Assembly: GCA_029098185.1 (NCBI GenBank)
Contig: JAQXNV010000040.1
Location: 1 to 64,000, forward strand
Length of the DNA stretch: 64,000 nucleotides
Direction: 5' to 3'
Source: Oscillospiraceae bacterium
GTDB lineage: Bacteria; Bacillota; Clostridia; Oscillospirales; Acutalibacteraceae
Below, piece after piece: positions 1 to 64,000 of the stretch (positions within the stretch are counted from its first letter, which is position 1; each line of letters opens with the position of its first letter). The notes beneath the pieces were generated by a model, which made no database searches, was not told the origin of the DNA, and worked only from the letters and a program-made list of their open reading frames with translations. Position numbers and translations under genes: made by a program.

Positions 1-777
1 AGCCTCAATAAAATCTGGTACACTCGCCAGTACTACGGAACGGTGGCACATAATTCCAAGGCAGTCTATCAGAAATTCATGGGCTGGTATGATAGCAATC
101 CTGTAAACCTCAATCCTCTCACTCCCAGCGATAGTGCGAAGAAGTGGGTTGAGTATCTCGGCGATCCTGACAAGGTGCTGCAGATGGCTAAGGCGGATTT
201 CGACAAGGGGGAGTACCAGTGGGTTGCCGAAGTCACCAACACGATCGTTTTCGCTGACCCGACGAACACCGATGCTCGTTTGCTGTGCGCCGATGCACTG
301 GAGCAGCTGGGCTATCAGGCAGAGTCCGGGCCATGGCGCAATGAGTACCTGACTGCTGCACAGGAACTGCGCTATGGAAATGCCAATTTTACCGATTCAA
401 CGAAGAGCACAGGGTCCATGATCAAAGCACTTTCCGCCCCCATGCTGTTTGACTATATGGCGATTGTAATGGATAAACAAGCATTGGCCAACTACGACTT
501 CATCATGAACGTATCATTGCCCGACGTGGGCGAGCAGCACATGCTCCGAGTGAAAAACGGCGTAATACTGGTATATGCAGATACGCGATCCGATGCAGCG
601 GATATATCCATCACATGCCCGAAGGACGCTCTTTTTGCCATTCTGACCAATAATCAGAAGACCGTTGCGCAAGCCGTCAAGGTAGAGGGAAATGCTGAAC
701 TGCTAACACTGATGATGGAGAATATGAACCAGTTCCCAATTAACGGAACAAATCCGTTCAACATCATCGAGCCGTAA
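1..777 (+). CDS. Alkyl/aryl-sulfatase-like protein, C-terminal part (5' end outside window)
   Basis: Frame 1 is open from base 1 (SLNKIWYTRQYYGTVAHNSKAVYQKFMGWYDSNPVNLNPL...), so the ORF-track GTG start at 43 is internal. Dimerisation-domain motif plus C-terminal SCP2-like region resemble BDS1/SdsA1-type sulfatases. Confidence 0.85.
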   Translation, partial: SLNKIWYTRQYYGTVAHNSKAVYQKFMGWYDSNPVNLNPLTPSDSAKKWVEYLGDPDKVLQMAKADFDKGEYQWVAEVTNTIVFADPTNTDARLLCADALEQLGYQAESGPWRNEYLTAAQELRYGNANFTDSTKSTGSMIKALSAPMLFDYMAIVMDKQALANYDFIMNVSLPDVGEQHMLRVKNGVILVYADTRSDAADISITCPKDALFAILTNNQKTVAQAVKVEGNAELLTLMMENMNQFPINGTNPFNIIEP

Positions 778-798
778 CATTTTCGCCCGATAAAACAT

Positions 799-850
799 AA
801 CTGCTCAATCACTTACCGTTTTGCGGTGAGCTATTGAGCAGTCTCTTTTT
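799..850 (+). terminator. Rho-independent terminator
   Basis: Hairpin ctgctcaat...attgagcag followed by tctctttttt. Confidence 0.8.
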
Positions 851-892
851 TCAGATATTTTGCCATCTTTGCTATAACAGAGCTTACTTTTT

Positions 893-1980
893 TCAGTTTA
901 TTCCTGGAACGGAACGATTCATAACATTGGTGATCGCTGGAACAACAACCTTTTTTCTGGAAGCACATGGTTCTATCTTGTACCAAATTCCTTCATGAAC
1001 CGCCGTGTCATGAAAAGCAGCTTCAAGCACTTCGGCTGCGTCATCGTCTGAAGGGACCAAACAGGTAAATGAGACATCGTCATGGAACACATTGATCTGT
1101 GCAAATGCCATATCCATCCCTGTTGATGCAAGAACAGACGGAAACACATCCTGTATACGCTCTGCCAAATCTTTTACACTCTTTTCATCATAGGCGTTGA
1201 TATTGCCAACGAAATACTTTATTCCGCCATTTTCATATTCCTTCATAAGAAAGCGATGATTCATACATATCCCGGTAAAAAGCATCCACATCCTCTATCC
1301 CTGCCAAATCACTTAGTTCCCTCAAAGCTTCTCTGTCTGCGTAGGTGGTGTTTTCAGACTGAAGATTTTTCGTATCTGAAAGAATCGCCACCATCATTAC
1401 TAGCGCAGTTTGTCGATCAGGTGTGATTCCATAGTTCCGACAACGTATCCAGACAACTGTAGACGTTGCTCCAAGTGGCCTGGCATCATAAATTAGCTGT
1501 CCTGCTGTCATGACGGATCCGTCTGCGTGGTGGTCGATAATGCTGATAATATTCGCATCTTGCAATCCTTCCACGGACTGCATATATTCGCCGTGATCTA
1601 CCAGAACCATATTACATCCGGCTGCGTCTTTAAGCACCTCGGGACGTTCAAGATCGGCTGCATTCAATATATATTTACTCTCGTTATTGATATTACCAAG
1701 AATAACCGGCTGTGCATCGCACCCAAGCTCATGAAGCAAATATGTATATGCAATGGAACTACCAACAGTATCAGAATCTGGACTTTTATGTCCTATGACA
1801 TATATTGTTCCTGTAATCTGACCAAGACCATCCAAGTCGCCCCTGTTTAGCATTATATTTTTTCCTGCTCAGCCTTATATCTACTGAATGCGATGGCTTC
1901 CCCAGCGAAAAAACAGCCTGCTCCTATGGTAATAGCTACCAGAACAATAATCAGTACTTTACACCTTTTTTCTTTGTCAT
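893..1980 (-). pseudogene. Manganese-dependent inorganic pyrophosphatase-like (DHH/DHHA2) protein, frameshifted, with N-terminal membrane segment
   Basis: DHH part in ORF 1233-1853 (YVIGHKSPDSDTVGSSIAY, IIDHHADG); DHHA2 part in another frame in 893-1291 (KEYENGGIKYFVGNINAYDEKS). A third frame upstream encodes MTKKK(R)CKVLIIVLVAITIGAGCFFAGEAIAFSRYKAEQEK. Confidence 0.75.
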
Positions 1981-2743
1981 TTCTACCAGCTCCTCATATT
2001 CCCCTTTTTATCACATCATAAAACAAAATATCTGCTGAAATAAACTTGATGTTTCCAAAAAACTTCATGTACTAATTTGATGCAAAAACCTGTAATATTC
2101 TTTCTTTAATAAACACAGCAATGCGTTATCGTTATAGAGTGCACCCGTATAGGCTGTTCTCATTTATAACTCAGATTAGGCGAATTGTATATAAGAATGT
2201 AAAAACCATTGAAAATAAAGGAGATTTGGAGTACGGATAACAGCCTACTTTGCATTCATTGCGATCACTATTCTGGCCAGGAGAATGTAGCTGTAAGACG
2301 GAAAGTATGCAGAGATGTTTTACTGCAAATAAGACAGTAAGATAGCAAAAAATTTACTACTCTATTACAATTACATTATGGTGTGTAATTTCTCTTTCCT
2401 CTTTTTACCCTTCCCTAAAGGGGAGAGACGGCGCTTTTACGCCCAACATTTTCTCAGCGATGATGAGGCATGGCTGACCAGAACGGAGATTTCTGGGGGA
2501 GCCTGAAAACTGCCGGCTTGCTGACAGACCTGGGCACAGCGGACATCGCCTGATTTTTCAAACTGAACATAGGGAGCAACAGCGCCAGCCGAACAAACCG
2601 GCTGGCGTTTGCTGTGCAGAATACAAAATTCTTTTTGGATTTCTATGATATGTGTCAATGGAAACGGGCTGTGGAACTTGTTACAATAATGATAGCGTTA
2701 TATTTTTGTGAGCGTGTTCCTTTTGGGAAAGAGGTGACCTGTA

Positions 2744-3163
2744 TTGAATGTCATTACCATTGTTGATGATGACAACGGTTTGCTGTTCCATCATCGACGG
2801 CTGAGCCAGGACCGTTTGCTGCGGGACTATATCCTACACATGATCGGGGATCGTCGCCTGTGGATGAACGATTATGGGAGCAGATTGTATGGGGAACACC
2901 CCAACATCGTCGTGTCGGAATCGTATCTGACAGCGTGTCCGGCAGAGGATTACTGCCTCGTTGAGGAGGTCGATCCTGCCACCATTGTGGATCGAATTGA
3001 CCGTCTGTACCTATTTCACTGGAACCGCCTCTACCCGTCGGATCTGCAATGTACCCTCTGTTTGGAGCACTGGACTTTGGAGCATACCGATGAATTAAAG
3101 GGTTCCTCGCACAAAAAAATCACACTGGAAGTCTACAAAAAGCATAGGGGGAAGCAATCATGA
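2744..3163 (+). CDS. Conserved hypothetical protein (139 aa)
   Basis: Complete ORF (DDDNGLLFHHRRLSQDRLLRDYI...LFHWNRLYPSDLQ); its stop overlaps the ATG of the next gene (ATGA). I recall similar Clostridial ORFs being labelled 'ribonuclease Z' without obvious RNase Z motifs. Confidence 0.7.
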   Translation: MNVITIVDDDNGLLFHHRRLSQDRLLRDYILHMIGDRRLWMNDYGSRLYGEHPNIVVSESYLTACPAEDYCLVEEVDPATIVDRIDRLYLFHWNRLYPSDLQCTLCLEHWTLEHTDELKGSSHKKITLEVYKKHRGKQS

Positions 3164-4584
3164 AACAAAAATTCCGCGTATTTTTGGCGGTGTTGTGTAC
3201 GCTGGCCATTACACTAACGCCACTGTCTGTCTCTGTTTCCGCTGCGGAATCGACGGCGGCGGAAACGGTTCTGGAAAGCGATGAACTGGCACGTTGTGAT
3301 GTCAAGATACCAAGCTATACCGGAAAAGCCTACACGGTGTTAAACAACAATGAGCCGTCCTTTACGGCAAAAGAGAAAACAAACACACAGGCCTTTGAGA
3401 CCTACAGCCCTTTGGATGCTCTGGGCAGATGCGGCGTTGCGTATGCCAATATTTGTCCGGAGATCGAGCCGACAGACACGCGGGGAGACATCAGCGCAGT
3501 CCATCCCAGCGGGTGGCAGTCCAACATGGGCTGGGAGCGCTGTCATTTGATCGGCTATCAGTTGTCCGGCGAAAATGCCAACAAGGAGAACCTGATCACC
3601 GGCACCCACTATTTCAATGTCAGTGGGATGCTGCCTTTCGAAAATATGGTAGACGACTATGTGGATGAAACAGGCAATCATGTTCTCTATCGCGTGACAC
3701 CGCATTACACCGGCAAAAATCTGATCGCAGATGGTGTTGAGATGGAGGCCTGGTCAGTAGAAGATCAGGGAGAGGGCATCTGTTTCCACGTATTTTGCCA
3801 CAACGTCCAGCAGAATCGGCAGATCAATTACGCAACGGGAACGGTCAAAGTCTTAAAGCCCACCGTTTCTCTAACAGGCAAAACCGCTACCTATACAGGA
3901 AAATCCATTGCCATCGGCAGTGCTAAGCGAAAGGATACCGCAGGCGCTCTTTCTTATACTTATTATGTAAATAGTAAGTGCACCAGCAAGACGACAAAAC
4001 AAAACAGCGGCGCTGCCAAAACAGGCGGCGCACCGGTCTATGCCGGGACGTACTATGTCAAAGCGACTGCGGCAAAAACAGCCCTGACCACTGCCGCCAC
4101 CAGTAAGGCAGTGAAGCTGGTCGTGAAAGGAAAAACACAGACGATCAGCGGCGGCACTTATCAGAAAACCTATAAACAATCGACATTGGCAAAAAGCAGA
4201 CAGTCGTTCCGGATCGGCGCGAAATCTTCCAGCGGCAACCTGACCTATCAAAAGCAGTCCGGCAGCGGAGCATTGTCCATCAGCGGCAATGGAACCGTAA
4301 CGGTTGCCAAAAATACAGCGCCTGGAACGTATACCGCAAAGGTGAAGATGACGGCTAAAGGAACAAAAGCCTATGCTTCTACAAGTGCGGTTCGAACCAT
4401 TACTGTCCGCGTGACCAAGACAACGACACCAAAGCCTGCCACAAGTTTTGGTACCTGTTATTGGACACCGTCCGGCTCTAAGTATCATTCCACATCCCAT
4501 TGTCCCACCTTATCGAGATCAAGAACCATCTACAGCGGTGCTAATCCGCCCAGTGGATTACAGCCGTGTAAGGTCTGCCATTAA
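3160..4584 (+). CDS. Secreted DNA/RNA non-specific endonuclease (EndA/NucA-like) with Ig/MBG-like repeats and C-terminal Cys/His module
   Basis: Signal peptide; nuclease core GWERCHLIGYQLSGENANKENLITGTHYFNVSGMLPFE; repeat region; C-terminal CYWTPSGSKYHSTSHCPTLSRSRTIYSGANPPSGLQPCKVCH. Confidence 0.88.
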   Translation: MKQKFRVFLAVLCTLAITLTPLSVSVSAAESTAAETVLESDELARCDVKIPSYTGKAYTVLNNNEPSFTAKEKTNTQAFETYSPLDALGRCGVAYANICPEIEPTDTRGDISAVHPSGWQSNMGWERCHLIGYQLSGENANKENLITGTHYFNVSGMLPFENMVDDYVDETGNHVLYRVTPHYTGKNLIADGVEMEAWSVEDQGEGICFHVFCHNVQQNRQINYATGTVKVLKPTVSLTGKTATYTGKSIAIGSAKRKDTAGALSYTYYVNSKCTSKTTKQNSGAAKTGGAPVYAGTYYVKATAAKTALTTAATSKAVKLVVKGKTQTISGGTYQKTYKQSTLAKSRQSFRIGAKSSSGNLTYQKQSGSGALSISGNGTVTVAKNTAPGTYTAKVKMTAKGTKAYASTSAVRTITVRVTKTTTPKPATSFGTCYWTPSGSKYHSTSHCPTLSRSRTIYSGANPPSGLQPCKVCH

Positions 4585-4590
4585 AGACAC

Positions 4591-4632
4591 AAAGCTCCTC
4601 TACATTGCTAGTGTGTAGGGGAGCTTTTTTTA
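4591..4632 (+). terminator. Rho-independent terminator
   Basis: aagctcctctaca...tgtgtaggggagctttttttt hairpin with T tract. Confidence 0.85.
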
Positions 4633-4793
4633 GTTTTCACATATTTTCAAGCGACTAGCTTGTCACCGCTCTCCCCTTTGGAAAATTTTCCTTGTTTCTT
4701 TTCTATATCTATAATATAATTATTTAATTATCTATTTATTTTTGTACGAGCATCTTTTATTTAAATACAATCATACCAAAAGGAGGAATCAAC

Positions 4794-6503
4794 ATGGATC
4801 TTTCCACATTATCGGTTGAAGAGATCAATAAATTATCCGCTCAGCAAGGCGCCAAAGCGCTCCAAAAGCTGCGGGAAGAAAGTCTTGATCCCATGACCAT
4901 CAATGAACAGCTTTTAATGACGCTTTTGCGGGACAACGCAGATACGGAGATCGGCAGAAAGTACGACTTTGCTTCCATCCACTCCATTGCAGAATACCAA
5001 AAGCGGGTCCCGGTCAGCACTTATGACGATTACGCAGATTATGTCTATCGAATGCTCTATAACGACGAGACCAATCTGATGACCGCCTACGATGTGCAGC
5101 TCTACACCTCGACTAACGGTACCATGGGCAACCCGAAGATCGTGCCCATGACGGATAAGGCCATTGCGGTGCAGAATTTTTACAATGCCCAGGTCCACAG
5201 CGGCGTCATCAACGAGGGCGTCACAGATTACAGCGGCCATTTCTTATCACTTTTGGAGTGCCGATTCATCGAGACAAAGGGCGGCAAGAACTTCGGCCAC
5301 CTTTCTTCCATCATGCTTCAGGACTCGGCGCCGATAATGCAGCACATCACCTCTACGCCGATGGAAGCGCTGTTCCCCCAGGGCGATACGAATGCCCGGT
5401 ATTTACAGGCTCGGTTCGGCCTGGCCACGGCGGACATCACCTCCATTAACTGCTCTTTCCTCAGCATTGCCGTAGAGCTGCTGCGGTACATTGAAACAGA
5501 ATGGGAGATGCTGGTGGATGACATCGAGCACGGCACCATCAACGAGGACATCCGGATGCCGGAGGAGGTGCGGGAAAAGCTGCTTGAGAGAATCGAGCCT
5601 ATGCCGGAGCGGGCCAAAGAGCTGCGGGAGATCTTCCAGCAGGGCTTTGACGAGCCGTTTGCCCCAAAGGTGTGGAAGAAACTCCGGCTCATTTGCGGTG
5701 TTGGCACCGGCCCCTTTGAGATTTACGACAGTAAGCTGAAGGAACGGTTCGTCAACGATCAGGTCCACTTTTTCTATGCGGGTATCAGTTCAACTGAAGC
5801 GATGTTCTCTGTGCCGGTGTCCCTGGACAGCAAGGACAGCGCTCTGGTGCCAAACAGTGTCTTTTATGAGTTTCTGCCTATGGATGCTAACGGCGATTTT
5901 TCTCAAGTTGTCACGATGGACAAGGTGGAAGTGGGCAAAGAGTATGAGATCATCATGACTAGCCCTTCGGGGCTGTACCGGTATCGCATGGGTGACTGCA
6001 TCCGGATCATGGGAATGTACAACAAGCTGCCGCTGATTCGGATGCAGTACCGTATTGGCAACATGGTGGAGATCATCGACGACCACACCACGGAAGATAT
6101 GCTCACTGCGGCCGTTGTGGATACAGCGAAAAAGTTCCACTTTGACCTGGTGGACTTTACCGTTTACGCCGACCGGGATGCTATGCCGCCGCGGTATGTT
6201 TATCTTTTGGAGATGGGCGATCATCCCGACGGATTGAAGCTGGAGGAGATGCGCCAGTACTTAGACGAAAGGCTTTGCACCTACAGCCCCGACTTGAAGG
6301 AGTATCAGGAAAAGGGCATCGGCGGCCAGACGGGCCTGCATATTTTGCAGGAGGAGACATACCTGCTGTACAAGGACATCATGGTGATGAAGGGGCGGAG
6401 CTTTAGCCAGGTGAAACCGGTCCATATTATCCGCAATAACTTCCAGTATCGATTCTTCTTCAGCCTGATCGACAGAGCATGGGAGGAAGCGGATGACGAA
6501 TAA
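4794..6503 (+). CDS. GH3 auxin-responsive-promoter family adenylate-forming protein
   Basis: ORF preceded by aaaggagg; GH3-like motifs LYTSTNGTMGNPKIVPMTDKAI, YAGISSTEAMFS, YRYRMGDCIRIMG. Confidence 0.85.
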   Translation: MDLSTLSVEEINKLSAQQGAKALQKLREESLDPMTINEQLLMTLLRDNADTEIGRKYDFASIHSIAEYQKRVPVSTYDDYADYVYRMLYNDETNLMTAYDVQLYTSTNGTMGNPKIVPMTDKAIAVQNFYNAQVHSGVINEGVTDYSGHFLSLLECRFIETKGGKNFGHLSSIMLQDSAPIMQHITSTPMEALFPQGDTNARYLQARFGLATADITSINCSFLSIAVELLRYIETEWEMLVDDIEHGTINEDIRMPEEVREKLLERIEPMPERAKELREIFQQGFDEPFAPKVWKKLRLICGVGTGPFEIYDSKLKERFVNDQVHFFYAGISSTEAMFSVPVSLDSKDSALVPNSVFYEFLPMDANGDFSQVVTMDKVEVGKEYEIIMTSPSGLYRYRMGDCIRIMGMYNKLPLIRMQYRIGNMVEIIDDHTTEDMLTAAVVDTAKKFHFDLVDFTVYADRDAMPPRYVYLLEMGDHPDGLKLEEMRQYLDERLCTYSPDLKEYQEKGIGGQTGLHILQEETYLLYKDIMVMKGRSFSQVKPVHIIRNNFQYRFFFSLIDRAWEEADDE

Positions 6504-8259
6504 TAACGCTGTATTTGACGGGAAATTGACTGCCAATAACAAGCTGATCTCCCGTTCCTTCCGGTCTTTGATGATGACCATGATGTTTGCTGGCGTCGTG
6601 GCCATGGCTGGTTCCTTTATCGACGGCGTCGTCATCGGCAACGTTATGGGACAGCAGAGCATGGCCGCTTTCAGTTATGCTTCACCAGTCTTTTTGCTCA
6701 TCGCTTCCCTGGCCGGTATTTTTGCAAACGGCGGCAAGGCGCTCTGCTCTCAGTATATCGGTGAGGAAAAATATGGAGAGGTGCGCAAAAACTTCACCAT
6801 GGCAGGGATCACTGTCATCGTGCTGGGCCTTGTGATCACGGCTGTCTGCATGACGCTTTCTACGCCTATCGCCATGCTGCTGGGCGCCAGAGACGACCTT
6901 GTCCCTCTGGCAGCCGATTATATCTTTGGCCTGGGCATCGGCGCCGTGCCCATTATGCTGATGCAGCTCATCACCAGCTATCTATGTCTTGACAACGCAG
7001 AAAGGCTGTGCTTTTTTGGCGCTGTTTGCATGACTGTCGTCAATATCGGGCTGGACCTGCTCTTTTCCATGGTCTGGCAGGGAGGCCTTTTGGGCATGGG
7101 CCTGGCCACCTCTCTCAGCTATGTGGCGGCACTACTGCTGGAGCTGGTATACTTTTTCCGCAAGGACCGACTGCTGCGGTTATCCCATCCGGGCCGTTGT
7201 GGAAAGCAGCTTTTGCAGCTCACCAAAACCGGATTGCCCAGCGCTGTCAGCCGTGTCTGCTTCAGCGTGGCCAACATCCTGCTCAACTCCATGCTGTTTG
7301 CCTGTGCAGGCGCAGCGGCAGTTTCCGCTTTTTCGGTCCAGTCTACAGTCAATATGTTCGTCAGCGCCATCTTTGCCGGCGTCACCTCGGAGATCTCCGT
7401 CTTTGCCGGCATCTTCTACGGCGAGCGGAACAAGACAGCTTTAAAGGCATCGTTCCTCACGGCCTGCAAATACGGCCTGATTCTGTCGGTGATCTTAGGC
7501 GTGATCATCTTCGCTTTTGCGCCGCAGCTTGCCGGGCTGATCTTAAAATCTGACGGGCAGACGCTGGCCATTGCCGCCAACAGCCTGCGCTTTTTGAGCA
7601 TCAGCCTGCCGACGGAAGTCCTCTCCATGACGCTGATCTACTACTATCTCTCTACCGATAAGGTGCGGCTCTCCCATGCGGGATGTTTGCTCCACAACTT
7701 GATCTTAGTCATTTTGCCAGCTCTGGTCTTAAAGCAGTTTATGGGCATCAACGGCATTTGGCTCAGCGCGCTGATGTCCGGATTGCTGCTGTATCCCACT
7801 ATGCTGCCACTGCTGCATCGGTATGGGGGCGGCTCTCACCTGGAGCGCTGGATGGCGCTGCCAAAAGACTTTATCCCAGCAGACCAGCGTGTCTTTGAGG
7901 TATCCATTACCAATGAGATGAACCAGGTCATGGCGTCTATCGACAGTCTGCGGCAGTTTTGCCAGGACAACGGTGTGGACGAAGAAAGGACCCGGCGCAT
8001 CTGCCTTTCCATGGAGGAGATCGTTGGAAATATTGTCCATCATGGCAGTAAAAAGCCGGGACAGGTGCTCATTGACATCCGTTTTACCACCGGTGGGACA
8101 GATGCGTGTCTGTCTGTGCGGGATAACGGCGTGAAGTTTAATCCGTTATCCTACCAGAATCGGAGCAGCCAATACGGATTACAGATGATCCGGGGCATCA
8201 CCAAGAAGATGACCTATTGCTACACGACCGGCATGAATAACCTGAATCTTTATCTTTAA
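6493..8259 (+). CDS. MATE-family multidrug/solute exporter fused to C-terminal anti-sigma-factor-like HATPase (RsbW/SpoIIAB-type) domain
   Basis: About 12 TM MatE core, then ~125 aa with N-box MEEIVGNIVHHG, G1 VRDNGVKFNP, G2 SQYGLQMIRGI. Overlaps upstream gene by 11 nt. Confidence 0.88.
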   Translation: MTNNNAVFDGKLTANNKLISRSFRSLMMTMMFAGVVAMAGSFIDGVVIGNVMGQQSMAAFSYASPVFLLIASLAGIFANGGKALCSQYIGEEKYGEVRKNFTMAGITVIVLGLVITAVCMTLSTPIAMLLGARDDLVPLAADYIFGLGIGAVPIMLMQLITSYLCLDNAERLCFFGAVCMTVVNIGLDLLFSMVWQGGLLGMGLATSLSYVAALLLELVYFFRKDRLLRLSHPGRCGKQLLQLTKTGLPSAVSRVCFSVANILLNSMLFACAGAAAVSAFSVQSTVNMFVSAIFAGVTSEISVFAGIFYGERNKTALKASFLTACKYGLILSVILGVIIFAFAPQLAGLILKSDGQTLAIAANSLRFLSISLPTEVLSMTLIYYYLSTDKVRLSHAGCLLHNLILVILPALVLKQFMGINGIWLSALMSGLLLYPTMLPLLHRYGGGSHLERWMALPKDFIPADQRVFEVSITNEMNQVMASIDSLRQFCQDNGVDEERTRRICLSMEEIVGNIVHHGSKKPGQVLIDIRFTTGGTDACLSVRDNGVKFNPLSYQNRSSQYGLQMIRGITKKMTYCYTTGMNNLNLYL

Positions 8260-8286
8260 GCCTATGGCAGAAAAGGAGTGTATCTG

Positions 8287-8595
8287 ATGTTAGAAATCAA
8301 AAAGCAAGTGGAAGGCCAGCAGGTGCAGATCGATCTGATCGGCAACCTGGATACCAACACAGCGCCGGATCTGGACGCTTTGATGAAAACGGTTTTTGAG
8401 GAAGGCGCTAGCGATATTGTGCTGGAGCTTGGCCAATTGAAATATGTGTCCAGTGCGGGCCTGCGCGTGATTTTGCGTGTGCAAAAGAAGATCAATGCCA
8501 TCAAGGGTCGTTTTGTGGTGCGCCACCCCAATGCGATTGTGTCGGAGGTTTTTGCTTCTACCGGCTTTGATGAAATTTTGACCATCGAAAAATAA
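8287..8595 (+). CDS. STAS-domain anti-sigma factor antagonist (RsbV/SpoIIAA-like)
   Basis: MLEIKKQVEGQQVQIDLIGNLDTNTAPDLDALMK...LKYVSSAGLRVILRVQKK. ATG at 8287 with aaaggag upstream; the ORF track starts at 8278. Confidence 0.88.
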   Translation: MLEIKKQVEGQQVQIDLIGNLDTNTAPDLDALMKTVFEEGASDIVLELGQLKYVSSAGLRVILRVQKKINAIKGRFVVRHPNAIVSEVFASTGFDEILTIEK

Positions 8596-8596
8596 A

Positions 8597-8627
8597 CAAA
8601 AAAGCACCCGGTATGGGTGCTTTTTTC
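8597..8627 (+). terminator. Rho-independent terminator (bidirectional-like)
   Basis: aaaaaagcacccggtatgggtgctttttt. Confidence 0.9.
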
Positions 8628-8635
8628 TTGCCTAT

Positions 8636-10336
8636 TTAAGCGTCGATGACAACGACAGCCTGTTTTCCCAGTTCTCTGTAGCGCTCTGCCACCAGCGATT
8701 TGTTCCAAAAGACTCGACCGTGGCTGTTGTAGGGATCGTTAAAATAATAGTTGTCCTTGTCGTAGCCGGTCAAAACGAGGCAGTGCTCCTCAGCGATCCA
8801 GCGATAATATTGGCCTGTACTAGAGACATACCAGCCGGCTGTCTTGTAGGAGGGCACCATATTCATGGTGGCCCAGAGCAGGACCGGTTGGCCGTTGTCG
8901 AGGTAGTGTTCCAACGTGGAGAGCGATTTGCCCTTCAGCGAAACAGCCTGCTTGTTTTTGGGCAGCATCTTGTTCATCGTGGCAGCAATGGTGTTGGAAT
9001 AACATCCATAGCCGCTGTAGCTGCTGGGATTACCGATAAATGCCATGTCGGGGTGAGGGCCATACAGCCGTCCGCTTTGGTAATACAGGCCGCCCTTTGG
9101 CAGATTGCGGACCGTTTTTGCGATGGTAGCGTTGACCTTGTAATATTGCAGCACCATGGTCGCACTGGCGGCCTCACAGCCCGTAGGCCAGAAGGTCTGG
9201 CTCAAATAGGGCACATGGAGATAGGGGTACGTCTTGCCCTTGACCGCCTTGGAAGCGGAACTGTTGTACGCTTCTTTGGTGCCGATCGCTTTGACTTTGT
9301 AATAGTATCCTTTGCCCATGCTGCAGGTCTTATCGATGTAGCTGGTAGTTTTTTCGCCCTGCACCGTTTTGATGCGGGTATAGGAACCTGTTTTTTTGTC
9401 TCCACGATAGATGCGGTAGGATACAGCGCCTTTGCTCTTGTTCCATTGCAGGCGGATCGCCATGCGGGTTTCCGGCGTTGTCTGTACCGTAGGCGCTTTT
9501 AAGCGTACCGTGACGGTACAGCGGGCCGTTTTGCCATTTTTACTCTTGGCGGTAATGGTCGTCGTGCCCACCTTTTTGCCTGTAACCTTGCCGGAAGCAG
9601 ACACAGTAGCAACGGAAGGCTTGCTGGATTTCCAGGAGACCGATTGATCGGAGGCGTTTTCCGGCGTGATATGCGCTTTCAGCGTGATAGAAGCCCCTTG
9701 TTCCATGGTGGCGGTGGTACGGCTGAGCTTAATGCCGCTGACAGGAATGGGGACGACCGTGACCGTGCAGACAGCGATTTCTGTACCGGCGGTGACAACG
9801 ATGTCGGCAGTACCTTCCCGCAGGGCATAAAGGGTTCCCTGATCGTCCACATCCACAATGGAATCGTCACTGCTGTGATAGGAAACCGCCGTATTTTCCG
9901 GCTGGACTGTTACAGGAAGTGATGTGCGCTGGCCTTCTGCGAGCGTCATGGTTTCGGGAACTTGCAGATCGATTAGTTTTGGTGTCACCGTGCAAGAAGC
10001 GGTCAATGTGCCGGCCGCGGCGGTGATGGTGATAGGGGTAGGGCTGTCCGCTAAGATCGTGACTAGTCCGTCCGCTGTGACCGATACCACCGACGGATTC
10101 GAGGATGTCCAAAGGATAGGGACCTGAGGATCTTCTGGAGAGAGGGTGGCGGTCAACTGGACGCTGCTGCCGACCACGCCGGAAAGATCGGTCTGATTGA
10201 GGGACAACGTCGGGGCAGCAGCAGAGGAGCTATCCGATACAGAGGGGACTTCCTCAGCAAAAACAGGCAGGGCCGCAGTGGTGCTGACGAGGAACAGCAT
10301 CGTCAGCAGTGCGGCCAAAATACGGTTTTTTCGCAC
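8636..10336 (-). CDS. Secreted Big2 Ig-like/FN3-like protein with C-terminal C39-like cysteine peptidase domain
   Basis: Signal peptide from a probable GTG start at 10336 (MRKNRILAALLTMLFLVSTTAALPVFA). Two or more Big2 repeats (SVSWKSSKPSVATVSASGKVTGKKVGTTTITAKSKNGK), an FN3-like segment, then PYLSQTFWPTGCEAASATMVLQYY...EEHCLVLTGYDKDNYYFNDP. Confidence 0.85.
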   Translation of the reverse strand: MRKNRILAALLTMLFLVSTTAALPVFAEEVPSVSDSSSAAAPTLSLNQTDLSGVVGSSVQLTATLSPEDPQVPILWTSSNPSVVSVTADGLVTILADSPTPITITAAAGTLTASCTVTPKLIDLQVPETMTLAEGQRTSLPVTVQPENTAVSYHSSDDSIVDVDDQGTLYALREGTADIVVTAGTEIAVCTVTVVPIPVSGIKLSRTTATMEQGASITLKAHITPENASDQSVSWKSSKPSVATVSASGKVTGKKVGTTTITAKSKNGKTARCTVTVRLKAPTVQTTPETRMAIRLQWNKSKGAVSYRIYRGDKKTGSYTRIKTVQGEKTTSYIDKTCSMGKGYYYKVKAIGTKEAYNSSASKAVKGKTYPYLHVPYLSQTFWPTGCEAASATMVLQYYKVNATIAKTVRNLPKGGLYYQSGRLYGPHPDMAFIGNPSSYSGYGCYSNTIAATMNKMLPKNKQAVSLKGKSLSTLEHYLDNGQPVLLWATMNMVPSYKTAGWYVSSTGQYYRWIAEEHCLVLTGYDKDNYYFNDPYNSHGRVFWNKSLVAERYRELGKQAVVVIDA

Positions 10337-10487
10337 AAGCAATCGCTTCTTTCGTCTAAAATCACAAATTTCTATGTTAAAGCATACCACTTTTTAGCAA
10401 TTTGTTTTTTCTCTTTTGGCATTATCTGTCAGATTTTAGGGAAGAAGCGATTTTTTTCGACCATTTTAAGGGTTCCGTGGTGCAAAA

Positions 10488-11189
10488 TCAGATATGGGGC
10501 TCCTGCATCGCTAAAAGATAGCGCAATGCTTCATCAATGGTCACAAAGACACGATCTACCTGTGCGCTGTCCACCGAGCCGATGCCTACGCCATGGCCAG
10601 CGTATTGGAACATGGGATAATCGTTGGGGCCGTCTCCAACGGCGATGGTGCGCTCTGGCGGAATAGTGAGCAGATCCCCCAGATAATGCAGTCCAGCGCC
10701 TTTATGCAGATTGGACGGCATGATGTCGAAGGAATCGGCATGGCGGTAAACGGTGATGTCGGACAGCTGATCCTGAAGCTCCCGGATGCACTGCTCGATG
10801 GTGTCAAACTCCGCTTCTGTTACAGGAAAGGGTGTTAATCCCACCAGGTTTGGCTGGTACCAGAGATGGGGCAGCCGGTCGGTGAGGTGGGTTTTCAGCA
10901 GAGCGATAGATGCTTTGGCAGCGGGAGAATAGGGGAGGATGTGAAAGGTTTCCGGCGGCAGTTGCACGCCGAACTGAAGGACAGCACCGTTTTCGCCCAG
11001 GAGGATGGGGTGCTGGAGGGATACTTGTCGCAGTAGGCCGCAGAGATAATAGGTGGGCTTGCCGGAGCAGATGGCTAAAATATCGCCCCGGGATTCCAGA
11101 CGGCGCAGCAGGGCAATGGTTTCCGGCATGATAGGTTGGCCTACCGGGGCCAAGGTGTTGTCCAGATCCAGCGCAATGAGTCGTTTCAT
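10488..11189 (-). CDS. HAD-superfamily (Cof/IIB-like) hydrolase
   Basis: MKRLIALDLDNTLAPVG...; GENGAVLQFG; AVGDGPNDYPMFQYAGHGVGIG. Confidence 0.85.
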   Translation of the reverse strand: MKRLIALDLDNTLAPVGQPIMPETIALLRRLESRGDILAICSGKPTYYLCGLLRQVSLQHPILLGENGAVLQFGVQLPPETFHILPYSPAAKASIALLKTHLTDRLPHLWYQPNLVGLTPFPVTEAEFDTIEQCIRELQDQLSDITVYRHADSFDIMPSNLHKGAGLHYLGDLLTIPPERTIAVGDGPNDYPMFQYAGHGVGIGSVDSAQVDRVFVTIDEALRYLLAMQEPHI

Positions 11190-11296
11190 GGCGTCTCCTT
11201 TTTTGCAGTTTGATGGTTTATTTTTTTATGGGTCGCGATCAGGGTTTCTCGTCCCTGTTTAGGGGAAGGTCAGCGGGGGTCACCCCATATCCAAAA

Positions 11297-11334
11297 ACAA
11301 AATCCCGCATCAAACGACACGGGATTCTGGATAA
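11297..11334 (-). terminator. Rho-independent terminator of pfk
   Basis: Reverse strand: agaatcccgtgtcgtttgatgcgggattttgttttt. Confidence 0.75.
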
Positions 11335-11345
11335 ACAGCAGGAGC

Positions 11346-12593
11346 TTAAACTTCTGCTTTGATCTTCTTCAGCTTTGCGAAGCGGGGCAGACCATTTTCT
11401 TTTGGCATCTTGGTCTCGCCCTGGATCAGCGGCAGAGCGTAGTCGATGTAGCCCTGAAGGATACCGTTGCCGGCCTCGTTGATCCACTCATCGGGCACTT
11501 TCTTCTCGTAGTTGGCCACAGCGCTCAGATCGAGGAGCTTTGTCTCGCAGCGGTATGGATCCTGAGAAACACGCTCAAAGGCCACCATCTTGTCGGTGAT
11601 GCCATTGATGGCGCTCTCTACAGCGACCTTACCAGCCAGGAAGGACTCGTCGATGTCGGTCTGCGAAGCGATGTGGGCGCCGCAGCGCTGCATCAGGGAG
11701 AACTCGATGCCACGGACCTTTGCGCCGGTCTTTTCCTTGACGATGTTGGCCAGAGAGGAAGCCAGACCGCCCAGTTGTGCGTGACCGAAGGAATCTCTTG
11801 CGGCAGTGGTGCCGGAAGCGGTCTCGGCGATGAGGTTGCCCTCTGCGTCGTGGATACCTTCAGAAACAGCGACGATGACCTTGCCGTTCTCTTTGTAGAT
11901 GCGCTCTACGTCAGCGATGAACTGATCCATGTCAAAGACGCGCTCTGGCAGGTAGATGAGATCCGGTGCCTCGCCGGTGATGGATGCCAGGGATGCAGCG
12001 GCAGTCAGCCAGCCTGCGTGACGGCCCATGATCTCGATGATGGTGATCATGCCCTTGTCATACACACGGGCGTCGTGATAGATCTCACAGCAGGTGGTGG
12101 CGATATATTTTGCGGAGCTTGCATAGCCTGGGCAGTGATCGGTGCCAAACAGGTCATTGTCGATGGTCTTGGGCACGCCCATGATGCGGCACTCGTAGCC
12201 AACCTTCATCATATACTTGGAGATCTTATTGCAAGTATCCATGGAGTCGTTACCGCCATTGTAGAAGAAGTAACGGACATTGTACTTCTTGAAGATCTCC
12301 AGGATCCGCTTGTAGTCGGTGTCGTCCACATCGGGATCTGCGATCTTGTAGCGGCAGGAACCCAGGGCGGAGGATGGGGTATACATCATACGCTCCAGCT
12401 CTGCTGGATCCTCCTTGCTCATATCATAGAGAACATCGTTCAGTACGCCGACGATACCGTTGGCAGCGCCATAGACTGCGGTGATGCAGTCGCTGTCCAG
12501 AGCGGTACGGATGACACCGTACGCACTGGCATTGATGACGGAAGTTGGTCCGCCGGACTGGCCAATAATACATGCGCCTTTTAATTCACTCAT
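11346..12593 (-). CDS. 6-phosphofructokinase, probably PPi-dependent type
   Basis: GQSGGPTSVINAS, YNGGNDSMDT, GVPKTIDNDLFGTDHCPGYASSAKY, EIMGRHAGWL. Confidence 0.92.
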   Translation of the reverse strand: MSELKGACIIGQSGGPTSVINASAYGVIRTALDSDCITAVYGAANGIVGVLNDVLYDMSKEDPAELERMMYTPSSALGSCRYKIADPDVDDTDYKRILEIFKKYNVRYFFYNGGNDSMDTCNKISKYMMKVGYECRIMGVPKTIDNDLFGTDHCPGYASSAKYIATTCCEIYHDARVYDKGMITIIEIMGRHAGWLTAAASLASITGEAPDLIYLPERVFDMDQFIADVERIYKENGKVIVAVSEGIHDAEGNLIAETASGTTAARDSFGHAQLGGLASSLANIVKEKTGAKVRGIEFSLMQRCGAHIASQTDIDESFLAGKVAVESAINGITDKMVAFERVSQDPYRCETKLLDLSAVANYEKKVPDEWINEAGNGILQGYIDYALPLIQGETKMPKENGLPRFAKLKKIKAEV

Positions 12594-12747
12594 TTTTAAA
12601 ACCCTCCAAAAATGAAATCCAATTTAATGAAATATACACCTTTAGTATACCACATTGTGAAAAGTTTCGCAAACGATTTTGGGGATTTTAGCAATTCCCA
12701 TTGGAGAAAAACCACTAGAAAACACTTAAAATTTATGCAAAAATTAC

Positions 12748-12782
12748 AAAAACGCCCAACAACTGTCCGTCAGGCGTTTTTG
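12748..12782 (-). terminator. Rho-independent terminator after gatB
   Basis: aaaaacgcc...ggcgtttttgg hairpin. Confidence 0.75.
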
Positions 12783-12793
12783 GTCGTATGGAA

Positions 12794-14215
12794 TTATGCG
12801 TTTTCTTGGATCAGTGCTTTCAGGCACGCTTCAGCTTCTTTGGCGTCGGCCTTGCCGCGGGAATTTTTCATGACGTAGCCCAGCAGAGACTTGAGCGCCT
12901 TTTCTTTGCCGCCCAGATAATCTGCCACGGCATTTGGGCTGTTGGCAATAGATTCGCTGCACAGCTTTTTGAGGGTTTCTTCGTCAATGCCGCCCATGTC
13001 GCTCTCGGAGATGAATGCGGTGTAGGGCTTACCTTCATCCAGCATCTTCTCCAGAGTGGACTTCATCAGATTATTCTTGATCTTGCCGCTTTCCAGCAGC
13101 AAAACCAGGTCCCGCAGATATTCCGGCGGGATGGAGATGGCAAAGGCTTCTTTCTCGGCTTCCGTCTCTACCCGGCGGAACACCTGACCGATGATGCAGT
13201 TGGCCACGGTCTTTTTGTTTTGTACGCCGTCGGAGGCTGCTTCAAAGTACTCGGCGATGCGGCGGTATTTCGTCAGCAGAGCGGCGTCCGTTTCCGATAG
13301 GCCGATCTCACTGACATACCGCTCCATTTTTGCATCCGGCAGTTCCGGCAGTTCGGCAGCTAACCGTTCTACTGTCTCCTTGTCCACGGAGATGGTCACC
13401 AGGTCCGGCTCCCGGAAATACCGGTAGTCGTTGGCGTCCTCCTTGCCCCGCATACTTTCGGTTCGGTCCTCCTCTACGATGTAGCGGAGCGTTTCCTGCT
13501 CGACTTTTTTGCCGCTGTCCAGCAGATCGCTTTGGCGCTCGATCTCATACCGCATGGCCCGCTCCATAAAGGTGTAGGAGTTCATGTTCTTGATCTCTGT
13601 CCGAGTACCATATTCCTCACTGCCCATAGGCCGCAGGGAGATGTTCACATCACTGCGGACAGAGCCTTCCTGCATCCGGCAGTCGGACACGCCAATGTAC
13701 CGCATGATGCTCTGGAGTTTTTCCATGTACTCTCTGGCTTCCTCAATGCTGCGGATGTCCGGCTCCGAAACGATCTCGATGAGCGGTACGCCGCCTCGGT
13801 TGTAGTCCACATAGGTGCCGCCCTTCTGGTGGACCAGCTTGCCGGCGTCCTCCTCAATGTGGATGTGGTTGATGCGGATCTTGCGGCCGTTGTCCAGCTT
13901 GACATAGCCGTTTTTGCACAAGGGCATATCAAACTGGGAGATCTGATACGCCTTTGGCAGGTCGGGATAGCAGTAATTTTTCCGGTCCATTTTGGAGATA
14001 GGCGCGATCTCGCAGTGGGTGGCCAGGCCGGCCTTGACGGCGAATTCCACCACCTGCTTGTTGAGGATAGGCAAAGTGCCCGGCAGGCCGATGCAGACGG
14101 GACAGCAGTGGGTGTTTTGCTCGCCGCCGAATTCCGTTGTACAGCCGCAGAAAATCTTTGTTTTGGTGGAAAGCTCTACATGGGTCTCCAACCCGCAAAC
14201 GATTTCATAGTTCAT
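12794..14215 (-). CDS. gatB: Asp-tRNA(Asn)/Glu-tRNA(Gln) amidotransferase subunit B
   Basis: MNYEIVCGLETHVELSTKTKIFCGC...CPVCIGLPGTLP...; overlaps gatA. Confidence 0.97.
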   Translation of the reverse strand: MNYEIVCGLETHVELSTKTKIFCGCTTEFGGEQNTHCCPVCIGLPGTLPILNKQVVEFAVKAGLATHCEIAPISKMDRKNYCYPDLPKAYQISQFDMPLCKNGYVKLDNGRKIRINHIHIEEDAGKLVHQKGGTYVDYNRGGVPLIEIVSEPDIRSIEEAREYMEKLQSIMRYIGVSDCRMQEGSVRSDVNISLRPMGSEEYGTRTEIKNMNSYTFMERAMRYEIERQSDLLDSGKKVEQETLRYIVEEDRTESMRGKEDANDYRYFREPDLVTISVDKETVERLAAELPELPDAKMERYVSEIGLSETDAALLTKYRRIAEYFEAASDGVQNKKTVANCIIGQVFRRVETEAEKEAFAISIPPEYLRDLVLLLESGKIKNNLMKSTLEKMLDEGKPYTAFISESDMGGIDEETLKKLCSESIANSPNAVADYLGGKEKALKSLLGYVMKNSRGKADAKEAEACLKALIQENA

Positions 14216-15672
14216 GGTCTTACCCCCATTTCTACCACTTTGAAGGCGTTTTCTCTCGTCATGGCTTCGTACTGATAGGCCGCGTTGAGGACGGTTGCCT
14301 CATCGAACCGCTGGCCAATGATCTGTAAGCCGATGGGCATTCCGCCCTTATCGAAGCCGCAGGGCACGGAGATGGCCGGCAGACCGGCAATGTTCACCGG
14401 TACAGTGCAGATGTCGGTAAGATAGTTTTCTGTGGCGCTTTGCTGCTTGTGGCCGCTTTCAAAGGCAGTCATGGGCACAGTCGGCGCAACGATGAAATCA
14501 CAGCTGCGGAAGATCTCCTCAAAGGAGGCGACGATCTTTCCCCGGACAGACTGGGCTTTTTTGTAGAAGGCGTCGTAATATCCAGCGCTGAGCACATAGG
14601 TGCCCAAAAGGATCCGATGCTTGACCTCCTCGCCGAAGCCCTCGCTTCTGGTGCGGCAGATCATCTCGTTGATGTCGTTGTAGTGGGGCACCTTGTAGCC
14701 GTAGCGGATGCCGTCGTAGCGGCCCAGGTTAGAGGATGCCTCGGCGCAGGCCAGGATATAGTAGACCGGCAGGCCGTAGTGGATCTCCGGCATAGAGAAT
14801 TCCTTCACTTCGGCGCCTAAAGATCTGTAGACCTGAATGGCCTTGTGGACTGCGTCATTGATGTCGTCGCCGATGCCCTCAAAGTATTCTTTGATTACGC
14901 CGACGGTTCTGCCCTTGAGGCTGTCGCCCAGATACGGCACCGTGGGATCGCAGCCCTGAGAGGTAGAATCGTGGGCGTCCTTTAAGGAGATGGCGTCAAA
15001 GACCATAGCGGCGTCCTCTACGGTGGTGGTGATGGGGCCGATCTGGTCAAAGCTGGAAGCAAAGGCGATCAGGCCGTACCGGGACACGCTGCCGTAGGTT
15101 GGCTTAAAGCCTACCACGCCGCAGAAGCTGGCCGGCTGACGGATAGAGCCGCCGGTATCGGAGCCCAGGGCGAAGGCCGCCAGGTTGCCGCCGACAGCAG
15201 AAGCGCCGCCGCCGGAGCTGCCACCGGCGACACAGCCGGTGTTGTGGGGATTTTTTGCCCCGCCAAAGTAAGAGGTCTCGCAGGTAGAGCCCATGGCGAA
15301 TTCATCCATATTGGTCTTGCCCAGGAGCACGGCGCCCTGGTTTTGCAGCAGTTCCCAGACGGTAGCGTCGTAGATGGGCACATAGTTTTCCAGCATTTTG
15401 GAACAGCAGGTAGTCTCGATGCCCTTGGTGGAAATGTTGTCCTTCAGCGTCATGGGCACGCCGGCCAGAGGGCCCAGGGGGATCCCGGCGGCGATCTTCT
15501 CGTCGATTTTTTTGGCGGAAGAAAGGGCCAGTTCCGGCGTCACCTTCACATAGGCGTTGAGGGTGTCGTTGTGCCGGGCGATGGCGTCGAGATATTGCTG
15601 GGTCAGCTCCACGCAGGAAAGCTGCTTTGTGGAGAGAAGTTCATTGATGGTTTTGATGGTTCCTTTTATCAT
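14212..15672 (-). CDS. gatA: Asp-tRNA(Asn)/Glu-tRNA(Gln) amidotransferase subunit A
   Basis: Amidase signature GSDTGGSIRQPASFCGVVGFKPTYGSVSRYGLIAFASSFDQIGP. Confidence 0.97.
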   Translation of the reverse strand: MIKGTIKTINELLSTKQLSCVELTQQYLDAIARHNDTLNAYVKVTPELALSSAKKIDEKIAAGIPLGPLAGVPMTLKDNISTKGIETTCCSKMLENYVPIYDATVWELLQNQGAVLLGKTNMDEFAMGSTCETSYFGGAKNPHNTGCVAGGSSGGGASAVGGNLAAFALGSDTGGSIRQPASFCGVVGFKPTYGSVSRYGLIAFASSFDQIGPITTTVEDAAMVFDAISLKDAHDSTSQGCDPTVPYLGDSLKGRTVGVIKEYFEGIGDDINDAVHKAIQVYRSLGAEVKEFSMPEIHYGLPVYYILACAEASSNLGRYDGIRYGYKVPHYNDINEMICRTRSEGFGEEVKHRILLGTYVLSAGYYDAFYKKAQSVRGKIVASFEEIFRSCDFIVAPTVPMTAFESGHKQQSATENYLTDICTVPVNIAGLPAISVPCGFDKGGMPIGLQIIGQRFDEATVLNAAYQYEAMTRENAFKVVEMGVRP

Positions 15673-15688
15673 AAAGAGCCGCCTTTCG

Positions 15689-15970
15689 TTAAGAGCGTTT
15701 TTTCACAAGAAAATAGCCATCGTCCTGGCTTTCCGCATTGGAAAGGATCTCCTCCCGCGGATAGGAGGGAATGACCGTATCCTCCCGCAGGACGTTGGAT
15801 AGTTGATTGATGTTGTCAAAATCACAGTTGTCGCTGGCGGCGGCATTGATGGTGTCCGCAAAGGAGATGATCTGGCTCATGGCCTCGGTCAACTCGTCCA
15901 GCTCGCTTTCGTCGATATATAGCTTAGAAAGCCGCGCCATTTGCAGCACGTCTTGATTGGTAACTTTCAT
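15689..15970 (-). CDS. gatC: Asp-tRNA(Asn)/Glu-tRNA(Gln) amidotransferase subunit C
   Basis: MKVTNQDVLQMARLSKLYIDESELDELTEAMSQIISFADTINA; position in operon. Confidence 0.93.
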   Translation of the reverse strand: MKVTNQDVLQMARLSKLYIDESELDELTEAMSQIISFADTINAAASDNCDFDNINQLSNVLREDTVIPSYPREEILSNAESQDDGYFLVKKRS

Positions 15971-16001
15971 GTGGGGGACTCCCTTCGCAAAAGATCAAAA
16001 A

Positions 16002-17762
16002 TCAGTTGGTGTTCCGCACGCGGATGTGGACTTCCCGGAGTTGTTGCTCAGTGACTTCTGTAGGCGCGCCGAGCAGCAGATCCTGGGCGTTGCTGTTCAT
16101 GGGGAAGGCGATGACCTCCCGGATGTTTTCCTCGTCGGTGAGGAGCATCAGCATCCGGTCCACGCCCGGCGCCATGCCGGCATGGGGCGGTGCGCCATAT
16201 TTAAAGGCGTTATACAGAGCGCCGAATTTCTCGGCGATGGTCTCCTCGGTGTAGCCGGCGATCTCAAAGGCACGGACCATGATGTCCAGATCATGGTTCC
16301 GCACAGCGCCGGAGGACAGCTCGATGCCGTTGCAGACGATGTCGTATTGGTAAGCCAGCACCTCGGTGGGATCCTTGGTGTTGAGGGCTTCCAGTCCGCC
16401 CTGAGGCATGGAGAAGGGATTGTGGGTAAAGATATACTTGCCGGTCTCCTCGTCGATCTCGTACATGGGGAAGTCTACGATAAAGCACATCTTGAAGCAG
16501 TCTTTCTCGATGAGATCCAGCCGTTTTGCCACTTCCTGCCGGATCTGACCGGCCAGCTTGGCGGCGGCCATTTCCTCGTCGGCAATAAAGTACAGCACAC
16601 AGCCTGGCTTCAGGTTTGCCTTTTCGGCCAGAGCGGCCTTTTGGTCTGCCGGGATGAATTTGTCGATGGGGCCCAGGTAGGTCATTTCGTCAGTGACCTT
16701 AATGTAGCCCAGACCCATCATGCCCAGTTCTTCTCTGGCGTATTTTTCCATCTTCTCAAAGAAGCCCTTGGACTGAGACGCGGCGCCCGGTACGTTGATG
16801 GCCCGGACGGTCTTGCCCTTGAAGGGCTTGAAGGTGGATTCCTCGAAGATCTCAGAAACGTCTACGATCTCCAGCGGGTTGCGCAGATCAGGCTTGTCGG
16901 TGCCGTAGCGGAGCATGGCCTCTTTGTAGGGGATGCGTGGGAACGGCGCGGGGGATACAGGCTTGTTGCCGAACTTAGTAAAGACTTCGTAGAGCACTTC
17001 CTCAGCGATCTGTAGAACATCCTCCTGGGTGGCGAAGGCCATCTCAAAGTCGAGCTGATAAAATTCGCCGGGGGAGCGGTCGGCACGGGCATCCTCGTCC
17101 CGGAAGCAGGGCGCGATCTGGAAGTAGCGGTCAAAGCCGGAGACCATGAGGAGCTGCTTAAAGATCTGGGGCGCCTGGGGCAGGGCATAGAACTTGCCGT
17201 GATGCTTCCGGCTGGGGATGAGGTAATCTCTGGCACCTTCCGGGGAGGAGGTGGAGAGGATAGGGGTCTGGATCTCTAAAAAGCCCAGCTCAGTCATCTT
17301 GTTCCGCAGGAAGGAGATGACCTGAGAGCGCAGGATGATGTTGTTGTGGACCTTGGGGTTACGCAGGTCGAGGAAGCGGTATTTGAGGCGGACATCCTCC
17401 TTGACTTCCTTGGAGGTTTCCACCTCGAAGGGCAAGCTGTTGGGGGCTTTGCCCAATACCTGGAGACGGTCGGCCATGATCTCCACGGTGCCGGTAGCCA
17501 GTTTGGGGTTGATGGTGTCCTCATCGCGGAGAACGACCTTGCCGCTGGCGGTGAGGGCGCATTCCTTATGGACGTCCTTGAGGAGGTTGTCGTCGTGGAC
17601 GACGACCTGGACAACGCCGTACTGATCCCGCAGATCGAGGAAGATCACGCCGCCGTGGTCGCGGATATTCTCAACCCAGCCGGCAACGCGGACTTCTTTT
17701 CCAATGTCACTTTCACGGACCTCACCGCACAGGTGGGTCCGGTATTCATTCACACAAAGCAT
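16002..17762 (-). CDS. aspS: Aspartyl-tRNA synthetase (bacterial type; likely non-discriminating)
   Basis: Class II AspRS with GAD insert; RTHLCGEVRESDIGKEVRVAGWVENIRDHGGVIFLDLRDQYG...; 5' of gatCAB on same strand. Confidence 0.96.
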   Translation of the reverse strand: MLCVNEYRTHLCGEVRESDIGKEVRVAGWVENIRDHGGVIFLDLRDQYGVVQVVVHDDNLLKDVHKECALTASGKVVLRDEDTINPKLATGTVEIMADRLQVLGKAPNSLPFEVETSKEVKEDVRLKYRFLDLRNPKVHNNIILRSQVISFLRNKMTELGFLEIQTPILSTSSPEGARDYLIPSRKHHGKFYALPQAPQIFKQLLMVSGFDRYFQIAPCFRDEDARADRSPGEFYQLDFEMAFATQEDVLQIAEEVLYEVFTKFGNKPVSPAPFPRIPYKEAMLRYGTDKPDLRNPLEIVDVSEIFEESTFKPFKGKTVRAINVPGAASQSKGFFEKMEKYAREELGMMGLGYIKVTDEMTYLGPIDKFIPADQKAALAEKANLKPGCVLYFIADEEMAAAKLAGQIRQEVAKRLDLIEKDCFKMCFIVDFPMYEIDEETGKYIFTHNPFSMPQGGLEALNTKDPTEVLAYQYDIVCNGIELSSGAVRNHDLDIMVRAFEIAGYTEETIAEKFGALYNAFKYGAPPHAGMAPGVDRMLMLLTDEENIREVIAFPMNSNAQDLLLGAPTEVTEQQLREVHIRVRNTN

Positions 17763-18053
17763 ATTCTAAATCCTTTCTGGCTAAAGTTCAAACGGTGGTA
17801 ACTGGATATACCTTGCCATTTTCATACATACAGTTAAAATTATAGCACAAAGTTCCACCAAATGCACTAGGAAAGAGATAAATTTTCAAAAAAATGCAGG
17901 CCGGTCTCCGATGCTTTGCAGCAGCTTTTCGCTCATCCTCTGCTTACCTTCCCGCATTGGGGAGCAAGAAGGTCTGCGGGGAAAGGCGTGCAAGACCCAT
18001 CAGGCATATTCTTCCCCAAATTGCGGATACTAACCAAAAAAGGAGGGAGCGCT

Positions 18054-18758
18054 GTGGAATTTCTCAAGATCATCGGCGCGTCGCTGGGCTCGGTCACGGC
18101 CTTATTCCTGCTCACCAAGCTCATGGGCAACCGCCAGATGTCCCAGCTCAGTATGTTCGACTACATCAACGGCATCACCATCGGCTCCATTGCCGCCGAA
18201 ATGGCCACCACCATCGAGGGCGACGTCTGGCAGCCGCTGGTTGCCATGAGCGTTTACGGATTGCTGGCGGTGCTCATCTCTGTGGTGACAGAAAAATCCA
18301 TCGTTCTGCGCCGTATTTTGACCGGCAAGCCTCTGACGCTCTACAGCAAGGGCAAGCTGTACCAGAAAAATCTCAAGACCGCCAAGCTGGACGTCAACGA
18401 ATTTCTCACCCAATGCCGTACCAGCGGCTACTTCGATCTCAGCGACCTGGAATCCGCCGTGCTGGAAACAAACGGCCGCATCAGTTTTTTACCAAAATCC
18501 GATGCCCGACCCGTGACGCCCAAGGACTTACAGCTTTCGGTCCCGTCAGATGGCCTGGTGGCCAACGTGATCATTGACGGAAAGGTGATGACGGAAAATC
18601 TCAAGAATACCGGCAACAATTTAGACTGGCTGGAAAAACAACTGAAACAGCACCATGTGACCGTTTCTGAGGTGCTGCTGGCCACCTGCGATTGTCACAA
18701 TCAATGTACCATCTACAAGCGTCGCCCCACGGAAAAAAACCGGGATCTGCTCCAATAG
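18054..18758 (+). CDS. DUF421/YetF-like membrane protein
   Basis: GTG start after aggaggg; LTKLMGNRQMSQLSMFDYINGITIGSIAAEMA, then cytosolic C-domain GKLYQKNLKTAKLDVNEFLTQCR. Confidence 0.87.
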   Translation: MEFLKIIGASLGSVTALFLLTKLMGNRQMSQLSMFDYINGITIGSIAAEMATTIEGDVWQPLVAMSVYGLLAVLISVVTEKSIVLRRILTGKPLTLYSKGKLYQKNLKTAKLDVNEFLTQCRTSGYFDLSDLESAVLETNGRISFLPKSDARPVTPKDLQLSVPSDGLVANVIIDGKVMTENLKNTGNNLDWLEKQLKQHHVTVSEVLLATCDCHNQCTIYKRRPTEKNRDLLQ

Positions 18759-18760
18759 CT

Positions 18761-18789
18761 TTGACAATTTTCCAAAATTCGACTATACT
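18761..18789 (+). promoter_or_regulatory. Sigma-A-type promoter of PAP2 gene
   Basis: TTGACA - 17 nt - TATACT. Confidence 0.75.
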
Positions 18790-18818
18790 GGAAGAAATCT
18801 TTGGAAAAGAGGTGCCGT

Positions 18819-19328
18819 ATGCAGCGACAATTTTATACGAAAATGGTGCGCGCCATCGCCGGCCACAAGACGTTTTCCAAATGGCTGGTGCGATTTTGCA
18901 ATTTTGCGCCGTGGATCACCATGGTGATTTTTGGGATCACGCTGGCCGTTTTGCTCATCACCTGGAATTTAAAATGGATCTTCTTTGCCATTGTGCCGGC
19001 GCTGTCCTTTTTGCTGGTGACGCTCCTTCGCAACGCCCTCAATCGGCCCCGTCCTTTCGAGCGGTTTTCTTATGAGCCGCTGCTGAAACACGGTTCCGGC
19101 AAATCGTTTCCCAGCCGGCACACAGCCTGCGCTGTGGCCATCGCCATGGCCTGCTGGTATCTTCACCCGGCCTTCGGCATTCCCATGATGGTGCTGGCCG
19201 CTGGCGTCGGCGTGTCGAGAGTGCTGACAGGACTGCATCACATCGTAGATGTGCTGGCCGGTGGCGCCATCAGCGTGGCACTGGGATTGCTGGGCTATCT
19301 GATCTTCGCCCCGATGTTTGGCCTGTAA
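18819..19328 (+). CDS. PAP2-family membrane phosphatase
   Basis: RNALNRPRPFERF...KSFPSRHTACAVAIA...GVSRVLTGLHHIVDVLAGGAIS (PAP2 motifs KxxxxxxRP, PSGH-like, SRxxxxxHxxxD). ATG 18819 after agaggtg. Confidence 0.9.
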   Translation: MQRQFYTKMVRAIAGHKTFSKWLVRFCNFAPWITMVIFGITLAVLLITWNLKWIFFAIVPALSFLLVTLLRNALNRPRPFERFSYEPLLKHGSGKSFPSRHTACAVAIAMACWYLHPAFGIPMMVLAAGVGVSRVLTGLHHIVDVLAGGAISVALGLLGYLIFAPMFGL

Positions 19329-19343
19329 ACGAAAATACGCACG

Positions 19344-19378
19344 AAAAAACTCCCCCGGAAAAACCGGAGGAGTTTTTT
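19344..19378. terminator. Bidirectional terminator between PAP2 and oadB
   Basis: aaaaaactcccccggaaaaaccggaggagtttttt. Confidence 0.85.
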
Positions 19379-19393
19379 ATTTGGCTATGTTGT

Positions 19394-20533
19394 TTACATA
19401 CCAACCATTGGGCCAAAGACAGCCAGAAGGAAGCCAGCCGCAACAGCGGAACCGATAACACCGGCAACGTTTGGACCCATGGCGTGCATCAGCAGGAAGT
19501 TGGAAGGATTATCCTTCTGACCAACAGTCTGGGATACACGGGCAGCCATCGGAACGGCGGAAACACCAGCGGAACCGATGAGGGGGTTGATCTTGCCCTT
19601 GGTGAGGATGCACATGAGCTTACCGAGCAGCAGGCCGCCGACGGTAGAGAAGGAGAATGCAAACAGACCGAGGATGATAACATAGATAGTTTGCAGGGAG
19701 AGGAAGGTCGTACCAACAGCCTTGGCACCAACGCACAGGCCCAGGAAGATGGTGACGATATTCATCAGTGCGTTCTGTGCGGTATCGGACAGACGGTCGG
19801 TGACGCCGCACTCCTTGAACAGGTTACCCAGCATCAGGCAGCCCAGCAGCGGTGCAACGGATGGCAGCAGCAGGGAAACGAACAGGGTAACGATGATTGG
19901 GAAGATGATCTTCTCTGTCTTGGAAACAACACGGAGCTGTTCCATTTTGATCTGACGCTCTTTCTTGGTGGTGAACAGCTTCATCAGCGGCGGCTGAATG
20001 ATTGGGATCAGCGCCATGTAAGAGTAAGCTGCCACAGCGATAGCAGGCATCAGGTGGTCGGCCAGTTTACCGGTCAGATAGATAGCGGTCGGGCCATCGG
20101 CGCCGCCGATGATACCGATAGAAGCAGCTTCTGGTCCGGTAAAGCCCAGAAGGACTGCGCCGATAAAGGCGACGTAAACACCAAACTGTGCCGCAGCGCC
20201 CAGGAACAGAGAGTTCGGGTTCGACAGCATAGGACCGAAGTCCGTCATGGCGCCGACGCCTAGGAAGATTAGACACGGGAAGATAGGTAGACCCTTTGTC
20301 AAAAAGTCTAGCAATCCGGTACCGCTGTGGTCTGGCGTGAGCAGGCCGGTCAGCGGCAGGTTTGCCAGCAGGATACCAAAGGCGATGGGGACCATCAGCA
20401 ATGGCTCAAACTTTCTGAAGATGCCCAGATACAACAGCAACAGAGCAATCAGCAGCATAACCGCTTCCTGCCAGGTGATGTTGGCAAATCCGGACTGCAT
20501 CCAGAGGTTATACAATGACTCAAGAATTGACAT
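19394..20533 (-). CDS. oadB: Na+-translocating decarboxylase beta subunit
   Basis: [52 protein letters not shown], typical multi-TM beta subunit. Confidence 0.94.
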
Positions 20534-20549
20534 GGAAAAGATACCTCCT

Positions 20550-20939
20550 TTAGCTCAGAACGACGATCGGATCTCCGGTGTCGAGCTGAGCGCCCGGCTT
20601 CGCAACGATCTGCGCGACCGTGCCGTCTTTTGGAGCGAAGATTTCATTTTCCATTTTCATTGCCTCGAGGATCGCGATGAGGTCGCCGTTCTTAACAGCT
20701 TGACCCTGGGTGACGCAGATCTTGAGGATGACGCCTGGCATTGGAGATTCTACCGGATCTCCGCCGGCGATAGGAGCGGCAGCGGCCGGAGCAGCTGCGG
20801 GAGCGGCAGCAACTGGAGCGGCTGCCACGGGAGCGGCGGCTACGGGTGCCGGAGTATCCTGCACGCTGACCAGAATGGCCTCGCCTCTCTCCACTTCAAC
20901 CTCGTAGTCTTTTCCCTTGAGTGAAACCAAATATTTCAT
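20550..20939 (-). CDS. Biotin carboxyl carrier subunit of Na+-pumping decarboxylase
   Basis: Ala/Pro linker then [44 protein letters not shown] (biotinyl-Lys motif). Confidence 0.94.
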
Positions 20940-20962
20940 AACTAGAATTCCTCCGATATTGA

Positions 20963-21391
20963 TTACTTCGTAACTTCTTTAATGGACTTGAACCGAAGCT
21001 CGTTGAGCGGCGCATCCAGCTGGTCGGCCACAATGGCCATGATCATGGCGGCTGTAGCGTCGTCTACATCGTACAGCTTCACATCGCCGAGGGAACCATC
21101 TGCCACCTTCATGCCGGCTGGAATAGCCGGTTTGCTGTCAGCGGCAGGGGCTGCGGCAGGCGCGGCAGCAGGCGGCGCCTCCTTTTTCTTGGTACTGCCC
21201 TCGACAGCACGGACAACAGCGGAAAGAATACGAATAAAGATGTTCAGGATCAACAGGACGGCGAACACGATCGCAAAACCGATCAGGGCGTAAAGCAGCG
21301 CTTGACCGATGCTGATCTTAAAGCTGGGATCAGCCGTGTTCACCTTTCCGCCAACATCGGCGGCAGCTTGTAAAAGCGTAGGTACGAACAT
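20963..21391 (-). CDS. OadG-family gamma subunit (small membrane subunit)
   Basis: Single TM (ALLYALIGFAIVFAVLLILNIFIRILS) and Ala/Pro-rich tail; operon context. Confidence 0.85.
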   Translation of the reverse strand: MFVPTLLQAAADVGGKVNTADPSFKISIGQALLYALIGFAIVFAVLLILNIFIRILSAVVRAVEGSTKKKEAPPAAAPAAAPAADSKPAIPAGMKVADGSLGDVKLYDVDDATAAMIMAIVADQLDAPLNELRFKSIKEVTK

Positions 21392-21403
21392 ACAGGACCC
21401 TCC

Positions 21404-22786
21404 TTAGTCTTCCAGCTTGCGAATCTTGTAGCTAGCCTTGTTTTCTTCTTTTTCCTTGCGGTACTCAAAGAATTTCTCAGCGATCTGCGGGAAGGCGATG
21501 TAGGACAGAACGTCCTCATCGCATTTAGCCTTGTCGCCCAGCTCGGCCTTTGTCTTGTCAAAGATCGGCTCCAGGGTATCTGCAAAGCGGCAGGTGATCG
21601 GCTTCTCGTCACCGAGGATCTTCTTTTCCAGATCCTTGTTGACTTCGCCCGGTGCCTTGCCGTACTCGCCGCGGAAGTATGCCTTGACTTCCTTGCCGAC
21701 GCTCTTATAGCGCTCGCCCAGCAGCACGTTGGTAGCGGCCTGTACGCCGACCATCTGGCTGATCGGGGTGACCAGCGGCGGATAGCCCAGATCCTTCCGG
21801 ACGGCCGGGACTTCTGCCAGAACAGCGTCCAGTTTGTCGAGGGCGTTCTGTGCCTTGAGCTGTGCGATCAGGTTGGACAGCATACCGCCCGGTACCTGAT
21901 AGGTCAAAGCGTCAGCGTCGGTGGTGAGGACCTTTGGCTCCAGCAGACCGTCTGCCAGGTACTCGTCGCGGATAGGCTTGAAGAAGTCGTTGACTTCCTT
22001 GAGGACCTTGGTGTCCAGAGTGACCTCGTAGCCGAGCTGCTTGAGGGCATAGGCCAGAACCTCGGTAGAGGGCTGTGCGGTACCGCCGGACAGGCAGCAG
22101 GTAGCGGTGTCGATGACATCTGCGCCGGCCTCAACAGACTTGAGGATGGTCATGTAAGCCAGACCGGTGGTGCAGTGGGTGTGGACAACGACAGGGATCT
22201 TGACGGATTCCTTCAGGGCCTTCACCAGATCGTAAGCCTCTTGTGGGCTCATAACGCCGGCCATATCCTTTACGCAGATGGAGTCCACGCCCATCTCTTC
22301 CATCTGATGAGCGGTCTTTGCGTAGTTTTCCAGGGTATGTACGGGGCTGGTGGTGTAGGACAGAGCGCCGGAAGCGTGGGCGCCGCGCTTTTTGGTCTCA
22401 TCCACAGCGACTTCGATATTGCGCAGGTCGTTGAGCGCGTCGAAGATACGGACGAAGACGAGGCCGTTGCCTACAGAGTCCTGGACAAACTTGCGGACAT
22501 CGTCGTCTTGGGAGTGCTTGTAGCCGAGCAGGTTTTGGCCACGCAGGAGCATTTGCAGTTTGGTGTGCGGCATAGCCTCTTTGATCTTGCGCAGGCGCTC
22601 CCAGGGATCTTCGTTCAGGTAACGCAGACAGGAATCAAAAGTTGCGCCGCCCCAGCATTCCACGGAATAGTAGCCAGCTTTATCCATGGTCTCCAGGATC
22701 GGGGCAAACTTCTCGAAGGGAAGTCTGGTCGCGATCAAAGATTGGTTCGCATCACGAAGAACCGTTTCAGTGAAATTCACTTTCAT
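21404..22786 (-). CDS. oadA: Oxaloacetate decarboxylase alpha subunit (carboxyltransferase, lacking fused BCCP)
   Basis: ETVLRDANQSLIATRLPFEKFAPILETMDKAGYYSVECWGGATFDSCLRYLNEDPWERL... Confidence 0.94.
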   Translation of the reverse strand: MKVNFTETVLRDANQSLIATRLPFEKFAPILETMDKAGYYSVECWGGATFDSCLRYLNEDPWERLRKIKEAMPHTKLQMLLRGQNLLGYKHSQDDDVRKFVQDSVGNGLVFVRIFDALNDLRNIEVAVDETKKRGAHASGALSYTTSPVHTLENYAKTAHQMEEMGVDSICVKDMAGVMSPQEAYDLVKALKESVKIPVVVHTHCTTGLAYMTILKSVEAGADVIDTATCCLSGGTAQPSTEVLAYALKQLGYEVTLDTKVLKEVNDFFKPIRDEYLADGLLEPKVLTTDADALTYQVPGGMLSNLIAQLKAQNALDKLDAVLAEVPAVRKDLGYPPLVTPISQMVGVQAATNVLLGERYKSVGKEVKAYFRGEYGKAPGEVNKDLEKKILGDEKPITCRFADTLEPIFDKTKAELGDKAKCDEDVLSYIAFPQIAEKFFEYRKEKEENKASYKIRKLED

Positions 22787-23166
22787 AATGGTAAGAACCC
22801 CCTAATGTAGAATCTTTTGAAAAAAACAGCGGGAAAAATTAGGCAAATCCCACACAATTCTTCCAAAAGTTACGAAAATTTAACGAAGTCTTGAAAAAAT
22901 TCAAATCTTGTTCACATGTTATTTTACCATAAACACAGCGATAGTTAAAGTATTGTCAAAAAAAAAATATCACAAAAAATTCCATGTATTTTCTAAACAG
23001 AACAGATAAAATTCACAAATTTTTCATGAAATTGCGAAGATTCTCCTGCTCTATTGCAACAAATACGCAAAAACACCGCGATAGAGGTAAAAATACCCAG
23101 ATTTTTTCATCAGGAAAACCGCCCCCAGCAAACGGGTTCTCCAGTCCGATCCGGCGAAAAAAAGGC

Positions 23167-23195
23167 TTGCAATTTCCGGGAAGCTATAGTATAAT
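23167..23195 (+). promoter_or_regulatory. Sigma-A-type promoter of tRNA-Leu
   Basis: TTGCAA - 17 nt - TATAAT about 27 nt upstream of the tRNA. Confidence 0.8.
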
Positions 23196-23221
23196 AAAAA
23201 ACGTCGCAAAAAGCGCCATAT

Positions 23222-23306
23222 GCCGGTGTGATGGAATTGGCAGACGTGACAGACTCAAAATCTGTTGGGGCGACCCGTGTCGGTTCGAGTCCGACCACCG
23301 GTACCA
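23222..23306 (+). tRNA. tRNA-Leu (anticodon CAA), CCA encoded
   Basis: GCCGGTG acceptor/CACCGGT, anticodon stem ACAGA-CTCAAAA-TCTGT, long variable arm, GGTTCGAGTCC T-loop, 3' ACCA. Confidence 0.95.
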
Positions 23307-23344
23307 AACAAACCCTGGAGACCATGCGGTTTCCGGGGTTTTTC
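23307..23344 (+). terminator. Terminator after tRNA-Leu
   Basis: aaaccctgga...tccggggtttttc (one mismatch). Confidence 0.6.
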
Positions 23345-23384
23345 TTTTGCGCCGTGGATACGTTGGCGCCCTGCCCCAAACAGA

Positions 23385-23414
23385 AAGCAGACCGGATCCG
23401 GTCTGCTTTTTTGC
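23385..23414. terminator. Bidirectional terminator
   Basis: aaagcagaccggatccggtctgctttttt. Confidence 0.85.
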
Positions 23415-23419
23415 TGGTT

Positions 23420-24655
23420 TTAGGCGGGTAAGATAACGGTGATCCGAAAACGCTGTGGATCGGGCGCATCGGCATGGATTTTGCCGCCATGGGCGGTGAC
23501 GATAGCTTTTGCCAGAGACAGGCCGATGCCATGACCGCCCGTTTCCGAATTGCGGGAATGATCGGTACGATAAAAGCGGTCAAAGATGTGGATAAGGTCG
23601 TCTGAGGACATGGGCGTTTCGGTGCTGTTCTGCACGGTGATCCGGACAGATTTACTCTGCTTTTCCAGGGCGAAGGTGATGTTGGTACCGGTTGGGGCGT
23701 ACTTGAGGGCGTTTTCCATTAAAATAGAAAAGAGCTGACCGATGGCTTTGTCGTTGCCGTTGAGGGCTACCAGCGGTTCGATGGAACAGGTCACGGTTTT
23801 ATTTTGCTGCTCGGCCAGAGTTTGGAAGGGGCGGAGCGTTTCCTCGGCGACCTCCGAGAGCGGAAACTCGATCTTGGGTAAGGCATTGCCCGTTTCCTCC
23901 ATCCGGGCCAGCAGCACCAGGTCGTCGGTGAGGAGCCGGAGCCGTGTCGTCTGTTGGCGGATGTCCTCAAGGGATTCGTTTTCGCCCAGATCCATCTCCA
24001 GCAGATCGACATTGGCGCTGATGATGGTCAGCGGCGTTTTGATCTCGTGGCCGGCGTCGGTGATAAAGCGCTTTTGTTTTTCATAGCTTTCAGCAATGGG
24101 CCGGATGATCCGGCCGGCAAAGAACAGAATGACGCAGAACACGGCAGCGATACCGACTAGAGACATGGCCAGACTGGCGTAAAGAAAGGTGAAGAAGCTG
24201 TCCAGTTTCCGGCCGCAGTCCAGGAAGATGATCCGGGTTCCGGCATCGTCATCTGTCCGGAGAAAGCGGAATTGATCGGCAAACCCGCTGGTGGCGCCCC
24301 GCTCCAAAACGGACCGGGCGTAGTGGATAGCTGCTTCGGAATCCACTGCGGCGATTTTGCTGGTTTCTGAAAAGATCACATTGCCGCTGTCGTTGAGCAG
24401 CACGGAAAAGTATCGGGACTCATAGGGCAGCTCCGGGGACATACCGCGGGGAAAATCGTCTTTATGCTTTTCCGGCGCGCCGCTCTGGTCCGGAAAGCGG
24501 CCCTTATTTTGGGAAAGGAGGGACAAGGTGGTGTCGGCTTCGCTGGTAAGGGCGCTGTAGCTGATGAGATTCATGCCGGCCACGATGATGGCAAGCAGGA
24601 TGGTGAGCGCCGTCATGGACAGAGCGATGAGCCGGCGTTTTAATTTACGGATCAT
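23420..24655 (-). CDS. Sensor histidine kinase
   Basis: H-box FITDAGHEIKTPLTIISANVDLLEMD, N/G boxes (ILMENALKYA, GGHGIGLSLAKAIVTAHGG). Confidence 0.94.
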   Translation of the reverse strand: MIRKLKRRLIALSMTALTILLAIIVAGMNLISYSALTSEADTTLSLLSQNKGRFPDQSGAPEKHKDDFPRGMSPELPYESRYFSVLLNDSGNVIFSETSKIAAVDSEAAIHYARSVLERGATSGFADQFRFLRTDDDAGTRIIFLDCGRKLDSFFTFLYASLAMSLVGIAAVFCVILFFAGRIIRPIAESYEKQKRFITDAGHEIKTPLTIISANVDLLEMDLGENESLEDIRQQTTRLRLLTDDLVLLARMEETGNALPKIEFPLSEVAEETLRPFQTLAEQQNKTVTCSIEPLVALNGNDKAIGQLFSILMENALKYAPTGTNITFALEKQSKSVRITVQNSTETPMSSDDLIHIFDRFYRTDHSRNSETGGHGIGLSLAKAIVTAHGGKIHADAPDPQRFRITVILPA

Positions 24656-25320
24656 ACTTCCTCCAGAGAATAGCCGGCGTTACGGTAAGCCTTGATGGCG
24701 ATGTTGGCCTGTAATGCCGTCAATTTTTTGCGCAGGTAGGAGATGTACGCCCACACCACGTTGATTTCCACATCGCTGTCGTAGCCCCAGATCTTCTCCA
24801 GGAACCGCTCGGCGGACAGGATGCGATGGGGATTGGAAAGGAGCAGTTCCATCATCTGGAATTCCTTGTTGGCCAGGCGAAAGCTGCCGGTGGGGGAGGA
24901 CAGGGTAAAGGTAGTCCGGTCCAGGGCAATGTTCCCAAAAGACAATCTGTTGTCCAGCTCCCCCTGGGATCGGGTGATGGCGCGGATGGCAGCCAGCAGC
25001 TCTTTTGTTTCAAAGGGCTTTGTCAGATAGTAGTTGGCGCCGCTGTCCAGGCCCAGTACTTTGTCGTCCACTTCCGATTTGGCTGTCAGCATCAGCACCG
25101 GAATAGGGTTTCCGTTAGCCCGCAGCCGTTTTAGCACGGAGATGCCGTCGAGTTTAGGCATCATGATGTCCAATATGGCGGCGTCATAATTGCCCGATTC
25201 CAGATAGGCAATGGCGTCCTCGCCGTTGTGGACAGCGTCGGCGCAGTAGTGGCTTTTCTCCAATAATTTCACGATGGCCCGCGTTAAAGGTTTTTCGTCT
25301 TCCGCAAGTAAAATTCGCAT
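24652..25320 (-). CDS. OmpR/PhoB-family response regulator
   Basis: MRILLAEDEKPLTRAIVKLLEKSHY...AAILDIMMPKLDG...MLTAKSEVDDKVLGLDSGANYYLTKPF; winged-helix C-terminus; overlaps HK. Confidence 0.95.
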   Translation of the reverse strand: MRILLAEDEKPLTRAIVKLLEKSHYCADAVHNGEDAIAYLESGNYDAAILDIMMPKLDGISVLKRLRANGNPIPVLMLTAKSEVDDKVLGLDSGANYYLTKPFETKELLAAIRAITRSQGELDNRLSFGNIALDRTTFTLSSPTGSFRLANKEFQMMELLLSNPHRILSAERFLEKIWGYDSDVEINVVWAYISYLRKKLTALQANIAIKAYRNAGYSLEEV

Positions 25321-25548
25321 CTGTATCTTCCTTTCCGTCTTACCTGTATTTTAGCATAAGTCTTGTCCGTCTGCAAAGAGATTCTCGATCCTCTGCAGGC
25401 GGAATTTTTTTGGAAAACGGCTGGTATTTCCTTTTCCTTATTAAATAGTCTACAAAAGAGACCTTAAGCCGAATCAAAAAGTTGCTTTATTTTTTACTCC
25501 GCTTAAGCTTTGGCCCTTATCATAGCAAGTGAAAGGAGCGATCAAACA

Positions 25549-26298
25549 ATGACGTATCAAACTGTATTTCAGCGCTATGAGCTGAAATATTTCCTGACAC
25601 GACGCCAAAAGGAACGGGCCTTGCAGATCATGGCATCCCATATGGCGCCGGACCCCTTTGGGCGGACGACTGTTCGAAATCTTTATTTTGATACCGATGA
25701 TTACCGGATGATCCGCCACTCTATCGATAAACCGGTCTACAAGGAAAAGCTGCGGATCCGCAGTTACGAGAAATCAGCGCCTGACAGTACCGTCTTTGTG
25801 GAACTGAAAAAGAAATATCGGGATGTGGTGTATAAACGGCGGCTGCTGCTAGCAGAACACCAGGCGATGGCGTGGACCTGCGGGGAAAGCCATAGCGGTA
25901 AGGACAGCCAGATCGCCCGGGAGATCGACTACTGCCTGGGATTTTACAAGACGCTGCACCCGGTGGTGTTTCTGTCCTATGAGCGGGAAGCCTTTTTCGG
26001 GACAGAGGAGACCGATTTCCGGGTCACCTTCGACGAGCAGATCCTCTGCCGGCAGGAGGATCTATCGCTGACATCGCCGGTCTATGGTGCGATGCTGCTG
26101 CCAGAGGATACCGTGCTCATGGAACTAAAGTGCGCCGGCGGCATTCCCCTCTGGATGGTCCGTTTTCTCACATCGGAGCACATTTGCAAAACGTCCTTTT
26201 CTAAATATGGCACGGCTTATCAAAGGATGATCTTCCCCGATCTTTTCGGGCATTACCATCAAAAGGAGGCGATCTTTCATGTTAGAAACGCTGTTTAA
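25549..26298 (+). CDS. Polyphosphate polymerase/VTC-domain protein
   Basis: FQRYELKYFL, LYFDTDDY, KLRIRSY, VFVELKKKYRDVVYKRR, LMELKCAGGIPLWM. ATG at 25549 after gaaaggagcg. Confidence 0.88.
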   Translation: MTYQTVFQRYELKYFLTRRQKERALQIMASHMAPDPFGRTTVRNLYFDTDDYRMIRHSIDKPVYKEKLRIRSYEKSAPDSTVFVELKKKYRDVVYKRRLLLAEHQAMAWTCGESHSGKDSQIAREIDYCLGFYKTLHPVVFLSYEREAFFGTEETDFRVTFDEQILCRQEDLSLTSPVYGAMLLPEDTVLMELKCAGGIPLWMVRFLTSEHICKTSFSKYGTAYQRMIFPDLFGHYHQKEAIFHVRNAV

Positions 26299-26974
26299 CG
26301 GTGTCTTTGATGATAACGTTACGTCGGTCATCACCGTCGAGAAGTTTTTGCTCTGTCTCGGTATCGCCTTAGCGCTCGGCATCCTCATGGCCTTGACCTA
26401 TCTATTTCGGTCCCGCTACACAAAGAGCTTTCTCGTCACGCTGGCCCTGCTGCCGGCGGTGGTCTGTATCGTCATCATGCTGGTCAACGGCAACGTGGGC
26501 ACCGGCGTGGCGGTTGCCGGCGCTTTCAGTTTGGTGCGGTTTCGGTCAGTGCCCGGCTCGGCCAAGGAAATCTGTATGCTGTTCCTGGCCATGGGCGCAG
26601 GCCTCATCACCGGTATGGGCTATCTGGGTTTTGCGGTGCTGTTCACCATCATCCTGTGCGGGATGTTCCTGCTATATAACCATCTCGATTTCGGTGTGAA
26701 AAAGCGCAGACAGGTCTACCGGACGCTGACCATCACCATCCCGGAGGATCTCCATTATGGCGATGTGTTTGACGATATTTTCGCCCGGTATACCCGCTCC
26801 CACGAGCTGATCCGGGTCAAGACCCACAACATGGGCAGTATGTTCCGGCTGACATACCAGATCACCCTGCGGGATGGCGCTTTGGAAAAGGAACTGATCG
26901 ACCAATTGCGCTGCCGAAACGGCAATCTGGAGATCAGTATTTCCAACCAGGAATTGGCTTCATCAGAGCTTTAA
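26279..26974 (+). CDS. DUF4956 membrane protein
   Basis: TM segments with NGNVGTGVAVAGAFSLVRFRSVPGSAKEI; overlaps VTC gene. Confidence 0.87.
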   Translation: MLETLFNGVFDDNVTSVITVEKFLLCLGIALALGILMALTYLFRSRYTKSFLVTLALLPAVVCIVIMLVNGNVGTGVAVAGAFSLVRFRSVPGSAKEICMLFLAMGAGLITGMGYLGFAVLFTIILCGMFLLYNHLDFGVKKRRQVYRTLTITIPEDLHYGDVFDDIFARYTRSHELIRVKTHNMGSMFRLTYQITLRDGALEKELIDQLRCRNGNLEISISNQELASSEL

Positions 26975-26996
26975 TGCGTAACAGGAGGGATACACG

Positions 26997-28880
26997 ATGA
27001 AAAGAGTTTTTGTCATTGCCTGTTTGGCAGCGCTGTTGGTCAGCGCCGTCAGCGGCTGCGGCAGCCAGGAAATTACTGATAGCACAGTGATGGAGAGCAC
27101 ATCGGTAAATACCGAAAGCACCGCTGCCCTCACCACCGATAACGGCGAGATGTTCACCGACCGGGACTATGAGGTCGGCTATGAAGAAAGTACCAGCGCA
27201 GCTATCCGCATGGATAAAACCGCCATTACCTCCAGCGACGACAGTGTGCAGATCGACGGTACCACAGCGACGATCACCCAGGAAGGCACTTATCTTTTGT
27301 CCGGCACGTTAACGGACGGGCGGATCATCGTCAAAGTACCCGACACAGCTAAGGTGCATCTTGTCCTGGACGGCGTGCAGATCACCAGCAAAACGTCGGC
27401 GCCGCTGACGATCCTTACCGGAGATAAAGTTTTTGTCACCCTGGCAGAGCATTCTGAAAATACCCTGGAAAACGGCGGCACTTTCGAAATAGACAGCGAG
27501 GCTAACATTGATGGTGCCGTCTTTTCCAAGCAGGACCTGACCTTTAATGGAACCGGCAGTCTGACGGTCACATCGCCATCAGGCAACGGCATCGTCTGCA
27601 AGGACGATCTCGTTTTCACCAGCGGCACATATACGATTTCCAGCGCTTCCCATGGTCTCGACGTTAACGACAGCGTCCGCATCGCAAATGCAGCGCTGAC
27701 CATTACCGCCGGTAAGGACGGCATCCACGCAGAGAACACCGATGATGCTGATCTGGGCTTTTTCTACATGGCCAGCGGTAAACTGAATATCACCGCAGAA
27801 GGCGATGGCGTCAGCAGTGAAGCCTATTTGCAGCTCGAGGGCGGCACGGTACAGGTCATCGCTGGAGGCGGCAGTGAAAACGGCGATAAAGCGTCGTCGG
27901 GCAGCTACGGGCAATTTATGGGCGGCACCCCTAAGCCGCAAGCGCCGGATGCAACGACTACGGAGACGGCGAAGAACATGGCTGCGGGAGGCGCCGAGGG
28001 AGAAACCGACACAAGCACAAACGACAGCTCCAGCATGAAAGGGCTGAAGTCTACCGGAAGATTGGTGATCTCCGGCGGTGAGGTGACGGTCAACGCAGCC
28101 GATGACGCCATCCATTCCAATAGCGATATGACGATTGACGGCGGCACGTTGACGCTTTCTACCGGCGATGACGGTATCCACAGCGACGATTCTTTGACCG
28201 TCACCGACGGCACCATCGTTATTGATGAAAGCTACGAGGGGTTAGAAGCCACCGACCTGACGATTTCCGGCGGTACGCTTACGATAAAAGCCACCGACGA
28301 CGGCCTAAATGCTGCCGGCGGAACAGATGAAAGCGGCGTCATCGGCGGTCGGGACGCAGCCTTTCCTGGCAAAGGTGGAATGAGCAGCGGCAACGGCAGT
28401 CTGACCATTACGGGCGGCAGCGTGGCCATTACAGCCGACGGCGACTGTATCGATGCCAACGGTTCTCTCACCATTACCGGCGGCGATGTCACTGTATCCG
28501 GCGCCAACCAGGGCGACACATCGATCCTGGATTTTGACACCACCGGCACCATCAGCGGCGGCACATTCCTGGGCACAGGCGCTTCCTCTATGACTCAGAA
28601 CTTCAGCGATACCTCTACCCAGGGCGTGATCTTGCTGTCTACCGGCAACCAGGCAGCAGGGACGAAGATCACCCTCACCGATGATAGCGGCAAGACCATT
28701 ATTTCCACAACGGCCCAGCGGGATTTCCCCTGCGTCATCCTCAGCGATAAAGCTATCGTCAGCGGAAAAACGTACACGTTAACGATCGGGGAAGAGGAAA
28801 CATCCATCACCATGGACAGTACGGTTTATGGCGCGGGAAACACCGGGATGATGGGCGGTGGAAAAGGAATGCGCCGATAA
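26997..28880 (+). CDS. Lipoprotein with DUF4353/carbohydrate-binding beta-helix-like repeats
   Basis: Lipobox (LLVSAVSGCGS); repeats such as DDGIHSDDSLTVTDGTIVIDESYEGLEATDLTISGGTLTIKATDDGLNAAGG. Confidence 0.87.
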   Translation: MKRVFVIACLAALLVSAVSGCGSQEITDSTVMESTSVNTESTAALTTDNGEMFTDRDYEVGYEESTSAAIRMDKTAITSSDDSVQIDGTTATITQEGTYLLSGTLTDGRIIVKVPDTAKVHLVLDGVQITSKTSAPLTILTGDKVFVTLAEHSENTLENGGTFEIDSEANIDGAVFSKQDLTFNGTGSLTVTSPSGNGIVCKDDLVFTSGTYTISSASHGLDVNDSVRIANAALTITAGKDGIHAENTDDADLGFFYMASGKLNITAEGDGVSSEAYLQLEGGTVQVIAGGGSENGDKASSGSYGQFMGGTPKPQAPDATTTETAKNMAAGGAEGETDTSTNDSSSMKGLKSTGRLVISGGEVTVNAADDAIHSNSDMTIDGGTLTLSTGDDGIHSDDSLTVTDGTIVIDESYEGLEATDLTISGGTLTIKATDDGLNAAGGTDESGVIGGRDAAFPGKGGMSSGNGSLTITGGSVAITADGDCIDANGSLTITGGDVTVSGANQGDTSILDFDTTGTISGGTFLGTGASSMTQNFSDTSTQGVILLSTGNQAAGTKITLTDDSGKTIISTTAQRDFPCVILSDKAIVSGKTYTLTIGEEETSITMDSTVYGAGNTGMMGGGKGMRR

Positions 28881-29087
28881 AGGGTGTGCATAATTTTATC
28901 GGTTTTATCGATACAGCAGAAAAGATGCTCCTTGATAAGCCTTTTGCTTTTTGCGGAGAGGCCCCCTGTATATTTTGCGGCTGATAGACAAATGTTTGAT
29001 CCAGCGATAATGGGCTGTAGATAGGACTTGCCAGAAGCGCTAGAATATGGTAGGATAGAAGCTAGAACAATCAGGGGAGGGCGAATT

Positions 29088-29822
29088 ATGTCAGGCCATT
29101 CAAAATGGAATAATATTAAACGGAAAAAAGAGAAAACAGACGGCGCCAAGGCAAAGGTCTTTACAAAGATCGGCAGAGAGCTGGCCGTTGCAGTAAAGCA
29201 GGGCGGCGGTCCCGATCCGTCGTCCAACTCCACGCTGAAGGCGCTCATCGCCAAGGCAAAGGCAGCCAATATGCCCAACGACAACATCGACCGCTGCATT
29301 AAAAAGGCTGCCGGTGAGGGTGAGGGCGACAATTACGAAAGCATCGTCTATGAAGGCTATGGCCCTTGCGGCGTGGCGGTCATCGTAGAAGCCCTGACCG
29401 ACAACCGCAACCGGACTGCCGGTGATGTGCGCCATTATTTTGATAAGTTTGGCGGCAACCTGGGCACCAACGGCTGCGTGTCCTTCATGTTCCAGAAGAA
29501 GGGCGTGCTGGTCGTCGAAAAGGAAGGCCGGGACGAGGATCAGGTTATGGAGGATAGTTTGGAAGCAGGCGCATCTGACTTCCAGGCCGACGAAGATGTT
29601 TTTGAGATCTACACTGAGCCGTCCGATTTTAATGGCGTGCTGGAGGATCTTACCGCCAAGGGCTACGACTTTGTTTCCGCCGAGGTGGAGATGGTACCGG
29701 ATACCTATACAGCCATCACCGATGAGGAAGCGGTCGTCAAGATGCAGAAGCTGCTGGATGCCCTGGATGACAATGACGATGTGCAGAACGTGTGGCACAA
29801 CTGGGAGAACGCCGACGAATAA
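29088..29822 (+). CDS. yebC: YebC/PmpR-family transcription/translation regulator
   Basis: [43 protein letters not shown] 29088 with aggggagg upstream. Confidence 0.96.
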
Positions 29823-29845
29823 GAGGCGTGCGCAAGCGTAGCGAT

Positions 29846-29882
29846 AAAAAACCACCTTTCCAAAACGGGAAGGTGGTTTTTG
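29846..29882 (+). terminator. Rho-independent terminator after yebC
   Basis: aaaaaaccacctttccaaaacgggaaggtggttttt. Confidence 0.9.
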
Positions 29883-29975
29883 CGTAGGCGCTTTAGGTTT
29901 CCGGAATCCTGTCGCCGGCAGTAAAGACGTAGGCGCAGGCGAAAAGGCCTATAGAAAGAACGGAGGGAAAAGAAA

Positions 29976-30863
29976 ATGCGGGTATTACTGATCTATTATA
30001 CCGGGACGTATCACACGAGGTATCTCACAGAGCAGGTAAAGGCACGGTTTGTGGCAAAGGGCTGTTTGGTGGATACTCTTGAGATCACCTGTGATGCTGC
30101 CCCTGTAAAAACAGACGGTTACGACCTCATCGGGTTTTCCTACCCCATTTATGGGTTCAATTCGCCCCGGCCCTTCAATCGTTATGTAAAAACATTGACG
30201 TTTCACAAAGGGCAGCGGTATTTTATTTACAAAAACAGCGGGGAAGTCCTCGCCATAAACAATGCCTCCAGCCGGTGGCTGATCCGCTATCTGCATCGCT
30301 TTGCCATGGAACTGCAGGGAGAGTATCATTTTGTCATGCCTTACAATATTCACTTTCCCTATGCGCGGGACTTTGTCCGACAGATCCTGCACTACGACCA
30401 AAAGCTCCTGGATATTTTATTCTATGATCTCGCGCACGGCACAGGAAAAGCCATTCCCAGCCGCTGGTATTACGATCTGGCCGCCTTTTTTGTGTCCATC
30501 CAGAAGATCGGCGGCGATCTGAATTCCTTTTTCTACCGGGTGGATGAGACAAAATGCACCCACTGCGGCAAATGCGTCCGGGACTGCCCGGAGCGGAACA
30601 TCTACGAGAAAAACGACCGCCTGCGCTTTCACCATCACTGTGATATGTGTATGCGCTGTTCGTTTCACTGTCCGCAAAACGCCATCCACATCGGCTTTCT
30701 GGAACCCTGGAAAGTCAACGGCGCTTATCCTTTCCGAGAGCTGGAAGCGGATCAAAGTCCCCTGACACCGTATATCACCAAGGACAGTAAGGGCTTTTAC
30801 AAATGCTTTATCGCCTATTTTGAGCAGATCGACCGGGAGCATAAACGGTTGTTTCGAGAATAG
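29976..30863 (+). CDS. EFR1-like flavodoxin-fold plus 2[4Fe-4S] ferredoxin protein
   Basis: IYYTGTYHTRYLTEQV flavodoxin start; CTHCGKCVRDCP and CDMCMRCSFHCP. Confidence 0.88.
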   Translation: MRVLLIYYTGTYHTRYLTEQVKARFVAKGCLVDTLEITCDAAPVKTDGYDLIGFSYPIYGFNSPRPFNRYVKTLTFHKGQRYFIYKNSGEVLAINNASSRWLIRYLHRFAMELQGEYHFVMPYNIHFPYARDFVRQILHYDQKLLDILFYDLAHGTGKAIPSRWYYDLAAFFVSIQKIGGDLNSFFYRVDETKCTHCGKCVRDCPERNIYEKNDRLRFHHHCDMCMRCSFHCPQNAIHIGFLEPWKVNGAYPFRELEADQSPLTPYITKDSKGFYKCFIAYFEQIDREHKRLFRE

Positions 30864-30932
30864 CGATCCTCTCTTTTGATAGCGGAGGGAATGAGGGAAT
30901 AAAGGATCATTTCATCGCTTTTCTCCACTAAA

Positions 30933-30966
30933 CAAAAAGCCATCCCCAGCGGGATGGCTTTTGCGC
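30933..30966 (-). terminator. Terminator at end of the ACP operon (bidirectional-like)
   Basis: aaaaagccatccccagcgggatggctttt. Confidence 0.8.
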
Positions 30967-30973
30967 TTTTCGG

Positions 30974-31219
30974 TTATCTTTTTGCCCGGGCGGCAACGAT
31001 GTTTGCCATTTCTCCCACGTTTTTCATGGAGGAGATCTCGCCCATCTTGAACTTCATGCCAAACTCTTTCTCTACAGCAGAGATCAGCGTGATGTGCTCC
31101 AGGCTGTCCCAATCCTCGATGTCGTCAGCCGTCGTATTTGGCGTCACACGAATGGTGTCATCGTCAAATACATCGCGGAATACCTTGTTCAGTCGCGTAA
31201 AAATTTCATTGGTTGTCAT
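30974..31219 (-). CDS. Acyl carrier protein
   Basis: MTTNEIFTRLNKVFRDVFDDDTIRVTPNTTADDIEDWDSLEHITLISAVEKEFGMKF (DSL phosphopantetheine site). Confidence 0.92.
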   Translation of the reverse strand: MTTNEIFTRLNKVFRDVFDDDTIRVTPNTTADDIEDWDSLEHITLISAVEKEFGMKFKMGEISSMKNVGEMANIVAARAKR

Positions 31220-31232
31220 ACTTGTCCACTCC

Positions 31233-33011
31233 TTAGTCGTTGATCTGGATATAACGGTTTTGATTTTCATAGCCGGCTACCGGCAGCTCCCACACCGTGT
31301 TGCCCGCTTCGTCCTCGCTGACTTTTGTAAAGCCAAAGGTGCCGTACAGCGTTTTCACCATGCCGTTCTTCTTTGTGGGATAATAGTAGCCCCGGATGGT
31401 CTCGATCTGTGCTTCCCGACACCGCTGCACCAGCTTGTCCAGCATGGCCTGCTCCATGTCCCGCTTCAGGACGCGGCAGCTCATGAGCCACAAATCTATG
31501 TGGAGCGTTTTGCCGTCCTTTTTGCCGATGACTACCGATACCACGCCGTTGTCGCCAAATTTGTCCACCAGCTTGCCGTACAGCCGGATGTAGTCGGGAC
31601 TGTGCCATACTGCTTCCATCTCAGCCGGGGTGTACCGCCGGGTGGTGAGATTAAACTGGTTGCTCTTGTTGGTGAGCTGGGTGATGCGGGCAAGATAAAC
31701 GGGGATGAAATCCTCAATGGTCGCCACCATCTGGAGGCTCTTTAAATAGTCGCCGTAGTCGGCAAAGGTGGCCTGAGCGGCACTGCGCAGAGCGTTTTCC
31801 TTATACATCTCGTTGCGCTTGAGATCATCCTCACTAAAGCTGGTCACCTCAAAGAAGCCGCTCCGGTCTAATGTGGTGATGTAGTTCTCCACACCCTCCA
31901 TAGGCGGCGTCTGCACATCGGGAAGCTGGGATGACACAATGGCCCGTTCTGCTGGGTTGTCGTCTACAAAGACGATGGAATCCGGCAGGATATTCAGTTC
32001 TGCTGCGGTCTCGGCGATGTTCCGGTCCTTATTTTCCCAGTTGGCCTTGATGACGAGGAAATCATCAGGCCGCAGAACGCCCTCGGGATGATTGAGGCCG
32101 TCGATAGCGTTTTCGTGGTCGTTTTTGGAGCAGACCGTCAGCAGGATGCCCAGAGATTTCAGCTTTTTCAAATACTGCTGGAACTCGTAATAGGACTGGG
32201 ACACGCCGGTCTCCTGACCGATCTCGATACCATCCACGCCGTCATCGCCGACAACGCCGCCCCACAGCGTGTTGTCCAGATCCAGGGCCAGAGCTTTCTT
32301 GTTCTTGCCGAAAATGGATTTGATGATGTTGGACAACGAAAAGGCGAAGCTGGGGATGGCGTCAAGGCACAGAGCGTACTTATACATATTCCAGAAAAGG
32401 GGATTGGACCACGCCTTGAGACCGTAGTCGGCAGAGAGATAATCGATGTCGTGAATGTGGAAGTTATCGGTTTTGGCGGCATAATCGTAGAAGCCATCGT
32501 TTAAGCGGTGGATGAAGTTGGTCACGCCACGATAGTCACAGCAGTCCCGGTTACCCATGAGCCGGTAAAAGGGCAGCTCAAAATTGTTCTGGATGATGGG
32601 ACAGTGGAATTTTTCCCGCAGAGACTGCCAGATAGCTTCAAACCGGCGCAGCTCCGACTGGAGCTTTTCCTCCACCATTTCTTTGGTGTCGGTCATCTCC
32701 GGCAGGACACGGATGTTTCGGTTGGTGGTGTGCAGGAAGATCACATCGGGCTGAAATTCCAGCAGTTCCTGGGGTGGGAACATGGCGTCCTGCTCGTATT
32801 GGGCATACTCGGATTCATAAAATTCCGGCTCGATCTTCTGGTCCAGCAAAAACAGCTCCAGCACTTTCACGATGTCGCTGGTGGTAGAGCCGCCCAGCAC
32901 GGCGATCTTTTTGTGGATGCGGGAACTGCCGTCGCTGAGGAGGGCTTTGCGCAAAGACTTGCGCTTTTTTAAGATGTAAGCGCTGTCAAAGGGGTAAGTC
33001 AGTTCTTTCAT
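31233..33011 (-). CDS. FkbH-like HAD-IIIC protein with GNAT-like C-terminus
   Basis: KALALDLDNTLWGGVVGDDGVDGIEIG, SIVFVDDNPAERAIV; C-terminal GDNGVVSVVIGKKDGKTLHIDLWLMSCRVLKRDMEQAMLD. ATG 33011. Confidence 0.92.
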   Translation of the reverse strand: MKELTYPFDSAYILKKRKSLRKALLSDGSSRIHKKIAVLGGSTTSDIVKVLELFLLDQKIEPEFYESEYAQYEQDAMFPPQELLEFQPDVIFLHTTNRNIRVLPEMTDTKEMVEEKLQSELRRFEAIWQSLREKFHCPIIQNNFELPFYRLMGNRDCCDYRGVTNFIHRLNDGFYDYAAKTDNFHIHDIDYLSADYGLKAWSNPLFWNMYKYALCLDAIPSFAFSLSNIIKSIFGKNKKALALDLDNTLWGGVVGDDGVDGIEIGQETGVSQSYYEFQQYLKKLKSLGILLTVCSKNDHENAIDGLNHPEGVLRPDDFLVIKANWENKDRNIAETAAELNILPDSIVFVDDNPAERAIVSSQLPDVQTPPMEGVENYITTLDRSGFFEVTSFSEDDLKRNEMYKENALRSAAQATFADYGDYLKSLQMVATIEDFIPVYLARITQLTNKSNQFNLTTRRYTPAEMEAVWHSPDYIRLYGKLVDKFGDNGVVSVVIGKKDGKTLHIDLWLMSCRVLKRDMEQAMLDKLVQRCREAQIETIRGYYYPTKKNGMVKTLYGTFGFTKVSEDEAGNTVWELPVAGYENQNRYIQIND

Positions 33012-33039
33012 ACTTGTTCCTTCCTTTGGATCACACCGG

Positions 33040-34443
33040 TCAGTCGGTGGCGTCATCGGTGATGGCTTCGCCGCTGTTCTGGGTGATTAAATTGTCGATA
33101 TTTTTGGCGTTTTCGCCAACGGCGGAATAGGACGCCATGGTAAACAGTACGTCGGTGATGTCCATACGGTCGATAAAGTCTACTAAATTGCACTCAAAGT
33201 AGCGCATATCAATGACATAGATCTCTGCAAAAGAGCTGGTGTAGAAGGGAATCTCCGCATTGCCGTAGCTGTCCTTGATGACCAGCAGTTTGCGGCCGTT
33301 GTTCACATTGGTCTTGATCTTGGCGCATTGCTCGTCGCCGCCCAAAAAGCGCAGATAGGAGTTGGTCGTGTCAACCTCTACCAGCAGTTCCCCCTTTTCC
33401 TGGAAGTGGAAACCGGTGTCATAATAATAGGTGGAATAGCTGGCCTTTGGCTCGTAATAGGTGAAGGTCTCCGGGTCGTTAAGGAGCCGGGAATCACTGG
33501 AGAAGGCGTACAGCGTGCCCACAAAGCCTTCTGTTTCCTTTTTGGTGTAGTCCTTGTCCAGGTCGGCAAAGGGTACTCCGGCGGCCTCAGCGAAGGTCCG
33601 GGCGGCATAGTATGCGCCCAATGGCTGCCAGTGGTGGTCGGTGCGGCAGTAGATGTCCTCCTCGGTGTGCTTCTGCATAGCGCTGAGGCAATCGACAGAG
33701 GTGATGCCATCCTTTAACCGGCCGGCGATAGACGCAAAGCAGTCAGCCTGGCTGGAATTATACTGGGAGAAGTTGGACGGCGTGTAGAATTCGCTGGCCA
33801 TCGGCGCGATCATGGAGTAGATCTTCACCTTGCTGTCCACCTTGTCCCGCAGCTTGTTGAGGGCATTGACGTAGTTGTTGCCGGTGCCGCCGCCAAACAG
33901 TTCCAGTCCACGCCAGTGGCCGTCCAGGTTGACGATGAGCATCCCGTTTTCCGGGCTGATCTCGCCGTCGGCCGTCTCCTTGGTAAAGTCGGTCTGATCC
34001 GGTTCCTGTTCGGCAATAGTTACAGAGGAAGTTTGTTCCGAAGAAACAGCGTCGCCCTCACTGGAGATAGGATCGTTGTTGACCGTCTTGACGGGCGTAC
34101 CGATGATAACGGCCTGGTTGTTGGACTGGATGCCGAACAGTCCCTTGAGATTATTGCTCATATTTTTAAAGTTATCCCGATAGGGGACCGTATCGTCGTA
34201 AAACGTAGCGATGTCAGCGGTAAACTCACCGGAAAAATAGGTCTGGAACGAAAAGGCAGGGAATTTTGCCAGCTCCCGCTTTTCGATGTCCGACTTTGTG
34301 GAGCGGGGGAACACGATGAGGAAAATGGCGATGCCGAAGAACAACAGCAATAAGATGCCCACGCCGACAAGGGAGGCACGGTATTCGACAAGGCGGCGAG
34401 AGGGCCGTTTTTGGTTGGAGTTTTGGGGATGGTTGTTTGTCAT
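33040..34443 (-). CDS. DHHW-motif membrane-anchored protein (AlgX/AlgJ/DltD-like SGNH fold)
   Basis: N-terminal TM; EEDIYCRTDHHWQPLGAYYAARTFAEAAG; LLVIKDSYGNAEIPFY. Confidence 0.88.
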   Translation of the reverse strand: MTNNHPQNSNQKRPSRRLVEYRASLVGVGILLLLFFGIAIFLIVFPRSTKSDIEKRELAKFPAFSFQTYFSGEFTADIATFYDDTVPYRDNFKNMSNNLKGLFGIQSNNQAVIIGTPVKTVNNDPISSEGDAVSSEQTSSVTIAEQEPDQTDFTKETADGEISPENGMLIVNLDGHWRGLELFGGGTGNNYVNALNKLRDKVDSKVKIYSMIAPMASEFYTPSNFSQYNSSQADCFASIAGRLKDGITSVDCLSAMQKHTEEDIYCRTDHHWQPLGAYYAARTFAEAAGVPFADLDKDYTKKETEGFVGTLYAFSSDSRLLNDPETFTYYEPKASYSTYYYDTGFHFQEKGELLVEVDTTNSYLRFLGGDEQCAKIKTNVNNGRKLLVIKDSYGNAEIPFYTSSFAEIYVIDMRYFECNLVDFIDRMDITDVLFTMASYSAVGENAKNIDNLITQNSGEAITDDATD

Positions 34444-34471
34444 AGCACAGTCCTTTCAAAAGGGGAGGTTG

Positions 34472-35893
34472 TCAGAACCGCCAATAGAGGAAGGGGTTGT
34501 TGGTGTTGTCCACCAGCATGACGCTGACGGCGATGAGCAGTGCGGCGCAGCAGACCACCGAGCCGATGCGGCCGATGGTGTAGATGGTGTTGGAGCGGGC
34601 TTCCAGCAGATGCTTTTTGATCCATGGCAGGATGGGGAAGCAGGCGATAACGGCGATGGCGATGAGGAAGCAGTTGTTGGTAAAGGACAGCCAGGTCAGG
34701 TTGTCCACCAGGCCGCTGCCGTTTGTCAGCATACTGATGCCGGAGATGTTGAGGAAGAATTGGCCAAGCTGCCCCAGATCCTCGAAATAGAAGATGCCAA
34801 AGCCGATGATGATGACCAGCTTACTGTAGATATGTTTCCACCAGAGGGGCCATTTTTTGATGCGTTTTTTGCCCAGCTTCTGCTCAAAGAAGATGAACAG
34901 GCCGAAGTATAATCCCCAGAAGATAAAGTTCCAGGAAGCGCCGTGCCACATACCGGTGCAGAACCAGACGAGGAATAGGCTGACGTACTTGCGGTTTTTG
35001 CCGAAGATGGGCACATATAATAGGTAATCCCGGAAGAAAGAGCCGAGAGAGATGTGCCAGCGCTGCCAGAATTCGGAGATGGTCTTGCACATAAAGGGAT
35101 GGCGGAAGTTCTCGTCGAAGTGAAAGCCGAACATTCTGCCCAGACCGATAGCAATATCGGAGTAGCCGCTAAAGTCGAAATAGACGTACATGGAATAAAG
35201 GATGACCGTGTACCAGGTGCCGAGAGTAGATAGCCCGGCGATGTCCTGACCGAAGAAGGTATCGACGATGGCGTAGAGACTGTTGGCCAGCAGGACTTTT
35301 TTGGCAAGGCCCACAATGACCCGCAGGGCGCCGTCGCACAGATCCACAATAGAGACATGGCGGTTAGAGATCTCATTTGCCACCACGCTGTAGCGGACGA
35401 TCGGTCCGGCAATGAGCTGGGGAAAGAGGGAGAGGTAGAGCAGGAACTTGGAAAAATCCTTTTGGGGCTCGACGGTTTCCCAGTAGCAGTCCAGCACATA
35501 GGAGATGGCCTGGAAGGTAAAGAAGCTGATACCCAGGGGCAGACGGATCTGGGGCACCGGTACCGAAAGGCCGGTGATGCCGTTAAAGGTCTCAACGAAG
35601 AAGCCGGTGTATTTAAAGGTGAGGAGCAGGGCAATATCAATACAGATGCCCAGTGCCACAAAGAGCTTTGCTTTGGATCTTCCCCGATATTGGCCGATCA
35701 TCCTGCCGATGAACCAGTTAAAGGCGGCGCTGAAAACGAGCAAAAGGATCCAAAGGGGTTCGCCCCAGGCGTAGAAAATCAAAGAAAAAACAATGAGGAC
35801 TTTATTTTTCGTTTCCACCTTCTTGGCGATGAAGTAAAACAGCAGACAGAGAGGGAGAAAGAAAAACAGAAAAAATAGATCGGCAAAAACCAT
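34472..35893 (-). CDS. MBOAT-family O-acyltransferase (DltB/AlgI-like)
   Basis: Multi-TM; FWQRWHISLGSFFRDYLLYVPIFG; TGMWHGASWNFIFWGLYFGLFI (MBOAT His). ATG 35893. Confidence 0.94.
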   Translation of the reverse strand: MVFADLFFLFFFLPLCLLFYFIAKKVETKNKVLIVFSLIFYAWGEPLWILLLVFSAAFNWFIGRMIGQYRGRSKAKLFVALGICIDIALLLTFKYTGFFVETFNGITGLSVPVPQIRLPLGISFFTFQAISYVLDCYWETVEPQKDFSKFLLYLSLFPQLIAGPIVRYSVVANEISNRHVSIVDLCDGALRVIVGLAKKVLLANSLYAIVDTFFGQDIAGLSTLGTWYTVILYSMYVYFDFSGYSDIAIGLGRMFGFHFDENFRHPFMCKTISEFWQRWHISLGSFFRDYLLYVPIFGKNRKYVSLFLVWFCTGMWHGASWNFIFWGLYFGLFIFFEQKLGKKRIKKWPLWWKHIYSKLVIIIGFGIFYFEDLGQLGQFFLNISGISMLTNGSGLVDNLTWLSFTNNCFLIAIAVIACFPILPWIKKHLLEARSNTIYTIGRIGSVVCCAALLIAVSVMLVDNTNNPFLYWRF

Positions 35894-36529
35894 GGGCGAA
35901 ACTCCTTCACTTGATGTGGTGCCGGTTCGGGATGGTTTCCAGAAAACGGCATAATCTTTTATTAGTATAGCATATTGGTAGTTTATTTGGAAAGTGGTTT
36001 CTGGAATTTTCATTGGACGAGCCATGAGAAAAATCGGTGAAAAATGGATTGAAATCTAGTGATTTTGAACGGTTTACCAGAGTGTGGTCAGGAGAGGATC
36101 TGTTTTCCCAGCCCTTTTTGTCAGGATGTCAAAAAAACGGGGATATTGAACAGAAGAGGGTAAGTCCCTTTCCCGCAAAGCGTTCTGTTCCCCCAAAAGG
36201 GAAGCTGAGAATAGATCGGACACGACGCTTTTCCTTTATATCATCGATGGATAATCTCAAAAAGGATCTATGCGCCATAGACACGGCCTTTGGGATGGGT
36301 AGACAAATCACCCCAAATTGTGGTATACTGACACAGAAGAACGGGGGATGGCACGGCGTGGCCGCTCCCGGCCAGCATCCGTCCCCGCTCCCAACCGGTG
36401 AAAATTTAGTAATAATGGTTACAGGATTTCTTTTTGCATTTCCAGCGGGGGTATGGTACGATTACAATGTATCATCGGACCGTGACAGCGTTTTTTCTGC
36501 CATGGACAAGAGAGGAGTTCGTGCGTTTT

Positions 36530-37438
36530 ATGCAAACGGGTCAAAATCCACAATATCCCAACGAAAACCGAAAAAAACGAAACCGCTTCAACCTGATCTT
36601 TACTGTCGTCGTCATCGCAGCGGTGGCTGTGGCGGCATCGGCTATTTTGGTCACCATGGCGCTGGTCAACCGGCCGTCGTCACAGCCTCAGTCTGCAGGA
36701 AGCCCGTCGTCATCGCTTTTGCCTGGGGATGCCGCTTCCGGGGAGACAAGCTCTCTGGTACGGCCGGAGGATTGGCTGCTTGCGTCGTCGGAAACATCCG
36801 GGACGCCGTCAGAGATCGAGCTGTCCGGCACCAACGACCCGATCCCCCAGTCCAGCGATCCGCTGCTGGTCATCGTCAACAATACGACGCCGCTGCCTTC
36901 TGGTTTTGCGCCCAATCTTGCAAAGCTGGACGACGTAAAGGTAGATAAGCGGCTGGTCAGCGCCTTTGAGGATCTTTATGAAGCCGGCGCCAAGGCAAAG
37001 CATTATTACTGGGTCACCTACGGCTACCGCACAGAAAAACAGCAGAACACCATCTACCAGAACAATATCAAGCGTCTGATGGAGGAGTCGAACATGACAA
37101 AGGCCGAGGCCACCGAGGAAGCCGATAAGACGATCCAAAAGGGTGGGGCCAGCGAATACATCACAGGCTTATCCATTGGCGTCAACACCGGAGACGACGC
37201 TTTCGGTGAGACCAGCGATTATCAGTGGCTGGTGTCCCACTGCGCCGATTACGGCTTTATCCTGCGGTATCCGGCAGACAAGGAGGACGTCACCGGCGTC
37301 AAGTTCCAGCCGTGGCGCTTCCGCTATGTGGGGAAGGCACACGCCAAGAAGATGCAGGAAATGAACCTGTGTCTGGAGGAATACGTCGTGTATCTCAACA
37401 GACAGACTGCGTCATCGGAAACCAGCGCCCAGTCTTGA
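36530..37438 (+). CDS. Membrane-anchored VanY/D,D-carboxypeptidase-like protein lacking metal-ligand motifs
   Basis: TM anchor; YYWVTYGYRTEKQQNTIYQNNI...ASEYITGLSIGVNTGDDAF...WLVSHCADYGFILRYPADKEDVTGVKFQPWRFRYVGKAHAKKM. ATG 36530 chosen by RBS. Confidence 0.8.
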   Translation: MQTGQNPQYPNENRKKRNRFNLIFTVVVIAAVAVAASAILVTMALVNRPSSQPQSAGSPSSSLLPGDAASGETSSLVRPEDWLLASSETSGTPSEIELSGTNDPIPQSSDPLLVIVNNTTPLPSGFAPNLAKLDDVKVDKRLVSAFEDLYEAGAKAKHYYWVTYGYRTEKQQNTIYQNNIKRLMEESNMTKAEATEEADKTIQKGGASEYITGLSIGVNTGDDAFGETSDYQWLVSHCADYGFILRYPADKEDVTGVKFQPWRFRYVGKAHAKKMQEMNLCLEEYVVYLNRQTASSETSAQS

Positions 37439-37474
37439 CCGGGCAATTCTGAAAAGATAGAGTGAGGAATGAAC

Positions 37475-38929
37475 ATGGCAACAACAGTACGAACAAGATT
37501 TGCGCCCAGTCCCACCGGCTTTATGCACGTGGGCAATCTGCGCACCGCATTATACGAATATCTTATCGCCAAATCCCAGGGCGGCCAATTTGTCCTGCGC
37601 ATCGAGGACACTGACCGGGAACGACTGGTAGAGGGCGCTGTAGATGTCATCTACAATACGCTGGAACAAGTGGGCTTGCGCCACGACGAAGGCCCGGACA
37701 TCGGCGGCCCCTACGGCCCTTATGTCCAGAGCGAGCGGATGGACCTTTACCGTCCCTACGCCGAGCAGCTTGTCAAAGAGGGCAAGGCTTACTATTGCTT
37801 CTGTGATAAGGAGCGGCTGGAATCCCTTCATCAGGAAGGCGAGTTCGGCGGCTATGACCGCCATTGCCGCGACTTGCCGCAGGAGGAAGTAGAGCGGCTG
37901 CTGTCGGAGGGTAAGCCCTATGTCATCCGCCAAAAGATGCCGACAGAAGGTTCCACCACCTTTGTAGACGCCGTTTACGGGGAGATCACCATTGAAAACA
38001 GCGAGCTGGAGGATCAGATTCTGCTGAAGTCCGACGGCTATCCCACCTACAACTTTGCCAACGTCATCGACGACCACCTGATGTACATCACCCATGTGGT
38101 GCGGGGCTGCGAGTATCTCACCTCCACGCCGAAATACAATCTGCTCTATGAGGCCTTTGGCTGGGAGGTGCCTACCTACATCCACCTGCCGCTGATCATG
38201 GGCAAGGACGAGGACGGCAACGTTTCTAAGCTCTCTAAGCGCCACGGCGCCACCGGCTTTGACGATCTGGTGCAGGAGGGGTATCTGCCGGAGGTCATCA
38301 CCAATTACATTGCCCTGCTGGGCTGGTGCCCTAAGGACAATCGGGAGATGTTCACCCTGGAGGAGCTGTGTGAGAACTTCTCTATTGACGGCATCAGCAA
38401 GTCGCCGTCGGTCTTTGACTACGATAAGCTGACCTGGTTTAACGGCGAATATCTCCGGGCGATGACGCCGGAGGAATTTACCGCTAGAGCCATGCCTTAT
38501 TACCGGGAGATCTTCGGGGAGCGGGACCCGGATTGGAACGTGCTTACCGGCGTGCTCCAGCCCCGCGTCACAAAGCTCAAGGAGATCCCGGAATTGATCG
38601 GGTTTTTCAAAGCGCTGCCGGACTATGAAACGGATCTGTTTGTGAACAAAAAGAGCAAGACTAATCTGGAAAATTCCCCGGCCATGCTGGAAGCGGCAAT
38701 CACCGCCCTGGAGGGCTGCGATAGCTGGACAGTAGAGACTGTCCACGATACCTTGATGGATTTGGCCCAGAGCCTAGCGGTAAAGAACGGCACACTGCTG
38801 TGGCCGGTACGCATTGCCGCCGCCGGACAAAAGGTAACGCCGGGCGGCGCCATTGAGATTTTGGTGCTGCTGGGCAGAGAAGAGGCGCTGCGCCGTCTGC
38901 GTCTTGGTCTGCAAAAGCTGACTGCATAA
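37475..38929 (+). CDS. gltX: Glutamyl-tRNA synthetase
   Basis: [40 protein letters not shown]. The ORF track starts at 37469; a second in-frame ATG lies at 37475. Confidence 0.96.
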
Positions 38930-38955
38930 TGAAATCGAAAGCGAGTAAGGAACGT

Positions 38956-40641
38956 ATGAGTGACGAAAAAAAGGTAACGGAGACCACCGAAGAGGTCTGG
39001 TCTAATTTTATCCATGATTTTATCGACGAGGACCTTGCCCCCGGCGGTCGGTTCGAGGGGAAGACAGTCCATACCCGGTTCCCGCCGGAGCCAAACGGCT
39101 ATCTGCACATCGGCCATGCCAAAGCCATCTGCATCGACTTTGCCACGGCGGAAAAATATAACGGTCTGTGCAATCTGCGCATGGACGATACCAACCCGAC
39201 CAAAGAGGATGTAGAATATGTAGACGCCATTCAGGAGGACATCCATTGGCTGGGCTTTGATTGGGGCGACCGGTTCCACTATGCCTCCGATTATTTCCCC
39301 CAGATGTACGATATTGCCGTTCAGCTCATCAAAGACGGCAAGGCCTACGTCTGTGAGATGAACGCCGAGGAGATGCGGGCAAACCGGGGGGACCTGACGA
39401 CCCCTGCTGTCAGTCCCGACCGAGACCGCCCGGTAGAGGAGAGCCTGGATCTGTTTGCCCGGATGAAGGCTGGCGAGTTCCCCGACGGCGCCATGACGCT
39501 GCGGGCGAAGATCGATCTATCTTCCGGCAACTTTAATATGCGGGACCCGGTGCTTTACCGCATCAACCACCTGCATCACCACCGCACCGGCGATGAATGG
39601 TGCATTTATCCCATGTACGACTTTGCCCATCCTATCGAGGACGCTATTGAGGGCATTACCCATTCCCTGTGCACCCTGGAGTTTGAGGACCACCGGCCCC
39701 TGTACGATTGGGTGGTGGAGAACGCCGGCTTCCAGCAAAAGCCCCGGCAGATCGAGTTTGCCCGCTTGAACATCAATAACACCGTGATGAGTAAGCGGAA
39801 ACTGCGCACATTGGTGGAAAACGGCGTTGTCAGCGGCTGGGATGACCCCAGAATGCCCACCCTCTGCGGATTGCGCCGGAGAGGGTATACGCCGGAGTCC
39901 ATCCGGAACTTCTGCACCCGCATCGGTGTGGCCAAGGTCAACAGCGTGGTGGAGTACAGCTTTTTGGAGCATTGTCTGCGGGAGGATCTGAACCTGCGTG
40001 CCCAGCGTGTCATGGGCGTGCTGGACCCGGTAAAGCTGGTGCTAACCAACTATCCTGAGGGTAAGACGGAAGAATTTGCGGTGGAGAACAACCCCAACAA
40101 TCCCGACGACGGTACCCGGACGGTGACGTTCTCCAGAGAGAGCTGGATCGAGCGGAGCGACTTTTTGGAGGAGCCGTTCAAGGGCTACCACCGGCTGTAT
40201 CCGGGCAATGAGGTGCGGCTCAAGACGACGTATATCGTCAAATGCACCGGCTGCAAAAAGGACGAGAACGGCAACGTTGTCGAGGTTTACGCCGAGTATG
40301 ATCCGGAAACGAGAGGCGGCAATACGCCCGATGGCCGGAAGGTCCGGGGCACCATCCATTGGGTAGATGTCAACAACTGCCGGGATGCCCAGGTGCGGCT
40401 GTACGAGAACCTGTTCACCGTAGCCGATCCGGAGGACGAGGAACTGCTGGAGGTCATCAACCCCAACTCGCTCCAAACGCTGACCGGCTGCAAAATGGAG
40501 GCGTCCATTGCAAAGATGCCAAAGGATACCTCCTTCCAGCTTATGCGGCAGGGTTACTTCTGCTTTGATAAGGACAGCACAGAGGATAATCTCATCCTGA
40601 ATCGTTCCGTTCTCTTAAAGGACGGCTTTAAAAAGAAATAA
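38956..40641 (+). CDS. glnS: Glutaminyl-tRNA synthetase
   Basis: [36 protein letters not shown]-terminal beta-barrel domain. ATG 38956 preferred by RBS; in-frame ATG at 38929 overlaps gltX stop. Confidence 0.95.
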
Positions 40642-40662
40642 CGTTTGTGATCTGCACAAAAT

Positions 40663-40703
40663 AAAACGCGCGCCTGTAGTTTCGACAGACGCGCGCTTTT
40701 TTG
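40663..40703. terminator. Bidirectional terminator between glnS and glgB
   Basis: aaaacgcgcgcctgtagtttcgacagacgcgcgctttttt. Confidence 0.9.
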
Positions 40704-40723
40704 TGGAAAGATTTGCTGTGCTT

Positions 40724-42487
40724 TTATTTGACAAGATAATACCGGCCGGCAAAGGGGGCAAGGGTGAGCTTTGCCTGACCACCTTTCACCGATACGGTTT
40801 CCTCGGTGTGCCATTCGTTGGTGATGAGCAGCGTAAGCTGTTTGCTGTTGGGGAGTTCCAATGTGTAATCCTGCGTTTTGTCGGAGAAATTAAACACGCA
40901 GGCAATCTTTTGCTTGCCATCGGTGCGCAAAAAGGCGTAGATGCACTTTTCCTCCTGATGACAGTCCAACCAGGAAAAGCCCCGTGGGTCAAAGTCCCAG
41001 ACGGACAGGGCCGGGTACTTTAAATAAATGCGGTTCAGCTTTTTGATGAAGCGGTGGAAATCATCGTGGTTGGGATAGGTGAGGATACCCCAGTCCTGTT
41101 CCCGTTTTTCATCCCATTCCCGCAGTTGGGCGATCTCGTTGCCCATAAAGTTAAGCTTTTTTCCCGGATGGCCATACATATACAGGTACAGCGCCTTGGC
41201 CTGTGGGAACTTTAAGTCGTAGTCGCCGTTCATCTTTTGCGCGATGGTGGCCTTGCCGTGGACGACTTCGTCGTGAGACAAGGGCAACAGGAACCGTTCA
41301 TTGTAGAAATAGTGCATGGAGAAGGTCAGCTTGTGATAATCCCGGCTGCGGTATTCCGGTGCTGTCTGAAAGTATTCCAGCGTATCGTGCATCCATCCCA
41401 GGTCCCACTTGTAGTCAAAGCCCAACCCGCCCTTGTGGGCCGGCTTTGTCACATTGGGGTAGGCGGTGGAATCTTCAGCGGCCAGGATGGCGGTGGGGTG
41501 GCGGTGCTTTAACCCCTGATTCATGACCCGCAGAAAGTCGATGGCGTTTTTGTTTTCGCCCCGGCCCTCGTCGCCCTGCCAGTAGATGAGGTTTCGGATG
41601 GCGTCCATACGCAGCCCGTCAAAGTGGAACTCCTCCAGCCAGAAGTTGGCCGCCGACTGCAAAAAGCTGCGGACTTCGCCGCGGGAGTGCATGAAGTTCC
41701 GGGAGCCCCATTCGCTGTCGCCAACGTGGTAGTGGGGATATTCATAGAGAGCTGTGCCATCGTACATATGCAGACCGTAAGCGTCCAGCGCAAAGTGTAC
41801 CGGCACAAAGTCCATGATCACGCCGATGTTGTTCTGGTGGAGCTTGTCTACAAACTGCTTTAGCTGCGTGGCTGTGCCGTAGCGGGAGGTAGGACTGAAA
41901 AATCCCGTGTTCTGATAGCCCCAGGATTCATCGCTGGGATGCTCGCTCAGGGGCATCACCTCCACATAATTGTAGCCGCAGTCTTTTACATAGTCGATAA
42001 GCTGGTCGGCGATCTCATCGTAGGTGTACCAGCCGGTCTCACTGTCGTTGTCTTTTTTGCGCCAGGAGCCCAGATGGACCTCATAAATGTTCAGCGGTCT
42101 TGTTTTGCAGTCGGAACGGCGGCGCATCCACAGGCTGTCGTGGAAGGTATATTCGCTCAGGTCCCGGATGTAGGAAGCGGAATTGGGCCGCAGCTCCATG
42201 CCAAAGCCGTAAGGGTCGCAGTGGTCGGTGTCCACGCCGTTTTTGCTGTAGATCTTGTATTTATACATCATGCCCGGCACAGCGCCGTCCACAGAAAGCT
42301 CGTAGACATTGCCGTCGGCTACCTTTTTCATGGGCAATTCCTGCCAGGAACTGAACTCGCCGATGAGGGAGATGTGGTCGGCTTCCGGGGCAAAGGTGCG
42401 AAAGGTGGTCTTGCCATTTTCGTAATGGGCGCCAAAAAATTGGTAAGCATCAAAGCATTGGCCCATGTAAAAGCTGTAAAGATCCAT
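40724..42487 (-). CDS. glgB: 1,4-alpha-glucan branching enzyme
   Basis: CBM48-like N-terminus, EVHLGSW, FDGLRMDAIRN nucleophile region, LAAEDST, LSHDEVVHGK. ATG 42487. Confidence 0.93.
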   Translation of the reverse strand: MDLYSFYMGQCFDAYQFFGAHYENGKTTFRTFAPEADHISLIGEFSSWQELPMKKVADGNVYELSVDGAVPGMMYKYKIYSKNGVDTDHCDPYGFGMELRPNSASYIRDLSEYTFHDSLWMRRRSDCKTRPLNIYEVHLGSWRKKDNDSETGWYTYDEIADQLIDYVKDCGYNYVEVMPLSEHPSDESWGYQNTGFFSPTSRYGTATQLKQFVDKLHQNNIGVIMDFVPVHFALDAYGLHMYDGTALYEYPHYHVGDSEWGSRNFMHSRGEVRSFLQSAANFWLEEFHFDGLRMDAIRNLIYWQGDEGRGENKNAIDFLRVMNQGLKHRHPTAILAAEDSTAYPNVTKPAHKGGLGFDYKWDLGWMHDTLEYFQTAPEYRSRDYHKLTFSMHYFYNERFLLPLSHDEVVHGKATIAQKMNGDYDLKFPQAKALYLYMYGHPGKKLNFMGNEIAQLREWDEKREQDWGILTYPNHDDFHRFIKKLNRIYLKYPALSVWDFDPRGFSWLDCHQEEKCIYAFLRTDGKQKIACVFNFSDKTQDYTLELPNSKQLTLLITNEWHTEETVSVKGGQAKLTLAPFAGRYYLVK

Positions 42488-42568
42488 AGTCGTTTCTCCT
42501 TTTTCTTGACTACCGTCGTTTATTGTTCTACAATCTATTTTAAGGGGATGGCGGGAAAAAACCACCAT

Positions 42569-42605
42569 CGATTTTCGAAAATCGTCCAATATGCAACGAT
42601 TTTCC
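42569..42605. promoter_or_regulatory. Candidate TetR operator: perfect 16-bp palindrome plus half-site
   Basis: CGATTTTCGAAAATCG (42569-42584) and CGATTTTCC from 42597, in the glgB/tetR divergent region. Confidence 0.6.
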
Positions 42606-42629
42606 AATTTTGTCGAGGAAGTGAGTGAT

Positions 42630-43175
42630 ATGGACCTTCGCGTCAAACGGACAAAAAGCAACATCATCAACGCATTTTTAACGCTGCGGGCCAATAAGCC
42701 GCTGGAAAAGATCACCGTCAAGGAGTTGTCGGAGCTGGCTATGGTCAATAAGGCCACCTTTTATCTTCACTATAAGGACATCTATGACCTATCCGATTCT
42801 TTGGAGGCGGAGCTGGTCCAGTCGGTATTGGACAGCATCACCCATCCGGAATATTTGTTTTCTAACCTGCCGGCCTTTGTGCAGGAGCTGACCGATGCGT
42901 ACTTTGCCCGGCGCACCCTGATCCAGACGTTGTTTTCCGGCAACCAGAACAACCGATTACCGGTGCGTATCGAGCAGGGCATCAAGGACATCGCCTACGA
43001 GCAGAAGCCGTCCCTGCGCAATAACGACCGGTTCAATATCCTGTTGAGCTACAGTATTTACGGCAGCTACTACGCCTATATCCAAAACGCCGACTGCGAT
43101 ATGCGGGTCATTACGGAGCTTATCGGCAATTTTGCCGAAGCCACCACAAAGGTCTGCGGACTGGAGCAGCCCTAA
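42630..43175 (+). CDS. TetR/AcrR-family transcriptional regulator
   Basis: RVKRTKSNIINAFLTLRANKPLEKITVKELSELAMVNKATFYLHYKDIYDL; RBS gaggaag. Confidence 0.93.
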   Translation: MDLRVKRTKSNIINAFLTLRANKPLEKITVKELSELAMVNKATFYLHYKDIYDLSDSLEAELVQSVLDSITHPEYLFSNLPAFVQELTDAYFARRTLIQTLFSGNQNNRLPVRIEQGIKDIAYEQKPSLRNNDRFNILLSYSIYGSYYAYIQNADCDMRVITELIGNFAEATTKVCGLEQP

Positions 43176-43179
43176 AAAG

Positions 43180-43218
43180 GAAACAGGCCTGGCAAAACAG
43201 CCACGCCTGTTTTTTTGC
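43180..43218. terminator. Bidirectional terminator
   Basis: aaacaggcctggcaaaacagccacgcctgttttttt. Confidence 0.85.
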
Positions 43219-43221
43219 ACG

Positions 43222-44445
43222 TTATCGATTTCTTTGGTAGCGACGGATGCTCTCGGGATCGACCCGGTCTTTTTCGCTGCGGTGCATGGAGATATTCTGC
43301 ACCAGGCCAAAGCCCAGATACAGGCAGGCCGCAGAGGAGCCGCCGGCGCTGAAGAAGGGCAGGGTGACGCCCATGACCGGCAGAAGGCTCAGGCACATCC
43401 CAATGTTGAACACGGTCTGGGCAGCGATCATGCCGAAAAAGCCGAAGCAGATGTAGCAGCCCAAATTGTCGCAGGACACAAAGGCGGTGCGCAGTACCCG
43501 GAGCAGCAACAGCAGCAGCAGCCCCAAAATGGCCACACAGCCCACAAAACCCAGTTCCTCTCCGGCCACGGCGAAGATGAAGTCGCTTTCCTGGACGGGA
43601 ACGGCACTGCTCTGGACCCGGGGCGCACTGAGGAGTCCCTGGCCGGTGAGCTGGCCGGAGCCGATGGAGATCTTGCCCTGGATCTGCTGCAGGCCCGTGC
43701 CCAGAGGATCCGCTTCCGGGTGGAACATATTGAGGATCCGGTTGCGCTGGTAATCTTCAAAGATGAAGTTCCACGCGATGGGAATGGCAGCAAGGATGGC
43801 CCCAAACAAAATGGCAAAGTATCTTAGCTGGACGCCGGCGGCAAAGGACATGAACAAAAACATGAAAAAGAAAATGATGGCTGCACCGTCATCGCCCTGC
43901 AAATGGACCAGCAGGATGGGCACTGCGCCGTGAAGCCCCAGCAGACAAACGTGGGGGAGCTTATAGATGGCGCCGGATTCCTTTACCAGAGACAGGTGCT
44001 TGCCATAGGTCAGGAGAAAGAAGATCTTTACCAGCTCAGCGCTCTGAAAGGTGATGCCGCCGGGGAGCATGAGCCAGGCCCGGGCGTTTACGCCATCGGA
44101 GCCGGTGACGCTCTCGCCGAAGAACAGGGTGTATAAAATGAGAGCCCCGCCGCAGACGGCCAGCCATGGCCAGAATCGGGCGATGGTGCGGTAGTCGACG
44201 AGGGTCAAAAGGATAGCGCCCAGGTATCCGGTCACGATGGCGATGAGCTGGATCTGAAAATAGCTGCGCCCCATGGCGTTGGACGGCACCGTATAGAGCA
44301 GCGTCAGACTAAAGGCGGAGATCACCAGCATGATGAGCCACAGGAGCTTATCGGAGCGTTTCCAGTAATCATTAAGGCCCTTGATGACGCGGGAGATCCA
44401 TTGTGAGAGCCGTGCTTGTTTTGAGTCGGCAGTCAGATAGGCCAA
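43222..44445 (-). CDS. FtsW/RodA/SpoVE-family peptidoglycan glycosyltransferase
   Basis: SEDS topology; DFIFAVAGEELGFVG, TLPFFSAGGSSAACLYLGFGLVQNI. Likely TTG start at 44445, 3' of aaggaggg; the ORF track extends to 44466. Confidence 0.92.
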   Translation of the reverse strand: MAYLTADSKQARLSQWISRVIKGLNDYWKRSDKLLWLIMLVISAFSLTLLYTVPSNAMGRSYFQIQLIAIVTGYLGAILLTLVDYRTIARFWPWLAVCGGALILYTLFFGESVTGSDGVNARAWLMLPGGITFQSAELVKIFFLLTYGKHLSLVKESGAIYKLPHVCLLGLHGAVPILLVHLQGDDGAAIIFFFMFLFMSFAAGVQLRYFAILFGAILAAIPIAWNFIFEDYQRNRILNMFHPEADPLGTGLQQIQGKISIGSGQLTGQGLLSAPRVQSSAVPVQESDFIFAVAGEELGFVGCVAILGLLLLLLLRVLRTAFVSCDNLGCYICFGFFGMIAAQTVFNIGMCLSLLPVMGVTLPFFSAGGSSAACLYLGFGLVQNISMHRSEKDRVDPESIRRYQRNR

Positions 44446-44599
44446 AGCATCCCCTCCTTGGGACAAGTTTCAAAAGATGGTCTTATTATATAATTTTCAA
44501 GGACAAAGTGCAAGTTCCTCTTTCCTAAATGAGAAATGTATGCTATATTAGTAGGTAAGAACGACGACGTTATCATTAGAACAAAAGGAGAGAATCATC

Positions 44600-46267
44600 A
44601 TGCTGACAGATATTGAAATTGCACAACAGGCTACCTTGCAGCCGATCACGAAGATCGCAGCGGACCTGGGCATCGAGGAGGAAGAGCTGATCCCTTATGG
44701 CCGGTATAAGGCAAAGCTGGATCCATCTCTTTTCCGTCGTCTGGAGAAAAAGCCGGACGGTAAGCTGATCCTCGTCACCGCCATCAACCCAACGCCAGCC
44801 GGTGAGGGCAAGACCACCACCACGACCGGTCTCGGTGAAGCCTTTGCAAAGATCGGCAAAAAAGCAGTCATCGCCCTGCGTGAGCCATCCCTCGGCCCCG
44901 TCTTTGGCGTAAAGGGCGGCGCAGCCGGCGGCGGCTATGCGCAGGTATTGCCAATGGAGGATCTGAACCTCCACTTTACCGGCGATATGCACGCCATCAC
45001 CGCAGCCAACAACCTGCTCTGTGCCATGATCGACAACCACATCCAGCAGGGCAACCAGTGCAACATTGACCCACGGGCAATCAATGTGACCCGCTGCCTC
45101 GACATGAACGACCGTGTCCTGCGGAACATCGTAGTCGGTCTGGGCGGCAAGGCTAACGGTACGCCAAGAGAGGACGGCTTCTGCATCACTGTGGCCAGCG
45201 AAGTCATGGCGATTCTGTGCCTGGCCGACGACATCATGGATCTGAAAAAGCGCCTGGGTGACATCCTCATCGCTTACACCTATGCAGGCGGGCCGGTCTA
45301 CGCCAAGGACATCGGCGCAAACGGCGCTATGGCAGCCCTGCTGAAGGATGCCATCAATCCGAACCTGGTCCAGACGCTGGAAGGCACCCCAGTCATTATG
45401 CACGGCGGCCCCTTTGCCAATATCGCTCACGGCTGTAACTCTGTCCGGGCAACAAAGATCGCGCTGAAGCTGGGCGACTACTGCATCACCGAGGCAGGCT
45501 TCGGCTCTGACCTGGGCGCAGAGAAATTCTTTGACATCAAGTGCCGTTTTGCCGGGCTGACCCCATCTGCTGTCGTCGTTGTGGCAACAGCCAGAGCGCT
45601 GAAATACAACGGCGGCCTGACAAAGGATGAGGCCTCTAAGCCCAATCTGGAAGCGCTGAAGAAGGGCATCGTCAACCTGGGCGTCCACATTGAGAATATG
45701 CGCAAGTACGGCGTGCCGGTCGTCGTGGCCATCAACCGCTTTGGCAACGATACCGACGAGGAACTGCAATTCATCGAGAATTACTGCAAGGAAAATCACG
45801 CCGAGTTTGCCCTGTCTGAGGTATTTGCAAAGGGCGGCGAAGGCGGCATCGACCTGGCCAAGAAGGTCGTGGCGGCAACGGAGCAGGAATCTCACTTTGC
45901 CCCGCTGTATGATCTTGACCTGACCATTACCGAAAAGCTGGACAAGATCGCCCGTGACATCTACGGTGCCGACGGCGTGGACTACACCGCCAAAGCGAAG
46001 AAATCCCTGGCACAGATCGAGAAGCTGGGCGGCAACAAGATGCCGGTGTGCGTGGCAAAGACCCAGTATTCTCTGTCCGATACCCCGACCCTTCTGGGCC
46101 GTCCGAAGGGCTTCCGCATCACTATCAGCGATCTGCGTCTGTCTAACGGTGCAGGCTTTGTGGTAGCTTATGCCGGCAATATCATGACGATGCCTGGCCT
46201 GCCAAAGGTGCCGGCAGCCATGAATATCGACGTGGACGAAAACGGCAAGATCTCCGGCTTGTTCTAA
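44600..46267 (+). CDS. fhs: Formate--tetrahydrofolate ligase
   Basis: [36 protein letters not shown]...[18 protein letters not shown]. Confidence 0.97.
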
Positions 46268-46695
46268 TGGCGGAGCAATATACGACCCATTCGCCACAGG
46301 AAACGGAAGCGCTGGGCCGCCGTCTGGGAGAACAGCTAAAGGGCGGCGAGGTGCTGGCGTTGTTTGGCGGACTGGGCATGGGCAAAACGGCCTTGACCCG
46401 CGGTATTGCGTCTGGCCTTGGCATTGACGGCGGTGTTTCCAGCCCCACCTTTGCCCTGGTCCACGATTATACCGGGCGATTGACGGTCCATCATTTTGAT
46501 ATGTATCGGGTCGAGGGCTGGGATGATCTGTATTCCACCGGCTTTTTCGACTATCTGGAGACTGAGGATGTGCTCATCATCGAGTGGAGCGAAAATATAG
46601 AAGGCGCTCTGCCGGAGGATGCGATACGCATCACCATTGAGAAGGGAAAAGCTGATGACGAGCGGCATTTTACAATAGAAGGGATGGCACGATGA
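46267..46695 (+). CDS. tsaE: tRNA threonylcarbamoyladenosine biosynthesis ATPase TsaE
   Basis: LFGGLGMGKTALTRGIASGLGIDGGVSSPTFALVHDY...VLIIEWSE; TAATG overlap with fhs. Confidence 0.95.
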   Translation: MAEQYTTHSPQETEALGRRLGEQLKGGEVLALFGGLGMGKTALTRGIASGLGIDGGVSSPTFALVHDYTGRLTVHHFDMYRVEGWDDLYSTGFFDYLETEDVLIIEWSENIEGALPEDAIRITIEKGKADDERHFTIEGMAR

Positions 46696-47405
46696 ACGTT
46701 TTGGCACTGGACGCTTCTGCTGTGTCGGCCTCCGTGTGCGTGATGGAGGACGGCCATATTTTAGGCGACAGCTTTGTAAATATCAAACAGACCCACAGCC
46801 AGACCCTGATGGTCATGGTCCAGTCTCTGCTGGAGACCACCGGCGTATCCCTTTCGGACATTGACTTGTTTGGCGTGTCTGCCGGGCCGGGATCCTTTAC
46901 GGGCGTGCGCATCGGTGTGGCTTGCGTCAAGGGTATGGCCATGGCGCAGGGAAAGCCCTGTGCCGGCGTTTCGACGCTGGCCGCCATGGCGGAAAATCTC
47001 CGGGACAGCGACGGTATCGTTTGCGCTGTGATGGATGCCCGGTGCCAGCAGGTGTATAACGCCCTGTTCCGCGTAAAACAAGGCGTCATCACTCGGCTGA
47101 GTGACGACCGGCCCATAGCGATTGCGTCTCTTGCAGAAGAATGCAAAGGGTTTTCTGAGCCCATTTATCTGGTGGGAGACGGCGCGGCGCTGTGTAGTCG
47201 TGCAGAGGGCTTTTCTGCATTGCCCCAGGTACGTTTGGTGTCGGAAGCACTGCGGTACCAGCGGGCCAGCGGCGTAGCATCCTGCGCTATGGCGATGGCA
47301 CAGCAGGGCAAAACGGTGAGCGCGGGGGAATTATCCCCCATCTACCTGCGGCTGCCCCAGGCGGAGCGGGAATTAAAACGAAAACAAAACTTGGAGAGGA
47401 AGTAA
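46692..47405 (+). CDS. tsaB: tRNA threonylcarbamoyladenosine biosynthesis protein TsaB
   Basis: MNVLALDASAVSASVCVMED...DLFGVSAGPGSFTGVRIGVACVKGMA. Confidence 0.95.
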   Translation: MNVLALDASAVSASVCVMEDGHILGDSFVNIKQTHSQTLMVMVQSLLETTGVSLSDIDLFGVSAGPGSFTGVRIGVACVKGMAMAQGKPCAGVSTLAAMAENLRDSDGIVCAVMDARCQQVYNALFRVKQGVITRLSDDRPIAIASLAEECKGFSEPIYLVGDGAALCSRAEGFSALPQVRLVSEALRYQRASGVASCAMAMAQQGKTVSAGELSPIYLRLPQAERELKRKQNLERK

Positions 47406-47413
47406 GGAAGAAC

Positions 47414-47857
47414 ATGATAGCAATTGGAGCCGATCACGGCGGTGTGAATTTAAAACTGGCCATTCAGGCTTACTTTGATGAGAACGGCATCCGCTATAAA
47501 GATTTTGGAACCAATAAGACCGCTTCGGTGGATTATGGTCCCATTGCCGCCCAGGTGGCCCATGCGGTGGCCAACGGCGAGGCGGAAAAAGGCATTTTGT
47601 GCTGCGGCACCGGCATTGGCATCTCCATTGCCGCCAACAAGGTCAAGGGCATTCGGGCAGCGGTAGTGACCAACGCCTTCTGTGCTCAGGCCACCCGCCA
47701 GCACAATGACGCCAACATTTTGTGTCTTGGCGGCCGGGTCATCAGCGAGGTAGAAGCAGTGGAATTCACAAAGATTTTCCTGAATACCCCCTTCGAGGGC
47801 GGTCGTCACGAGCGGCGGATCCAGCAGATCGCTGCCATTGAAAACGGCGAGCTGTAA
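47414..47857 (+). CDS. rpiB: Ribose 5-phosphate isomerase B
   Basis: MIAIGADHGGVNLKLAI...GILCCGTGIGISIAANKVKGIRAA. Confidence 0.96.
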   Translation: MIAIGADHGGVNLKLAIQAYFDENGIRYKDFGTNKTASVDYGPIAAQVAHAVANGEAEKGILCCGTGIGISIAANKVKGIRAAVVTNAFCAQATRQHNDANILCLGGRVISEVEAVEFTKIFLNTPFEGGRHERRIQQIAAIENGEL

Positions 47858-47862
47858 TGGCG

Positions 47863-47902
47863 AAACCTGTCGGTGCGAAACTGCCCGGCAGGTTTTCTTT
47901 TT
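47863..47902 (+). terminator. Terminator after rpiB
   Basis: aaacctgtcggtgcgaaactgcccggcaggttttctttttt. Confidence 0.75.
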
Positions 47903-47951
47903 TACAAAGGGAAACAGCAGTCCCGCATTCTGCGGGAGAAAGGAGCAACCG

Positions 47952-48731
47952 ATGAAAAAACAGAAAACTGCGCTGGTCACCGGCGCTACCGGCGGACTGG
48001 GGGCCCACTTTGCCAACGAGCTGGCAAAAGCAGGCTATGACCTGCTGCTGGTGGGCAGAAACGAAGAAAAATTAGAGCATTTACAGCATCTTTTTACAAC
48101 GATCTATCCGGTGCAGGTCCACACGCTCCAGAAGGATCTTTCCGAGCCCGGCGCCGGCAAAGAAGTCTTTGCTTTTGCCCAGGAAAACGAGCTGACCGTA
48201 GAGGTGCTGGTCAATAACGCTGGCTTTGGCGACTTTGGCGCTTTTGCCTTCAGCGACTGGAAAAAACAGCAGGATATGGTGATGGTCAACTGCACAGCCC
48301 TTTTGGAGCTGACCCGCTGTTTCCTGCTACCCATGCTGACCCGTCGCAGCGGCAAGATCCTCAACGTGGCGTCCATGGCATCGTTCCAGCCGGGGCCGTT
48401 GATGTCGGTCTACTACGCTACCAAGGCCTTTGTGCTGTCCTTTACCGAGGCACTGTCTGTAGAACTGCGGGGCACCGGCGTTACGGTGACGGCCCTTTGT
48501 CCCGGCCCGACAAAGACTGGCTTTGAGAAAAACGCCGCTCTCGGTTCCTCCGGGTTGTTCCGCAACCTGGGCGTGGCAAAGGCAAAGGATGTGGCAAAAT
48601 ACGGCCTGAAAAAGCTGCGGCAGGGCAAGGTGATCGCCGTTCCCGGCTGCAAAAATCGGATGATCGTCCGGGCCTGCAAAGTGTTGCCCAGAGGCTTTGT
48701 GCGGAACATGGTCTATGAGATCCAAAAATAG
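47952..48731 (+). CDS. Short-chain dehydrogenase/reductase
   Basis: TALVTGATGGLGAHFANELAKAGYDLLLVGRN; LVNNAGFGDFG; SVYYATKAFVLSFTEALSVEL. Confidence 0.93.
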   Translation: MKKQKTALVTGATGGLGAHFANELAKAGYDLLLVGRNEEKLEHLQHLFTTIYPVQVHTLQKDLSEPGAGKEVFAFAQENELTVEVLVNNAGFGDFGAFAFSDWKKQQDMVMVNCTALLELTRCFLLPMLTRRSGKILNVASMASFQPGPLMSVYYATKAFVLSFTEALSVELRGTGVTVTALCPGPTKTGFEKNAALGSSGLFRNLGVAKAKDVAKYGLKKLRQGKVIAVPGCKNRMIVRACKVLPRGFVRNMVYEIQK

Positions 48732-48792
48732 CGGAGATTTTATTGCTAAAAATTTTATACTGTTTTGCATGAAAACAGATTATTGTTAAACG

Positions 48793-48823
48793 GAGAAAGA
48801 GGGGATTTCCCCTCTTTTTTCTT
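48793..48823 (+). terminator. Rho-independent terminator
   Basis: gaaagaggggatttcccctcttttttc. Confidence 0.8.
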
Positions 48824-48900
48824 TACACTTTTCGGGAAAAGAGGGACAGAAAACAAGGGAGCTGAAAAAGAAAAAATTGTCGTTTTTTTGTAGAAACCAG

Positions 48901-48929
48901 TAGACAAGTGCCTTGTAATCTAGTATAAT
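48901..48929 (+). promoter_or_regulatory. Sigma-A-type promoter of the HTH protein
   Basis: TAGACA - 17 nt - TATAAT. Confidence 0.65.
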
Positions 48930-48990
48930 ATTTTTGTCTGAAATGCGTTCTTTTTAGGAATAAAGAATAAAAATTAGGGTCAGACCAGGA

Positions 48991-49341
48991 GTGGGACAAT
49001 TGATCACACAACAAGAGATGGATACCATCCGAAGGATCATCGACGACGAGGAACGGTCGCAGGCGGTGTTTGCGCTCATCGAGGAGTTGGAGCAGCAGCG
49101 CCGGGATCAAAACCACAAGCGTCAGGCCGACGGCATTGCGGCCGCCAGAGAACGAGGCGTGCGGTTCGGCCGGCCGAAGATGGCGTATCCCAAAAATTTT
49201 GAGGGCATCTACAATTGCTACAAGAGCAAGGCCATCACCGGCACCCATGCGGCGGAAGTCCTGGGCATCAATCGCAACTCTTTCCGGGAGCTGGTGCGGC
49301 GGTACGAGGCAGAAAAAGGGATCTCCCCGGAAAAAGCCTGA
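48991..49341 (+). CDS. Small HTH protein resembling the C-terminal tail of a serine resolvase
   Basis: KRQADGIAAARERGVRFGRPKMAYPKNFEGIYNCYKSKAITGTHAAEVLGINRNSFRELVRRYE; no resolvase catalytic domain. Confidence 0.8.
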   Translation: MGQLITQQEMDTIRRIIDDEERSQAVFALIEELEQQRRDQNHKRQADGIAAARERGVRFGRPKMAYPKNFEGIYNCYKSKAITGTHAAEVLGINRNSFRELVRRYEAEKGISPEKA

Positions 49342-49462
49342 CAATTGGATCCTGAGCAGGGGGTTCCTGCTTTTCACTGGAAAGTCACCTGGTGTTTGGG
49401 TGGCTTTTTTTGTAGGGAAATTTGTGCTTTACAATCGACAAGTCCTGTGCTATCATAATTTT

Positions 49463-49620
49463 TGACAGGTTCAGACCTTTCGTCTGATGAAAAGGGAAAC
49501 AGGTGCAAATCCTGTACGAACTCGTCACTGTAAGCGGGGAGTCCGCGGCCAAAGATGTCACTGCGCAAGCGGGAAGGCGGCCGCGGATGAAGATCCGCAA
49601 GTCAGGAGACCTGCCTGTTG
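49463..49620 (+). ncRNA. Cobalamin (B12) riboswitch
   Basis: gggaaacaggtgcaaatcctgtacg...tcactgtaagc...aagatgtcactgcgcaagcgggaaggcg...aagtcaggagacctgcc; P1 acaggt/acctgcctgt; upstream of B12 operon. Confidence 0.93.
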
Positions 49621-49685
49621 AAAACGGCGTGGAAGCAATTCCACCGGCCACGAGTAATTGGTCGCAAACCAGTATGCAAGCAAAA

Positions 49686-49723
49686 TGCCCTTCCGCAAAC
49701 TTAGCGGAAAGGTCTCTTTTTGC
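49686..49723 (+). terminator. Terminator hairpin of the riboswitch expression platform
   Basis: ccttccgcaaacttagcggaaaggtctcttttt. Confidence 0.7.
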
Positions 49724-49840
49724 TGTACTGATTGCAGGAAACACAGCGTCCTTTTACCGATTTTTTCGTAAAAGGGCGCTTTTGTTTTCCCTTCCAATGG
49801 TCAAAAATTTCATTTCGGGAAGAACCGAGGAGGAGCAATC

Positions 49841-51043
49841 ATGAAAAAGAACGTATGGATCGCAGTTTTGGCCGCCGCCATGGCAGGGACCTTGACCCTT
49901 GCCGGCTGTGGCAGTACCGCCGAGACTACCGCACCCGCAGCATCACAAACTTCTGCAACAGAAGGGAACACCGATCAGCAGGCAGCCGACGCAGTGGCGG
50001 AGAAGATCGACGCCATTTACGTCCAGCAGCGGACCGATCTCACCGACCAGCAGTGCGCTGACGCCAAAGCAGCATGGGACGCTTTGACCGATGCGCAAAA
50101 AGCCCTGGTAGCAGGTGAAAACGCTGACCCGGACTACTTTGGCAGAGATACCGGCGACGCTGCAAAGGATGACCCGCGCAACGGAGACAATATTGGGGAA
50201 AAGGAGATCTTGGCCGTCAGCTTCGGCACCTCTTTTAACGACAGCCGTGTTGCTGACATCAAGGGCATTGAGGACGCCCTGCAAAAAGCCAATCCGGATT
50301 GGTCTGTCCGCAGAGCCTTTACGGCCCAGATCATCATCAACCACATCCAGGCCAGGGACGGCGAGAAGATCGACAACATGGACCAGGCGCTGGAGCGGGC
50401 TGTGCAAAACGGCGTCAAGGAACTGATCGTCCAGCCGACCCATCTGATGCACGGCGCCGAGTATGACGAGCTGGTAAAGGCTGTGGAGCAGTACAAGGAT
50501 AAGTTTGACAGCGTAAAGATCGCCGAGCCGCTGTTGGGTGAAGTGGGCAAAGACAATAAAACAGTCAACAGCGATAAGGAAACGGTGGCTAAGGCCATCA
50601 CGAAGGAGAGCGTACAGGAAGCCGGTTACGATAGCTTAACAGCAGCAAAAGAGGACGGCGTTGCCTTTGTCTTTATGGGTCACGGCACCTCCCATACAGC
50701 GAAGGTCTCTTACAGTCAGATGCAGGCCCAGATGGATGCTCTGGGCTACGACAACGTGTATATCGGCACAGTAGAGGGCGAGCCGGAGGACACCTCCTGC
50801 GAAGCGGTCATCGACGCTGTGGCAAAAGATGGCTACAAAAAGGTGGTGCTGCGGCCTCTGATGGTGGTTGCCGGAGACCATGCCCACAACGACATGGCCG
50901 GTGACGACGAGGATTCCTGGAAGAGCTGCTTCACCGCTTGTGGCAAGTTCGATGAAGTACAGACCCAGATCGCCGGCCTCGGCCAGAGCGAAACCATTCA
51001 ACAATTATACGTTGCCCATACGGCATCCGCCATGAAGGGGTGA
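49841..51043 (+). CDS. cbiK: Exported (lipoprotein) anaerobic sirohydrochlorin cobaltochelatase, CbiK-like
   Basis: Signal peptide and lipobox (MAGTLTLAGCGS); chelatase domain EILAVSFGTSFNDSRVADIKGIEDAL...FVFMGHGTSHTAKVSYSQM...VLRPLMVVAGDHAHNDMAGDDEDSWK. Confidence 0.9.
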   Translation: MKKNVWIAVLAAAMAGTLTLAGCGSTAETTAPAASQTSATEGNTDQQAADAVAEKIDAIYVQQRTDLTDQQCADAKAAWDALTDAQKALVAGENADPDYFGRDTGDAAKDDPRNGDNIGEKEILAVSFGTSFNDSRVADIKGIEDALQKANPDWSVRRAFTAQIIINHIQARDGEKIDNMDQALERAVQNGVKELIVQPTHLMHGAEYDELVKAVEQYKDKFDSVKIAEPLLGEVGKDNKTVNSDKETVAKAITKESVQEAGYDSLTAAKEDGVAFVFMGHGTSHTAKVSYSQMQAQMDALGYDNVYIGTVEGEPEDTSCEAVIDAVAKDGYKKVVLRPLMVVAGDHAHNDMAGDDEDSWKSCFTACGKFDEVQTQIAGLGQSETIQQLYVAHTASAMKG

Positions 51044-51048
51044 TCTTG

Positions 51049-51885
51049 ATGAAAAAACAACTCGTTGCAATTTGCATGGCGCTGCTGTTGTCCTGCACGG
51101 CCTTTGCCGGCTGCGGCAGTGAAAGCGCACCCCCTGCGGCTGAAAGCGCCGCTTCTCTTGTTGTGTCCAGCGCGTCGACGGCGCTGCCCGACGGCGTATA
51201 CACGGCCGACTTTACCACCGACAGCAGTATGTTTCACGTCAGCGAGGCTTGTGACGGCAAGGGCACGTTGACGGTCAAAGACGGCCAGATGACGCTTCAC
51301 GTTTCCCTGTCGTCGAAGAAGATCTTAAACCTGTATCCCGGCCTTGCCGAGGATGCCCAAAAGGACGGCGCAGAGCTATTGGAGCCTACGGTGGACACAG
51401 TGACCTACAGCGACGGCACCACCGAGGAAGTCAACGGCTTTGATGTGCCCGTGCCGGCCCTGGATACCGAATTTGACCTGGCCCTCGTAGGGGAAAAGGG
51501 CAAATGGTACGACCATAAAGTGATGGTCTCTAACGCTGTAGAAAAGACGGGATCCACGTTGGAGGACGGCACCTATGCTATGGAGCTGACCTTCTCCGGC
51601 GGCAGCGGCAAGGCCCAGATCCAATCGCCTGCTACTGTTTCTGTAAAAGATGGCAAAGCTACCGCCACGGTGCAGTGGAACAGTCCCAACTACGATTACA
51701 TGATCGTTTCTGGGGAAAAGTATCTGCCGCTGAATAAGGACGGCGATTCGGTCTTTGCGATCCCCGTCAGTCAGTTCGATCGGCCCATAGAGGTCATTGG
51801 TGACACGGTAGCCATGAGCAAGCCCCACGAGATCACCTACACCTTGACGTTCCATTCTGAGACGGCAACGGCTGTGCGATCTTAA
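51049..51885 (+). CDS. Lipoprotein with two NEAT-like beta-sandwich repeats
   Basis: Lipobox CTAFAGCGS; LPDGVYTADFT...GTLTVKDGQMTLHVSL and LEDGTYAMELTF...ATVSVKDGKATATVQW. The ORF track starts at 51040; ATG at 51049. Confidence 0.75.
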   Translation: MKKQLVAICMALLLSCTAFAGCGSESAPPAAESAASLVVSSASTALPDGVYTADFTTDSSMFHVSEACDGKGTLTVKDGQMTLHVSLSSKKILNLYPGLAEDAQKDGAELLEPTVDTVTYSDGTTEEVNGFDVPVPALDTEFDLALVGEKGKWYDHKVMVSNAVEKTGSTLEDGTYAMELTFSGGSGKAQIQSPATVSVKDGKATATVQWNSPNYDYMIVSGEKYLPLNKDGDSVFAIPVSQFDRPIEVIGDTVAMSKPHEITYTLTFHSETATAVRS

Positions 51886-51898
51886 CGGAGGACGGAAG

Positions 51899-53068
51899 AT
51901 GGGAAGAAGGCTCCTCTCTACGATCATGGGATGCTTACTTTGCATAGGACTGCTGGGGCTGAGCGGCTGCGGCAGTCCTTCTTCCGCTTCGGTAAGCGTT
52001 TCCCAGGGGGCAGGTACCAAAGCCCTTGCCGGGCTGGAATACACCGACAGCGTACCGCTTTCCTATGCGGAAAATTTCACTATCGACCACTATAAGGGCG
52101 GTTATACGCTGCTGACGACCGCTATGGACGATAAGCGCTTTCTCGTGGTGCCGGAGAAGGGAGACGTTCCGTCGGGGCTGCCGGAGGATATAGTGGTGCT
52201 GCGCCGGCCTATTCAGGATCTCTATCTGGTGGCGTCCTCGGTGATGGATCTGTTCAGCGCTCTGGACAGTGTAGATACCATCCGATTTTCCGGATTGAAG
52301 GAAGACGGTTGGTACATTGCAGACGCCAAAAACGCCATGGCCGCCGGCAAACTGCTCTATGCCGGCAAATACAGTCAGCCGGACTACGAACTGCTGTTGT
52401 CTAAAGGCTGTACGTTGGCCATTGAGAACCGGATGATCTCCCATGCGCCGGAGGTGCTGGAAAAGCTCCAGCAATTTTCCATTCCGGCCATGATCGAGTA
52501 TTCCAGCTACGAGAGCCATCCTTTGGGCCGCGTGGAATGGGTGAAGTTTTTCGGTGCCCTGCTGGGAAAAGAAGCAAAAGCCCAGCAGATCTTTAACGAA
52601 CAGGTCTCTTTGGTGGAGCAGTCATCTAAGGGCGAAACAACAGACAAAACCGTGGCGTTTTTCTTCATTACGTCTAATGGGTTGGTGCAGGTGCGCCAGT
52701 CCAACGACTATGTGCCAAAGATGATCTCCCTGGCCGGCGGTCGCTATGCGTTTCCCAATTTAGGCGACAGCAATACAAAGCGTTCCACCATAAATTTGCA
52801 GGTGGAGGAATTTTACCAGGGCGTAAAAGACTGCGATTATTTTATCTATAACAGTTCCATCGACGGCGGCATCGAAAGCGTTGCGTCGCTGCTCCAAAAG
52901 TGTCCTGTGCTGAAGGAATGCAAGGCGGTAAAGGAAGGCAATGTCTGGTGCACCACCAACGATCTTTATCAGCAGTCGCTGTCCACAGGCTATCTTATTT
53001 CCGATATGCACAAGATGCTGACGGGAGGAGATGAGAACACGATGCGGTATTTATTTCATTTGTCATAA
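51899..53068 (+). CDS. ABC transporter substrate-binding lipoprotein (BtuF/FecB-like)
   Basis: Lipobox LLGLSGCGS; periplasmic-binding-protein fold; next to FecCD permease and ATPase. Confidence 0.87.
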   Translation: MGRRLLSTIMGCLLCIGLLGLSGCGSPSSASVSVSQGAGTKALAGLEYTDSVPLSYAENFTIDHYKGGYTLLTTAMDDKRFLVVPEKGDVPSGLPEDIVVLRRPIQDLYLVASSVMDLFSALDSVDTIRFSGLKEDGWYIADAKNAMAAGKLLYAGKYSQPDYELLLSKGCTLAIENRMISHAPEVLEKLQQFSIPAMIEYSSYESHPLGRVEWVKFFGALLGKEAKAQQIFNEQVSLVEQSSKGETTDKTVAFFFITSNGLVQVRQSNDYVPKMISLAGGRYAFPNLGDSNTKRSTINLQVEEFYQGVKDCDYFIYNSSIDGGIESVASLLQKCPVLKECKAVKEGNVWCTTNDLYQQSLSTGYLISDMHKMLTGGDENTMRYLFHLS

Positions 53069-53089
53069 GGCATAAAAAGGAGGGGTTTC

Positions 53090-54115
53090 ATGGCAGAACG
53101 ACGGAAAACGGTCCGGTGCGTCCTCGCCCTTATCGGGCTGGGTGTTTTGGTGCTTTTGCTGTTTTGTCTCAACGTCTGTATCGGCAGTGTCAATCATCCC
53201 TTGCCAGACATCGTAAAAGCCCTCATGGGACAAAATACCGGCGGAACGCTCTCCCAGATCTTGTGGGAGCTTCGTCTGCCCCGGTCCTGTGCCGGGTTGA
53301 TCTTAGGCGGCGCCCTGGCCCTTTCCGGCTATCTGCTGCAGACCTTTTTCCACAATCCCATTGCCGGACCCTTTGTGCTGTGCATTTCCTCCGGCGCCAA
53401 AATGGTGGTGGCCTTGTCTATGGTCTTTCTCTTGGGCAGCGCCATCCCTGTTTCTTCCGGCATGATGATCTTATCGGCCTTTGTGGGGGCCATGCTGTCT
53501 ATGGGCTTTGTACTGCTCCTTTCCCGCCGTGTCCGGGGAATGTCCATGCTGGTGGTGGGCGGCGTCATGATCGGCTACATCTGCTCGGCCATTACAGAGC
53601 TGGTCGTCACCTTTGCCGACGACGCCGACATCGTCAACCTCCACAACTGGTCCCAGGGCAGTTTTTCCGGCATGACTTGGGAAAATGTCTGGGTCATGGC
53701 CGCTGTAGTCGCCGGGACTTTTTTGGCGGTGTTTTTGCTGTCAAAGCCCCTTAGCGCCTACCAGTTGGGCGAATCCTATGCCCAAAATCTCGGCGTCAAT
53801 GTGCGCTTGCTGCGGATTTTGCTGGTACTGCTGTCCAGTGTGCTGTCTGCTTGCGTGGTGGCCTTTGCCGGGCCCATTTCCTTTGTGGGCATTGCCGTGC
53901 CCCATCTCATGAAAAAACTCCTGGGCACAGCAAAACCGATCTGGATGATCCCATCCTGTTTTCTGGGCGGCAGCGTGTTCTGCCTGTTCTGTGACTTGCT
54001 GGCCAGAGTGGTCCTTGCGCCTACAGAGCTGAGCATCAGCACGGTGACGGCGATCTTTGGCGCGCCGGTGGTGCTGTGGATCATGGTCCAGAGACGAAAG
54101 GGGAACGTATCGTGA
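53090..54115 (+). CDS. FecCD-family (BtuC-like) ABC permease
   Basis: LWELRLPRSCAGLILGGALALSGYLLQTFFHNPIAGPFVLCISSGAKM; FAGPISFVGIAVPHLMKKLLG. Confidence 0.93.
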   Translation: MAERRKTVRCVLALIGLGVLVLLLFCLNVCIGSVNHPLPDIVKALMGQNTGGTLSQILWELRLPRSCAGLILGGALALSGYLLQTFFHNPIAGPFVLCISSGAKMVVALSMVFLLGSAIPVSSGMMILSAFVGAMLSMGFVLLLSRRVRGMSMLVVGGVMIGYICSAITELVVTFADDADIVNLHNWSQGSFSGMTWENVWVMAAVVAGTFLAVFLLSKPLSAYQLGESYAQNLGVNVRLLRILLVLLSSVLSACVVAFAGPISFVGIAVPHLMKKLLGTAKPIWMIPSCFLGGSVFCLFCDLLARVVLAPTELSISTVTAIFGAPVVLWIMVQRRKGNVS

Positions 54116-55248
54116 AGCGGTCGTATGTTCATGCCGAAGAATTATCGGTGGGCTATAATGGCAAAGCCCTCATCGAGCACATTGGTTTTTCTCTGGGCAA
54201 GGGAGAGATCCTCACCCTCATCGGTCCTAACGGCGCCGGTAAATCGACGATCTTAAAGACCATTGCCCGGCAATTGGAACTGCTTTTCGGTACGGTGGTG
54301 CTGGATGGCGTTTCCCTGTCGTCGCTGTCGGGCAAAGCGCTTTCAAAGAAGATGGCGGTTGTGCTCACCGAGCGGCTGCGCACAGAGCTGATGACCTGCC
54401 GGGAGGTGGTCTCCACAGGCCGATACCCCTATACGGGCCGGTTCGGGGTGCTGTCCAAAGCGGATGCGGCGGCGGTGACAGAGGCCATGGAGCTCGTCCA
54501 GGTGACGTCCATTGCCGACCGGGAGTTCACCCAGATCAGCGATGGTCAGCGACAGCGGGTCATGCTGGCAAGAGCCATTTGTCAGGAACCGGAGGTGTTG
54601 GTGCTGGACGAGCCTACATCGTTTCTTGATGTGAAATATAAGCTGGAGTTTTTGTCCGTTTTGCAATCTCTGCGGCGGGAGAAGCGATTGACGGTGCTCA
54701 TGTCTCTCCACGAGCTGGAGCTGGCCCAGCGGGTGTCCGATTATCTGCTCTGCGTCAAAGGCGACCACATCGACCGCTTCGGCACGCCGGAGGAGATTTT
54801 TCAGCCGGGTTATCTGCGCACATTATTTTCCATTACCTCCGGTTCCTTTGATGAAGATACGACTACCATGGAACTGGAAAAACCATCTGGCACGCCCCGT
54901 GTTTTTGTCCTTGCGGGCAACGGCAGCGGCCGTCACGTTTACCGAAAGCTGCAGCGGCAGGGCATTCCCTTTGCCACCGGCATCCTTTTTGAAAATGATC
55001 TGGATTTCCCCGTGGCAAGAGCCCTTTCCGATTTTGTGATTTCCGCTGAGAGCTTTGCGCCGATCCCATTGTCGGCGCTGACGGCGGCAAAAGATCGCCT
55101 TGACCGCTGCGAAACGCTCCTTTGCTGCCGGAATACTTTTGGGCCATTGGAGCAGGAAAATCAGAAGCTGCTCGACTATGGGAAAAGCACGGGGAAAACG
55201 GTGCGATTTTTGACAGAACAGGAGGGAGACGGATGGCAAAAGTATTGA
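54112..55248 (+). CDS. BtuD/FepC-like ABC ATPase with ~120-aa C-terminal extension
   Basis: [49 protein letters not shown]; extra domain from about [21 protein letters not shown] 54112. Confidence 0.9.
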
Positions 55249-56714
55249 TGATCCAGGGCACCATGTCCAATGTGGGGAAAAGCGTGCTGACCGCCGGACT
55301 GTGCCGAGTGTTTCACCAGGATGGCTATCGGGTAGCGCCGTTTAAGTCTCAGAACATGGCCCTCAATTCCTACAGCACGGCAGAGGGATTGGAGATGGGG
55401 CGGGCCCAGGTGATGCAGGCCGAGGCTGCCGGGATCGAGCCGCAGGTGTGCATGAATCCGATCTTGCTCAAGCCTACCAGCCACACCGGTTCCCAGGTCA
55501 TCGTCAACGGCAAGGTGTCCAGGACCATGGGGGCAAGAGAATATTTTGCCTGTAAAAAAGCACTGCTGCCCCAGGTGCAAAAAGCCTTTTGCCAGGTGTG
55601 CCGGCAGGCGGACATCGTGGTCGTTGAAGGGGCAGGCAGTCCGGCGGAGATCAATCTGCGGGACAACGACATCGTCAATATGGGCCTTGCAGAGCGCATA
55701 GACGCGCCGGTGCTGCTGGTGGGCGACATCGACCGGGGCGGTGTGTTCGCCCAGCTTTTGGGCACGCTGCTGCTGCTGACGCCCGCAGAGCGGGAGCGGG
55801 TGAAGGGTCTTGTCATCAATCAGTTCCGCGGCGATAGATCTCTGCTGGATCCCGGTATTATCGAGCTTCAGCAGCGGGGGAAAAAGCCGGTGCTGGGTGT
55901 CGTGCCGTATCTCGATCTATCGTTAGAGGACGAGGACAGCCTCAGTGGCCGCTTTGGCAAAAAACAACGGGGCAGTCTCGATCTGGCGGTCATCCGCTAT
56001 CCGAGGATCTCCAATTTCACCGACTTTAACGTCTTTGAACAGCGGGAGGATGTGTCGGTCCGGTACGTTTCCTCTGTTCGGGAACTGGGAAGGCCGGATA
56101 TACTTTTTCTGCCCGGCAGTAAAAATACCATGGGAGATCTTTTGTGGATGCGCCAAAATGGTCTGGAAAAAGCGGTCAAGGCCCTTTCCCGGACAACGCC
56201 GATCTTTGGCATTTGCGGCGGCTATCAGATGCTGGGCGATACGCTTTGCGATCCGCTGGGTATAGAGGAAGGCATCACCCTTTGCGGCATGGGACTGCTG
56301 CCAGTGACAACGACGCTGGGCAAAACGAAGGACTGCCATCAATGCAAAGGACGCTTTCCTACCCTGCGCGGCCCGTTGTCCTCTCTGTCGGGCACGCCTT
56401 ATGACGGCTATGTACTGCATATGGGTCAAACGGTGCAGACGGCAACGGGAGAACCGGCGCCCTTTGTGATGACGGGAGAAAATCCCAACGTTTACGGCAC
56501 ATATCTTCACGGCGCCTTTGACAGCGGCGAGACAGCCGGGGCGATTTTGCGGTCGCTGGCAGAGGCAAAAGGTCTCCCGGAGGGGGAAACGCCGCTGATG
56601 GATTACCGGGCGTTAAAAGAGGAGCAATACAATAAGCTGGCCGACGGTGTGCGGCAGGCGATGAACATGGAGGCAGTTTATGGAATACTCAGAGAAGCGC
56701 GTCTCAACTGGTGA
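55233..56714 (+). CDS. cbiP: Cobyric acid synthase
   Basis: [58 protein letters not shown] after aggaggg. Confidence 0.96.
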
Positions 56715-57777
56715 GGAGGAGCGCTTACGCACCCTGCAGATCACCCCGCCGGACAAAGCGGTTTTCCAGGCGGTGCTGGACAATTGGGATCAGGTGGCAA
56801 AGCCCCTGGATGGGCTGGGCGTGTTTGAACCATTGACAGCGCAGATCGGCGCCATACAGGGTACAGCAAACGTAGATCTTTCGCAAAAAGGCGTGTTGAT
56901 TTTCTGCGCCGACAACGGCATCGTAGAGGAGCGCATCAGCCAGTCGGGCCAGGAGGTGACGCTGGCGGTGCTGAAGTCCATGGCAAAGGGCCAGTCCTCC
57001 GTTTGCAAAATGGCGTCTCACCTGGGGGCGGCGACGATCCCTGTAGACATCGGCGTCAACAGTGATGAATGCGTTCCCGGCGTCGTGCAAAGAAAGATCC
57101 GCCGGGGGACCCGGAACTTTTTTCACGAGCCGGCCATGACGAAAAAAGAAACCCTTCAGGCGATCTTTACCGGCATGGCGCTAATGAGGGACTGCAAGGC
57201 GCAGGGCTATACCATTTTGGCCCTGGGCGAGATGGGCATCGGCAATACGACGACCAGCAGTGCTGTGGCCGCCGCATTGCTTTCCTGTGACAGTGCATTG
57301 GTCACCGGCCGGGGCGCCGGTCTCAACGATGAAAAACTGCATCGCAAACAGCAGGTCATCGCAGGAGCTCTTTCCCGCTATGGGCTTTTCGGCGCAGACC
57401 CGCTGGAGATCCTTTCTACTGTTGGCGGGCTGGATCTTGCTGGGCTTACCGGAGCCTGTATCGGCGGCGCGGTGTATCATGTGCCTGTGGTGCTGGACGG
57501 CGTTATCACCATGACGGCGGCCCTTTGCGCTGAGCGGCTGGTCCCCGGCGTGAAAGACTATCTTCTCCCCTCCCATAAAGGCCGGGAGCCTGCGGTAAAG
57601 CTGCTGGCCGATGCGCTGGGGCTGTTACCGGTCATCGACGGCGACATGGCCCTGGGCGAGGGCACCGGCGCTGTGATGATGCTGTCGCTTTTGGACATGG
57701 TCCTTTGCCTGTACCGGGATAAAACAGCCTTTGCCGATCTGCAAATGGACCGGTATCAGCGGTATGATAAACGATGA
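56680..57777 (+). CDS. cobT: Nicotinate-nucleotide--dimethylbenzimidazole phosphoribosyltransferase
   Basis: [44 protein letters not shown]; 35-nt overlap with cbiP. Confidence 0.95.
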
Positions 57778-58325
57778 TGACGTTGGTGTTTGGCGGCAGC
57801 GGCAGCGGTAAATCCGCTTACGCAGAGTCTCTGGCTGTCTCCCGCGGGGAGGGGATGCCCCTTTATTATCTTGCGACCATGCACCCCTTTGGCCCAGAGG
57901 GGCGGGAACGGGTCCGCCGTCACCGGGATATGCGGCAGGGCAAGGGTTTTTGCACCATCGAGCAGCCGGTAAATGTAGAAACATCCCTGGAGCAAATGCA
58001 GCCGGGCAGCAAAACGATTTTGCTGGAATGCCTCTCGAACCTCGTTGCCAATGAGCTGTTCGACGGGGAAATCACCGACACGCCGGAAGCTGTCTGTGAC
58101 CAGGTCATCGCGGGGATATGTTCTCTGCAAAGGGCATCGACCCATTTGATCCTCGTTAGCTGTGATGTGTTCCGGGACGGCAAAACGTACGACGAAAGCA
58201 CCACAGCGTATCTTCAGACATTGGGCAGTGTTCATCAGCAGCTCTGTACCCTTTGTGAAGAAGTCATTGAGGTAGTCGTGGGTATCCCGGTGTATGAAAA
58301 AGGAGGCGTTCAATGCACGGTTTAA
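57774..58325 (+). CDS. cobU: Adenosylcobinamide kinase/guanylyltransferase (CobU), atypical C-terminus
   Basis: [57 protein letters not shown]; lacks the usual NEVGxGIVP motif. Confidence 0.9.
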   Translation: MMTLVFGGSGSGKSAYAESLAVSRGEGMPLYYLATMHPFGPEGRERVRRHRDMRQGKGFCTIEQPVNVETSLEQMQPGSKTILLECLSNLVANELFDGEITDTPEAVCDQVIAGICSLQRASTHLILVSCDVFRDGKTYDESTTAYLQTLGSVHQQLCTLCEEVIEVVVGIPVYEKGGVQCTV

Positions 58326-59083
58326 AATCTTTCCTCATCGCTTTTTCGCTTTATTCCAAGATCCCTATGCCCCAATTTCCTTGGAAGGACGAGGATATGC
58401 GCTATACCCTGTGCTTTTTTCCCCTGGTGGGCGTTGTCATTGGCGGATGTGTCTTTCTATGGTGGATGCTGTGTGAAACGTTTGCTTTGCCCACGCTGTG
58501 TTGTACGGCCATCGGCGCGGCAATTCCACTGCTGGTGACCGGCGGATTTCATGTAGACGGTTTTCTCGATACGATGGACGCCTTTCGTTCCTATCAGCCC
58601 CGGGAGAAAAAGCTGGAGATTTTGCAGGATTCCCACATCGGTGCCTTTGCGGTGATCTCTTTTGCCATTTATGGCCTATTGTACCTGGGCGCTTTCTCTC
58701 TGCTGGAGCACTCCCGCCTTGTAGGGATCGTGTGCCTGTCCTTTTGTTTGGCCCGGTGTCTCAGCGGTATCGCTGTAGTATCGTTTCCCGCTGCGAAGAA
58801 AAAGGGACTGCTGTTCCTCTTTGCCAGCCGGTCCCATAGGCGTATCGTCCGCTGGTCCCTCTATTTGCAAGGGGCTGGATGTGTTGTGGGAATGGTGCTG
58901 CTGTCGCCCCTCTGCGGCGCTGCAGCGACTGTGGCGGCGTTGCTTTCTTTTCTGTACTATTATTACCGCACCAAAAAGGAACTGGGCGGCATCACCGGCG
59001 ACACAGCCGGCTATTTTGTCCTGCTGTGCGAGGAGAGCGTTTTGCTGGCCACAGGGGCGATGGAACTTTTTTCACTGGGATAA
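58313..59083 (+). CDS. cobS: Adenosylcobinamide-GDP ribazoletransferase
   Basis: FSLYSKIPMPQFPWKDEDMRYTLCFFPLVGVVIG; TGGFHVDGFLDTMDAFRSYQPREKKLEILQDSHIGAFAVI. Confidence 0.95.
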   Translation: MHGLKSFLIAFSLYSKIPMPQFPWKDEDMRYTLCFFPLVGVVIGGCVFLWWMLCETFALPTLCCTAIGAAIPLLVTGGFHVDGFLDTMDAFRSYQPREKKLEILQDSHIGAFAVISFAIYGLLYLGAFSLLEHSRLVGIVCLSFCLARCLSGIAVVSFPAAKKKGLLFLFASRSHRRIVRWSLYLQGAGCVVGMVLLSPLCGAAATVAALLSFLYYYYRTKKELGGITGDTAGYFVLLCEESVLLATGAMELFSLG

Positions 59084-59097
59084 AGGAGGGATCACAG

Positions 59098-59481
59098 ATG
59101 AAACTCATCATTGGCGGCGCATTTCAGGGCAAGCGTCACTACGTCTTGACAAACTATGGTATTTCGCAGGACAGCGTGTGGACAGGACAACTGCCGCAGG
59201 AGCTGGGGGAGGGCACGATCGTTATCGACCAGCTTCACCGATGGATCTTTGATACGCTGGAAAAAGGGCTGGAGCCGGAAGCGCTGCTGCGAACATTTTT
59301 GCAGACGCACCCAGACTGTATTTTCATCAGCGATGAAGTTGGCTGCGGCATTGTGCCCATAGAACAAAAGGAACGGCAGTACCGGGAAAAAACAGGGCGG
59401 CTCCTCACATTCCTTGCCGGGGAAGCCGAAGAAGTGGTGCGTGTCACCTGCGGCATTGGTCAAATATTAAAAGGGAACTAA
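59098..59481 (+). CDS. Short CobU-like protein (127 aa), degenerate Walker A, intact C-terminal CobU motif
   Basis: MKLIIGGAFQGKRHYVL...IFISDEVGCGIVPIEQKERQYREKTGRLLTFLAGEAEEVVRVTCGIGQILK. Confidence 0.8.
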   Translation: MKLIIGGAFQGKRHYVLTNYGISQDSVWTGQLPQELGEGTIVIDQLHRWIFDTLEKGLEPEALLRTFLQTHPDCIFISDEVGCGIVPIEQKERQYREKTGRLLTFLAGEAEEVVRVTCGIGQILKGN

Positions 59482-59494
59482 AAGGAGGGGCGCT

Positions 59495-60472
59495 ATGCTA
59501 TATCACACACTGGGATTTTTTGGCGGATTTCTGCTGGATCTGTTGCTGGGTGACCCGCATTGGATGCCTCATCCGGTGCGGCTCATGGGATGGCTCATCT
59601 CTTTTTTGGAGCGACGTCTGTACCCGCAAAATCGTATGCGATCTCCGCATCGATCGTTTTGCAGGGGTGTTATCCTGGTGCTGCTGGTCTTGCTGTGCAC
59701 CGTTCTTTGTGCCGGGAGCATTTTGTGGCTGTGTTATGCTTTGCACCCCCTTGCGGGTATGGCGGCAGAGCTGCTGATGACATACCAGATCCTTGCGACG
59801 AAATGTCTAAAGACAGAGAGTATGCGTGTGTGCAAAAAGCTGGAGCAAAATGATCTGCCTGGCGCAAGGAAAGCAGTATCCTATATTGTAGGCCGGGACA
59901 CCGATCACCTAAGTCCGTCAGGCGTTGCGAAGGCGGCCGTGGAAACAGTGGCAGAAAACACTGCTGACGGTGTTATAGCGCCTATGCTCTACACAGCCCT
60001 GGGCGGACCGGTGCTGGGCCTTTTTTATAAGGCGGTCAACACTATGGATTCCATGATGGGCTACCGAAACGACCGGTATCTTTATTTTGGCCGGGCGGCG
60101 GCAAAACTGGATGACGCGCTGAATTTTGTACCATCCCGCATCAGTGCCTGGCTGATGATCTTTTCCGCTTTTCTGGGTGGAAAGTGCTTTTCTGGCAGGA
60201 GAGCCTTTTCCATCTGGAAAAGGGACCGCTTTAATCATCTCAGTCCCAATTCAGCCCAGACGGAAGCTGTCTGCGCCGGGGCTTTGGGTGTACAGCTTGG
60301 CGGGGACAGCGTTTATTTTGGCAAGGTAGTCCATAAGCCCACCATCGGCGATGATTTACGTCCTATCGAAAGTGAAGATATTCGCCGGTCCAATCGGCTT
60401 TTGCTGCTGAGCGCCGTGCTGGGAGAAGGGCTTTGTCTGCTGGCATTAACGGCGATCACATTGATTTGTTAG
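59495..60472 (+). CDS. cbiB: Adenosylcobinamide-phosphate synthase CbiB
   Basis: LDLLLGDPHWMPHPVRLMGWLI; VGRDTDHLSPSGVAKAAVETVAENTADGVIAPMLY; AVNTMDSMMGYRNDRYLYFGRAAAKLDDALNF. Confidence 0.95.
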   Translation: MLYHTLGFFGGFLLDLLLGDPHWMPHPVRLMGWLISFLERRLYPQNRMRSPHRSFCRGVILVLLVLLCTVLCAGSILWLCYALHPLAGMAAELLMTYQILATKCLKTESMRVCKKLEQNDLPGARKAVSYIVGRDTDHLSPSGVAKAAVETVAENTADGVIAPMLYTALGGPVLGLFYKAVNTMDSMMGYRNDRYLYFGRAAAKLDDALNFVPSRISAWLMIFSAFLGGKCFSGRRAFSIWKRDRFNHLSPNSAQTEAVCAGALGVQLGGDSVYFGKVVHKPTIGDDLRPIESEDIRRSNRLLLLSAVLGEGLCLLALTAITLIC

Positions 60473-60488
60473 TTTGTTAGGAGGGAAA

Positions 60489-61529
60489 ATGATGCAGGCG
60501 ATCCATGGCGGCGACATTTACCGCAATCAGGTGACGCTGGATGTTTCCAGCAGTATAAACCCTCTGGGTATGCCGGAAAGTGTCCGGCAGGCGCTTTTTT
60601 CCGCGGTAGAGGATAGCCTCTGTTACCCGGACCCCCTGGCAAAAGATCTGCATCGGGCAGTTGCCGGAATGCTGGACGTTCCCCCGGAAACGCTGGTCTT
60701 TGGCAACGGCGCTTCCGAACTATTTTTGGCCATAGCCAACGCCCTGCGCCCTCGAAAAGTCGTTTTGCCCGTGCCGTCTTTTCTCGGCTATGAATACGCC
60801 TTTGGGGCTGTAGGGAGCGAGCTGGTATTTGTGAAAACACGGCAGGAAAATCACTTTGTGCCGGATGAGCGTCTTTTTTCCGTTTTGACAGCGGACGTAG
60901 ATCTGCTGGTGCTGGCAAATCCCAATAATCCCACCGGCATTTTGCTGCCAAAAGATTTTCTGTACCGATTGCTGTGCCACTGCCGGGAAAAGCAGATCTT
61001 TGTGGTGTTAGACGAATGCTTTATGGAGCTTTGCGACGGAGGATACTCCCTGCTGAAAGCGCATTCGGCATTTCCCCAATTACTGCTGGTTCGGGCCTTT
61101 ACAAAATCCTTCGGGATCCCCGGTGTGCGTCTGGGGTATCTGCTTTGCGCCGACCCGGTTTTGCGGGAGCGTGTTTGGCATCAGTTGCCGGAATGGAACC
61201 TCTCCTGCTTTAGTCAGGCTGCCGGCTGCGCCTGCGCAAAAGAGGGGGCGTTTCTGGAAAAAAGTGTTCGTATTATTCAGCAGGAGCGGCAATTTTTATC
61301 GGCGGGACTACAGGCCCTGGGCTGTACAGTTTATCCGGGACAAGCAAACTTTCTGCTGTTTGAAAGTCCTGTGCCGCTGTATGAACCTCTGCTAGAGCGG
61401 GGAATCCTCATCCGGGACTGCGAAAATTTCCGGGGATTATCCAGAGGCTTTTACCGCACGGCTGTGCGCAAACGGAAAGAAAATCAACGGTTACTACAGG
61501 AGATAGGAGCGATCATATGGAAAAAATAG
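60489..61529 (+). CDS. cobD: Threonine-phosphate decarboxylase-like aminotransferase (CobD)
   Basis: IHGGDIYRNQVTLDVSSSINPLGMP; NPNNPTGILL; LVRAFTKSFGIPGVRLGYLL (PLP Lys). Confidence 0.9.
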   Translation: MMQAIHGGDIYRNQVTLDVSSSINPLGMPESVRQALFSAVEDSLCYPDPLAKDLHRAVAGMLDVPPETLVFGNGASELFLAIANALRPRKVVLPVPSFLGYEYAFGAVGSELVFVKTRQENHFVPDERLFSVLTADVDLLVLANPNNPTGILLPKDFLYRLLCHCREKQIFVVLDECFMELCDGGYSLLKAHSAFPQLLLVRAFTKSFGIPGVRLGYLLCADPVLRERVWHQLPEWNLSCFSQAAGCACAKEGAFLEKSVRIIQQERQFLSAGLQALGCTVYPGQANFLLFESPVPLYEPLLERGILIRDCENFRGLSRGFYRTAVRKRKENQRLLQEIGAIIWKK

Positions 61530-62155
61530 AGCAGCTTTCGCCGATGGAGATCGAAAAGCGGAGCTTTGCGCTGATTACAGAGGAGCTAAGGGAGCGGAAC
61601 ATCACTCTGCCCGCAGAACAAGAGGACATCACCAAGCGGGTGATCCACACCACCGCTGACTTTGATTACGCCGAAACGCTGGTATATTCTGAAAACGCCG
61701 TAGCCAAAGCGAGAGGATTGTTGTCTGATGGGGCAGTCATCGTCACCGACACCAACATGGCGCTGTCGGGGATCAGCAAGATAGCCATGGCAAAGCTGGG
61801 CGTTACAGGCCTTTGCTTTATGGCGGACCCGGACGTTGCGGAAAAAGCCAAACAGAGGGGCGTTACCCGAGCGGCTATCAGCATGGAAAAGGCAAAGGCC
61901 CTAGATAGACCTACGCTTTTTGCCATCGGCAACGCGCCTACGGCGCTGATCCGCCTTTGGGAGCTGATGGAGGAAAGCAATTGGCGTCCCGATTTTGTCA
62001 TTGGCGTGCCTGTAGGCTTTGTCCATGTGGAGCAGTCAAAGGAGTTGATCTTACAGTCCCCTGTGCCATTTATCGTCAACCGGGGCAGAAAAGGCGGCAG
62101 TACCGTGGCGGCAGCCATCTGCAATGCCCTGCTGTATGGGCTCACACGGCCATGA
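61517..62155 (+). CDS. cbiC: Precorrin-8X/cobalt-precorrin-8 methylmutase
   Basis: PMEIEKRSFALITEEL...RVIHTTADFDYAETLVYSENA...PVGFVHVEQSKELI; GRKGGSTVAAAI. Confidence 0.95.
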   Translation: MEKIEQLSPMEIEKRSFALITEELRERNITLPAEQEDITKRVIHTTADFDYAETLVYSENAVAKARGLLSDGAVIVTDTNMALSGISKIAMAKLGVTGLCFMADPDVAEKAKQRGVTRAAISMEKAKALDRPTLFAIGNAPTALIRLWELMEESNWRPDFVIGVPVGFVHVEQSKELILQSPVPFIVNRGRKGGSTVAAAICNALLYGLTRP

Positions 62156-63285
62156 TGCGCTACGGGTTTACTACCGGAAGCTGTGCTGCCGCAGCAGCTA
62201 AGGCAGCAGCATATATGCTGTTATCCGGCAGGGAAAAGACGAGCATCACCATCGAAACACCTAAGGGCATCCCCTATACAGCGGCACTGCGGGAGATTTG
62301 CCGCAACGAGCAGTGGGTGTCCTGCGGGGTAGAAAAAGACGGCGGTGACGACCCGGATATAACGACCGGGGCGCTGATCTGCGCTAAAGTTTCCTACGGC
62401 CCATGCCGGGAAAGCGATGGGCCAGGGAAAATCCGGATCGACGGCGGCGTCGGTGTCGGCCGGGTGACAAAGCCGGGGCTCGATCAGCCGGTAGGCAATG
62501 CGGCCATTAACCGGGTGCCGCGGGAAATGATCCAAAGGGAAGTCCGAGAGGTGTGCAGTCTGCTGGATTACACCGGCGACTTGACGGTAGAGATCTTCGT
62601 GCCCACAGGGGAAGCACTGGCCGGGCAGACCTTTAATCCCCGCCTTGGCATCGTGAACGGCATTTCGATTTTGGGGACCAGCGGCATCGTAGAGCCTATG
62701 AGCCAGCAGGCCATCGTGGATACGATCCGGGTGGAGCTGAACCAGCGCCGGGCAGAGGGATTTGACGATGTGGCTGTGTCGCCGGGAAACTATGGATTGG
62801 CGTTTCTGCAAAAAATGTATGGCTACGATCTAAACCGCAGTGTCAAATGCAGTAATTTTATCGGGGAAACCATCGACCTGGCAGTGGAGCTGGGTTTTCG
62901 CCGGCTGTTGCTCACAGGCCATGTGGGTAAGCTCATCAAGGTAGCCGGCGGCATCATGAATACCCATTCCAGAGAGGCGGATTGCCGCATGGAACTGCTC
63001 TGTGCCTTTGCCCTGCGGTCGGGGGTATCGCCGGAGCTGGCCCGCCGGGTGCTGGACTGTGTGACGACAGAGGACGGTGTACAGCTTTTAAGCGAAAGCG
63101 GCAAGCTGCCGGAGATCATGGACTACGCCGTGGAGCGGATCTGCAATTATTTAGAAAGGCGGTCCGGCGGGAAACTAGAGGTAGATTGTATCATTTATAC
63201 CAACGCTCTGGGCGTGCTGGGCAAAAGTAAGGGGGCAGAACAATGGTTTACTTTGTTGGCGCAGGAACAGGCGCCGTCGATCTGA
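62152..63285 (+). CDS. cbiD: Cobalt-precorrin-5B C1-methyltransferase CbiD
   Basis: MMRYGFTTGSCAAAAAKAAAYMLL; VEIFVPTGEALAGQTFNPRLGIVNGISILGTSGIVEPMS; GHVGKLIKVAGGIMNTHS. Confidence 0.95.
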   Translation: MMRYGFTTGSCAAAAAKAAAYMLLSGREKTSITIETPKGIPYTAALREICRNEQWVSCGVEKDGGDDPDITTGALICAKVSYGPCRESDGPGKIRIDGGVGVGRVTKPGLDQPVGNAAINRVPREMIQREVREVCSLLDYTGDLTVEIFVPTGEALAGQTFNPRLGIVNGISILGTSGIVEPMSQQAIVDTIRVELNQRRAEGFDDVAVSPGNYGLAFLQKMYGYDLNRSVKCSNFIGETIDLAVELGFRRLLLTGHVGKLIKVAGGIMNTHSREADCRMELLCAFALRSGVSPELARRVLDCVTTEDGVQLLSESGKLPEIMDYAVERICNYLERRSGGKLEVDCIIYTNALGVLGKSKGAEQWFTLLAQEQAPSI

Positions 63286-64000
63286 TCACCGTGCGGGGGA
63301 TGCGTTTGCTGGAGCAGGCAGACGTCATCATTTATGCCGGATCCCTGGTGAATCCAGCGTTGCTGGAGTACGCTAAAGGGGATTGTATCCTTTATAACAG
63401 TGCCAAAATGACGCTAGAGGAAGTGCTCTTTCAGATGGAGCGGGCAGAGCGGGATGGTAAAATGACTGTCCGGCTTCACACGGGCGACCCCAGTATATAC
63501 GGCGCTGTCCGGGAACAGATGGACGCGCTGGATGAGATGGGCATCCCCTATGAGAGCTGTCCCGGTGTCAGCGCCTGTTTTGGCGCAGCATCCTCCCTCA
63601 ACTTAGAGTACACTCTGCCAGGGGTGTCCCAGTCCCTCATCATCACCCGGATGGAGGGGAGAACGAAGGTGCCGGAGAGAGAACGCATCGAGTCCTTTGC
63701 AGCGCATCGGGCTTCCATGGCCATCTATCTCAGTACCGGGATGCTGGATGAGCTAAGTGATCGTCTGCTTTCCGGCGGCTATGAAAAGACGACGCCATCG
63801 GCCCTGGTTTATAAGGCCACCTGGCCCGAGGAGGAAGCATACATCTGCACTGTGGAAACACTGGCGCAAACGGCAAAAGACCACAACATTACGAAAACAG
63901 CCCTGGTGCTGGTGGGAGATGTGATCGGCCAATGCCACTATGAAAAATCAAAGCTGTATGACGCTTCCTTTTCCACAGAATTTCGCAGGGCCAAAGGAGA
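63243..64000 (+). CDS. cbiF: Precorrin-4/cobalt-precorrin-4 C11-methyltransferase, truncated by window end
   Basis: MVYFVGAGTGAVDLITVRGMRLLEQADVIIYAGSLVNP...HTGDPSIYGAVREQMDALDEMGIPYESCPGVSACFGAASSL; open to base 64000. Confidence 0.95.
   Translation, partial: MVYFVGAGTGAVDLITVRGMRLLEQADVIIYAGSLVNPALLEYAKGDCILYNSAKMTLEEVLFQMERAERDGKMTVRLHTGDPSIYGAVREQMDALDEMGIPYESCPGVSACFGAASSLNLEYTLPGVSQSLIITRMEGRTKVPERERIESFAAHRASMAIYLSTGMLDELSDRLLSGGYEKTTPSALVYKATWPEEEAYICTVETLAQTAKDHNITKTALVLVGDVIGQCHYEKSKLYDASFSTEFRRAKG

Follow-up and report, generated by a model that had tools for sequence, protein, structure and literature searches.

Partner switching has been described chiefly as a means of controlling sigma factors, with a few known targets of another kind. 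The closest described systems are the SpoIIAA-SpoIIAB-SpoIIE and RsbV-RsbW-RsbU switches of Bacillus and SiaABCD of Pseudomonas aeruginosa, a partner switch with a non-sigma target in which SiaC activates the diguanylate cyclase SiaD (PMC8457831, PMC7647112). The locus described here occupies positions 4794-8595 of the window (the whole 64,000-nt stretch of DNA that was analysed) and consists of three genes, which encode a GH3 enzyme, a fusion of a MATE transporter with a HATPase domain, and a STAS protein. Like the Bacillus switches, it combines a HATPase of the SpoIIAB/RsbW fold with a STAS protein of the phospho-serine type, and SpoIIE occurs in its relatives. It differs from them in that the HATPase is fused to a transporter with no sigma factor detected nearby, the STAS motif reads SSAGLR and not DS(S/A)G(L/I)G, and the phosphatase is missing from the operon. 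With SiaABCD it would share the logic of a partner switch directed at a non-sigma target, although that system acts on a cyclase instead of a transporter, its SiaC carries the phosphate on threonine, and kinase and target are unfused (PMC8457831, PMC7647112). No published description of MATE fusions with RsbW, HATPase or SpoIIE was found in the open-licence PMC literature. The arrangement is real, recurrent and apparently undescribed, a new combination of known parts.

The three genes are flanked on either side by a terminator-like stem (Table 1) and, therefore, probably form a single unit. The stem behind the STAS gene was listed on the minus strand; it is readable on the plus strand too, because A runs precede it and T runs trail it. 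The initial annotation had proposed a three-gene transcription unit closed by a terminator, with an 11-nt overlap between the GH3 and MATE ORFs and a gap of 27 nt between MATE and STAS; the stems and the coordinates bear this out, and the domain names that it gave (GH3, MATE, RsbW-like HATPase and STAS) were recovered by Pfam. No sigma-70 consensus promoter was found for the operon. Its G+C content is close to that of the window (52.7% vs 53.7%), so that the composition shows no sign of foreign DNA acquired recently. The upstream neighbour is a secreted endonuclease and the downstream neighbour a 584-aa protein on the opposite strand, neither with an obvious link to the three genes.

Table 1 Features of the GH3, MATE-HATPase and STAS operon and its borders (window coordinates)
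Feature	Coordinates	Strand	Basis
Terminator-like stem, ends upstream unit	4591..4627	+	15-pair stem, T tail
GH3-like acyl-adenylating/amide-forming enzyme, 569 aa	4794..6503	+	Pfam GH3, GH3_M, GH3_C above cut-off
GH3 nucleotide motif I, TSTNGTMGNPK	5106..5138	+	GH3 alignment
GH3 motif II, YAGISSTE, E335 kept	5775..5798	+	GH3 alignment
GH3 motif III, GLYRYRMGD, D401 kept	5970..5996	+	GH3 alignment
C-terminal Lys K541 of QVKP	6414..6416	+	Invariant in GH3 alignment
MATE transporter fused to RsbW/SpoIIAB-like HATPase, 588 aa	6493..8259	+	Pfam; AlphaFold2; MATE structure matches
C-terminal HATPase_c_2 domain	7861..8256	+	Pfam; model pLDDT 86; PDB folds
N box EEIVGN, E509 and N513	8014..8031	+	Alignment
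G1 box RDNG, D544 and G546	8119..8130	+	Alignment
G2-like YGLQM, G562	8173..8187	+	Alignment
STAS-only protein, anti-anti-sigma type, 102 aa	8287..8595	+	Pfam, TIGR00377, SpoIIAA structures
Codon of STAS Ser56	8452..8454	+	Aligned with SpoIIAA phospho-Ser58
Terminator-like stem, ends three-gene unit	8598..8626	.	12-pair stem, A run before, T run after

The first protein is a full-length GH3 enzyme according to Pfam, in which the N-terminal, middle and C-terminal models of the PF03321 family are all matched (GH3 220.5 bits, GH3_M 84.5 and GH3_C 53; cut-offs 23.6), and its family profile retrieves plant GH3 structures, JAR1 among them, with E about 1e-92. It has the fold family in common with the plant acyl-acid amido synthetases (JAR1, GH3.12, GH3.5) over its whole length, together with motifs II and III, whereas motif I is altered: N replaces the usual S of the (T/S)SG(T/S) found in relatives, giving TNGTMG. 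GH3 enzymes are best known from plants, as the initial annotation remarked, but the family is not confined to them: the bacterial member OlsH produces N-acyl-ornithine (PMC12493201). OlsH, a GH3-like lyso-ornithine lipid synthetase, is a distant homologue of the window enzyme and shows that a bacterial GH3 protein can yield an N-acyl amino acid (PMC12493201). An OlsH-like role in ornithine lipid synthesis was rejected for the window protein, which scores 82.9 bits with the OlsH model NF052613, far under the equivalog cut-off of 620. Two further differences are that no OlsI-type acyltransferase partner was seen at the window operon and that partner-switch neighbours are not described for OlsH. 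The product of the window enzyme would most likely be an amide, because OlsH makes such a compound and because proteins that fit amide chemistry adjoin other GH3 genes, namely ATP-grasp proteins in loci L123, L288 and L218 and AAT/CBAH hydrolase-type proteins in L191 and L193.

The second protein is a MATE family member by its match to MatE (PF01554; 102.3 bits vs a cut-off of 24.9), while the cut-off of the TIGR00797 subfamily is narrowly missed (134.2 vs 147.4). The AlphaFold2 model of the fusion, built on a shallow alignment of 9 rows, is confident (pLDDT 84.3, pTM 0.86), and Foldseek ranks MATE structures highest for it, with a TMt of about 0.82. Among the fold matches is ClbM, one of the MATE exporters of biosynthetic clusters, which likewise adjoin biosynthetic genes; none of the solved MATE structures matched carries a HATPase fusion, unlike the window protein. 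The C-terminal domain matches HATPase_c_2 with 45.4 bits at residues 474-580 (cut-off 27.4). Modelled alone, on a likewise shallow alignment of 5 rows, it gave a pLDDT of 86.1; SpoIIAB, UsfX and RsbW are the PDB folds nearest to it, histidine kinases rank behind them, and SiaB is among the weaker matches; a family profile agrees in placing it nearest to SpoIIAB/RsbW. All four of the tested ATP-site residues are kept (the catalytic Glu E509, the Mg-binding Asn N513, and the G1 Asp and Gly D544 and G546), and together with G562 they confirm the N, G1 and G2 boxes of anti-sigma HATPases that had been noted at the MATE C-terminus.

The STAS gene starts with ATG at 8287, preceded by AAAAGGAG at 8271-8278. 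Its product matches the STAS model of Pfam with 50.7 bits and exceeds the cut-off of the ant_ant_sig superfamily (TIGR00377; 75.2 vs 53.45 bits), but stays below the cut-off of the SpoIIAA equivalog (TIGR02886; 45.6 vs 114.75 bits); its nearest solved relatives are SpoIIAA proteins. A phosphorylatable Ser is present in 51 of the 51 STAS domains compared. The serine of the RsbV/SpoIIAA type claimed by the initial annotation is indeed conserved in the window protein, in which S56 aligns with Ser58 of SpoIIAA.

No SpoIIE/PP2C phosphatase is encoded in the window operon, which is thus not a complete partner-switching module. The source genome (90.7% complete) holds three SpoIIE matches: one on contig C43, which is probably the sporulation SpoIIE; a weak one on C18; and one on C17 (L075), which has STAS, HATPase and C39-type ABC exporters as neighbours and whose SpoIIE domain is interrupted by an in-frame TAG, either a genuine one or a product of misassembly. 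A single SigF probe, which distant sigma factors could escape, found no sigma factor beside the partner-switch or MATE-HATPase loci. The fusion was not found in five other genomes of the genus (0/5 at E 1e-60) and, therefore, is an accessory cassette in the source organism. A role in phage defence was dropped, as PADLOC gave no match. A link of the window operon to eCIS was set aside too, since eCIS_core has no match in the source genome, a weak test in that the control genomes likewise gave none.

Is the fusion an exporter tied to GH3, as the initial annotation implied, or a more general module? Full-length MATE-HATPase fusions occur in 39 genomes of a 394-genome order sample, counting matches that reach the end of the profile. 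A single-protein search of genome contigs with the window fusion retrieved no relatives, while the GH3 alignment search did. The DNA around 53 fusions, mostly from MAGs, was examined with home-made profiles; gene calls were mechanical, and small genes may be missed. STAS, SpoIIE or another HATPase lies within 5 kb of 39 of the 53 fusions, compared with only 2 of 22 plain MATEs, those in L129 and L217. In both of these the HATPase belongs to an adjacent fusion gene, which is a MATE-HATPase in L129 and either a MATE-HATPase or an ABC-HATPase in L217, where an amino-acid ABC transporter ATPase likewise bears a HATPase-like domain. With these two cases excluded, Fisher p is about 7e-10, uncorrected for relatedness. 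A GH3 neighbour, however, is missing in 48/53 fusions. NRPS modules adjoin 5/53, several of them with a terminal reductase, and the fusions in L154, L156, L160, L175 and L287 adjoin eCIS core proteins, a related AAA ATPase or both. Fusions without GH3 neighbours, which the initial annotation had named as refuting its idea, are thus the majority. The fusion is therefore a general module and not a GH3-specific exporter, and this part of the earlier interpretation was abandoned.

The idea of a built-in kinase requires a similar restriction. At least one canonical ATP-site residue (E, N, D or G) is missing from the HATPase in 45 of the 53 fusions; the four residues are kept, besides the window, in L181 and several NRPS-linked fusions. 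The loss of ATP-binding residues that the initial annotation had named as a test thus does not affect the window protein but is seen in most of its relatives, and a built-in kinase cannot be taken as general. That the fused HATPase is degenerate in these relatives while separate HATPases nearby keep their ATP-site residues suggests that in many loci it is a docking domain and that another protein acts as the kinase. A test of whether the degenerate fused HATPases are those that have a separate kinase close by gave no support to this expectation (Fisher p = 0.47).

Another important question is whether the grouping with GH3 could be accidental. GH3 adjoins the fusion in seven loci (the window, L122, L123, L181, L217, L287 and L288), and these parts recur jointly in at least seven genera. 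Most of the seven lie near STAS and/or SpoIIE, so that the search proposed in the initial annotation, for fusions scored by GH3 and STAS neighbours, did find a recurrent association, although one that leaves out most fusions. GH3 precedes the fusion in the window and in L181, L217 and L287, and follows it in L122, L123 and L288; this variation in order makes mere shared descent less likely. The full set is found in L287, which has STAS, GH3, MATE-HATPase, SpoIIE and HATPase in this order on one strand; SpoIIE is also present in L122 and L288, and SpoIIE plus a HATPase in L123. ORFs overlap by 11 nt in the window and by 4-14 nt in others of these loci. In the order sample, both genomes besides that of the window with a strong GH3 and a fusion (2/2) have the two adjacent, as do 2/12 in the class sample, in which most GH3 genes are not adjacent to a fusion; a simple binomial puts the chance of such adjacency at no more than about 1e-4 for the order sample and at about 1e-3 to 2e-2 for the class sample. 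Because it recurs in unrelated genera, the grouping of GH3, MATE-HATPase and STAS is more than chance.

GH3 genes also accompany partner-switch genes where MATE is absent (L127, L128, L179, L180, L183, L187, L191-194, L196 and L215), for example as STAS, GH3 and SpoIIE-HATPase in L127 and L128, and in L218/L256 GH3 occurs with a STAS-APH fusion, again without MATE. The GH3/partner-switch loci that lack MATE span Clostridia and Coriobacteriia. On a GH3 tree of 104 rows, the partner-switch association is clustered, with 5 changes vs 12.2 in shuffles (0/500 as low), and well-supported branches force at least three changes. Two partner-switch loci, L181 and L179, are the rows nearest to the window GH3; several rows, including that of the window, are on long branches, and their exact placement is thus unsure.

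We consider it an even call that the operon is a reduced form of a recurrent module whose partner switch has a membrane exporter, and not a sigma factor, as its target. Such a switch is the cheapest account, since it would explain why the HATPase is fused to the transporter, why STAS and SpoIIE lie nearby, why no sigma factor was detected and why the producers vary. In its favour are the seven GH3/fusion loci, the GH3 tree, the contrast between fusions and plain MATEs, the SpoIIAB/RsbW-like fold, the conserved STAS serine and the result of the SigF probe. Against it stand the window operon's lack of SpoIIE, the degenerate HATPase of 45/53 fusions, the many fusions without GH3, the five genomes of the genus without the fusion at E 1e-60 and the altered GH3 motif I. 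From the sequences, predicted structures and gene associations we infer the following scheme. The GH3 enzyme would adenylate an acid and then couple it to an amine, for which an amino acid is the likeliest candidate, to give a small amide, e.g., an N-acyl amino acid, and the MATE part would export this amide or a compound derived from it. The fused HATPase would bind STAS, and the window copy probably phosphorylates Ser56; free unphosphorylated STAS would dock on the HATPase and alter transport, while phospho-STAS would release it. Resetting STAS would fall to a SpoIIE phosphatase that has a membrane sensor and that, in the window organism, would have to act in trans. The window HATPase may both dock STAS and act as the kinase, because this copy is intact and the operon holds no other HATPase. 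A fuller version, in which STAS is a reversible, phosphorylation-controlled subunit of the MATE by way of the fused HATPase, within a cassette common to GH3-amide and NRPS producers and perhaps contractile injection systems, is put forward tentatively, as plausible but short of probable.

The roles of the two domains could also be reversed, with MATE serving as a sensor in which substrate passage or occupancy sets the kinase activity of the HATPase and STAS phosphorylation reports to another target. Sensors in which a transporter domain is joined to a kinase are known from other systems, such as SLC5-type CbrA. The retention of E509, N513, D544 and G546 in the window, as in L181 and several NRPS-linked fusions, would suit such a sensor, as would an operon without a separate kinase and the fusions that adjoin contractile injection genes or loci without an obvious small-molecule product. 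However, a fused HATPase that is degenerate in most relatives while nearby separate HATPases are intact fits a receiving domain and not a sending one, and the SigF probe revealed no nearby sigma factor that could serve as a downstream target; we regard a MATE sensor as unlikely.

A conventional switch, in which the HATPase is a membrane-anchored anti-sigma factor, STAS frees a distant sigma factor and MATE is an anchor or a separately useful exporter, appears improbable. It is favoured by the likeness of the HATPase to SpoIIAB and RsbW, both of them proteins that hold sigma factors, and by the place of STAS in the anti-anti-sigma superfamily, but the one SigF probe applied gave no sigma factor at the partner-switch or MATE-HATPase loci, the SpoIIAA-specific model is not reached, and the MATE domain is complete, with a MATE fold in the AlphaFold2 model. 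It is also improbable that three independently useful genes simply share an operon, with the fusion working apart from GH3: the many fusions without GH3 and the many class-sample GH3 genes away from a fusion would allow it, whereas the seven independent adjacencies in differing order, the overlapping ORFs and the GH3 tree test argue against it.

If the transporter-targeted partner switch is true, a conserved HATPase-exporter fusion, encoded time and again with enzymes that make products, would extend partner-switch logic to the direct control of secretion, and the fusion would offer a route to small molecules under regulation in Clostridia and Coriobacteriia of the gut and rumen. Bacterial GH3 enzymes beyond the ornithine-lipid pathway gain a genomic context for product search. 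The recurrence of the parts suggests a little-studied control over what bacteria release.

Relatives' loci (L-numbers) place the MATE transporter-HATPase fusion and partner-switch genes in several neighbourhoods. Genes of contractile injection systems (Baseplate_J, Tail_P2_I, eCIS_core and an AAA ATPase) enclose or adjoin such cassettes in L287, L154, L156, L160 and L175, and in one published eCIS survey we found no mention of partner-switch or MATE-HATPase regulators at such systems. NRPS genes immediately adjoin the fusions in L059, L060, L062, L145, L146 and L295-L296 (in L296, the MATE beside the NRPS has no detected HATPase); several of these NRPS end in a reductase domain, from which aldehyde-type products would be predicted. 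Three-domain STAS-APH-HATPase fusions (L055, L058, L130, L131, L133, L135 and L138) neighbour MATE-HATPase, SpoIIE and, in several of the seven loci, a PHP-like protein, and STAS-APH alone adjoins GH3 in L218 and L256.

In the window, the Endonuclease_NS_2 protein upstream of the operon has an apparent signal peptide, and its C-terminus bears a long extension. Elsewhere in this genome (locus L075), a non-sporulation SpoIIE, with an in-frame TAG within its phosphatase domain, belongs to a STAS-SpoIIE-HATPase cluster, after which come C39-peptidase ABC exporters.

Coordinates of the features discussed
Feature	Locus	Position
Endonuclease_NS_2 protein	window	3160-4584
Non-sporulation SpoIIE	L075 (G000:C17)	6766-9030
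Cassette/injection-system region	L287	2-5605 and 11465-15938
AAT/choloylglycine-hydrolase-type protein	L191	10749-11819
AAT/choloylglycine-hydrolase-type protein	L193	5431-6741
ABC transporter ATPase with C-terminal HATPase-like domain	L217	4007-5098

A second, separate GH3 context is the pairing with a stand-alone condensation-like protein of ~460 aa, located after or before GH3, in gut Clostridia (L041, L046, L047, L204, L207 and L213). In Coriobacteriia, a STAS-GH3 pair precedes the AAT/choloylglycine-hydrolase-type protein, and four related loci (L228, L243, L244 and L249) have a plain MATE, lacking a HATPase, ~3 kb 3' of GH3.

In L217, GH3 and MATE-HATPase lie directly downstream of the ABC ATPase bearing the HATPase-like domain. 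The operon of this ATPase apparently serves polar amino-acid uptake, and the ABC transporter is possibly a second transporter type carrying a partner-switch domain.
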